A stretch of 37,896 nt of DNA from Alphaproteobacteria bacterium (GTDB lineage: Bacteria; Pseudomonadota; Alphaproteobacteria; Rhodobacterales; Rhodobacteraceae), in assembly GCA_030425145.1 (NCBI GenBank), contig JAUHVK010000037.1, positions 1 through 37,896 of the forward strand, in the 5' to 3' direction. Below are positions 1 through 37,896 of this stretch, one piece after another. Position 1 is the first letter of the stretch; the number at the start of each line of letters is the position of its first letter. The notes below the pieces were generated by a model. That model was not told the origin of the DNA. It did no database searches and was given only the letters and a program-made list of their open reading frames with translations. Position numbers and translations under genes: made by a program.

Positions 1-129
1 TCTGGCCATGAGCTGGCACCAGTCTTCCTGTGCCGAGCAATAAAGTGTGAGATTTTTGGCTTGCGACGCGCCCGCCGTTGCCGTGAGCGCTAACAGCGAA
101 GTCCCCAATAATGCTGCAAATCTATTCAT
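1..129 (-). CDS. ABC transporter substrate-binding protein, N-terminal part (cut by window edge)
   Basis: The gene starts at the ATG at 129 and runs off the left edge, so only 43 codons are visible. An excellent ribosome-binding site (GGGAGGAAAAC) lies directly before the ATG. The first 25 or so residues form a Sec signal peptide with a hydrophobic core (AALLGTSLLALTATAGA) and a likely cleavage after ASQA. The mature start, LTLYCSAQEDWCQLMAR, is typical of periplasmic family-1 solute-binding proteins of the Fe(3+)/polyamine-like group (AfuA/FutA type). It would capture a solute in the periplasm for a permease and ATPase encoded outside the window. The family call rests on this short stretch, so the substrate is not assignable. 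Confidence 0.75.
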   Translation of the reverse strand, partial: MNRFAALLGTSLLALTATAGASQAKNLTLYCSAQEDWCQLMAR

Positions 130-794
130 GTTTTCCTCCCTAGTGTCGTTCATCTACCTGAGCACCGCTTTTTCAACATGGCAACAAATTTCGCATTCAG
201 GTGGCACCACACGCACATAACACACTGTTTTATAAAAACATCCCTCTCTTTGCCGTCGGTCACTCGGACTGGTTTTCGGCGGATTTTAATGCGTGCAAAC
301 GCTGCAATTGGGGCTCAAACACCGAATAACCGAGGGCGGAAGACGGCATGCTCAGGTTCGGTTTCGGTGCCTGAGACACATCGGAAAACGTCACAAAACC
401 GATAGAGCGGGGACTGAAACTCAATGGATTAGCTCGGCATGGGCAATCGAGTCGATACCGCTGAGGCGAGGATACCGTACTAGGCTGCCAAGCAACCTTT
501 GACCTGGTTTCAATGGCATCGTTTCGATGATTGCGTCACGGACAAAATCACGGATTGGGCCTAGCTCCTTTGACAGACGACTGAAGTGAGGCAACTCTAC
601 AGTATGCCTAACGCGGAGCGCGGGCTAACGCCTGAAACCCTTTTCCTTCGAGGCCGGGCTGTAGCACGAGCTGTGCAAGGTTGACCGCGCCAGTCATGTT
701 TTCAAAGCGGAAGTCGATAAGCAAGTCTTCCTAGCGATGCCAGCAAAACTCGCTTTCGAAACGAGCGCACTTCTACTGCGCTTATCTTCAATTA
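130..794. other. 665-base stretch without a convincing gene
   Basis: Only short, compositionally poor ORFs occur here and none has a good ribosome-binding site or a recognisable motif. The first bases are the promoter side of the substrate-binding protein gene on the minus strand. The rest may be decayed coding DNA, but no family was recognised. Confidence 0.5.
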
Positions 795-1052
795 TCAGGC
801 AAATCCTTCGAACGGATTGCCGATCACACCCGCGAGTTGAATGACGAAGGCGTCTGAGTCCGGCTCTCCGGTCTCACTGGCCCAGCCGTCGATCAGGTCC
901 TTTGCCTCCCTCAGGCTGGTGATCCGCCCCACTATGTCATAGGTCGCCAATGCGGTGGTGGCCTCGAAGCCGCCGTTGGCCGAACAATCAGCTATAATCA
1001 TTGGCGGCGCAGCGGCAGCTGACTGCCAACTCAACCACTGCTTTTCAGACAT
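795..1052 (-). CDS. hypothetical small protein (85 aa)
   Basis: This 85-residue ORF has an ATG at 1052 with AGGGCAGCC just upstream as a possible ribosome-binding site. The protein is acidic and soluble, with no signal peptide or membrane segment. No motif was recognised. The middle (residues 30-60) has the amphipathic pattern of a real folded protein, ending in GNPFEGFA. It is divergent from the phosphatase-fold gene at 1119 and could share its promoter region. It could be a short conserved hypothetical protein or a chance ORF; coding status is moderately supported only. Confidence 0.4.
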   Translation of the reverse strand: MSEKQWLSWQSAAAAPPMIIADCSANGGFEATTALATYDIVGRITSLREAKDLIDGWASETGEPDSDAFVIQLAGVIGNPFEGFA

Positions 1053-1118
1053 GGCTGCCCTTTAAACAAAGAATGCTTTGCACGTAACCTCTACGTTCAT
1101 GGGGAGGTGAACACCTAG

Positions 1119-2042
1119 ATGCGCATCGCAACGTTCAATCTGCAGAATCTTAGGCTACGTGAGCGTCAGGATCAGCTCGCGTTGGGTGGTGCCGTTGACG
1201 ATGATTTTGATAACCGCCCACGTTCAATTGAGCAGGATATATTAGATCGAGAATTGACCGCTAAAGTGATTGCCGGGGTCCAGGCCGATATTGTCGCGCT
1301 GCAGGAAGTTTTTGACCAAAAGACGCTCGATTTCTTTTGTGATCACTTTCTGGTTCCAGCCGGCGCTCCAGATTATCCAATTCGCATATGTCTGCCAGGA
1401 AATGATGGGCGTGGACTTGATGTGGCGGTTCTTGCAACAATCAAACCTCTGAAAGCCAAAAGTCATGCACATCTCACAGGAGCGGACTTGGGTCTTGATG
1501 AGCTACCGGATGACCTTCGAGACCGCCCGCTGTTCCGACGCGATTGTCTTCAAGTGGACTTCGAGGCGTTCACGCTTTTTGTGTGTCACTTCAAAGCACC
1601 CTACCCAGATACCGAAAAGGCATACCTAGTTAGGGAGGCGGAAGCACGCGCCGTACGCAAAATTGTCGAGGCACGATTTCCTGAACCTGAAACAGCGCGA
1701 TGGATCATACTTGGAGACTTCAATGAACCTGAAATGAGCAACGTGAATCAGCCGTCTGCGATTGCGCAATTGAGGCAAGGGTTTGCGGTCGGTCTATTGG
1801 ACCGCATGAAGCCGGGAACTGACTGGACTTATGAAGTGCCAGATACGCATGTCCGATCGCGGCCGGACCGGATTTTATTGTCGCCAAGACTTGCAATGGA
1901 GTACTCAGAGGCCGTGCCGCAGATTGTGCGAACCGGGATGAGCCGTTCACCTACAGACACTACCGAAGCAGGAAACGCAGTTCCATCGAATAGCCAAGCT
2001 AGCGATCATGCTCTCGTCTACGTGGATTTACCAGACCTTTAG
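1119..2042 (+). CDS. endonuclease/exonuclease/phosphatase (EEP) family protein
   Basis: This 307-residue protein has the metal-dependent phosphoesterase fold shared by exonuclease III, DNase I and inositol phosphatases. The motifs occur in the right order: an N-terminal ATFNLQN strand (Asn7/Asn10), ALQEV with the metal-binding Glu63, CHFKAP with His157, ILGDFNEP with Asp200 and Asn202, RPDRILLS near residue 249, and the terminal SDHALVYVDL with the catalytic Asp296-His297 pair. Length suits a stand-alone EEP domain. No signal peptide is seen, so it is probably cytoplasmic. The ATG follows GGGGAGGTGAACACC, a good ribosome-binding site. The substrate (DNA, RNA, phosphoinositide or another phosphodiester) cannot be deduced. 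It is monocistronic as far as visible. Confidence 0.85.
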   Translation: MRIATFNLQNLRLRERQDQLALGGAVDDDFDNRPRSIEQDILDRELTAKVIAGVQADIVALQEVFDQKTLDFFCDHFLVPAGAPDYPIRICLPGNDGRGLDVAVLATIKPLKAKSHAHLTGADLGLDELPDDLRDRPLFRRDCLQVDFEAFTLFVCHFKAPYPDTEKAYLVREAEARAVRKIVEARFPEPETARWIILGDFNEPEMSNVNQPSAIAQLRQGFAVGLLDRMKPGTDWTYEVPDTHVRSRPDRILLSPRLAMEYSEAVPQIVRTGMSRSPTDTTEAGNAVPSNSQASDHALVYVDLPDL

Positions 2043-2354
2043 CCTTAGCCAGCTTATGCATTGTATTTGCTCGACTGTCTTGGGCTTTCTTCTGCCATCC
2101 GAGGCAACGCAGTATCCTGTGATACACTGTGTTCGACAATGTCGGGTTGTCGTTTTGGGAGGGAATGGCGGATCGGGGGATCAGTCATGGAAACACCGAG
2201 CTTACCTGCAATTCGTGCTCAACGCCCAGCTTGGAACAAGGGCCGCATCGTTGGACAAAAACAACCGCTGAAGGAGACATTCGCTGCGTTGGTGAAGTCT
2301 GCCATATGCCCGTCCCTCATCATGACATGGTAAAGGTCTTCTTACGTCGGGACC
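2043..2354. other. intergenic stretch between convergent genes, nothing recognised
   Basis: About 310 bases lie between the end of the EEP gene and the end of the LysR gene, which converge. Several overlapping short ORFs exist but none has a motif or a ribosome-binding site. No clear intrinsic terminator was seen. Confidence 0.5.
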
Positions 2355-3257
2355 TTAGAATTCCAGCGTCAGTCCCAGTTCTGGCGCGACCTCGCGCAGT
2401 GTCGCAAAAAGGTGCTGCCGGAACGCCTTGACCAGTGGACTTTCGGTGCGGCCTCCGCGCGAAAGGAGACCGATCGACCTTGTGCAGCCGGGGCCCGTCA
2501 TCGGGATCGCGGCCAGCGGCGGCTCGAGCGATCTTGTTGCGAGCCCCGGAAGCAAGGTGATCCCGATGCCGGAGCGCACCATTGCGAGAAGCGACAGGAT
2601 ATTGCGGACCGACAGGCGGCTTTTCGCGACGATGGCCGCCGCTTCGGGCAGGTCGGTTACAACAAGGGTCTGGTTCGCGATCAGCGGCGCATCCCGCAGG
2701 TCGTTCCATGACAGCCCGCCCGCGGCGCGCGCATAGGCTGAATCCTGAAGGCAGACCGCGTGCAACGGATCACTGAACAGCGGATCGTCCCGCAGCGACT
2801 GGCTCTGCGCAGCGGGACCGGCAATGCCGAGGTCCGCGACGCCCGATGCGACCATCGCGCGGACGTTGCTGCTGTCGCTGTCCATCAAGTCGACCTGCAC
2901 GCCTTCGTGGACATCCATGAAAGCGCTGAGAAGATCGGGTAGGATCAACGCGGCGACCGAAGGCACCGACGCTATACGCAGCCGCCCTACCCGCCCCTTC
3001 GCATATCCTTGGATCAAGCTGATGGCATTATCGTGCTCGCGGACAAGGTCTTCGCTGACGTCCCGCACGAAATGTCCGAGATCGGTGAGTTCCCGCTTCC
3101 GGTCGGTTTCGAAAAGCGGGCCGCCGAGATCGACTTCGAGCTGCTTCAGCGCCATCGAAAGAGCCGATTGCGTGCGTCCCAAATGATCCGCCGCATCACG
3201 CAGGTTGCCGTGCTGCGCGACGGCAACGAATACCCTGAGTGTTTCGAGTTTCAGCAC
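2355..3257 (-). CDS. LysR-family transcriptional regulator of the adjacent operon
   Basis: This 300-residue protein is a full-length LysR regulator. Residues 1-60 hold the winged helix-turn-helix (LRVFVAVAQHGNLRDAADHL, then QSALSMALKQLE and GGPLFETDRKRELT). Residues of about 90-295 form the periplasmic-binding-protein-like effector domain. It is transcribed divergently from the dehydrogenase gene at 3360, with about 100 bases between starts. That is the classic arrangement for a LysR protein controlling the neighbouring operon and itself. Two inverted repeats in the gap are plausible binding sites. The inducer is unknown but is presumably the imported betaine-like substrate or a breakdown product. 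Confidence 0.9.
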   Translation of the reverse strand: MLKLETLRVFVAVAQHGNLRDAADHLGRTQSALSMALKQLEVDLGGPLFETDRKRELTDLGHFVRDVSEDLVREHDNAISLIQGYAKGRVGRLRIASVPSVAALILPDLLSAFMDVHEGVQVDLMDSDSSNVRAMVASGVADLGIAGPAAQSQSLRDDPLFSDPLHAVCLQDSAYARAAGGLSWNDLRDAPLIANQTLVVTDLPEAAAIVAKSRLSVRNILSLLAMVRSGIGITLLPGLATRSLEPPLAAIPMTGPGCTRSIGLLSRGGRTESPLVKAFRQHLFATLREVAPELGLTLEF

Positions 3258-3273
3258 CTGCGCCCCCTATTAG

Positions 3274-3288
3274 TTCAGAAATTCTGAA
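3274..3288. promoter_or_regulatory. candidate LysR operator (TTCAG-N5-CTGAA)
   Basis: A perfect inverted repeat TTCAGAAATTCTGAA lies 17 bases upstream of the LysR start, in the divergent promoter region. It fits the dyad form of LysR boxes. A half-site TTCAGAAAT recurs at 3295. The assignment to the adjacent LysR is inferred from position. Confidence 0.5.
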
Positions 3289-3311
3289 GTCTCGTTCAGA
3301 AATATTCGATT

Positions 3312-3329
3312 GATTGAAGTTTTTCAATC
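3312..3329. promoter_or_regulatory. second inverted repeat in the LysR-operon intergenic region
   Basis: GATTGAA-GTTT-TTCAATC is a perfect 7-base inverted repeat with a 4-base loop, 30 bases before the first operon gene. It may be the activation site of the LysR regulator or overlap the operon promoter. Its role is inferred only. Confidence 0.4.
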
Positions 3330-3359
3330 CGATCTAAATGACGACAAGGGGGACCATGA

Positions 3360-4367
3360 ATGAGCCAGACGCTGACTTTAGACGAGATCGAGGACCTGGC
3401 GAAGCGTGTCCTGATGTCTGCCGGTGCCACTGCGGACGCCGCTGCCTCGGTCGCAAGATCGACGCGCTTGGCCGAGCGGGACGGTATTCGCAGTCACGGG
3501 CTTCTCTATGTTCCGATCTACGCCGAACATCTGGAGTGCGGAAAGGTCGCGCGGGACGCCGCGCCCAGCGTGACAATAACCCGACCGGGCGCTGTTCAGG
3601 TGGACGCGGACCACGGGTTTGCTCATTCCGCGATTGACGCAGGCTGGAGCGCGTTCACCGACGCCGCCAAGCATTCGGGCATCGCCGCGATGTCCATTCA
3701 CAACTCGTACAATTGCGGTGTTCTTGGCCACCACGCCGAACGCATCGCCGAAGCGGGGCTGATCGGTCTCTGCTTCACACATGCACCCGCTTCCATCGCA
3801 CCATCGGGCGGTCAGCGTCCCGTGATCGGAACCAACCCCTTCTCGCTTGCTGTGCCCGACGGCGATGGTGGCGTGCGCCTTGTGATTGACCAGTCGGCCA
3901 GCGTCGTGGCCAAGTCGGAGATCCTGCTTCGCAGCAGGACAGGCGAGCCGATCGAGCCGGGTTGGGCGCTGGATGCCGAGGGTCACGAGACGACCGATGC
4001 CGACGCGGCCCTCCAGGGATCGATGCTGCCTGCAGGTGGTTACAAAGGCTTTGGCGTGGGCTTGACGGTCGAAATTCTGGCGGCAGCACTTTCGGGTGCA
4101 AATCTCAGCACTGAGGCCAGCCCGTTTTCGGGAACCAAAGGCGGGCCTCCGGGAACCGGCCAATTCTTCATCGCCATCGACCCTGATGCCTTCGGCGGCC
4201 CCGCATTCGGTGCCTCTATGGCGCGTCTCTGCACATCGATCACCGAGCAGGACGGCGCGCGACTACCCGGCGGGCGGCGTCGTGACAACCGGAGCCGGAT
4301 CGAGGCCGAGGGGGTCAAAGTGGACGACGCGCTTTTGCAGCGCATCGAGAGCCTGGTTCGGAGTTGA
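3360..4367 (+). CDS. Ldh-family (malate/L-lactate/imine reductase type) oxidoreductase
   Basis: This 335-residue protein belongs to the NAD(P)-dependent malate/L-lactate dehydrogenase family (Ldh_2), which also includes ureidoglycolate dehydrogenase and the DpkA pyrroline/piperideine-2-carboxylate reductases. Family hallmarks visible are RDGIRSHGLLYVPIYAEHL (substrate/catalytic region, residues of about 39-57), GHHAERIAEAGLIG, GTNPFSLAVP, the MLPAGGYKGFGVGLTVEIL stretch near residues 222-240, and the C-terminal ARLPGGRRR. The ATG at 3360 has AAGGGGGA upstream. It is the first gene of the operon. The next gene starts within a few bases, and that partner resembles alpha-ketoglutarate semialdehyde dehydrogenases. 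A role in hydroxyproline- or pyrroline-carboxylate-like metabolism is therefore plausible, but the substrate is not proven. Confidence 0.85.
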   Translation: MSQTLTLDEIEDLAKRVLMSAGATADAAASVARSTRLAERDGIRSHGLLYVPIYAEHLECGKVARDAAPSVTITRPGAVQVDADHGFAHSAIDAGWSAFTDAAKHSGIAAMSIHNSYNCGVLGHHAERIAEAGLIGLCFTHAPASIAPSGGQRPVIGTNPFSLAVPDGDGGVRLVIDQSASVVAKSEILLRSRTGEPIEPGWALDAEGHETTDADAALQGSMLPAGGYKGFGVGLTVEILAAALSGANLSTEASPFSGTKGGPPGTGQFFIAIDPDAFGGPAFGASMARLCTSITEQDGARLPGGRRRDNRSRIEAEGVKVDDALLQRIESLVRS

Positions 4368-4369
4368 GG

Positions 4370-5833
4370 ATGAGCATGAATTCAATGATCGAAACGCGCA
4401 ATCTGGTTGCGGGTCGCTGGGAACAGGGCGCGGGGACCGTCGCCAATGTCAATCCCTCGGACCTGTCGGACGTGATCGGTCACCACGCCCAGGCAACCGT
4501 TGCGCAGCTCGACTCTTCGGTTGATGCCGCCCGGAGAGCGCAGCGGAAATGGTGGGCATCCGGCATCCAGAAACGCCACGACGTTCTGATGGCGATCGGA
4601 ACAGAACTGATGGCACGTTCCGAGGAAATCGGACGGCTGGTCTCGCGCGAAGAGGGCAAACCCCTGGCCGAAGGCAAGGGCGAGGTCTACCGCGCGGGTC
4701 AGTTCTTCACCTATTTCGCGGCCGAGACGCTTCGGCAGATCGGCGACCACGCCCAGAGTGTGCGTCCCGACATCGAGATCGACGTGCGGCGCGAGCCCGT
4801 TGGCGTGGTCGCCATCATCTCTCCGTGGAACTTTCCCGTCGCGACGCCGGCATGGAAGATCGCGCCTGCGCTCGCCTTCGGCAACGGCGTCATCTGGAAG
4901 CCTGCCAACCTGACCCCTGCAAGTGCCGCTGCAATGGCTGACATCATCGCCCGGCAGGACATCCCCGAAGGCCTGTTTTCGATGCTCGCCGGGCCAGGTG
5001 CCGAGATCGGCCAGCAGCTGGTGGAACACTCGGGGATTGATGCGATCAGCTTTACGGGTTCGGTCCCGGTCGGTCGCGGCGTCGCTGCGACGGCCATTCA
5101 GAACATGACGAAGGTTCAGCTCGAGATGGGTTCGAAGAACCCGATCATCGTCATGGATGACGCGGATCTCGACCTCGCGGTCAGCCATTGCGCAGGTGCT
5201 GCCTTCGGCGGGACCGGTCAGAAATGCACCGCCGCCTCGCGTCTGATCGTACACGAGATGGTGCATGACGCTTTCGTCGAGAAACTGGCGGCGGCGGCGC
5301 GGGCGCTGAAGGTCGGACATGCCCTCGAAAAGGGAACCCAGATCGGCCCGGCGGTCAGTGCGGCACAGCTGGAGGGCAATCTCGGATACGTCGAGCTTGG
5401 CAAGAGCGAGGGCGCTGAACTGGTCTGCGGCGGTAACAGGCTCGAGAGGCCGACGGAAGGCTACTTCATGGCACCCGCCGTCTTTGCGCAAACGACAAAC
5501 GACATGCGTATCAACCGCGAGGAAATGTTCGCTCCCATCACCTGCGTTATGAAGGCGGGCAGCTACGACGAGGCGCTTACCATCGCCAATGACAGCGAAT
5601 TCGGGCTGACTGCCGGGATCATGACCCAGAGCCTCGCCCGCGCCAGTCATTTCCGCGCCAACATGCGGGCCGGGACTGTGATGGTGAACCTCCCGACAGC
5701 TGGCACCGACTATCATGTGCCCTTTGGCGGGCGCGGTGCCTCGTCGTTCGGCCCACGCGAGCAAGGCCAGTACGCGGTCGAGTTCTATACCGCAGTCAAG
5801 ACCGCCTACGTTTATGCAGGAGCCGCGGAATGA
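4370..5833 (+). CDS. NAD(P)-dependent aldehyde dehydrogenase, alpha-ketoglutarate-semialdehyde/succinate-semialdehyde type
   Basis: This full-length aldehyde dehydrogenase (about 487 residues) oxidises an aldehyde to a carboxylate. All key positions are present, counted from the ATG at 4370: SPWNFP with the oxyanion Asn154, WKPANLTP for cofactor binding, FTGSVPVGRG, LEMGSKNP with the general base Glu252, and GQKCTAASR with the nucleophilic Cys286. The GQKCTA context and the tail ASSFGPREQGQYAVEFYTAVKTAY resemble ketoglutarate-semialdehyde dehydrogenases (YcbD-like). Three start codons are possible (TTG 4364, ATG 4370, ATG 4376). ATG 4370 was chosen because GGAG lies 6 bases before it. The gene follows the Ldh gene by 2 bases and overlaps the next gene by 4. 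The exact aldehyde is inferred, not shown. Confidence 0.88.
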   Translation: MSMNSMIETRNLVAGRWEQGAGTVANVNPSDLSDVIGHHAQATVAQLDSSVDAARRAQRKWWASGIQKRHDVLMAIGTELMARSEEIGRLVSREEGKPLAEGKGEVYRAGQFFTYFAAETLRQIGDHAQSVRPDIEIDVRREPVGVVAIISPWNFPVATPAWKIAPALAFGNGVIWKPANLTPASAAAMADIIARQDIPEGLFSMLAGPGAEIGQQLVEHSGIDAISFTGSVPVGRGVAATAIQNMTKVQLEMGSKNPIIVMDDADLDLAVSHCAGAAFGGTGQKCTAASRLIVHEMVHDAFVEKLAAAARALKVGHALEKGTQIGPAVSAAQLEGNLGYVELGKSEGAELVCGGNRLERPTEGYFMAPAVFAQTTNDMRINREEMFAPITCVMKAGSYDEALTIANDSEFGLTAGIMTQSLARASHFRANMRAGTVMVNLPTAGTDYHVPFGGRGASSFGPREQGQYAVEFYTAVKTAYVYAGAAE

Positions 5834-6834
5834 CACCGGTCATCGACGCCCTGCAATATGCCAACTGGTCCGAGAAGATCTTCCGGCAGATGCGCGAAGG
5901 TGGCGTCGACGCGGTTCACGTGACGATCACCTATCACGAGAACTTCCGGGAAACCGTCCTGAACATCGAGGCCTGGAACCGCCTGTTCGAGCGCCATTCC
6001 GATCTCATCTTCCAAGGCTTCACCGCCGAGGACCTGAACCGCGCCCGCCAGACCGGTCGGACTGCAATTTTCTTCGGATCACAGAACCCCTCCTGCATTG
6101 AAGACGACATCGGGCTGGTGGAGGTGCTGCACCGGTTGGGCCTGCGGTTCATGCAGCTGACCTACAACAACCAGTCGCTACTTGCGACGGGGTGCTACGA
6201 GGTCGAGGATACCGGACTGACGCGCATGGGGCGCGAGGTCGTGGCGGAGATGAACCGCGTTGGTCTTGTCATCGACATGAGCCACTCCGGCGAACGCTCG
6301 ACCCTGGACGCGATTGCGCACTCTACGCGCCCCATCGCAATCACCCATGCCAACCCGGCAGCCTGGCACCCTGCCCTGCGCAACAAATCCGACCGCGTGC
6401 TGCGGGCTCTGACCGAAAGCGGCGGGATGCTGGGCTTCTCGCTCTATCCGCACCACCTGAAGGGTGCGGGTGGCTGCACGCTCCAGACGTTCTGCGATAT
6501 GATCGCGCGAACCGCAGAGACATACGGCGTGTCGCATTTGGGGATCGGATCGGACCTCTGCCAGGACCAGCCCGACAGTGTCGTCGAGTGGATGCGGACG
6601 GGCCGCTGGACCAAGACGGTGGATTTCGGCGAGGGCAGCGCGGACGCGCCCGGGTTTCCGCCGATGCCGGACTGGTTTGCCGGCAACGCCGATTTTCCCA
6701 ATATCGCAAAGGGTCTGCGCGCCTCGGGGTTCTCAGAGGAAGAGACGGCAGCCCTGATGGGCGGCAACTGGGTGCGATTTTTCGAGCAAAGCTTTGGTCC
6801 GGCCGAAGCGCCTCTGAAGCAGGTCGCGGAATGA
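5830..6834 (+). CDS. membrane-dipeptidase-like protein (peptidase M19 family)
   Basis: This 334-residue protein has the TIM-barrel fold of renal (membrane) dipeptidases. Recognisable are QLTYNNQSLLATGC (residues 109-122), VIDMSHSGERS with the metal-ligand His152, ITHANPAA with His173, and LGIGSDLCQDQP near residues 236-247. Two classical ligand motifs are altered: the N-terminal HxD is replaced (VIDALQYANW) and the bridging Glu region reads FGSQN. From memory, dipeptidase homologues in pseudomonad glycine-betaine/dimethylglycine catabolic clusters share these changes, which matches the betaine-type transporter here. It overlaps its neighbours by 4 bases on both sides (ATGA junctions). It may act on an N-modified amino acid or be non-peptidolytic. 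No signal peptide or membrane segment is present despite the family name. Confidence 0.85.
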   Translation: MTPVIDALQYANWSEKIFRQMREGGVDAVHVTITYHENFRETVLNIEAWNRLFERHSDLIFQGFTAEDLNRARQTGRTAIFFGSQNPSCIEDDIGLVEVLHRLGLRFMQLTYNNQSLLATGCYEVEDTGLTRMGREVVAEMNRVGLVIDMSHSGERSTLDAIAHSTRPIAITHANPAAWHPALRNKSDRVLRALTESGGMLGFSLYPHHLKGAGGCTLQTFCDMIARTAETYGVSHLGIGSDLCQDQPDSVVEWMRTGRWTKTVDFGEGSADAPGFPPMPDWFAGNADFPNIAKGLRASGFSEEETAALMGGNWVRFFEQSFGPAEAPLKQVAE

Positions 6835-8507
6835 GCGTCGCGCGGGTCTCCTCCACCGCCGATCTGTCGCGGTTCCGCCGAGACCCGGGTGAGGTGATGC
6901 GCCTTGCACGCATGGGATGCGCACATCCGACCCGTCTGTCATTCCTGCGCGTGCTCTTGCGCCGCCTTCGCGACGACGGCTGGCGCTTTGATCGCCCGGT
7001 GTTCGACTTCGATGCCCGGGGTGTGGGACGCGCCGTCTACCGTGCCATCGGTCCCGACCGGACATACAGCCTTGTCGCCTTCGGGCACGATCTTCCCGAA
7101 GACCAGCGCTCTGACCGGGTGATCGCAACCGCCTGGGACGCGACCTTTGCACTCTTCGACGGTACGCCAGACGCGGCCGATCTCGACCGCCTGGCCGCAA
7201 ATGTGCCTTTGCAGGAGGCGGGCCGCATCAGCCCGCGCGAGTTGTCGCTCAGCCGTGCCAACCGCTCGGTCCGTCTGTTCGAGTATGTCGTGCAAAGCCT
7301 TTCCGAAGGCCGCCAGCCCGATGCAAAGAGGCTGGCCGAAACCGGCTACCTCATGCGCACCACAGCGGTGTACGGCTCGGGCAAGTTTGGAGCGGCGGCG
7401 CGCGACACCATCGCAACGCGCCCGGAAATGAAACCGCCATTTCAAACAGAGATGTTGTCGGTCTGGCTCACCCGCGCCTTCATCATCGAGCTCGTGGAAC
7501 ATATGGCGCAGGCGCGCGGCGGCGAGCGGGCGGTGCGGCTCGCCCTGACAACCCGCCGAATGCTCGGGGTCGGCAACTCCACCGGGCTCGGAATGGCACC
7601 GTTTCTCGTGCGTCACCCGGTTCTGTTGAACAACTGGATGGCGGCGCGAGAAGAGGCGCTGGCCCGCATCCGCGCCCAAGAGACGGCGGACGATGCTGCA
7701 ATTGCGGGCTTCGTCCAAGCACTGGAAGCCGCCCGCCGGAACGCAAATCTCTGGCAAAGCGAACACTCGGTACAGGTGGCGAAGTTAGCGGATCTGAGGG
7801 ATGGTCTCGACAGAATCGCCGCCCACATCTCCGAGGATTGGAACCGGTCCGACAGTCATCCATGGGACGCGCTCTGGCGCTGGGGCGAGGCCGAGCTACC
7901 CATCGAGGTGCAGGAAGCACTCGTTGGATTGATGCTGGAGCCACATGGGGCATTGGTGGACGATCTGGCAGACGCGATGTGCGACGAGAGCCCCACCTTT
8001 TCGGTAGACGGCGCGATGACGGCGGGCGCGCTGCGCGACCTCATTCGCCGGGACTATGCCTGGGCGCTGGGAACCGACTACGCCGCGCCCGATCAATGCG
8101 CCCGCTTCTGGTACGTGTCCGAAGACAAGCTCGAACCGCGTCTTGGGGAGCGGCACGAGGAACCCGGCGCGGAGCGAGAGCTGCCGCTGGACATCGGACG
8201 GCAGGCGGCAGCGCTGTTTGAAGCGCTTGAGCAACGCCCGGCGGACGAACCTGTCGCTCAACTTCTTCTGGACGCGCCAGAACACCGCCTGATGGTGCGC
8301 CGGGCGCAAATGGCCGAGGGCAAACCCTTTGCCGAAATCCGTGACAATCTTCTATCGGCCGACCTCCTGCCGGTGGACATGCTGCGCTGCAAGCTCGCTT
8401 TCTTCGGCGCAACCCGTTTCGATCCGCGCTCGGATCGCTGGGTCAGGATCAGCCTGTTCCAGAACGCGCCGCACCCCGACGAATTGGCAACCGAGGTCGG
8501 CCTGTGA
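6831..8507 (+). CDS. conserved protein of unknown function (558 aa) in betaine-type operon
   Basis: The family was not recognised. The ATG at 6831 overlaps the dipeptidase stop (ATGA), so the genes are translationally coupled. The longer open frame upstream (from 6192) overlaps the dipeptidase and was rejected. The 558-residue product is soluble and rich in Arg, Ala and Glu, with no signal peptide. Visible features are an N-terminal segment LARMGCAHPTRLSFLRVLLRRL, a central RTTAVYGSGKFG (near residue 190), RRMLGVGNSTGLGMAPFLVRHP (near residues 245-265), and a C-terminal helical half. The glycine-rich stretches could bind a nucleotide or cofactor, but no standard motif fits. Its fixed place between dipeptidase and DUF3726-like genes suggests a step or subunit specific to this pathway. 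Confidence 0.8.
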   Translation: MSVARVSSTADLSRFRRDPGEVMRLARMGCAHPTRLSFLRVLLRRLRDDGWRFDRPVFDFDARGVGRAVYRAIGPDRTYSLVAFGHDLPEDQRSDRVIATAWDATFALFDGTPDAADLDRLAANVPLQEAGRISPRELSLSRANRSVRLFEYVVQSLSEGRQPDAKRLAETGYLMRTTAVYGSGKFGAAARDTIATRPEMKPPFQTEMLSVWLTRAFIIELVEHMAQARGGERAVRLALTTRRMLGVGNSTGLGMAPFLVRHPVLLNNWMAAREEALARIRAQETADDAAIAGFVQALEAARRNANLWQSEHSVQVAKLADLRDGLDRIAAHISEDWNRSDSHPWDALWRWGEAELPIEVQEALVGLMLEPHGALVDDLADAMCDESPTFSVDGAMTAGALRDLIRRDYAWALGTDYAAPDQCARFWYVSEDKLEPRLGERHEEPGAERELPLDIGRQAAALFEALEQRPADEPVAQLLLDAPEHRLMVRRAQMAEGKPFAEIRDNLLSADLLPVDMLRCKLAFFGATRFDPRSDRWVRISLFQNAPHPDELATEVGL

Positions 8508-9208
8508 GCGCCCGCATGCAGGATCCGACGACCCTCGCGTCGCGGCCCGTCGAGTTGGATGACGGACAGGTGTGGCTGTCTTTGCCAGAAATAGAGTCAC
8601 TCACGGCCCGCGCGACGCGCGGTGCCGGTTTGGGCTGGGGCCTTGCCGAGGAAACAGGCCAGGCAGCCGTCTGGCTGGCACGAAGCGGACTGGACTGGGC
8701 TACGCCCCTCCTGTCGCGGCTCGAAGGTGTTCCCGGCGCGGATTTCAGGCCGGCGGCCGGAACCTGGACCAGCGAAGGGCCATCCTGCGGACTGAAGATC
8801 GGCATCGCGCTTTCGGACTTCGCGACCCTCCCCGAGGGCCCGGCCACCGAGTTGGCACTTGGCCCGGTCATGGACGCGTTTCTGGTGCTGCCCTTCGCCG
8901 CGCGCGCATCAGCAGCAATTGGTGCGCCGCTCCGGCTCGACATAAACGGCGCCCCGGCAGCTTGGGTGTCCGGTGGAACCCTTGTTGCCATCGACGGCGG
9001 GGTCCCGGCCCTTCAGATCTGCAATCTGCGCATCGTTCGCGTCACCGACCAATCCCTTCCCGCGGATCAGAACCGACAGGACGACAAGGGCTTTCCGATC
9101 TCTGAAGCACTGTGGAACCGCCTCGACCGCCTCGCGCTCGGAATGACCGTTCCCGCAACAGAGCAATCACTGGCCGGCGCAGGCGCCGGAACGCGCGACA
9201 ATGACTAA
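8504..9208 (+). CDS. DUF3726-like protein (234 aa)
   Basis: The 234-residue product begins at a GTG that overlaps the preceding stop (GTGA). The N-terminal half, LSLPEIESLTARATRGAGLG followed by WGLAEETGQAAVWLARSGLD, is what I recall as the signature of the DUF3726 family. That identification is from memory and should be checked. There is no signal peptide or membrane segment, and the second half is beta-rich (LRLDINGAPAAWVSGGT). The function is unknown. Together with the previous gene it may form a two-component enzyme or accessory pair for the Ldh, aldehyde dehydrogenase and dipeptidase encoded upstream. A 90-base gap separates it from the transporter genes, leaving room for a separate promoter or mRNA processing site. 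Confidence 0.7.
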   Translation: MSARMQDPTTLASRPVELDDGQVWLSLPEIESLTARATRGAGLGWGLAEETGQAAVWLARSGLDWATPLLSRLEGVPGADFRPAAGTWTSEGPSCGLKIGIALSDFATLPEGPATELALGPVMDAFLVLPFAARASAAIGAPLRLDINGAPAAWVSGGTLVAIDGGVPALQICNLRIVRVTDQSLPADQNRQDDKGFPISEALWNRLDRLALGMTVPATEQSLAGAGAGTRDND

Positions 9209-9298
9209 GGGACAGAAACCAAAGGGAATCCTCCGAAACACGGTGGTTCCTTCCTGCAACCAAGACCACAAAAAATCTGACAAATGGGAGACTGAAAC

Positions 9299-10258
9299 AT
9301 GAGAAGAATTCTTCTTGCTACCGCGTTTGGCGCCTTTGCCGTTCCTGCCGCCGCACAGGAATGCGGCGACGTTTCGCTGGCTGAAATGAACTGGGCCTCG
9401 GCCTCGATCATCACCAAGATCACCGAGTTCTTGATGACCCAGGGCTACGGTTGCAACGTCACCCTGGTTCCGTCCGCGACGACCACCGCCGTCACGTCCC
9501 TGGCCGAGAATAACGAGCCCGACGTCGTGCCAGAGCTGTGGATCAACTCCGCGCCCCTCTACAATAAGCTGGAAGCCGAGGGCAAAGTCCGCAAAGCGGT
9601 CGACGTCTTCTCGGATGGCGGAACCGAGAACTGGTTTGTGCCCGACTATCTGGTCGCAGAGCATCCCGAGCTTGCCACCATCGACGGCATCCTCGCCAAC
9701 CCCGAACTGGTGGGCGGAAAATTCCACAACTGTCCCGACGGCTGGGGTTGCCGGACCGCCAACGACAACCTGGTCAAGGCCTTTGACTTTGAAGGCCACG
9801 GAATGGAGGTCTTCAACCACGGCTCGGGCGAGACACTCGCCGCCGCGATGGCCTCCGCTTACGAGGCCCGCGATCCGTTCTTTGGCTATCAATACGGGCC
9901 GAGCGCCGTCCTTGGCCGCTACAACATGGTTGCGGTGGACATGGGACCGCACGATCCGGAAATCCACGCCTGCAACCAGACCGTCGATTGCGCCACACCG
10001 CAAAAGTCGTCCTATCCGGCCGCACCAGTGCTGACCGTCGTGACGTCGGACTTCGCCGACCGTAACCCGGAGGTTTTCGATCTCGTCAGTAACATCTCCT
10101 TCACTTCGAACGAGATGAGCCAGCTTTTGGCGTGGCAGACCGATAACAGCGCCTCGGCCGATGAAGCGGCGGTCTATTTCCTCACCCAGAACAAGGACAC
10201 CTGGATGGGGTGGGTGAACGAAGACGCAGCGGCCAAGCTGGGCGCGATCTTCCAGTAA
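9299..10258 (+). CDS. glycine-betaine/quaternary-amine ABC transporter substrate-binding protein (ProX/OpuAC type)
   Basis: The 319-residue protein starts with a Sec signal peptide (MRRILLATAFGAFAVPAAAQ, cleavage near residue 19). It continues as a type-II periplasmic binding protein of the OpuAC family: VSLAEMNWASASIITKITEFL, an aromatic-rich binding region (PELWINSAP, ENWFVPDYL, FFGYQYGP), and a closing segment NKDTWMGWVNEDAAAKLG. Aromatic residues typically form a cation-pi cage for quaternary ammonium groups in this family. The ATG follows GGGAGACTGAAAC. Cys pairs (CNQTVDC and NCPDGWGC) may form disulfides in the periplasm. The genomic partners downstream are the permease and ATPase. The exact ligand (glycine betaine, proline betaine or another) is unknown. 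Confidence 0.9.
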   Translation: MRRILLATAFGAFAVPAAAQECGDVSLAEMNWASASIITKITEFLMTQGYGCNVTLVPSATTTAVTSLAENNEPDVVPELWINSAPLYNKLEAEGKVRKAVDVFSDGGTENWFVPDYLVAEHPELATIDGILANPELVGGKFHNCPDGWGCRTANDNLVKAFDFEGHGMEVFNHGSGETLAAAMASAYEARDPFFGYQYGPSAVLGRYNMVAVDMGPHDPEIHACNQTVDCATPQKSSYPAAPVLTVVTSDFADRNPEVFDLVSNISFTSNEMSQLLAWQTDNSASADEAAVYFLTQNKDTWMGWVNEDAAAKLGAIFQ

Positions 10259-10268
10259 ACGACAAAAC

Positions 10269-10295
10269 GGGGCGGGCCGCGCAGCGGGCCGCCCC
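10269..10295 (+). promoter_or_regulatory. intra-operon GC-rich hairpin downstream of the binding-protein gene
   Basis: GGGGCGGGCCGC and GCGGGCCGCCCC pair with a single mismatch around a 3-base loop, 10 bases after the stop codon. No T-run follows. Such hairpins often stabilise the upstream mRNA or partially attenuate transcription, giving more binding protein than permease. That role is inferred from position. Confidence 0.6.
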
Positions 10296-10324
10296 TGTTC
10301 CGGCGGCGAGCGGAGGAGCGAACA

Positions 10325-11392
10325 TTGGCCACTTACGATTTCATTTTCGACAGTCTTGGCCTGCGTGGATGGTGCGGAGACGCCGATGACGGCACCGCTG
10401 GCGGACCGATGACCATGGAGCAGCTTCTTGCAGGCGGTGCAAAGGCCCAACCCGCCGAAGAGACCTTTGGCCTTTCCGACGTCTGGAACCTGCCCTTCCC
10501 TTCGCTGGACGCATTGAATGCCGCGTGCCCGTCGGTCGCCCGTACCCGTGATATGACGCGCGGCGTAGAGCAGAGCTTTCTTGCCGTCAAGGATGGTCTC
10601 AAGGTCGTGCTCGACCCGCTGACGCAGCCGCTTAGCTGGCTGCTCGAGGGCGCGCTTTATCTGTTCCAGTGGACACCCTGGTGGCTGATGATTCCGATCC
10701 TGGCACTGGTGGTCTTCTACGCCTCGAAATCGGCACGGTTGGTTGGCTTCGTCGTCGGCGCGCTGTGCTTTCTGGCCTTTATCGACCACTACAGCTTCGC
10801 CATGCAGACGCTGTCGATCATCTTTGTCTGCGCGTGTCTCTGCGTGCTCATAGGAGTGCCCATCGGGATTGCCATGTCCCGCAGCGACGGCCTGCAACGG
10901 GCGATGATACCGGTTCTGGACATGCTTCAGACCTTGCCGACCTTCGTCTATCTCATTCCCTTGATCTTTCTGTTCTCGGTAACTGAACCCAAACTCTACG
11001 GGATCGCCATTATCCTTTACGCCATCGTCCCGGTGATACGCCTGACGGATCTCGGCATCCGCTTGGTCGACAAGGAAGTGATCGAGGCAGCCGATGCCTT
11101 TGGCATGACCGACCGTCAGAAGCTTTACGGTGTCGAGATTCCGCTCGCCTTGCCGAACATCATGGCGGGCGTGAACCAGACGATCATGATGAGCCTCGCG
11201 ATGGTGGTGATCGCCAGCCTTGTGTCGGCACCGGGATTGGGTGTGCTGGTCCTTCGGGGCATCCGCAACCTCGAACTTGGCGTGGGCCTTGTCGCGGGTC
11301 TCGGGATCGTGCTGCTTGCGGTGATCCTCGACCGCGTCACCAAGGCGGCGCTGGCGCGGGTGAACGCCGCCAGTTCCCTGCCACGGCACTGA
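10325..11392 (+). CDS. betaine-type ABC transporter permease (ProW/OpuAB type)
   Basis: The 355-residue protein starts at TTG 10325 behind a strong GGAGGAG ribosome-binding site. Residues 1-100 are a hydrophilic N-terminal extension typical of ProW proteins. Several membrane segments follow from about residue 115 (WWLMIPILALVVFYA, LVGFVVGALCFLAFI, TLSIIFVCACLCVLIGVPIG, FVYLIPLIFLFSV, MMSLAMVVIASLVSA, VGLVAGLGIVLLAVIL). The cytoplasmic EAA loop that docks the ATPase is clear: EAADAFGMTDRQKLYGVEIP, with LPNIMAGVNQ after it. It forms the inner-membrane channel of the importer, with the flanking binding protein and ATPase. Spacing to the ATPase gene is 13 bases. Confidence 0.92.
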   Translation: MATYDFIFDSLGLRGWCGDADDGTAGGPMTMEQLLAGGAKAQPAEETFGLSDVWNLPFPSLDALNAACPSVARTRDMTRGVEQSFLAVKDGLKVVLDPLTQPLSWLLEGALYLFQWTPWWLMIPILALVVFYASKSARLVGFVVGALCFLAFIDHYSFAMQTLSIIFVCACLCVLIGVPIGIAMSRSDGLQRAMIPVLDMLQTLPTFVYLIPLIFLFSVTEPKLYGIAIILYAIVPVIRLTDLGIRLVDKEVIEAADAFGMTDRQKLYGVEIPLALPNIMAGVNQTIMMSLAMVVIASLVSAPGLGVLVLRGIRNLELGVGLVAGLGIVLLAVILDRVTKAALARVNAASSLPRH

Positions 11393-11405
11393 GGAGACCG
11401 GGTCC

Positions 11406-12470
11406 ATGAGCAAGACAACGCGTATCTCGATCCGTAACCTCTACAAGATCTTCGGAGCAGATCCCGAACGCGCCCTCGGGCTCGTCCGTAATGGCGTGGG
11501 CAAGGCCGACCTGTTGAAGAAGCACGGCCACGTCCTTGGCCTGAAGGACATCAACGTCGACATGGGTAGTGGCGACATCACCGTCATCATGGGACTGTCC
11601 GGTTCAGGCAAGTCGACACTGATCCGGCACGTCAACCGGCTCATCGAGCCGACGGCGGGCGAGATCGTCGTCGATGGCGAGGACGTGCTGCGCTACGATG
11701 CCGAGCGCCTTCGCGATATGCGCCGCAAGCAGATGTCGATGGTGTTTCAGCACTTCGCGCTCTTGCCGCACCGAACCGTTCGGGACAACGCTGGCATGGC
11801 GCAGGCGGTGCGCGGCATCGACCGAAAGGACTATGAGCGCGACGCCGAGAAATGGCTCGACCGGGTCGGTTTGGGTGGCCAGGGCCACCAGTATCCGCAC
11901 CAGCTTTCGGGCGGAATGCAACAGCGCGTGGGCATCGCCCGAGCGTTGACCTCGAACTCGCCGATCATGCTCATGGACGAGGCGTTCTCGGCGCTCGATC
12001 CGCTGATCCGTACCGACATGCAGGACTTGCTGCTCGAACTTCAGGGCGAGTTGCACAAGACCATCGTCTTCATCAGCCACGATCTCGACGAGGCGATGAA
12101 GCTGGCCGACCATCTGGTGATCCTGAAGGACGGCGCAGTTGTCCAGCAAGGCGAGCCACAGGAGATCCTGCTGCACCCGAACGATCCCTACATCGTGGAC
12201 TTCATCAGCGACATCAACCGCGCGCGTGTGCTGCGGGTGCGCTCGGTGATGGAGCCGGGCGCGCCCGACCCTGAGGAGGGTGTTGCAGGCGAGGTCGATG
12301 CGGACGACACTCTGGAATCCGTGATCGCGCGGTCTGGCGGTGACACCTCGCACAGCTTCCGCGTGATGCAGGGCGGGCGACGCGTCGGGGTACTGAACAT
12401 GCAGAAGCTCGTCCGCGCACTGGTTCCGACACGCGCCGCTGAAGGCGGTATGCGCAAACGGGCGACTTGA
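11406..12470 (+). CDS. betaine-type ABC transporter ATP-binding protein (ProV/OpuAA type)
   Basis: The 354-residue ATPase has every ABC motif: Walker A GLSGSGKST (63-71), Q-loop Gln115, signature LSGGMQQR (from 167), Walker B IMLMDEAFSALDP (from 187) and H-loop His225. The N-terminal NLYKIFG and ALGLVRNG segments are specific to ProV/OpuAA. The C-terminal 90 residues replace the tandem CBS osmosensing domains with one shortened domain of about CBS length. Osmotic gating may thus be reduced, which fits a catabolic rather than osmoprotective transporter; this is inference. It is the last gene of the operon. No intrinsic terminator was seen directly after it. Confidence 0.92.
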   Translation: MSKTTRISIRNLYKIFGADPERALGLVRNGVGKADLLKKHGHVLGLKDINVDMGSGDITVIMGLSGSGKSTLIRHVNRLIEPTAGEIVVDGEDVLRYDAERLRDMRRKQMSMVFQHFALLPHRTVRDNAGMAQAVRGIDRKDYERDAEKWLDRVGLGGQGHQYPHQLSGGMQQRVGIARALTSNSPIMLMDEAFSALDPLIRTDMQDLLLELQGELHKTIVFISHDLDEAMKLADHLVILKDGAVVQQGEPQEILLHPNDPYIVDFISDINRARVLRVRSVMEPGAPDPEEGVAGEVDADDTLESVIARSGGDTSHSFRVMQGGRRVGVLNMQKLVRALVPTRAAEGGMRKRAT

Positions 12471-12894
12471 GGCGGATGGATGACGGCACGGTAGAGGAGA
12501 AGAGTGTTCCCGTGTCACCATCAGTGCCAGACAGTTAGGAGGCAAAAAGTCTCCGATGAAAGGGGATCACATTCTTTTCCTATCGACGGACCGAAAGTCT
12601 GTGCGAGCGTAACCGCGCGACATTGGAGGAACGTCCCACCGAGAACCGCAAGTACCAGGCTCCCGACCGAAAAAACCGAGCGGGACTACTTCGGCCCACC
12701 CCATATCCACAAGTTGGTCTGTTCGGGCGTCGGGCCGGTTCACGCTTGCGGCGAACTTCCGGAATTCACTCTGATCGCATTATTTCAGCGGATTGCTTGG
12801 ACAAAGAACAAGCTGCTTTGTTCTTCTGCGAAGTTGGATTGGGTCAGACGCGCTCGTATTTGGCAGGCCTTCGTTTGGTTCATAGCTGATACAC
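12471..12894. other. 424-base stretch without a recognised gene
   Basis: Two overlapping plus-strand ORFs exist but have no ribosome-binding site, no motif, and biased Arg/Pro composition. This probably is the trailer of the operon plus the upstream region of the small gene at 12895. Confidence 0.5.
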
Positions 12895-13158
12895 ATGACC
12901 AAGCGTACGGCCTCATCTCCCTTGCGCACGAACCTGCGTGATCGCGAACCTGCATTTGCACCGATGTCCCGCTTTGATGCCGCCGCATTCCATGATCGCT
13001 TCGTCACGTTGCGCATTCTCTCTCGGATCAGAGGGGAAAGCTGGCAATCGCTCTCAAGCAAGTTGCGGGATGCAGGGGTTGCCCCTTTCAAACCCGGCGA
13101 TACGGATTACGTCAATATTTATCTGAAGTACGAAGTGCAGCCTGCCCTTCCGAAGTGA
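12895..13158 (+). CDS. hypothetical protein (87 aa)
   Basis: This 87-residue basic protein was not assigned to a family. Residues 30-75 read like a small helix-turn-helix or wHTH end domain (FVTLRILSRIRGESWQSLSS, LRDAGVAPFKPG, then YLKYEVQPALP). A good intrinsic terminator follows 25 bases after the stop, which supports a real transcription unit. The ribosome-binding site is weak. It could be a stand-alone small DNA-binding protein or a C-terminal fragment of a larger protein such as a recombination accessory factor. It sits 100 bases from an IS3 element, in a region that seems to have lost DNA. Confidence 0.45.
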   Translation: MTKRTASSPLRTNLRDREPAFAPMSRFDAAAFHDRFVTLRILSRIRGESWQSLSSKLRDAGVAPFKPGDTDYVNIYLKYEVQPALPK

Positions 13159-13182
13159 GTCAGCACAGAAACGAAACAAAAC

Positions 13183-13211
13183 GGTCGGTGCCATTCGACA
13201 CCGCCCTTTTT
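13183..13211 (+). terminator. intrinsic terminator after the 87-aa gene
   Basis: GGTCGGTG pairs with CACCGCCC (one mismatch) around an 8-base loop and is followed by TTTTT. It lies just downstream of the small gene on the plus strand. Confidence 0.7.
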
Positions 13212-13266
13212 CGTTCAGGATCAGCAAATCTCATGGCTCGCAGCAAAAACCCGACTTTTGTCGAAA

Positions 13267-13292
13267 TGAGCTACTCCCCGTCTCTTGGACAG
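13267..13292. repeat. terminal inverted repeat of the IS3 element, distal (orfB) end
   Basis: Begins TGAGCTACTCCCCG and ends TTGGACAG. It matches the reverse complement of 14514-14539 at 19 of 26 positions. Confidence 0.75.
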
Positions 13293-13305
13293 GATCTGGC
13301 GTAAT

Positions 13306-14205
13306 TTAAGCTACTCTTTGCACCTGCTGATCAGGTTGGTTGATAACATGTCTCTGCCAATAGACCAGCGCCGGTGGCTTGCCGCCGAGGGCTAAGTGAG
13401 GACGCTGGTGGTTGTAGAAGGTCATCCATTTCCGGATGGCCGCTTTCGTCTCTGATCCGGTCTCCCAGGCATGCAGGTAGACGCATTCCTATTTCAGGGT
13501 TCGCCACAGCCGCTCGATGAAGATGTTGTCGAGGAAACGGCCTTTCCCATCCATCGAGATGCGCACGCCGGATCGGCGGAGCCGGTCGGTCCAGGCGAAG
13601 GACGTGAACTGGCTGCCCTGATCCGTGTTCATGATCTCGGGCGTGCCGAACTTGTGGATGGCCTCGTTCAGCGCTTCGACGCAGAAGTCGGCCTCCAGGG
13701 TGTTCGAGATCCGCCAGGACAAAACCTTGCGCGTGTGCCAGTCCATGATCGCCACGAGGTATAGGAACCCGCGCCGCATGGGCAGGTAGGTGATGTCCGA
13801 GCACCAGACCTGGTTCGGACGATTCACGCGCAGCCCTTTCAGAAGGTAAGGATAGGTCTTGTGTCCTTTCGTCGGCCTGCTCGTGTTGGGCTTCTGGTAA
13901 ATCGGCATCAGCCCCATGAGGCGCATTAGCCGGCGTATCCGCTTCTCGTTCACGAGATGCCCGTCATCGCGCAGGTGCCAGGTCATCTGGCGGACACCGA
14001 AGAACGGCGTCTCCAGGAACTGCTCGTCGATCTGCCGCATCAGGCCGAGGTTCTGTTCGGTCTCTCCCTTCGGCTCGTAGTAATAGGACGAGCGCGCGAT
14101 CGACAGCAGCTTGCACTGCTGACCGATGGACAGCTGGGGATGGTCAGGCTCGATCATGCCGCGCCTCACTTCCCGCCCCAGGGCTTCAGCTTTCGTTCCA
14201 AAAAA
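13306..14205 (-). pseudogene. IS3-family transposase OrfB, interrupted by an amber codon
   Basis: After the frameshift site the frame encodes the integrase-type catalytic domain: WCSDITYL (first Asp), NTDQGSQFTS (second Asp) and DNIFIERLWRTLK (Glu). At 13489-13491 an in-frame TAG replaces the Tyr normally found in LKYECVYLHAW. The same frame then continues with the expected tail (ECVYLHAWETGSETKAAIRK, NHQRPHLALGGKPPALVYW) to a TAA at 13306. The catalytic triad precedes the stop but about 60 residues would be lost, so the copy is probably inactive unless the amber codon is read through. A sequencing error of one base cannot be excluded. Confidence 0.85.
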
Positions 14206-14459
14206 GAGTTGGCCACCGCCAGCTCCCCGATCTTGGCGTGGAGCTCCTTCACCTGCTCCTCGTCGATCTCGGGTCTCTTGCGGCCTCCGCGCTCGAACAC
14301 GCCGGACGCGCCTTCGAGCAGGGCTCGCTTCCATTGATGGATCATCGTCGGATGCACTCCGAACCGGCTCGCCAGCTCGGACACCGTCTCTTCACCCTTC
14401 AGGGCTTCCAGCGCGGCCTTCGCCTTGAACTCGGGCGCGTGCTGCTTGCGTTTCGACAT
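14166..14459 (-). CDS. IS3-family transposase OrfA (helix-turn-helix subunit)
   Basis: The 97-residue protein is a typical OrfA. It has an N-terminal helix-turn-helix (EFKAKAALEALKGEETVSEL, then FGVHPTMIHQWKRALLEGA) that recognises the IS ends, and a C-terminal leucine-zipper-like helix (EEQVKELHAKIGELAVANSF). It alone acts as a regulator. By a -1 ribosomal frameshift it is fused to OrfB to make the active transposase. The frameshift site T-TTT-TTG lies at 14199-14205 in the codons for Ser-Phe-Leu. OrfA itself looks intact. Confidence 0.88.
   Translation of the reverse strand: MSKRKQHAPEFKAKAALEALKGEETVSELASRFGVHPTMIHQWKRALLEGASGVFERGGRKRPEIDEEQVKELHAKIGELAVANSFLERKLKPWGGK
14199..14205 (-). 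promoter_or_regulatory. programmed -1 frameshift slippery heptamer
   Basis: On the minus strand the bases read T TTT TTG in the orfA frame, a canonical X-XXY-YYZ site. Slipping back one base here joins OrfA to the DDE frame (continuing FFGTKAEALG). Confidence 0.65.
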
Positions 14460-14513
14460 CTCTGATCTCCTTCTCGTCGAAGATCAGCAGAATGCAAATC
14501 GTAGCTTACCTCA

Positions 14514-14539
14514 CTGTCCGAATTTCAGGGGGTAGCTCA
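14514..14539. repeat. terminal inverted repeat of the IS3 element, orfA end
   Basis: Read on the minus strand it begins TGAGCTACCCCCTG and ends CGGACAG, the partner of the repeat at 13267. Confidence 0.75.
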
Positions 14540-14653
14540 CAATTCCGCGATAGGGTAGTCGCGCACGCCGGTCATCAGACCAACCTGATTGTCGACAAGC
14601 ACCAAGGCGGCATTGTCGCGTGTCAATGGTGTTGGGTTGTATGCGTTGGTCAT
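14540..14653 (-). pseudogene. isochorismatase-family hydrolase, 5' fragment cut by the IS3 element
   Basis: From ATG 14653 only 38 codons remain before the IS end. They read MTNAYNPTPLTRDNAALVLV and then DNQVGLMTGVRDYPIAEL, which closely resembles the start of YcaC-type cysteine hydrolases (the Asp of VDNQ is the catalytic Asp). The Lys and Cys motifs are lost. No continuation is found beyond the other end of the IS, so the 3' part was deleted rather than simply interrupted. The fragment follows the pirin gene by 29 bases on the same strand. Pirin plus YcaC-like hydrolase is a familiar pairing, so this was once a two-gene operon. Confidence 0.8.
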
Positions 14654-14682
14654 TGAATTCTCCATCTTTTGGGTTGGGGACC

Positions 14683-15549
14683 CTAGTCAATTGATCCAAG
14701 CCGACCGTCGCGATAGGCGGCTTCGACTGCGTCAAGCTCTGTCGCGTTGCCCATGGCGTATGGGCCTCGTTGAACAAATGCTTGGCGTAGGGGGTGACCC
14801 CGAAACAGGACGACATGTGCGCCGCCTTCGGAGGAAAAAGAGATGTCGGTGGCGCCGGCAAAGGCGATGGCTTTGCCCGGTTGCAGATCGGTGGCCCCAG
14901 CGTTCCAAGTCACGGTGGACGTGCCTTTGATGGGAAGGATCCAGGCGTGCTGTCCCGGGTCGCCGTGGTGCGCGAATGTCCCACCGGACTGGAGGGAGAT
15001 ATCCAGCAGCGTCAGCGAAAGGTCCGGTGCCGCCTGACCTGCGATCCCTTGGCTTTGACCCAGGATCAGCCGCGCCGTGCTGCGGTCGCCCGTCAGTTTC
15101 GGGATTTCCTTCGCCTTCAGGTGAAAGGCAGACGGTGCGTCGTGCCTGTGATCGGCGGGCAGATTGACGAAGACCTGCAGCGCGTGTGTGCGCGCACCGG
15201 GGCGTGGCGCCTCGTTATGGATCGCGCCCTTTGCAGCTTTAAACCAGTACAGATCGCCTGGTGCCAGATCGAGGTCATTGCCCACAGAGTCGCGATTATG
15301 GAACGCGCCTTCGCTATCTTCGAACATGACTGTGACAGCAGATAACCCCGCGTGCGCGTGGGTGCCGAAGGTCGGCTTCGTCATGAGGAAGTGATCGACC
15401 ATGATCAGCGGATCCATCAGGCCGCCGAAGTCCGCATGTTGGTAGCTTTGGGCCGCAAACCCGTCACCAATGGCGACCTTGCGGCCGTCGCTTTGGGCGT
15501 GGGTTTCGCAGGGAACGCCTGCGAGCTTATCAATCAGTTGCGTGGTCAT
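14683..15549 (-). CDS. pirin family protein
   Basis: The 288-residue protein is a bicupin pirin. The N-terminal cupin has GGLMDPLIMVDHFLM, THAHAGLSAVTVMFEDSEG (metal-binding His pair and Glu), FHNRDS and APGDLYWFKAAKGAIHNE. The C-terminal cupin holds GTFAHHGDPGQHAWILP and HVVLFRGHPLRQAFVQRGPY (the GxPLxxPxxxxGPF-like pirin tail). Bacterial pirins bind a metal; some act as quercetinases and others as redox- or stress-linked regulators. The function here is not settled. The gene is divergent from a LysR regulator 108 bases away that probably controls it. The downstream partner gene has been destroyed by the IS. Confidence 0.9.
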   Translation of the reverse strand: MTTQLIDKLAGVPCETHAQSDGRKVAIGDGFAAQSYQHADFGGLMDPLIMVDHFLMTKPTFGTHAHAGLSAVTVMFEDSEGAFHNRDSVGNDLDLAPGDLYWFKAAKGAIHNEAPRPGARTHALQVFVNLPADHRHDAPSAFHLKAKEIPKLTGDRSTARLILGQSQGIAGQAAPDLSLTLLDISLQSGGTFAHHGDPGQHAWILPIKGTSTVTWNAGATDLQPGKAIAFAGATDISFSSEGGAHVVLFRGHPLRQAFVQRGPYAMGNATELDAVEAAYRDGRLGSID

Positions 15550-15615
15550 GCCATACTCTCACTTGTGTTGCATTGAGAATATGAGAGAGACGATAGTCCG
15601 AAAATTAGGTAAAAT

Positions 15616-15632
15616 TGGAACTTATCGTTCCA
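15616..15632. promoter_or_regulatory. candidate LysR operator between pirin and LysR genes
   Basis: TGGAAC-TTATC-GTTCCA is a perfect 6-base inverted repeat with 5-base spacer, 25 bases before the LysR start codon in the divergent promoter region. It also matches the T-N11-A pattern. Confidence 0.5.
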
Positions 15633-15657
15633 TTGATAGGACAGTAAGAGGCGCGAC

Positions 15658-16560
15658 ATGGATCTCAATGACGCATTCTATTTCGTCCAGGTGGTTGAAA
15701 AGGGCGGCTTTTCGGCGGCTGCGCGGTTTCTAAACATCCCGAAGTCGCGGTTGAGCCGCCGGGTCAGGTTGCTCGAAAACGACCTGGGCGTGCGGTTATT
15801 GCAGCGGACATCGCGGATCGTCACGACGACCGAGATTGGAGAGGAATACTACCGCCATGCCCGCGACGCCCTCTCGCGGTTTGAAACGGCGGAAGCCACT
15901 GTGCGTCGCCGGACCAACACCATTGGCGGGACCGTGACGGTATCGTGCTCCGTTGGGATGGCGCAGTTCGGTCTTAACCAGAGCCTGCCGCGGTTCCTAC
16001 AAGACAATCCCGGTGTCACCGTTGTGCAGCGGGCCTCGAACCAGATGGAGGACTTGATCAAGGGCGGGATCGACGTGGCGATTCGCGGACATATGGCCAC
16101 CCTGCCGGATTCAAGTCTGATCCAAGTGAGGCTAGCGCGGGTGGAATGGCACTTGTTTGGGTCACCTGAGTATGTTGGCGCTTCGGCAAGTGTGGATGAG
16201 CCTGCAGCGCTTGCAGACCAAACCGCTTTGGTCCTCGGGCGGCCGCGCGAAACCCATCAATGGCTGCTGACAGATGAAAGCGGGCAAACCGCGTCAGTGC
16301 CATGCAATGTGAGGTTCGCGAGTGACGATATGTCGACACTCAAGAACGCAGCAGAGATGTCCTTGGGGCTGGTTGCGCTGCCATCCTACGTGTGCCGGTC
16401 GGAAATCGAAGCAGGAACACTCGTGCGCGTTTTGCCGAACTGGACAGCGGGGCGCCCGCAAATCAGTCTGCTGATCCCAACACGGCGCGGCATGCTACCA
16501 GCTGTGGAGGCTTTCTTAGATTGGGTCAAGCAAGACCTACCCGCAGCATTGGCTCTTTGA
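15658..16560 (+). CDS. LysR-family transcriptional regulator (divergent from pirin)
   Basis: The 300-residue protein has the N-terminal winged helix-turn-helix (DAFYFVQVVEKGGFSAAARF, KSRLSRRVRLLENDLGVRLL, TSRIVTTTEIGEEYY). It continues with an effector domain resembling the CrgA/AaeR-like subgroup (VTVSCSVGMAQFGL, YVCRSEIEAGTLVRVLPNW). It lies back to back with the pirin gene, so it probably regulates pirin and the former isochorismatase. The ATG follows a purine-rich AAGAGGCG. A hairpin about 160 bases downstream may terminate it. Confidence 0.9.
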   Translation: MDLNDAFYFVQVVEKGGFSAAARFLNIPKSRLSRRVRLLENDLGVRLLQRTSRIVTTTEIGEEYYRHARDALSRFETAEATVRRRTNTIGGTVTVSCSVGMAQFGLNQSLPRFLQDNPGVTVVQRASNQMEDLIKGGIDVAIRGHMATLPDSSLIQVRLARVEWHLFGSPEYVGASASVDEPAALADQTALVLGRPRETHQWLLTDESGQTASVPCNVRFASDDMSTLKNAAEMSLGLVALPSYVCRSEIEAGTLVRVLPNWTAGRPQISLLIPTRRGMLPAVEAFLDWVKQDLPAALAL

Positions 16561-17118
16561 CCCCGTTGTATCGAATCCAGCATCATCACCCTCGCACTCA
16601 TTCGTCGAGTTTTGGGCGGCCCATACCAGCCATTATTTGCATCGGGACATATCGCAAGCAGCTTCATCGAGCAGGCCATTCGCTACCGCTGCGAGACCGT
16701 TGCGTCGCTGGAAGTGGAAAGAGCGGACAAAGCCGCTCTTTGCTTTTGCAAAATGGAATGAATGCTTCCGGCTAATTTACGGCCCAAAATATTTGAGCCG
16801 CAGACACTTGTTCAATCTTTCTCAACAGAGAATTAAATATCCATGTCGGCGTTGGGATCAAAATCGCTGGGCTCAATGACGGAAAAGAACATCTGACAAT
16901 CGGGCAATTCCATTTCCTTCCTGACCATGTCCAGATTGTCTTCATGGCTTTAGAACTGAAAGCTATCTAGATCTATTCCATCGGGTTTGCGACTTAACCC
17001 GGCGCAGCACGCTTGCCTCAAGTGCAAGAAAGTGCCGCTGTAAGACCGCCTGCGGACCCGCCTATATTGTGCCCTCAGTTAATTTCATCGCTGCAAGAAT
17101 CGTATTGAGCGACTTGTT
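16561..17118. other. 558-base intergenic stretch
   Basis: Apart from the hairpin at 16718-16741 nothing was recognised. Short ORFs here lack ribosome-binding sites and motifs. The genes on either side converge. Confidence 0.5.
16718..16741 (+). terminator. candidate intrinsic terminator downstream of LysR
   Basis: AAAGAGCGG and CCGCTCTTT form a perfect 9-base stem with a 6-base loop, followed by GCTTTTGC. The T-run is short and the distance from the LysR stop is 157 bases, so it may instead be a free repeat element. Confidence 0.5.
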
Positions 17119-17982
17119 CTAGCATTTTCGAGATCCTTCATCCGCTTCAATGATCCGGGTCGTTCCTGAAACTCGAATTCCCTCTCCGGGTACGGCACTG
17201 AACTCTGTTTTAAGGAGCGACCTTGCGCCCATGTCCTCTCCTTGCACGATATTGATCTCGCCGTCATGGGGCCACCCAATGTCGCGGAGATATCCAGACA
17301 GTGCGGCGGCGGCGGCCCCTGTTGCGGGGTCTTCGAGCACACCCCCAATCGCAAAGGCATTGCGGCTGTGGAAGAGGCGTGGCGTTTCCGCCCACAATAG
17401 GCTGATCGTCGTCAGGTCATAATTTCGCATCAGCTCTGCTCCTTTAGTGAGTTCATACGACATCCCGGCAAGTTCCTGCCTGTCGTGAAGGGCAAGGATC
17501 AGGTGATTGTTTCCGGCATTGGCAACTGCCGGGGGCAAAGCAGGGTCAAGGTCAGTGACGTCTAAATCAAAGAGCGCAAGCGCAGCGGTTAACAAATCGG
17601 GAGACACCTTGGCGCTGTGGGTGGGCGGCGATGTGAGGGTTGTGCTACCATCATCCATGGTCTCCACGCTGATGCGACCCGAATTCAGTTTAAGATGAAA
17701 CAGCCCTGCTCCCTCACGGGCATTCAGAGCATTGCCCAATGCAATTGTGGCATGTCCGCAAAACGCCACTTCTTCCTCGGGCGAGAAAAATCGCACTCGC
17801 CACCCTTCGGCAAACGGCGCAGCAAACACGGTCTCCGAGTATCCGACTTCTCTTGCGAGGCGCTGCATTTCCGCCTCTGACGGAAGCGTTTCACCAACCA
17901 TGACGCCCGCGGGGTTGCCGCCGACGTTACCATCAGAGAAGGCCGCTACACGCAGAATATTTGGGTTGTCTATGTCTTTCAT
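17119..17982 (-). CDS. PhzF family isomerase/epimerase
   Basis: Starting at ATG 17982 (AAAAGGATCAAACCC upstream), this 287-residue protein has the diaminopimelate-epimerase-like fold of PhzF enzymes. An upstream in-frame ATG was rejected because it adds an unrelated stretch. Motifs are RVAAFSDGNVGGNPAGVMV, REVGYSETVF with the catalytic-type Glu50, VRFFSPEEEVAFCGHATIAL, and the second-half counterpart EDPATGAAAAALSGYL. PhzF proteins shift double bonds in small acids; outside phenazine producers their substrates are usually unknown. It is the last gene of a three-gene minus-strand set after the PNPOx-like protein and the alpha/beta hydrolase. Confidence 0.88.
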   Translation of the reverse strand: MKDIDNPNILRVAAFSDGNVGGNPAGVMVGETLPSEAEMQRLAREVGYSETVFAAPFAEGWRVRFFSPEEEVAFCGHATIALGNALNAREGAGLFHLKLNSGRISVETMDDGSTTLTSPPTHSAKVSPDLLTAALALFDLDVTDLDPALPPAVANAGNNHLILALHDRQELAGMSYELTKGAELMRNYDLTTISLLWAETPRLFHSRNAFAIGGVLEDPATGAAAAALSGYLRDIGWPHDGEINIVQGEDMGARSLLKTEFSAVPGEGIRVSGTTRIIEADEGSRKC

Positions 17983-18097
17983 GGGTTTGATCCTTTTCAA
18001 CCTTGGCAATCCGAGACCGCACAACCAAGAATCTTGGGGGTGCCGTTGAATGTTTCCATTTGGCCCCGGCGGAGTGTTCCGCCGGAGCTGAGTTTGG

Positions 18098-19060
18098 TCA
18101 TTGGTTTAGCCGGGCCAGGAAGTCCTGCATCTCGGCAGCGATGACATCACCGTATTCCTCAAGCGCGAAGTGTCCTGTTTCGAGCAGATGGAATTCTACG
18201 TCGTTGAGATCGGCCTTGTAGGGGTGCGCGCCTTCGGGCGGGAAGATATAGTCGTTTTGTCCCCAAACAATCAGGGCCGGTGGCTGATGCTCGCGGAACA
18301 GGGCCTGCCACTTGGGGTATTCCGTGACGTTGGTACCGTAATCCAAAAACATCTCAAGCTGCACCTCCTGATTACCGGGACGATCGAGCAAGTATTGCAC
18401 GTGCCAGAAATTGTCCGGGTTCACTTTGGAGATATCACCAACCCCATGCGTGAATTGCCATTTTGTCGCATCCATCGTCAGGAACCCGCGCAAGGCGTCG
18501 CCGTTTTCAGTGCTGGGATCGGCCCAGTACGCTTTGATCGGATCCCAGAACTCTCTCAGGCCTTCATCATACGCATTGCCATTTTGAATAATGAAGCCGG
18601 TGACGCGCTCTGGGTGCTCGGCGAACATGCGATAGCCGATGGGGGCGCCGTAATCCATCAAATAGACAGCATAGGATTCGACGCCCTTTGCATCAATGAG
18701 ATCTGTTAAGGTCTCGGCGGCATTCGCGAAACTGTATTCGTATGAGGTAGCGTCTGGCATGTCGGAGGCCCCAAAGCCCGGATAATCCGGAGCGATGACG
18801 TGATAGTCTTCGGCGAGGACCGGGATCAGTTCGCGGAACATGTGCGAAGAGGTCGGAAATCCATGAAGCAGCAATACGGTTGGGTTCAAAGGGTCGCCCG
18901 CCTCGCGATAGGCGATGTTCACTCCGTCAATCTCCATCGTCTTCATGTCGACTGCAAACGGGCTCTGCGCCGCAATTGCGGAATTTGGCAGTGTCACAGG
19001 CAGCAGCGTTGTTCCGGCAAGAAGAGCTGCGAAAGATGAGCTAAGAATTTCGTTTTTCAT
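18098..19060 (-). CDS. exported alpha/beta hydrolase, haloalkane-dehalogenase/epoxide-hydrolase type
   Basis: The 320-residue protein begins with a signal-peptide-like segment ([20 protein letters not shown], cleavage near SAIAAQ), suggesting export to the periplasm. The catalytic domain has [10 protein letters not shown] (oxyanion hole, residues 66-75), [12 protein letters not shown] with nucleophile Asp136 instead of the Ser of esterases, WGQND with acid Asp270, and GHFALEE with His297. An Asp nucleophile is typical of haloalkane dehalogenases, epoxide hydrolases and fluoroacetate dehalogenases. No halide-binding Trp directly follows Asp136 (Tyr is there), so epoxide hydrolase or another reaction is as likely. 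It starts 13 bases after the PNPOx-like gene. Confidence 0.85.
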
Positions 19061-19073
19061 TGGACTGGTCCTT

Positions 19074-19715
19074 TCAAGTTTGAGAAGTGGGCCCGGTGCT
19101 TTTGGACGTGCGGTGGGCGTAGATTTTGGCCCTTAGGGCCTCGTTTTCACGGCGTAGCACCGCGATCTCTTCATGGGCCTCTTCAGTGGTGAAGCGGCGC
19201 GGGATATGGCTTGGGCAATTCCAGTCGAACGCTTCGACTGTTATCAGTACGGCACGTTCCGGGCGGGCCGAGTAGCTTTGGTCGTGCAACTGGCTCACAA
19301 CCTCGGGGTTATCGTGGCCTTTGATCAGATGCGCGCGGCCCCAGAGTTTCAGGCGACGCCGGTTCGGATAATCCATCAAAATCAGTGATACGTGGTCATT
19401 TCCGAAGAGATTCCCAGCGCTGATGTACTGGCGGTTTCCGCGAAAGTCGGCATATGCGACGGTTCGCGATGTCAGCACCTTCAGAAAGCCGCGTGGGCCA
19501 CCGCGAAATTGCACATATGGCCAGCCAGTTTGGGAAACCGTGGCTTGGTAGAACCCGTCGCGCGCCATGATGAAGCTGGCTTCTTCCGGCCCCAGTTCAT
19601 CCGCAAAAGTCGCGTCGCCTTCGAGAAATTTGGCATACCCGTCTGCAGAACCCATTCGGGCTTGCTCGGCTCGAACCGCCGGCGTGAAGGCAATGTTCGC
19701 AAAAGCTCGTGCCAC
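19074..19715 (-). CDS. pyridoxamine 5'-phosphate oxidase-like FMN-binding protein
   Basis: The chosen start is GTG 19715, because AAAGGA lies 8 bases before it and the family pattern [20 protein letters not shown] begins there; an ORF start at 19805 lacks these. The 213-residue product is a split-barrel flavin-binding protein. [20 protein letters not shown] forms the FMN-binding core strands, [18 protein letters not shown] follows, and [17 protein letters not shown] completes the barrel. The C-terminus has a short coiled-coil helix ([18 protein letters not shown]). Such proteins reduce quinones or small electrophiles or bind haem/F420; the role is undefined. It is the first gene of the three-gene set and divergent from a LysR gene. 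Confidence 0.85.
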
Positions 19716-19855
19716 TGCGCTATCCTTTCGAGATGCATTAGTTATTTTAGGCTCAGGGCCCCAACTGGCCCTTCGGTGACCTATATTTGGTACGTTCTCG
19801 TCCAATTTGACAAACGATGTTATCTATCGCAGGCTTAGAAAAACTTGGTCATCGT

Positions 19856-20761
19856 ATGAGCCGTAAGAACCACCCCCTGAACGCACTGCGCGCATTCGAG
19901 TCTGCGGCTCGGCATCTAAGCTTTGTTGCCGCAGCAGAGGAGCTTTCGGTGACGCCCGCCGCGATCAGTCACCAAATCAAAAAGCTGGAAGACTATCTTG
20001 GAGTGCCGTTGTTCCGCCGACGCACACGGGGGTTGGTTCTTGTCGAAACGGGGCAGCTCCTCGCGAAGGAGCTTCACTCCGTTTTCATGGACCTCGATCA
20101 CGCAATGGAAAACGTTGTGGAGGCCGACCGGAGTGGCTCATTGGCGTTGTCCGTCGCGCCGACATTTGCAGCAATGTGGCTGATCCCGAGGTTGCAGAAC
20201 TTCTACTCTCAATATCCGGAAGTTGACCTGCGCATCTCAACAAGCCTGGCGCTTGTGGATTTTCAACGCGATGATTTCGATGCAGCCATCAGGCTGGGTC
20301 ACGGGCAATGGCTTGGTCTTGAGGCGGTCAAGCTGTTCGATGAATCCGTTATACCCATGTGCAGCCCAAGACTTCTTGAAGGCCCAAACGCAATAAGAAC
20401 TCCGTCGGACCTGAAAAACCATGTCTTGCTTCACAATCACTCCATGGATTTCGATCCCGACGCCCCGACATGGGAGACTTGGTTGGATGCAAGCGGAACA
20501 AGCGGCGTTGACGCCTCGCGCGGCATGCGCTTCAGCTTGCCCGATCACGGGCTACAGGCGGCCATTGACGGCGCAGGCGTTGTGCTGGGCTGGAGATTCC
20601 TGTCGGCAAAAGACGTTCGGGCCGGACGCGTGGTCGAGCTCTTCGACTTGGCCATTCCTCTTGGCTCAACGTTTTATCTTGTTTATCCCGAGGCGCATTC
20701 TCGGCGGCCAAATATCGCGGCTCTTCGCGAATGGATTTTGCGCGAACTGAAAGCCCGCTGA
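19856..20761 (+). CDS. LysR-family transcriptional regulator (GcvA-like)
   Basis: This regulator has 301 residues from ATG 19856 (MSRKNHPLNALRAFESAARH); an ATG at 19817 would add 13 residues. The helix-turn-helix reads LSFVAAAEELSVTPAAISHQ with IKKLEDYLGVPLFRRRTRGL, characteristic of the GcvA/AmpR-like subgroup. The effector domain spans about residues 90-300 (LALSVAPTFAAMWLIPRLQN, FDAAIRLGHGQW). It is divergent from the PNPOx-like gene with about 140 bases between starts, so it likely controls that operon. The inducer is unknown. Confidence 0.9.
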   Translation: MSRKNHPLNALRAFESAARHLSFVAAAEELSVTPAAISHQIKKLEDYLGVPLFRRRTRGLVLVETGQLLAKELHSVFMDLDHAMENVVEADRSGSLALSVAPTFAAMWLIPRLQNFYSQYPEVDLRISTSLALVDFQRDDFDAAIRLGHGQWLGLEAVKLFDESVIPMCSPRLLEGPNAIRTPSDLKNHVLLHNHSMDFDPDAPTWETWLDASGTSGVDASRGMRFSLPDHGLQAAIDGAGVVLGWRFLSAKDVRAGRVVELFDLAIPLGSTFYLVYPEAHSRRPNIAALREWILRELKAR

Positions 20762-21207
20762 AAATCAATGTTAGGTCATGCCGACCCTTGGCCCTCCACC
20801 GCAGGACAGCGCTCAAACACAAGCCACCAGCGCAACCTTACAGCCACTCAGTTGTGCCATCAGATCCCGCTTGGGATTCAATTTGGTCCTGGCGATGGCG
20901 CGCTGGACACACAGGGTTTGAAGAAATTTGATTGTCTGCTTCAACAGTTCAGAAACAGTTGTTGCGCAACCGCAGCGAACTTACGCCTCCCGGCGGGCCT
21001 GCTTTGTTCGGTTCACGGCCCAAAGCGGCCGTTGGCCAACTGGCCGAGATGCTGCGGCCGCAGCCCGCGTTGCCGAATTTCGCTGCAACGGCAAAATCTG
21101 GATGGGGTCGAACTCGCAATCTGCGGGACTTAGTGAACTTCCGCTGCACTTGCGCCAGTGGCCGCTTCCAACCTTAGGTAGCGGCCTCCCTTAAGGAGCC
21201 ACATTCG
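20762..21207. other. 446-base intergenic stretch
   Basis: The flanking genes converge. The stretch is GC-rich with short inverted repeats (for example ACGGCCCAAAGCGGCCGT near 21016) and overlapping spurious ORFs in all frames. No gene, RNA or mobile-element motif was recognised. Confidence 0.5.
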
Positions 21208-22119
21208 CTACTTTTCCCAATGCGGCACCCAATCACCATCAAGGCGCAGCGAAACGCCTGCGGCATCTTCCTCGAGCCTCACAACATGCAACTCACCTTT
21301 GTCCCCACCGTACGTCTTGCGCGCTTCCTCAAATTGCGCGCAAACCAGACGCGTGGCTGGGGCGGGTGTACCTGCATCATCACAGGCCTCTACGATAAGC
21401 CCCAAATCTTTTTGACACAGGTCGAGCGTGAAGGACGGATCGTAATGCCCGGCAAAGACCGAAGGGGCATCATGGTGCATGCACCAACTTTCGCTAGCCC
21501 CGATTTTTAGGGCTTCCCATGCGCGGGACAAATCAACGCCGGACTTTACGGCCATGACCAGTGCTTCACCCATCGCTGTTGCGTGAATGGCCCAAAGCTG
21601 GTTGCTGGCCAGTTTGGTGATCGAGCCGCTGCCGCTTGGGCCCATGTAATGCATGGGTCCCATTAGCTCCATTACTGGGCGGATACGCTCAATCGTGTCC
21701 TCATCGCCACCGGCAAACTGGGTCTTGTTCCAATTGCGTGCTCCATCAACAGCACCTGTGACCGGTGCGTCGACTGGCTGGACGCCATTGGCAGCCAATT
21801 CACTGCCAAGGGCGCGTGCCAGGGTCGGCTGGTTGGTTGTCATATCGACCCATACCTGTCCCGCACCCATCGCCGACAGTAGCCCGTTTGGACCCCTCAC
21901 CACCTGTTCGATCTGCTTTGGACCAAAGACCATGGTAAAGACGATGGCGGCATCCTTGGCGGCTTCAGCAGGCGTATCAGCCCACGTCGCCCCAAGCGCG
22001 AGGTGCTCTTTGGCGCGCTCAGGGTCGAGATCACAAACGGCCAGCTCATGCCCCCCCTTGATTAAGTTCAGGGCCGCCGCCGCACCCATCGTGCCAAGCC
22101 CGACAAAACCAATGCGCAT
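21208..22119 (-). CDS. 3-hydroxyisobutyrate dehydrogenase-like NAD(P) oxidoreductase
   Basis: The 303-residue protein starts at ATG 22119 behind AAGGAGACATACAC; the open frame continues upstream but that part is unrelated. The family signature is at the very start (MRIGFVGLGTMGAAAALNLI, dinucleotide-binding GxGxxG). It is followed by VDMTTNQPTLARAL, the substrate motif VDAPVTGAVDGARNW (residues 116-130), and the catalytic Lys169 in GSGSITKLASNQ. Family members oxidise beta-hydroxyacids or reduce aldehyde acids such as tartronate semialdehyde. It is the last gene of a minus-strand set with an isochorismatase-like hydrolase and a broken 2OG oxygenase, so the substrate may be a hydroxylated small acid. 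Confidence 0.88.
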   Translation of the reverse strand: MRIGFVGLGTMGAAAALNLIKGGHELAVCDLDPERAKEHLALGATWADTPAEAAKDAAIVFTMVFGPKQIEQVVRGPNGLLSAMGAGQVWVDMTTNQPTLARALGSELAANGVQPVDAPVTGAVDGARNWNKTQFAGGDEDTIERIRPVMELMGPMHYMGPSGSGSITKLASNQLWAIHATAMGEALVMAVKSGVDLSRAWEALKIGASESWCMHHDAPSVFAGHYDPSFTLDLCQKDLGLIVEACDDAGTPAPATRLVCAQFEEARKTYGGDKGELHVVRLEEDAAGVSLRLDGDWVPHWEK

Positions 22120-22136
22120 GTGTATGTCTCCTTGGC

Positions 22137-22685
22137 TCAAGCCGCGAGAATTTCGTCGGTCGATTGAACCGCACCAAATTCGCCGTGAAGGTTTGCAAGG
22201 GTGACCGAATGGATTTGCGCGGCCGTGTGGGCAACCCCATCCGGGCCAGTCGCGTCGTAGGCCCAAACCGCGTCAGAGGCATAGACCATATCAAACCCAA
22301 GGCTGCTGGCGGAACGTGCAGCCGATTCCGCGCAATGATTGGCGGTCGCCCCGCAGATGATGACACGTTCAATGCCTGCGCTTCGTAAATCGGCCAAAAG
22401 CGTGGTGCCACCAAATGCGCTGGAGGCGTGCTTGATGATCACCTGCTCATCGCCCTGAGGCGTCGCAAACGGTTGAACGGCAGCACCCGGTGCATCTGGA
22501 TGAAACGGGTCATCCGCATCTGTGCCGTGATGATGGACATGGATAATTTTGTCGCCAGACGCACGGAATTGCGCCAGCAAACGCCCAATATTGTCCGACG
22601 CTTCAGGGCGAGACCGCGCCGCCCCAGCAGCATCGTCATGGGCGAGCGCCATTTGCACGTCAATAACGAGAAGAGCAGTTTTCAT
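22137..22685 (-). CDS. isochorismatase-family cysteine hydrolase
   Basis: The 182-residue protein has the complete catalytic triad of the family: Asp9 in ALLVIDVQ, Lys85 in VIIKHASSAF, and Cys118 in GATANHCAES. Members hydrolyse amides or enol ethers (nicotinamide, biuret, isochorismate and others). The short form without extensions is typical of broad 'cysteine hydrolase' annotations, so no substrate is given. It is co-transcribed with the 3-hydroxyisobutyrate-dehydrogenase-like gene (17-base gap) and overlaps the end of the oxygenase frame by 26 bases. Confidence 0.87.
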   Translation of the reverse strand: MKTALLVIDVQMALAHDDAAGAARSRPEASDNIGRLLAQFRASGDKIIHVHHHGTDADDPFHPDAPGAAVQPFATPQGDEQVIIKHASSAFGGTTLLADLRSAGIERVIICGATANHCAESAARSASSLGFDMVYASDAVWAYDATGPDGVAHTAAQIHSVTLANLHGEFGAVQSTDEILAA

Positions 22686-23564
22686 TGTTATATTCCTTTT
22701 GCCCTTGGACCAATGCGGCCTTGCGGTCGCTTAGAATTTTCTCGACGCGCTTGCCATAGATGCGCACGTTGATGTCATCGCTGATGACACGACCTTCCTG
22801 TTCGTCATAGGTCATAATCGCTGTAATTCTTGGGGTTGTGCCAAACACTTCGGTGACACCGTGCAACGAATATCCGCCGCGAAACAACGTGAACGTCCCA
22901 GCCCCGCGATCGAACTTTTGTGCGTGCGACATGTCGCCTGCCAGAAGGCGGTCGACCGCGTCACGATCTTCAGCCTCGTCGGTGCGCGAATTTGGGAGGA
23001 ACGCAAAATCTCCACCACTTTCAGCGGCTTTTAACAATAGCGTCACGGTGCATTCTGTCGTGTCGTAATGCCATGCGTGCCAACTGCCGGGGTGGAGCGC
23101 GACAACATTTAACGCCTGAAACTCATCCGCGCAGCGATACAGGACGGGTTTCTTCTGCACACGGCGGACAAAATCCGTAAGAATTTCCGATTGATAGAGC
23201 TGCTGGATCAGCGTGTCGGTCGGGATTTGATCATCGGCCAGCTGGGTCGCAACATGGGTAATTCGCGCCGTCTTGGGTCGTCTTCGGGTAAGGACGGATC
23301 AATCGCGCCTTGATAGATGTTGCGCTTGATTGTCAGCACCTCGGCCCCCGGCAACAGGTTGCTGGCTTCATCCTCGAGGGCGGCCAATGCCTCCGCGCGA
23401 ATGAAGCCATCCAGATTGCACCAGCCATGCGTCTCCATATGGTCCTGACACGCTTTGAGAAACTCCGCGCCTTCGCCTGTCTCCAGATCAGCAATGGGGT
23501 AGCGTGCTATATCGACAAGGTTTAGGGCCATGTCTGTTTCTGTGCCGAGGTTGGTCTGTGGCAT
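22660..23564 (-). pseudogene. 2-oxoglutarate/Fe(II)-dependent oxygenase-like gene with a frameshift
   Basis: Two adjacent reading frames make one gene. The first runs from ATG 23564 (AGGGAG upstream; MPQTNLGTETDMALNLVDIA) to LPEDDP, then runs out of frame to a stop at 23208. The second frame (starting KTARITHVATQLADDQIP when joined) carries the catalytic half: WHAWHYDTTECTVTLLLK with the HxD metal motif, GYSLHGVTEVFG with the distal His, and TPRITAIMTYDE with the 2-oxoglutarate-binding Arg. Inserting one C in the CCC run at 23275-23277 (GGG on the plus strand) restores a continuous protein of about 300 residues. The break could be genuine decay or a homopolymer error. The gene leads the hydrolase and dehydrogenase genes and is divergent from a LysR gene. 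Confidence 0.78.
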
Positions 23565-23685
23565 CGTGTTCTCCCTTAGAACTGGAACCTCATTGTTGAG
23601 GCACTTCCATTTGTTACGTTGGCCCAAGCCAGAAGGTAAATGAAACTATTTGCGCCCATGAACATAAATAATTTATGCAATTTGG

Positions 23686-24555
23686 ATGAAACAGAACCTC
23701 AATTTGAACTGGCTGCGCACCTTCGAGGCAGCCGCGCGCCATCTTAGTTTCACAGCCGCCAGCCATGAGCTGGGCCTGACCCAAACGGCTGTCAGCCAGC
23801 ACATCAAAGCGCTGGAATCCAAGTTGGGACAAAACCTGTTCATGCGCCGTGCCAGAAGCCTGCAACTCACGGACATCGGGCAAGCCTATTTGATTTCGGT
23901 GCGTGACGCCCTTGAACACATCGAATTCTCAACAACCGGGCTTTTCGGGCCAGAGTTGGAGACTTCCATCATTGTGCGCGCCTCTGCGGCGATGATCGTC
24001 TGGCTGTCGCCGAAACTGTCTGCCTTCCAAGGGGTACATCCCAACATCGGGATCAAGCTTGTAACGTCGCTGTGGCAAAACGAGCTGGAAAAACATCCTG
24101 TAGATGTAGAGATTTTGTTGGCCGCGCAGACCCAATCTGACCCGCACATGGTCAAGCTGTCAGACGAGCGGATCGTACCCGTTTGCGGGATTCAAACATC
24201 AACGAAAATCCAAAGGCCCGCAGATCTGATGGAGATCGGCGTGATTCACGTCTTGGGCTTTGACGACCATTGGGCGCGCTATCTTTCCGCCAATGGCTTG
24301 CCTACTAACACCCTTTCCCCGCGCATTGTCGTTGATACCTCTGTTGCTGCCTGTGAATTAGCAGCAGCCGAGAACGGATGTGCCATTATGTTTGAGCGTT
24401 TTGCGCAACAAGCCATCGCGGCGGGTCGACCAATCCAGATCGTCGGTGATCCGGTCGCGAACGGTCAGTCTCATTACGTCATTCAACGAAACACCACCCC
24501 AAACGAGAAGCGCGCATCAACTGCATTTTGTGAATGGCTGGCAACCTCCTTTTGA
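23686..24555 (+). CDS. LysR-family transcriptional regulator (GcvA-like)
   Basis: This is a full-length 289-residue regulator. The DNA-binding domain is at residues 1-62 (LNLNWLRTFEAAARHLSFTA, LGLTQTAVSQHIKALESKLG, FMRRARSLQLTDIGQAYL), followed by the effector-binding domain. It is back to back with the oxygenase gene (121 bases between starts) and probably activates the oxygenase/isochorismatase/dehydrogenase operon. The start codon ATG 23686 lacks a strong ribosome-binding site. It resembles the regulator at 19856 in subgroup, but sequence similarity is limited to the conserved DNA-binding region. Confidence 0.9.
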   Translation: MKQNLNLNWLRTFEAAARHLSFTAASHELGLTQTAVSQHIKALESKLGQNLFMRRARSLQLTDIGQAYLISVRDALEHIEFSTTGLFGPELETSIIVRASAAMIVWLSPKLSAFQGVHPNIGIKLVTSLWQNELEKHPVDVEILLAAQTQSDPHMVKLSDERIVPVCGIQTSTKIQRPADLMEIGVIHVLGFDDHWARYLSANGLPTNTLSPRIVVDTSVAACELAAAENGCAIMFERFAQQAIAAGRPIQIVGDPVANGQSHYVIQRNTTPNEKRASTAFCEWLATSF

Positions 24556-24908
24556 GGACTGCTGTGACCACCAGGATGATCCTAATTCACCTTCGAACAA
24601 TTCGAGACTGCCTTCAAGCGGCCATTCGTAGATCTCGCAGCATCGGTTGAACCGGGCTCGCTGCCGCCGTGGGAGCAACCGCAGCATGTGAGTACAATAG
24701 TTACTTGGCGCCGTTGCGAGCGGCCCATTGCTGCCATTGAACCTACCGTGCCGCCGCTGCGGTGCGGCCGCCCTCTCTAAACGGTCCCTCAGCGCCAGTA
24801 CTTGCGACGTGAGCTCGACCTCGCCTGCATCTTTGGAAAGCCGCACGAAGAGATCGGCGGCTCAAAACTGCGTTGAAGCAGTCCCGAGACCGACACTGAA
24901 GAAACGCC
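24556..24908. other. 353-base stretch with no recognised gene
   Basis: A minus-strand frame of 109 codons overlaps it but lacks a motif and a ribosome-binding site and enters the LysR gene. It may hold remnant coding DNA at the edge of the transposon-associated region. Confidence 0.45.
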
Positions 24909-25160
24909 CTACTTGCCCTCGTCACTGTCTGACTTCCGCTTATCCCCCATCGCCAGATACCTCGGCGTTCCGGTCTTGGGACATCGCGCAAACATGATGC
25001 GATCCCGGCGCAACCGGCGAAACGCCATATTCTCTTTTTGAAGTCCCATCATGGTGATTTCACCACGGGCGAGACGCTCCTCATCGCGCTGTCGGGAGAG
25101 TTCTTTTTGGCGCCTCCGCTTCTCCGGGTCGAAATACTTCGGAGTCTTGTCGTCATCCAT
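24909..25160 (-). CDS. small charged protein, paralogue of the one at 32091 (83 aa)
   Basis: The 83-residue protein is very rich in Arg, Lys, Asp and Glu and has no membrane segment. Its core (residues 22-52: SRQRDEERLARGEITMMGLQ, then KENMAFRRLRR) is clearly related to the core of the 68-residue protein at 32091 (RERDEERLRRGEITPSQLQQ, then ENLVFRGFKK), with about 18 of 29 positions identical. The N-terminus is helical and basic; the C-terminus (CPKTGTPRYLAMGDKRK) differs. The function is unknown. It lies downstream of the Lon-like ATPase on the same strand and on the opposite side of tnsABC from its paralogue. The ribosome-binding site is weak. Confidence 0.65.
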   Translation of the reverse strand: MDDDKTPKYFDPEKRRRQKELSRQRDEERLARGEITMMGLQKENMAFRRLRRDRIMFARCPKTGTPRYLAMGDKRKSDSDEGK

Positions 25161-25686
25161 AATGATCAGGTCTCACTATTCTTGGCTGGAATTTCCTGGA
25201 GCTACGAATGCGGGCCAGCGCGGGCCCGGAAGCCCGCTCCTGATATGGTCCTCCAACCCGCAGCAAGGCGATGCTTTCGTTTGACCTGATGTGATCCGCT
25301 CAGCCGTTTCTTGCTTTCCTTGATGACGTATCTGCTTGCGTAAGTCCCCATGGCGCTCCCCTGCGTGACCCGTGGGCACGTCACCGATCACGCAGAAATT
25401 CACGTTTCAAGGAGCTTGTTTCCTAATGTATCCGAATAAGCGGACCAACGATTGTTTTCGCCTTTCGGTTTTGAATCACCCGTTTCGCATGCCCCCAAAG
25501 CCATCATGGTGCATTTGCTGGCCTTAATTAGGATCCGCAAAATTCAAGCAGTGTTTTCGCAGGGCCGAAGTTGCCCGAGGTCATCTGTGATCGGACAACA
25601 GTTTGCTTCTGCAAAGGAAACAATGCCAAGTCTCAGACTAGAATAGACCTGCGCATCAGGGCAGCACCTATGGGGCCATTCGCGCC
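25161..25686. other. 526-base stretch without a convincing gene
   Basis: Short ORFs on both strands overlap and lack motifs. One palindromic-looking GCTTGCGTAAG occurs near 25333. No terminator for the ATPase gene was identified. Confidence 0.45.
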
Positions 25687-26799
25687 TCAATGCAGAGGCG
25701 CTCGCCCCTCCAGCATTTCCGCCCGGGTCAGCATGCGCACCACGTCCCGGAGGCACAGGCGCCTCCCTGTAGCCGCCGGTGCGAGCACGATGGCATCCAG
25801 AACCGCATCCCTCGCCTCATCGGAAAGACCGAGCTTGGCAGCACGTCTTGTTGCGAAGCTCAGAAGCTGAGCCTCCGTCACGTCGGGAATCTCGATCACC
25901 GCGCACCGGCTCCGCACAGGTTCGGAAACCAGATCGACGTTGTTCGCCGTGAGGATCCACGACAGATGAGACAAGTCGAACGTCACACGGAAGTAAGGGC
26001 AATCCCAAGCCCGCGCCGTCGCAGGCTCCAGCAGCGAGAGAAGAGCGTCGGCGAAGGAATAGGTCGGTCCTCGCGTGGACGTCCTTGACGTGGCCTTACA
26101 GATCTCATCGACGATGATCATCGGGTTTGCAACCGTCTTGGCGAGCATGAGGTCAATCGGGCGTCCCGCCTGCGCCGTTCCCCAGCCACGCTCGAGGCCG
26201 ACGAGCGCCATGCCCGCGCCGCCTTTGCTCGCGTCGATCTCGGCCATTGGCAAATGAAGGGCCTCAGCCACGGCGCACGCCCAGACGCTCTTTCCGATGC
26301 CCGGTGGACTATTCAGGATCACGGGGCGGATCGTGATCGGATTACCCCGCTTGGCTGCCAGCCGAAACTCGTGCCAGGCATACTCCGTCGCTGGGGCCAT
26401 CCACGGCATCTCTTCGTGCAAGGCCGCTGCAACCTCGTCCACCCAGTCTTCGCCTCGCGGCATCACAGCAGACATGCCGTGGAGGCCGGGCTTCAACCGG
26501 TCGTATTCCTCGCGCTTCAGATGGGACACACCTGCGGCCCTCACTCGGGTCTTGGCCAGCTTTGAGGCACGCTCAGCGATGCGCCGCTTGTCGAACATGG
26601 TCAGGTCGATACCGCTGGAGAGCACCTCCGCAAACTCGTCGAATTCGCCCACCTCGAACTCGGAAGACCGCTCGTCCTCCCCAATCAGGTCGCGGGCCAG
26701 TTTATTCTTCCGAATCGTCTTCAGCACCTCTTTCAAGTGATCGGCGATGATGATGGGATCTGTCTCGTAATCCGGGAGGTCGATGATCTTGATGCGCAT
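25687..26799 (-). CDS. Lon-like AAA+ ATPase without protease domain
   Basis: The 370-residue protein contains one AAA+ module. Walker A is SPPGIGKS (164-171), Walker B is PMIIVDEICKA (from 226), sensor 1 is WILTANNVD (281-289), and candidate arginine fingers Arg296/Arg298 lie in EPVRSRC. The arrangement FADALLSLLEP before YFRVTFDLSHLSWILTANN is that of Lon proteases (ALLEVLDPEQ then YDLSKVMFITTAN). The Ser-Lys protease domain of Lon is absent, however, as the protein ends 70 residues after the sensor region. The N-terminal 150 residues are helical and acidic and unlike the Lon N-domain. It would be an ATP-driven remodeller with unknown client. It follows tnsC on the same strand but behind two terminators, so it is probably expressed separately. 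Confidence 0.82.
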   Translation of the reverse strand: MRIKIIDLPDYETDPIIIADHLKEVLKTIRKNKLARDLIGEDERSSEFEVGEFDEFAEVLSSGIDLTMFDKRRIAERASKLAKTRVRAAGVSHLKREEYDRLKPGLHGMSAVMPRGEDWVDEVAAALHEEMPWMAPATEYAWHEFRLAAKRGNPITIRPVILNSPPGIGKSVWACAVAEALHLPMAEIDASKGGAGMALVGLERGWGTAQAGRPIDLMLAKTVANPMIIVDEICKATSRTSTRGPTYSFADALLSLLEPATARAWDCPYFRVTFDLSHLSWILTANNVDLVSEPVRSRCAVIEIPDVTEAQLLSFATRRAAKLGLSDEARDAVLDAIVLAPAATGRRLCLRDVVRMLTRAEMLEGRAPLH

Positions 26800-26969
26800 G
26801 TCGTGTCCATGTCCGTAATCTCATTTGGGGAACCACCGACGCCCTTGGGCACCGGGGGTGCGAACGCTCAAATGCAGCGTCGTATGAGATGTCGGGTTTG
26901 GATAGGCGTGATCATGGGCCAACTGAGACACCCTTTTGCGCCCTCCGTCAACCCACCAGCACCACTCAA

Positions 26970-27000
26970 AAAGCGCTGCACCAGCCAGGTGCAGCGCTTT
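26970..27000 (-). terminator. strong minus-strand intrinsic terminator upstream of the AAA+ gene
   Basis: AAAGCGCTGCACC and GGTGCAGCGCTTT form a perfect 13-base stem with a 5-base loop. On the minus strand it ends in TTTTT. It lies 170 bases upstream of the ATPase start, so it ends some transcript made between here and tnsC. Confidence 0.75.
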
Positions 27001-27012
27001 CGCCGTCTCTTT

Positions 27013-27300
27013 TGTTTTCAATCACTTAGAGGCCAACGGAAATTTTACACCTCGGTAATGGAACGTTTTTGGCCCGAAATGGAAACTTATCGGTTGGCTG
27101 ATCAACGACAGGGGCCTAGACCGAGAAAAACCATATCTGTGCGCACCGGGTCCTATCGTCGATTCGAATCGAAATAAAATAACTCAATATCAACACCTTA
27201 CAGACCACCCGAAGAGGCGGAAAGGCATAAGCTTACGCACGACACCATAAGGTTACGCAGTCATTTTTCAGGCCGAACGCCCTCAGGGTAACTCTATAAG
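27013..27300. other. non-coding segment with degenerate repeats between two minus-strand terminators
   Basis: This 290-base segment between the tnsC terminator and the terminator at 26970 carries no credible ORF. It contains a set of related short motifs: GGAAATTTTACACC (27039), GGAAACTTATCGG (27081), ACACCTTACAGAC (27193), CATAAGCTTACGCAC (27226) and CATAAGGTTACGCAG (27246). Arrayed degenerate repeats near one side of tnsABC resemble TnsB-binding sites of a Tn7-like left end. They could equally be regulatory sites or belong to a small RNA gene. A palindrome TCGATTCGAATCGA also lies near 27158. Confidence 0.4.
27226..27260. repeat. two 15-base direct repeats, 20-base period
   Basis: CATAAGCTTACGCAC at 27226 and CATAAGGTTACGCAG at 27246 differ at two positions and are spaced by about two helical turns, as expected for side-by-side protein-binding sites. 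They are candidate TnsB-binding sites downstream of tnsC. Confidence 0.6.
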
Positions 27301-27332
27301 AAAAAACAAAAAAACCGCGCTGAAGCGCGGTT
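27301..27332 (-). terminator. intrinsic terminator of the tnsABC operon
   Basis: AACCGCGC-TGAA-GCGCGGTT forms an 8-base stem with a tetraloop (27313-27332). On the minus strand it is followed by TTTTTGTTTTTT. It lies 28 bases beyond the tnsC stop. Confidence 0.85.
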
Positions 27333-27360
27333 CTGTGTCGAGGTCTGGTTGTTCAGATCG

Positions 27361-28323
27361 TTAGGAGATGAAGGCCTGGAACGGCTTGTCGGGCCGGAAC
27401 ATGGTCTCATACCCGTCATGGGTGAACGGGGTCGCCAGAGCGTTCACGTTGGCCTTCTCTGCCCAGAAGTCCACATAGTGATCCCGGGTCAAAATGGGCG
27501 AGCGGGAAACGCGTGCCTTTGCGATCGAGGAAATCGTCATTTTGATGAGCGTACCCCACCTCATGGCCGAGGCGACCGCGAGGCGGCGGTAGAAATCCTC
27601 CGTCATGAGATCCTCATCGACCCCCAGGCCGTTCTCGAGGGCGTAGCTCCCCACGATCTCGTGGATCACGTTCAGGTCGTCGGGCAGGTCGATCCCGTCA
27701 AAGTGGACGTGAGTCACCTTGTTCTGGGTCTGGTCAAGCGCGCGAACATGATCGGCGAGTTCCGGAACGCCGGACATGATCAACATCAAGGGCCACCCCC
27801 TTGATTTGATGAGCGATTTGAAGTTGTCGAGGATCATTTCCCGGTCGTTGTCCGACTTGCCGGCGAAGATGTGCTGGGTCTCATCGAAATGAATCCCGAT
27901 GATACCCTGAGCTTCGGCTTGATGGGCGACCCGCGCCCAGATGTCGGTCTGGGTCAGACGCGCGTTATCAGACAGGTGATATCCCATCGCCTTCAGAGTC
28001 CGCCGCCCGAGGTCCTTCCACCCGCCCGCCCTGCTCAGGTCGCACTGGGCGATGCGTGCCGGGGTACCGTTCGGCAGCGGAACCTTCTCCTCATGGAGCA
28101 GCTTTAGAACCTCATTCGTTTCCCGGGTCTTACCGGACTCGCTCAGCCCGGTGACAAGAAGGACTTCCCCTTCGAACCACTGACCGCTGTTCAGATTTCC
28201 GATATGGCGGCTGAAGACCTCGCTAAACGTGCTCCGGAGCTTTTCACCGCGGCTGAGCGGAAAGTATCTGCCGGTGTTCAGGGCGGCGGTTTCGGCGATC
28301 TGAGGGTTGAAGAGACGCGTCAT
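27361..28323 (-). CDS. tnsC: TnsC/TniB-type AAA+ ATPase transposition regulator
   Basis: The 320-residue AAA+ protein has Walker A GLSESGKT (59-66), Walker B IIGIHFDETQHIF (from 141) and a sensor-like strand LMLIMSGVPEL. In Tn7-like systems TnsC forms an ATP-dependent filament on target DNA that links the target selector to the TnsAB transposase. The size is close to TniB and the shorter TnsC proteins, without the long N-terminal extension of E. coli Tn7 TnsC. Its start overlaps the tnsB stop by 4 bases, indicating coupled translation. It is the last gene of the operon and is followed by a clear terminator. The usual TniQ/TnsD partner gene is not found next to it. Confidence 0.87.
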   Translation of the reverse strand: MTRLFNPQIAETAALNTGRYFPLSRGEKLRSTFSEVFSRHIGNLNSGQWFEGEVLLVTGLSESGKTRETNEVLKLLHEEKVPLPNGTPARIAQCDLSRAGGWKDLGRRTLKAMGYHLSDNARLTQTDIWARVAHQAEAQGIIGIHFDETQHIFAGKSDNDREMILDNFKSLIKSRGWPLMLIMSGVPELADHVRALDQTQNKVTHVHFDGIDLPDDLNVIHEIVGSYALENGLGVDEDLMTEDFYRRLAVASAMRWGTLIKMTISSIAKARVSRSPILTRDHYVDFWAEKANVNALATPFTHDGYETMFRPDKPFQAFIS

Positions 28324-30482
28324 AACTTGCTGTCCTTTATGGGCGTGAAAGATTTACCGGTGGGCCGGGAGGTCCGGTCCTTGGGCGGCGGTGTCGAGGT
28401 ACTGGCGGCAGAACGCTCACCGACCTTGAACGCCGGGGTATTTCCGCTCCGGTCTGTGAGGCGACCTGGCCGGGCGGTCGGTCCGGTGACCCCCTCAGGC
28501 CGGAACGAAACCTTCGCCATTCGACTGGCTCGGCGCCAGTACTGATCGGTGTTCTGATAGTTGGACGGGTCTCGCGTATTAGAGAAATACCCTGACTCCC
28601 TGGCCCGGCGGGCTCGGGTTTCTTTCAGGTGGGCATCATGAAGCTCCTGGGCTTTCGGGTTACGCCGAGCGGTTTCTTCCATCAGACTTATCGCTTCATC
28701 GAGGGTCAGGTCCGAGAAGGCCGTCATCGAGAGGTTTACCTCGATGACATCGTCATGACCTCGCGCCGTTACATAGGCTTTCCTCAGATCGTCTGGGTCT
28801 AGGTGGATGGTCACCTTGCGTGAGGCCCCGCCAGAAAATTCCTGAAGCGCGGTCGAGTTGAACGGAATTTTAAAGGCCTTCACGCCCTCCGGTGTGATGC
28901 TCGCCTTTGTGGTTACGCCAAGGTGCAGGCAGCGCTCCCGTTGGGAGGGAGCCTCGATCGCCCGATAGGTTGTCGTAACCTCCAGCATCTTTTCCCAAGG
29001 AGTCGCCCCGAACATCCCAACCCCGCGGTGTGATTTATGGGAATACTCATCGACGAAGTACCTGGTCAGCGTCCCATAAATTTCGTCATGGGTTGTCGCC
29101 ACTGACCCCTTGGGGTCATAGTCCTTCAATTCACCCGGACGACTTCCCGTATAGCCGGGGAGGAAATTCAATACATCCCATTGAGTTGTCCCGAAAAGCG
29201 TTTCGATGTGAGGCTTATCTCCCGAATGATAAGCCCGCGCAGGGATAACAGTCATCCCTGACCCGAGTTGTGCGGCATAGACTCGACCATTCCGGGTCGC
29301 CGTACCGTTATCTGCCTCGAACTTCATCAATCGGACGGGCGGTGCCGGATCCTTCTTACATTCGTAGCGGACCTTTTCACGGGTCTTGTCGCGTGTCGCC
29401 ATGCGCAAAAGGGCTTCTGTGTGATCCGCATCAGCGGATTTCGCGATGATCCAAGCCAGAGGCAGACGCGTCGCAACGTCGATCATCACATGGAGCCAAA
29501 GACGACAGATTTCATCAGATGCAAGCTCTTCCGGCGCTGCCTTCGGGTCAAGGCGCTTAGCCTGAACGGTGCCGCCCGTGTCAGTAAAGATAGACAGATA
29601 AACCTGATCGGTTTCGGTCTTCTCACCGAAATATAACGCACCGATATCGGTTGAACCGGCCCCTATGCGATTCCGGGCGTATTGCCATCCGTTCCGTCCA
29701 CCCTCTTTGACAAATGTTGAGAGCGCCTTGATCCGGGCCCGGATGGTTGTGATCGATGGAAACTTGAAACCGGCAGCGACTTCGTGCGACGGGACGTCAA
29801 ACTTCCCTTCAACCAGCCTAAGCAACGGTGCCAGCTTGGGTTTTCTTCGTTTTAGCCAGGACGTGATTGCGTGGTCGATGTATACCTCCTGGAGGGTACT
29901 CATGCGCCGGGACCGGTTCCCTTTCATATGCTCGCGGTCCATCAGTACGATCGGGTTGTCGTCGAACTGATGAAATATCGACTGGTATTTCTTAAGGGTG
30001 CGCCCCTGGGGCATGTCAAAACTCGCTGTGACACGACCTCCCCGCGCCGCGTCAAGAAAGGCCCCGCCACCGTGGATCTCGGAAGCCTTTGTCTTCAGAG
30101 TTTTCCGATATTCACCATCTTTGTTAATGCTTCTTTCGGTGATCTTTTTTCCTTCAGCCTCAAGCGCGTCTATCGCGAGCACGATAGATAGTCGGTGTCG
30201 AATGTGTTCCTGCTGTTCTTCCGAGAGCTGTTCGATCACCTCGAGGCCACCCGTATAGCGAAGAAGCGCTTCTCGCTTCTCGAGATCCTTCGGCTCTGTT
30301 ACCTCACAGTTGCGATCCTTGATCGCCTGATCAACACGCTGAAACGAAAACGTCAGGCATTCGCCGTCGTCCACCCCCTCCACGGCATAGCCGTTTTCCT
30401 CGATCCCCGTAACCAGCCAGTCGCGCCCGTCCAGAAGCAGGCGCGATCCGGTCAAGACACGGTAGAGGGGGACATAACTCAT
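28320..30482 (-). CDS. tnsB: TnsB/TniA-type DDE transposase
   Basis: The 720-residue protein is the transposase that binds the element ends and makes the 3' cuts and joins. The N-terminal 270 residues hold helix-turn-helix-type DNA-binding domains (for example SITTIRARIKALSTF near 243). The RNase-H-like domain has likely catalytic Asp292 (TETDQVYLSIF), the structural strand WLHVMIDVATRLPLAWI, Asp391 in FEADNGTA, and Glu427 in DKPHIETLFG. This gives a D-x35-E spacing typical of integrase-like transposases. A beta-barrel and a C-terminal tail that would contact TnsC follow (rich in Arg and Pro after residue 640). It overlaps tnsA and tnsC by 4 bases on each side. Catalytic residues appear intact. 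Confidence 0.9.
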   Translation of the reverse strand: MSYVPLYRVLTGSRLLLDGRDWLVTGIEENGYAVEGVDDGECLTFSFQRVDQAIKDRNCEVTEPKDLEKREALLRYTGGLEVIEQLSEEQQEHIRHRLSIVLAIDALEAEGKKITERSINKDGEYRKTLKTKASEIHGGGAFLDAARGGRVTASFDMPQGRTLKKYQSIFHQFDDNPIVLMDREHMKGNRSRRMSTLQEVYIDHAITSWLKRRKPKLAPLLRLVEGKFDVPSHEVAAGFKFPSITTIRARIKALSTFVKEGGRNGWQYARNRIGAGSTDIGALYFGEKTETDQVYLSIFTDTGGTVQAKRLDPKAAPEELASDEICRLWLHVMIDVATRLPLAWIIAKSADADHTEALLRMATRDKTREKVRYECKKDPAPPVRLMKFEADNGTATRNGRVYAAQLGSGMTVIPARAYHSGDKPHIETLFGTTQWDVLNFLPGYTGSRPGELKDYDPKGSVATTHDEIYGTLTRYFVDEYSHKSHRGVGMFGATPWEKMLEVTTTYRAIEAPSQRERCLHLGVTTKASITPEGVKAFKIPFNSTALQEFSGGASRKVTIHLDPDDLRKAYVTARGHDDVIEVNLSMTAFSDLTLDEAISLMEETARRNPKAQELHDAHLKETRARRARESGYFSNTRDPSNYQNTDQYWRRASRMAKVSFRPEGVTGPTARPGRLTDRSGNTPAFKVGERSAASTSTPPPKDRTSRPTGKSFTPIKDSKL

Positions 30483-31216
30483 TCAGGCAGCCGAACGCGC
30501 GAGTGGATGCTGATAACCGAATACCAGTCAGCCGCGAGGTGGCCGCGACCGATCATGCGCAGGGCGGCGTCGAACGCGCGTGGCGACGGAAGGCCCGAGT
30601 TCCGGATCAGATCTTTCAGCAACCAGTAGTTCGTCGTGCGTGCAGCCTCCGTGACCAGCTCGTCAGCCTCTGGGTCCGCCCGCTGACAGGCGTCATAGGC
30701 CCGGAACAGGTTATCGCGGTACTGTCGGGTATATTGGTCACCGTTGACCACGATCGCGTCATCCGCGAAGTCGCTAGGGATCGCGTTGAAGATGACCTCG
30801 ATCTCGGCCTTGGTTTTCGGTTTCGTCAGGCTGTGGCCGTTACGGACGAAAACAGCCCGCCGGAACCCGTCCTCAAAGGTGATGCGCATATCGAAGTGAT
30901 GCTCGCGCGGCTTCTTCCTCCCGGGCCAGGGATAAAGGATCGGCGGAAGCTGGACCTCGATCCCGTAAACGGTGGGATCGAGCAGGATGTCGAGGGCAGC
31001 CGCCCATTCAGTAAGGGCCTCGAAGAGATAGACCTTAGGGAGCCCGTTCGTGGCGCGCGTCACAAAGGTGGTGGCGACCCTACGCGCCACCGTACTGCGC
31101 GTCAGGGGGTTCCGGTGACCAGAATAGGGCAGAAACCCGAAAATCTCGGGGATCTTGAGCGCTGGCTGTTTGCCGGTGGGGCTGCGGCGGACTTCTTCCT
31201 CGAGGAAGATGGACAT
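30479..31216 (-). CDS. tnsA: TnsA-type endonuclease subunit, altered catalytic Lys motif
   Basis: The 245-residue protein resembles TnsA, the restriction-enzyme-like subunit that cuts the 5' ends during cut-and-paste Tn7 transposition. Residues 60-125 carry the nuclease core: VYLFEALTEWAAALDIL with candidate Glu66/Glu70, then HHFDMRITFEDG with Asp109. The following strand reads RAVFVRNG where active TnsA proteins have an E/Q-x-K motif, so Phe123 and Arg125 replace the Glu/Gln and Lys. The C-terminal half is helical and would bind TnsC. The ATG has CAGGAGAGAGTC upstream. It is the first gene of the operon. If the changes abolish cutting, transposition would give cointegrates; this needs an alignment. 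Confidence 0.82.
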   Translation of the reverse strand: MSIFLEEEVRRSPTGKQPALKIPEIFGFLPYSGHRNPLTRSTVARRVATTFVTRATNGLPKVYLFEALTEWAAALDILLDPTVYGIEVQLPPILYPWPGRKKPREHHFDMRITFEDGFRRAVFVRNGHSLTKPKTKAEIEVIFNAIPSDFADDAIVVNGDQYTRQYRDNLFRAYDACQRADPEADELVTEAARTTNYWLLKDLIRNSGLPSPRAFDAALRMIGRGHLAADWYSVISIHSRVRLPE

Positions 31217-31228
31217 GACTCTCTCCTG

Positions 31229-31252
31229 TCCGGAAAGCTCCCCCTTTCCGGA
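31229..31252. promoter_or_regulatory. perfect inverted repeat in the tnsA leader
   Basis: TCCGGAAAG and CTTTCCGGA form a 9-base dyad with a 6-base spacer, ending 12 bases upstream of the tnsA start codon and next to its ribosome-binding site. It could be an operator or an RNA hairpin controlling transposase synthesis. Confidence 0.55.
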
Positions 31253-31275
31253 TTCTTCTGCGTTTCGTTTTGAGA

Positions 31276-31383
31276 GCCTGATGATCGCGCTTGTCTGGAC
31301 CGTTGGTGGTCTCTATTCTGACAAGAGAACTGGGGCGATCAGGCCCCCGACTTCCCGGGCGCGCCATTGGCGCGCCCATTTTT
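31276..31383 (+). ncRNA. candidate structured small RNA divergent from tnsABC
   Basis: The plus strand folds into a long branched-free stem: GCCTGAT (31276-31282) with ATCAGGC (31338-31344), an inner CTTGTC (31290-31295) with GACAAG (31320-31325), and an apical GGACC/GGTCT (31297-31312). It is followed 12 bases later by a strong intrinsic terminator ending in TTTTT. No ORF with a start signal lies in it. A fold plus its own terminator, without a gene, is the usual look of a small RNA of about 110 bases. The promoter was not identified. Alternatively the dyads belong to the transposon's right-end region or the tnsA leader read on the other strand. Confidence 0.4.
31357..31383 (+). terminator. 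intrinsic terminator on the plus strand upstream of tnsA
   Basis: GGGCGCGCC-ATT-GGCGCGCCC is a perfect 9-base stem with a 3-base loop, followed by ATTTTT. The T-run is on the plus-strand side only, so it ends a transcript that starts between tnsA and here. Confidence 0.75.
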
Positions 31384-31774
31384 CTGTCGTGGTAGTCTCG
31401 TTCTATCGGCCTCCTATTTGGCGCTGAAGTTCAAGTGCACTCGGCACCGAAAGACTCATGCCTACGGACTCGGCGGACTTAAATAGCCTTCACTGACGGA
31501 GTCAACACACGGAAAAATAAGAGAAAATTTCTCATTTCAGTTTTTCGCATCCTCTAAGAAACCGCACTTCTTGGGTCCTTCGCTGAGCATCCTCAGACCT
31601 GCTAAAACTATTCCATAAACGGTCCCCGTGGAACGGCTGCAAAGACGAATCTTGGGGAGGGGCTATATTGTTAACTCATCAGCCGTTCTGCACTGGTTTG
31701 GCGTGACGTAGGAACCTATGTTTTGAAACGGATATCTCTGTAGAAAGGACCACGGATGCAGGACCGCTACGGCG
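31384..31774. other. 391-base AT-richer intergenic stretch
   Basis: No gene recognised. It has a small dyad GAGAAAATTTCTC near 31523 and a CTGAG/CTCAG hairpin near 31584. A Tn7-like right end would be expected around here, but no repeats matching those at 27226 were found by eye. Confidence 0.4.
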
Positions 31775-31777
31775 GTG

Positions 31778-31960
31778 ATGAGCGTGACGCTAAGCAACGA
31801 CCTGGTGGATGAGGCCCGTCGCCTCGGGCTCAATATGTCCCGCATCGTCGAAGCTGCCCTCATCCGGGAGGTGGCGGCCGAACGTCTCCGGCACGAAGCG
31901 GACTGGAACGAGGACCGCGAAGGTGGCGACTGGACTAGATCCAGCATTCCGGAGACGTAA
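31778..31960 (+). CDS. CcdA-like antitoxin (ribbon-helix-helix), orphan
   Basis: This 60-residue protein begins SVTLSNDLVDEARRLGLNMS followed by RIVEAALIREVAAERL. This matches the N-terminal DNA-binding half of CcdA-family antitoxins (beta strand, then the RLGLN-S turn and helix). The usual C-terminal toxin-binding segment (after an AxxWxxEN motif) is only hinted at (HEADWNEDREGGDW) and then diverges. No CcdB toxin gene follows; the next gene is the small charged protein at 32091. It may be a decayed toxin-antitoxin module or a stand-alone regulator. A GTG at 31775 could add one residue. Confidence 0.6.
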   Translation: MSVTLSNDLVDEARRLGLNMSRIVEAALIREVAAERLRHEADWNEDREGGDWTRSSIPET

Positions 31961-32090
31961 TCGGCAACGCGCCCGCGCACGCCGCGGACGCTCACGTTTA
32001 CCGACGACCAGACCCGGTTCGACTATTCACGCTACGTGACGCAACCGGGGTTTTCCATTACTCGTCAATCAGGCGCCGACGGAGACCACC

Positions 32091-32297
32091 ATGTCAGACC
32101 TGTTCAAACACCGAGCCGCAGCGAAGGCCCGCGCCCGCGAAAGGGACGAGGAGCGCCTGCGTCGGGGCGAAATCACCCCATCCCAGCTCCAGCAGGAAAA
32201 CCTCGTGTTCCGGGGGTTCAAGAAGCGCGTGATCGGTCTACCGGCGAAATACATGCGGAAAATCAAGCAGCGCTCGGAGGACAAGGGTGACACATAG
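32091..32297 (+). CDS. small charged protein, paralogue of the one at 24909 (68 aa)
   Basis: The 68-residue protein starts at ATG 32091 with GGAGACCACC directly upstream, a good ribosome-binding site. It is dominated by Arg, Lys and Glu and predicted helical. Its centre RERDEERLRRGEITPSQLQQ plus ENLVFRGFKK aligns without gaps to the 83-residue protein encoded about 7 kb away. Ends differ: here the start is MSDLFKHRAAAKARA and the tail is AKYMRKIKQRSEDKGDT. Similar short proteins may occur elsewhere in Rhodobacteraceae, but no function is known to me. Conservation of two diverged copies beside the same transposition genes argues that it is a real protein. Confidence 0.72.
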   Translation: MSDLFKHRAAAKARARERDEERLRRGEITPSQLQQENLVFRGFKKRVIGLPAKYMRKIKQRSEDKGDT

Positions 32298-32489
32298 CGT
32301 TCGCCACCTGGCAAAAGATTCCCACTACAAACTTTGGGTCCATCACCGACATTAATGTAGTATTGGCACGCGAGGATGGCCGTTCAGATGAGCCGAGCCA
32401 CGCAGCGCAACACTGGACGGACCCCACCGGGGCGCTCACCTCGTGATTTAGGTGCAGGACGTTGATCTGGCAGGGAAAATAAGGTGGCG

Positions 32490-33374
32490 TTAGAAAAGCC
32501 TAGACCATTCGAAAAGATCGTATTCCATGCGGTATACATTTTCGCATTGGAGGAGTACTGCTTCTTCCGATACTTGCTTTTCATCACAAATAGCGACGTA
32601 GAAACCGCTCGCTTCGCCAGCGATTCCCGCGAATGCATATCTGAACCAACCGACGGACGCCCGAAACCGGCCAACTTGTTCGGCAACATACTCATGAAGG
32701 GTCTGAGCCGCCAAAGGGTATTCCCCGCCGACGAATGAATGAACTTGAAGTGTAGTTGAGCCAATGAGTTTGCGGCTACCTGCCGCGACAACGGGAATTG
32801 ATATTGCATAGTTGAACCGGATAGAAACATCCGCACGATTACCGTCTTTGAACTCAACGTTCTCGGTCACATCAATTGGTGTCGGGAGTTGAAATGGCTC
32901 TCCGATAATCATGGACGTGCCGGGAAGCAGTTTGTCTATACTAAAGTGGACGTTGAACGACCCGTTGCCTGGATCAACCGATCTGGTCACTCGAGCCGGG
33001 ATCCGGGAATCATTGATAAAGAGATCACCGATGTCACTGCTCGTTCCCGGGCTGCTACCTTCGACCTCAAAAAAATTCATGCTGATCGACACGGCTTCTT
33101 CACTGGTCTCACCAACATTGGTTACGCCAAGCGGCAATTCCGCTAGCAGAATTTCTTTTTCAAAGTGGTCAGGTTTGACAGAGAAAAATACATCGGCAGC
33201 CTCCCCCACAAGCCGCTGATCTGAAATGGTCAGAACTAGATTGCTTTGATCATAGGGAGGTCTATTTTTCCAAAGGACTACGGGAAGATACATCGAGACC
33301 ACTGCAACCAGCAATGCTATTACGCCAACAATAAAGCCCCAGAAGCCTATCTGCTTTTCCGAAAGCGGCAACAA
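32490..33374 (-). CDS. membrane-anchored protein of unknown function (294 aa)
   Basis: No family was recognised. The start is probably TTG 33374, preceded by AAGGA at 5 bases; a second TTG follows immediately. Residues 9-32 (IGFWGFIVGVIALLVAVVSM) form one membrane segment, leaving a large domain of about 260 residues. That domain is rich in beta strands and acidic/polar residues (LVLTISDQRLVGEAADVFFS, PGTSMIIGEPFQLPTPIDVT), likely outside the cytoplasm. The C-terminus contains a single Cys pair (CDEKQVSEEAVLLQCEN). The composition differs from neighbours, with fewer Ala and Arg, which suggests acquisition by transfer. It stands alone and faces the small gene at 32091. Confidence 0.65.
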   Translation of the reverse strand: MLPLSEKQIGFWGFIVGVIALLVAVVSMYLPVVLWKNRPPYDQSNLVLTISDQRLVGEAADVFFSVKPDHFEKEILLAELPLGVTNVGETSEEAVSISMNFFEVEGSSPGTSSDIGDLFINDSRIPARVTRSVDPGNGSFNVHFSIDKLLPGTSMIIGEPFQLPTPIDVTENVEFKDGNRADVSIRFNYAISIPVVAAGSRKLIGSTTLQVHSFVGGEYPLAAQTLHEYVAEQVGRFRASVGWFRYAFAGIAGEASGFYVAICDEKQVSEEAVLLQCENVYRMEYDLFEWSRLF

Positions 33375-33899
33375 CCCAATCCTTCAATTGTCCCTAGAAC
33401 CTTTTGGCGATCTTGACAGAGCTAAGGAACTTGAGCAACGCAGATGGCCTTCGTAGAATTTGGCTAAGATATTTCCGGGTGTGGGACCGGGTTTCCACGT
33501 AAGCGGCAGAGGGTTCCAAAAGGTGCCGGTATGTATATGCGACTTGGTCAGTCATGTTCTACTCCCGTTCCTGTCGAAAATAGCGCTCACGACTGCCTCA
33601 GAAAACCGTGCCCCAACCCAGTATGACTTCGTCGTTGGAGGCGCGATAGCTCAGGAATAGTTGCCAAGCGGGTTCCGCCACGTTCAAACGCGTTGCGCAC
33701 TGGCTTTCCCTCAACAGAACGTTCTGACGCCGAATGTCATGGCCATCCCATGTGCTCGACATCTTTGATTTTCGCCGCCAATCGGTTGTTTTGGGTTAAT
33801 GGCGTGGCAGCCCACTGATAACGTCCCGATCTGCTTGTCGGGAACAGTAAAAAACCTAAGCTGACCATCAGGAGCAACCAATCCCAATGGAGACCTTTA
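33375..33899. other. 525-base stretch without a gene
   Basis: Divergent promoters for the unknown membrane protein and the amidase should lie here. Short ORFs lack ribosome-binding sites. GTCCCGATCTGCTTGTCGGGAAC near 33826 contains a CCCGA/TCGGG dyad that may be regulatory. Confidence 0.45.
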
Positions 33900-35216
33900 A
33901 TGCCTGATGGAAGCAGTACGCCGTCCCGGCGTAGTATCGTCGTTTCGGAATTTACCAATTCTGTTCTTGATCCCAACGCGCCGATGCTCGGCCCGATCGA
34001 GAACGGCGGAACGATCATCGCCAATACGGCACCGGGATGCTGGGGCCCGATGATCACGCCGCGCCTTCGCGGTGGACATGAAGTGACAACACCCGTGTTC
34101 GTACAAGGAGCTGAGGTGGGCGATGCTGTGGCAATCCGCATTCGCGACATCACTGTGACCTCTATCGCGACGGCGTCCGGCCACGACAGCTCGCCTGAGG
34201 GATTCTGCCTTGGCGATCCCTATGTCGCCGCGCGCTGCCCGGTCTGTGATACCGTCTGGCCAGAAACCCATGTCGAAGGCATCGGACAAGATGCGGTGAA
34301 ATGCGATGCCTGCGGCAATGCCGTCAAACCCTTCGAGATCGTGCATGGCTACACCGTCACCTTTGACGAGACCCGCAGTGTCGGCTTGACCCTCCCCCAC
34401 GCCGCTGCCGAGACGATCGCCAAGGACGCCAACCATTACGCCGCCCTGCCCGATGGCAGCCGCCAGCATTCGATCCTGACCTATGCTCCATCCGATATGC
34501 CTGGCACGCTGGTGAGGATGCGCCCTTTCATGGGGCAATTGGGCACCTGCCCGTCCATGGCCATGCCCGACAGCCACAATGCTGGCGATTTCGGGGCTTT
34601 CCTTGTCGGCGCACCGCACGACTACGCCATCACAGAAGACCAACTGGTTGAGCATAAGACTGATGGCCACATGGATATTGACGCAGTCCGTGCCGGTGCG
34701 ATTATTGTCTGCCCGGTCAAGGTGCCGGGTGCCGGTGTATACATGGGCGACATGCATGCAGGTCAGGGCGATGGCGAAATCGCTGGCCACACGATGGATG
34801 TATCGGGCAGCGTCACGTTGCAAGTCGAGGTGGTGAAGACGTATCCCATCGATGGCCCAGTCTTGTTCCCACTCGAAGAAGACCTGCCGCCACTTGCCAA
34901 GCCATTCACCGAGGCGGAAAAGGCCAAGGGCCAGAAACTTGCTACCAAATGGGGCGTGTCCGAGATCGACGCATTGGCACCAATTTCCGTGATCGGAACA
35001 GCCGCCAACCTGAACGCCGCCATCGACAACGGCCTTGCTCGGGCAGCGGCACTGCTGGACATGACAATTGCCGAAGTTCGCAACCGCGCCACAGTCAACG
35101 GCGCCATTGAGATCGGCCGCGCACCGGGCGTGATACAGGTCACGTTTCTGGCCCCACTGGCCAAGCTCGACGCAGTTGGCCTAGGCGATTACGCCCGCGA
35201 ACAATATGGTCTCTGA
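33900..35216 (+). CDS. acetamidase/formamidase family protein with zinc-ribbon-like insert
   Basis: The 438-residue protein belongs to the FmdA/AmdA family, which hydrolyses formamide, acetamide or related short amides to acid and ammonia. Typical stretches are GPIENGGTIIANTAPGCWGP, RGGHEVTTPVFVQGAEVGDA, the central FGAFLVGAPHDY, VPGAGVYMGDMHAGQGDGEI (metal/active-site region with Asp-His) and VSGSVTLQVEVVKT. Unusually, residues 113-138 carry CPVC...CDAC, a CxxC-x18-CxxC pair resembling a zinc ribbon. The ATG has GGAG 12 bases upstream. It is monocistronic and ends in a hairpin. The amide substrate is not deducible from sequence. Confidence 0.87.
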   Translation: MPDGSSTPSRRSIVVSEFTNSVLDPNAPMLGPIENGGTIIANTAPGCWGPMITPRLRGGHEVTTPVFVQGAEVGDAVAIRIRDITVTSIATASGHDSSPEGFCLGDPYVAARCPVCDTVWPETHVEGIGQDAVKCDACGNAVKPFEIVHGYTVTFDETRSVGLTLPHAAAETIAKDANHYAALPDGSRQHSILTYAPSDMPGTLVRMRPFMGQLGTCPSMAMPDSHNAGDFGAFLVGAPHDYAITEDQLVEHKTDGHMDIDAVRAGAIIVCPVKVPGAGVYMGDMHAGQGDGEIAGHTMDVSGSVTLQVEVVKTYPIDGPVLFPLEEDLPPLAKPFTEAEKAKGQKLATKWGVSEIDALAPISVIGTAANLNAAIDNGLARAAALLDMTIAEVRNRATVNGAIEIGRAPGVIQVTFLAPLAKLDAVGLGDYAREQYGL

Positions 35217-35230
35217 GGAGTGAACGTTCT

Positions 35231-35258
35231 GCCGCGGGAACTTGTCACTTCCCGCGGC
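35231..35258 (+). terminator. hairpin after the amidase gene, T-run replaced by IS remnant
   Basis: GCCGCGGGAA and TTCCCGCGGC pair perfectly over 10 bases with an 8-base loop, 14 bases after the stop. No T-run follows; the truncated IS630-like transposase frame begins directly at the hairpin's edge, so the tail of the terminator was probably lost at the junction. Confidence 0.65.
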
Positions 35259-36132
35259 TCATCGGGTTCAGGTGGGGGCAATAGGGCGGCAGCTGGATCA
35301 GTCGTATGCGGCAGTCTGGTCGTTTGAGAAATTCGCGAACGTCTGCCCCCTTATGGTAAGCCGCATTATCCCAGATGACATAGATGATCCGCGAGAGAGG
35401 ATTGCGCGCCTCAATCTTGGCGAGAAGCTGCGCTGCACTCACCCCGTCTACGGTGGTCGGCTCGACAAAGGGCGCGTCAAAATTCTCAAGATTGAGCGCA
35501 CCATGGATGTACACGCGCCCACGCCCTGCGGTCGTTGTTACGGCGGGGTTTGATCCTGCCTTTACCCAACCGTAGCTGGGTTTTGTCTGGTATTCAGGAT
35601 GCACTGCGTCGGCGAAATAGACGGCTTCATCTGCACCCAATTCGTTCAGCAGCCGCTCGTACAAAGCAATGAATTCAGCTTGCTTCTCTTCAGATGCAAC
35701 GCGTAGCAGCCCTTTCGGCTTTCGATACTCATAGCCAAGTCGGGCCAAAAGCTTGATGCAGCCCGAGTGGGATTAGTCCACGCCATACTGTACCGCGATA
35801 TGCGCCCTGATCTCGACAGTCGATCGACAGAAGCGTTCGTCCAGCCTGGCGCAAAGCTCTGTCTCTTGAGCCGGCGTCATGCGGGACTGACCGCCCTTCC
35901 AGCTGTCGGTAGAAAGCGCATCCCAGCCACCCTCTCGGTACGTCTTGTACCAGCCTCGAATGGTATCATCGTCTAGGTAGAGAAACTCCGCGATGGCCTG
36001 ACAGGACTTCCCATCATCCAGAAGCAAAATCGCATTCGCACGACGCGCAATACCGTGATCTTCGCGCTGGCTACGCACGCAAACCTCAAGTTCACGTCGC
36101 TCTGCAGAAGAAAGATAACCGGGACGGATCAT
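35259..36132 (-). pseudogene. IS630-family transposase remnant
   Basis: A single degraded transposase gene is spread over two open frames in the same reading frame. The N-terminal part (ATG 36132, 119 residues) has the helix-turn-helix (SCQAIAEFLYLDDDTIRGWY). An in-frame TAA at 35773-35775 sits where related proteins read VDYSHSGC; after it the frame continues SHSGCIKLLARLGYEYRKPK. The catalytic domain keeps the first Asp (VYFADAVHP) and the second (YVIWDNAAYH). The third motif LNPIERLW is cut to LNPM at the junction with the amidase hairpin, losing the catalytic Glu. It is therefore dead twice over. No complete inverted repeats were identified. Confidence 0.87.
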
Positions 36133-36140
36133 GCACTTAA

Positions 36141-36563
36141 CTCAGTCGATGCCCGCTTGGACGTCAACCCTTCAAATCTCGGGTATTCAGTGACTCCAAG
36201 TATAAAAGACATATTTTCTTAAGCATTGCGCCCGGTGTTCCAGCGTTTCTGTCTCTTAACCCAGACACGACCATATCGGTTTTAGTACAAGTACCGTCAC
36301 GTTTACCGTTCGGATTAGGAAAGCCTAAAATTGTATCGGTCGGTAAGTTAAATGAAGAGGCCACTGAAAAACTGCGCTCCGCCGTCGAGCAAAACGCAAA
36401 CCTCCGAGTGCGCATTATTGAAGTTGAGCCTGCCCACCTTAGCGCAACAGGCACTACCTCAGTATACGTATCGGTTTGGGGAAATCCTGATGAAAAAGTT
36501 TGCGAAAAAAACATGCCAAAAATATTCACGCGTAGCAAAATTAATGATCCGTTGTCTTTTTAA
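36141..36563 (+). pseudogene. 5'-truncated ORF of unknown function next to the IS630 remnant
   Basis: The plus-strand frame from 36141 to the TAA at 36561-36563 is open for 140 codons but has no ATG, GTG or TTG near its beginning. From about codon 17 it reads like real protein: YKRHIFLSIAPGVPAFLSLN, PDTTISVLVQVPSRLPFGLG, KLNEEATEKLRSAVEQNANL, RVRIIEVEPAHLSATGTTSV. The composition is AT-rich and unlike the neighbouring genes. Most likely the IS630-type insertion removed the promoter and the 5' end of a foreign gene. The family is not recognised. A minus-strand ORF over the same bases was rejected as a shadow. Confidence 0.5.
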
Positions 36564-36622
36564 AGAAACAACAAAGCCTACTACAAAAATTCGCTTAGAT
36601 TAAGTAGACGTTCCTCATCAGA

Positions 36623-36703
36623 TTAAGGAATAAGGGTGTAGATCAAGGCCAAGAAAAGCGTCATGTAGAGCAGCAGCATTCCTAAAATCAACACCTTACT
36701 CAT
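36623..36703 (-). CDS. 26-residue hydrophobic peptide (putative small membrane protein)
   Basis: ATG 36703 opens a 26-codon frame, MSKVLILGMLLLYMTLFLAL then IYTLIP, that is one continuous transmembrane helix with a charged Lys near the N-terminus. GGAG lies about 9-10 bases upstream. Its size and shape match small inner-membrane proteins that modulate larger complexes, or type-I toxin peptides. It lies in an AT-rich stretch of unknown genes. Coding status is inferred from the helix and ribosome-binding site only. Confidence 0.4.
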   Translation of the reverse strand: MSKVLILGMLLLYMTLFLALIYTLIP

Positions 36704-36907
36704 CCATCTCAGCTCCAAGTATAGATTATTCAATACCCATTTCCCCCCAAACACATCTTTGGAGGCTAGATTTCGAGATCTAGCAAAAAGGCACGCTTAT
36801 ACAAGATAAACCTTATTCCCTAGCACACACCATGCCGCCTATAAGTCGTTAGCGCATCGGAATTTATCCGTACGTAACTAAACATCTGAAACGTGGCCAC
36901 GAGAATT

Positions 36908-37537
36908 CTAGCGCGAATCTCCTACAATCTTAACAATTCTCATGTTCGTGACAGAATTTGCCATCATGCTGGCGATACGTGAGGCTTCCTGCACCCGAAG
37001 GTTTGCAACCGACACAAGCTGTTCAGCTTTCTCAGATGCCGAGTTGCTGAAATCAAAAACCTCATTTGACTGATGTTTCGCTTGATTTGCTAAAACATCC
37101 GCCATAGTATTCGAGTCCATATCAAACATGCAACATCCACTTTTGTTTATGGATAGGTCTGACGTGCGAGGCCATTTATTTTTTCCCATGGGTGGAGGGC
37201 TAGGGTGAAAATCCAGTTGGAGCGCTCCTGCTTCTGGTAATACGCTCGGGCGACCAGGCTTCTCAACGATATCAAATTCGCCAACCTGAGTAGAGTCATA
37301 AAATCTCAACCGAGGAGCAATCTTTGACGGTATTAGTGGATCCAATCGATGAGGTGCTTCAACATAATTTGAGCTTGAGGACAACTGATCTGCTAGAGCG
37401 CCTAGAATGGAAATTTCCGCTTGAGCATGTAACTTAGAACCCCACATGAATAGCAACATGGTCACGAATAAAGCAGCGTGTTTGACTTTAAAGTCAGGAG
37501 TACTGCAAGTCAAAAATATTACCTTGATTCTGTCCAT
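36908..37537 (-). CDS. secreted or anchored protein of unknown function (209 aa)
   Basis: The start is probably ATG 37537; the frame is open to a TTG at 37561. No family was recognised. Residues of about 20-40 (HAALFVTMLLFMWGSKLHAQ) form a hydrophobic signal segment with an AQA-like cleavage site, preceded by an unusually long, basic N-region with two Cys. The mature part is polar, with Pro-rich HPSPPPMGKNKWPR, a Cys-Cys pair in KSGCCMFDMDSN and a helical C-terminus rich in Ser, Asn and Val (ANLRVQEASRIASMMANSVT). Codon and base use are AT-rich compared with the rest of the window, suggesting recent transfer. Confidence 0.55.
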   Translation of the reverse strand: MDRIKVIFLTCSTPDFKVKHAALFVTMLLFMWGSKLHAQAEISILGALADQLSSSSNYVEAPHRLDPLIPSKIAPRLRFYDSTQVGEFDIVEKPGRPSVLPEAGALQLDFHPSPPPMGKNKWPRTSDLSINKSGCCMFDMDSNTMADVLANQAKHQSNEVFDFSNSASEKAEQLVSVANLRVQEASRIASMMANSVTNMRIVKIVGDSR

Positions 37538-37896
37538 CTTTCGGATCCCGCCAATTGACAATCAACTTGCAGTAACGATAGACTTTTTTTCGCGACCTCG
37601 ATAGAAAAAATTTTAAGAAAATTTAACTTCTTGCATCACGGTTTATCCCCAAGTGCGAAAAAGTTTCTAATCAAGCTCATTAGAGCGGGTGAAGCTGAAT
37701 TCGCGCAACACACCTGACCTACCTAGAGTTCTGTGAGAGCGATTCTTGGCTACGATGTATAAAAGAGCACATCCCACATTTCCCAAGTAAGGCGCTGATT
37801 TCGCTGTCCTGACCATTATATTTCCTATATAAAACATGGTGTTGAAGGCTGCGAGGGGCGCGTTTTATGGATCACCCAGAGGGTGCGGGCTTGCAA
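37538..37896. other. AT-rich non-coding end of the window
   Basis: Upstream region of the unknown secreted protein. It has long A/T runs (for example GAAAAAATTTTAAGAAAATT near 37604) that may contain its promoter. Near the right edge two plus-strand frames open with ATG (37837 and 37867), but too few codons are visible to judge. Confidence 0.4.

Follow-up and report, generated by a model that had tools for sequence, protein, structure and literature searches.

A Tn7-like tnsABC operon in a Rhodobacteraceae genome and its probable TniQ partner across a contig gap

Tn7 carries TnsABC together with TnsD and inserts at glmS. Transposons of the Tn5053/Tn402 family are built from TniA, TniB, TniQ and TniR, lack TnsA and target the res site. 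A further point of reference is provided by Tn7-like elements that home to tRNA genes with a large TniQ/TnsD protein, for example in the TnsD pathway of the CRISPR-associated transposons (CASTs) I-B2 and I-D (PMC10293859, PMC11406308). Here we describe a tnsABC operon in a window of 37,896 nucleotides, which is the whole stretch of DNA analysed and constitutes one entire contig (C96) of a Rhodobacteraceae genome (G000). The operon very probably lies at one extremity of a conventional Tn7-like transposon that homes by TniQ/TnsD and is split across contigs.

The operon comprises three genes on the reverse strand: a tnsA-like gene (30479..31216, 245 aa), tnsB, encoding a DDE transposase (28320..30482, 720 aa), and tnsC/tniB, encoding an AAA+ ATPase (27361..28323, 320 aa). 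Neighbouring reading frames overlap by 4 bp, and an intrinsic terminator with a GC hairpin and a T-run, read by eye, follows tnsC on the same strand (27304..27332); a similar hairpin and T-run was seen by eye 3' of tnsC in L010, W01, G302 and G395. Against Pfam, TnsC matched AAA_22 (4.6e-8) and TniB (7.7e-5, just 0.3 bits above the cut-off), and TnsB matched Mu-transpos_C (1e-4) and, under its bit cut-off, rve (2.9e-5). Comparison of TnsB with the PDB returned PseTnsAB (6e-11) and the TnsB of Tn6677 (3e-10), and the TnsC family profile matched PseTnsC, VchTnsC and ShTnsC. TnsB residues D391 and E427, which form D-x35-E, are invariant among 15 aligned sequences; D335 of TnsB and G64, K65, D147 and E148 of TnsC are likewise invariant among the sequences aligned. 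A DDE TnsB and an AAA+ TnsC in one operon place the locus with Tn7-like elements, and the first-pass annotation of this DNA as a tnsABC operon with overlapping genes and a terminator is borne out by the reading frames, the Pfam matches, D-x35-E and the hairpin.

The tnsA-like gene, a putative endonuclease gene, is the weakest assignment of the three. Its product has no Pfam match of its own, although among 18 aligned homologues 10 reach PF08722 at E<=0.1, the strongest with 1.3e-7, and the best solved structure for the family profile is Tn7 TnsA (1f1z), a weak match (E 0.024 for the whole sequence, 0.27 for the domain). The 18 rows of the alignment (A1) do not include W02, L011 or several of the more remote TnsA homologues. 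Tn7's active-site positions E63 and D114 are retained in the window protein, with Q130 replaced by F and K132 by R. Across the clade, Glu63 and Asp114 are retained and Phe or Tyr stands at Tn7's Gln130; the position of Lys132 holds Arg in 11 of 12 close rows, as against Lys in all 6 distant rows.

Homology to L010 stops at 27120, the terminal base of the tnsC-proximal end of the element. Between this base and the operon lie three TnsB-type end repeats on the reverse strand, at 27127..27146 (outermost), 27221..27240 (second) and 27241..27260 (inner), with matrix scores of 22.5, 23.4 and 20.7, all three sites being themselves part of the matrix. Of 31 listed sites, the matrix took in the first 29, one of them entered twice; the sites of C90 and of C10 of G394 are not among them. 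On contig C90 of the same genome a second element end, with the same repeats inverted, was located at C90:15069. The outermost 27 bases of the C96 end and of C90:15043-15069 are identical at 25 of 27 positions, and two repeats at C90:15021-15062 score 28.0 and 22.0, compared with a maximum of 16.5 across 163,915 control bases. The matrix scan of the genome itself covered six stretches (the window, L006, L007, L103, L104 and L105). A scan of the whole genome for the terminal 16-mer, allowing up to two mismatches, returned C90 (0 mismatches), C96 (1) and two places with 2 mismatches, and the reversed control gave two matches genome-wide. One-mismatch motif matches on C14 and C74 were rejected as the other end, no pair of matrix sites being found there. 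Both ends carry, in inverted orientation, subterminal repeats that are putative TnsB-binding sites, as expected of a Tn7-like element.

Immediately outside the terminal base lies the target-site duplication CCTAG (27115..27119), the other copy of which is at C90:15070-15074. The duplication (CCTAG/CTAGG) is found at an offset of 27, which is also that of the duplications in G394 (CCGGC/GCCGG) and G050 (TGTCG/CGACA). A clean 5-bp duplication was not found in G302 or W01, an end repeat was not found beside tnsC in W02, and the matrix gave no repeat at the tRNA site of G293. We infer that C96 and C90 belong to a single element whose central portion falls in an assembly gap. The interior in the window (31217..37896) runs off the contig end and holds cargo, namely a formamidase-family gene (33900-35216), a split IS630 (35245-36132) and small ORFs. 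C96 ends in a multicopy repeat (37773..37896) that recurs 11 times elsewhere in the genome, with 99-100% identity in 10 cases and with several copies at contig ends. Several insertion sequences occur within the window and near it.

Between the stop codon of nrdJ, the class II ribonucleotide reductase gene, and the element are 10 bp and the 5-bp duplication. Two congeners (G396, G398) have an empty site: the sequence immediately after their nrdJ matches the window DNA beyond the element end at 27120 over 2.2-2.4 kb at 84-86%. The comparison drew on 19 of 21 further nrdJ-bearing genomes, leaving out G414 and G421, and the nrdJ 3' end was located automatically in 17 of 22 sequences; it was missed in G394, G405, G411, G419 and W03, and G394 was read by hand. 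Among 16 genomes besides G000, the window flank gave a long match past nrdJ in the two congeners, a match of 70 bp in G402 and none in 13. Insertion downstream of this conserved gene is seen in both G000 and G394. The closest homologue, that of Gemmobacter lutimaris, has the same ends, the same nrdJ site and its own 5-bp duplication, the end lying 11 bp plus the duplication beyond its nrdJ stop. A Lon-like AAA ATPase gene (25687..26799, reverse strand) belongs to the host flank, because the window DNA outside the element follows nrdJ in the two element-free congeners, where this gene is present too; it was rejected as a target factor, and the earlier option of an unrelated factor encoded nearby was not upheld.

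A full-length tniQ (C90:3033-4880, 615 aa; PF06527, 2.2e-16) lies some 10 kb inward from the far end, on the contig which carries the matching end, and would supply a TniQ-family selector across the C96-C90 gap. The apparent lack of a target selector is very probably an artefact of assembly. Of the three options raised in the first-pass annotation, only a TniQ encoded elsewhere holds, with a closer link to the operon than was supposed there; targeting by TnsC alone is not needed. A TniQ immediately outside the window had been named there as evidence against a missing selector, and in substance the C90 gene is one, although the gap between C96 and C90 is unassembled. From the nrdJ side, the element would consist of one end, cargo, tniQ, further cargo, an outward-facing tnsABC and the other end. 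At either end the ~20-bp repeats would serve as binding sites for TnsB, cutting would be carried out by TnsA and TnsB, and the large, TnsD-like TniQ would recognise the nrdJ 3' end and recruit TnsC, giving insertion in one orientation at the distance from the stop codon given above. Binding of nrdJ by the C90 TniQ, and the action of TnsABC with it, are likewise inferred.

Three TniQ genes above the cut-off are present in the genome, on contigs other than that of the window; the TniQ tree was built from 29 of 31 fetched loci, two that fall below the cut-off (L079, L080) being left aside. The TniQ of C43 was rejected as a partner, having a tnsC homologue just upstream (L008 5206-6258, E 2.5e-6) and belonging to a different clade. 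It is unlikely that tnsABC and the C90 tniQ form one element in which the TniQ of C52 is the working selector, or in which the two serve different sites, as the two-TniQ element of Paracoccus ferrooxidans might. The C52 protein (624 aa) does fall in the same clade (63% to G037), W02 has two TniQ within one element, and the C52 gene could lie in the C96-C90 gap or belong to another element. However, it is most closely related to the TniQ of G037 and G321, the matrix scan found no end repeat on C52, and it is the C90 TniQ that shares 82% identity with the stretch of TniQ next to nrdJ in Gemmobacter. That stretch is N-terminally incomplete, its first ~157 residues being absent from the contig, and this copy may be interrupted, given an in-frame stop at base 97 and first ~120 contig bases that are not tniQ.

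No Pfam-level TniQ was found on the window contig by profile search, and the earlier claim that none is recognisable in the window holds at this level; tblastn nevertheless revealed two relics. A C-terminal one (12925..13155, forward strand), of the clade of this family's TniQ, is best matched by the G395 TniQ (52%, E 2e-13) and lies outside the element; it was rejected as the selector, being a C-terminal piece only with no end repeat nearby. The other (424-582, reverse strand) derives from the interior of a TniQ of a different clade (58%, E 3e-13). These relics, the insertion sequences and the absence of Tn7's Q130 and K132 from TnsA would fit a tnsABC that is a dead remnant merely near an end, but this is less likely still, since the three frames are intact and 92, 75 and 93% identical to those of Gemmobacter lutimaris, the TnsB and TnsC residues named above are invariant, and both ends and a perfect duplication are preserved. 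That TniQ was truly lost or never present, so that TnsC alone, or else the Lon-like ATPase, chooses the target, is highly improbable: the window contig has no TniQ-profile match and none was found for G282 either, but the matching end and duplication share a contig with a full-length tniQ, and the Lon-like gene lies outside the element and in the empty-site congeners.

The distribution of TniQ among relatives also favours homing by TniQ. Of 18 further genomes or records in the close group, 14 have a TniQ above the Pfam cut-off, compared with 32 of 149 sampled family genomes, and in 9 of the 18 it lies on the tnsB contig. In 6 of the 18 TniQ and tnsB were seen only on different contigs, and the genomic TniQ of a relative need not belong to its tnsABC element. 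No TniQ was found in G282, only fragments in G051, and neither a TniQ nor an end repeat in W03, a short Cereibacter record. The distance from tniQ to tnsA is about 10-14 kb in G395, G067 and G302 and about 35 kb in G262. In G262, G050 and G302 the tniQ-side end has tRNA-Arg genes beside it, the end repeats of G302 being weaker (15.2, 17.9). No relatives were found in the viral and phage collections. It is conceivable, if somewhat less than probable, that a Tn7-like clade of Rhodobacterales relatives has diversified across a number of attachment sites by means of distinct TniQ proteins, the sites being nrdJ, tRNA-Arg(CCT) and probably tRNA-Arg(TCT) and guanine deaminase, that the TnsA changes alter strand cleavage, and that the nrdJ site is unpublished.

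An apparently selector-less Tn7-like operon can therefore be an assembly effect, tniQ and tnsABC often being many kb apart where both are on one contig. The nrdJ site, with its paired ends, duplications and empty sites, offers a clean system for the homing specificity of TniQ.

Among the described systems, CAST I-B2 and I-D differ from this locus, in which no CRISPR array or Cas effector was found and TnsA and TnsB are unfused. An exact-repeat scan detected no array in the assembled element parts (window 27117-37896 and C90 1-15069), no Cas effector was present among the proteins scanned, and the sole CAST-related PADLOC match was that of TnsB itself to TnsB_0_V-K (1.3e-5). The locus has in common with the tRNA-homing elements (PMC10293859, PMC11406308) a large TniQ and insertion at a 'safe' position beyond a conserved gene; relatives in its clade lie beside tRNA-Arg. 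Like Tn5053/Tn402, it has a TniQ and a TnsC that also matches Pfam TniB; unlike them, it has a tnsA-like gene and a site at a gene 3' end instead of a res site, and no resolvase was found among the window and C90 proteins scanned. From Tn7 it differs in its site (nrdJ instead of glmS), in a tniQ far from tnsABC, in a TnsA without Q130 and K132, and in having no TnsE among the proteins scanned with Pfam. It resembles Tn7 in its TnsA-like protein, TnsB, TnsC and large TniQ-domain protein, in subterminal repeats of ~20 bp at both ends, in a 5-bp target-site duplication and in being inserted next to a conserved gene, at its 3' end.

The window spans contig C96 from end to end; the draft genome to which it belongs totals 4.91 Mb in 111 contigs. 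In this genome three genes exceeded the cut-off of a TniQ profile (PF06527) search; they lie on C52, C90 and C43, and none lies on C96. The first-pass annotation had recognised no TniQ in the rest of the window, which holds at the profile cut-off but not for two short relics: a C-terminal piece of the window element's family at 12925-13155 on the forward strand (52% to the TniQ of relative G395), shortly before an IS3-type transposase (13489-14334), and an internal fragment of a different clade at 424-582 on the reverse strand (58% to G308), near the left contig edge. A tree of 29 TniQ proteins placed those from C52 and C90 among the TniQ of genomes with the window's TnsB group, and that from C43 in a separate, well-supported group. 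The C52 protein (L006, G000:C52:1-11456), a second TniQ of the same clade with 624 aa, is encoded after a type III restriction-modification set with a Schlafen/AlbA gene; the contig yielded no end repeat.

DNA homology to Gemmobacter lutimaris, the closest homologue, is lost abruptly some 240 bp beyond tnsC, at a set of three copies of a ~20-bp repeat in 27127-27260. The same repeat occurs inverted, as two copies 22 bp apart, past tniQ in records W01 and W02 (Paracoccus ferrooxidans) and genomes G262 and G050, adjoining tRNA-Arg(CCT) in G262 and G050 and guaD in W02; beside the W01 repeats part of a similar tRNA was seen by eye, and ARAGORN called no tRNA there. G302 has weaker repeats beside tRNA-Arg(CCT), whose scores of 15.2 and 17.9 straddle the control maximum of 16.5, and in G293 a repeat at tRNA-Arg(TCT) was seen by eye only. 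Outside the window, the own-genome stretches scanned contain a single such pair, C90:15021-15062, and the full-length tniQ is on the same contig; neither site had entered construction of the matrix. The outermost 27 bases of the window and C90 ends match at 25 positions and are flanked by CCTAG/CTAGG. Flanks at the same offset read CCGGC/GCCGG in Gemmobacter and TGTCG/CGACA in G050, each end pair being on separate contigs; G302 and W01 showed no clean duplication. The suggestion that a TniQ is encoded elsewhere is thus borne out by C90, which combines tniQ with the matching inverted end and duplication. The window lacks tniQ because C96 terminates in a repeat that matches 11 other places in the genome and C90 starts in one common to two other contigs; the element would therefore take up at least 10,777 bp on C96, 15,069 bp on C90 and, between them, an unassembled gap that could include C52.

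The C90 end adjoins nrdJ (stop at C90:15085-15087), assigned to class II ribonucleotide reductases from an 81%-identical Cereibacter homologue annotated as adenosylcobalamin-dependent. In the congeners G396 and G398, the DNA after nrdJ corresponds to the window DNA outside 27120 at 84-86% for 2.2-2.4 kb, a stretch that takes in the Lon-like ATPase; no element intervenes, and alignment is poor only in ~25 bp round the insertion point. The two flanks therefore belong together, and the Lon-like ATPase, proposed earlier as a possible nearby factor in target choice, is host flank. Relatives of this ATPase (38-39%) occur downstream of tnsC in P. ferrooxidans pFER4 (L057, 16072-17160) and between tRNA-Arg and tniQ in G302 (L042+L090 join, 1560-2585). 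In Gemmobacter the end follows the nrdJ stop after 11 bp plus the duplication, and the same contig carries TniQ residues 158-612 (82% identical to C90 TniQ). The N-terminus is absent, which accounts for the lack of a Pfam match in that genome; an in-frame stop at base 97 shows that tniQ does not extend into the contig's opening ~120 bases, and this copy may be interrupted. In Cereibacter plasmid e (L058, 4616-11624), nrdJ has broken relatives of the window tnsB within a few kb; no end repeat was found near them, though the nrdJ neighbour is common to the window's genome.

TnsB was matched (E<=1e-20) in 27 of 394 sampled family genomes, 14 of them, the window's own included, forming the close group. 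Addition of Gemmobacter lutimaris (75%), one uncultured Rhodobacteraceae genome and three plasmid records gave 18 other elements. TniQ exceeded the cut-off in the genome or record of 14 of these 18, against a base rate of 32/149 sampled family genomes (own genome counted in), and Gemmobacter has its partial TniQ. For the others, G282, with tnsB at a contig edge, yielded no TniQ, G051 only fragments, and the short Cereibacter record W03 none. In G051:C5 (L041) a TniQ fragment directly precedes a truncated tnsB, where tnsA would be, as a rearranged remnant. Half of the other elements (9/18) have tniQ and tnsB on one contig: tniQ is upstream and divergent in five (G262, G067, G302, G395, W02), immediately upstream and co-oriented in three (G127, G171, G309), and displaced in W01, probably through inversion between its two inverted 856-bp repeats.

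The three genes of the operon lie where they were first placed, with 4-bp overlaps and TnsA-, TnsB- and TnsC-type features. The TnsA-like protein, the weakest assignment, has no Pfam match of its own; PF08722 was matched at E<=0.1 by 10 of 18 aligned TnsA homologues (best 1.3e-7), and Tn7 TnsA was the best solved structure for the family profile (E 0.024, domain 0.27). Aligned with Tn7 TnsA, whose catalytic residues are E63, D114, Q130 and K132, it retains E63 and D114, with F for Q130 and R for K132. In the 18-row alignment, the close group (gene 30479-31216 in the window) has Phe/Tyr at Gln130, and 11 of its 12 rows have Arg at Lys132; the distant homologues keep Lys132 in 6/6, and Gln is also absent.

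In the literature searched, no paper joining 'Tn7-like' with 'ribonucleotide reductase', or 'TniQ' with 'nrdJ', was found, and the site may still have been reported. The C90 tniQ lies ~10 kb inside the element end, with cargo between. The C90 cargo resembles defence genes (a DrmD-like helicase, an AriA/GajA-like ATPase and an nSTAND protein); defence-type cargo is described for Tn7-like elements generally in PMC8649781. C90 TniQ has 615 aa, and for loci with two such proteins PMC10293859 takes a member of >400 aa to suggest direct target selection. By analogy with Tn7, as presented in PMC11406308 and PMC10293859, the conserved nrdJ 3' end would be bound by TniQ, which would recruit TnsC and the TnsAB-bound ends.
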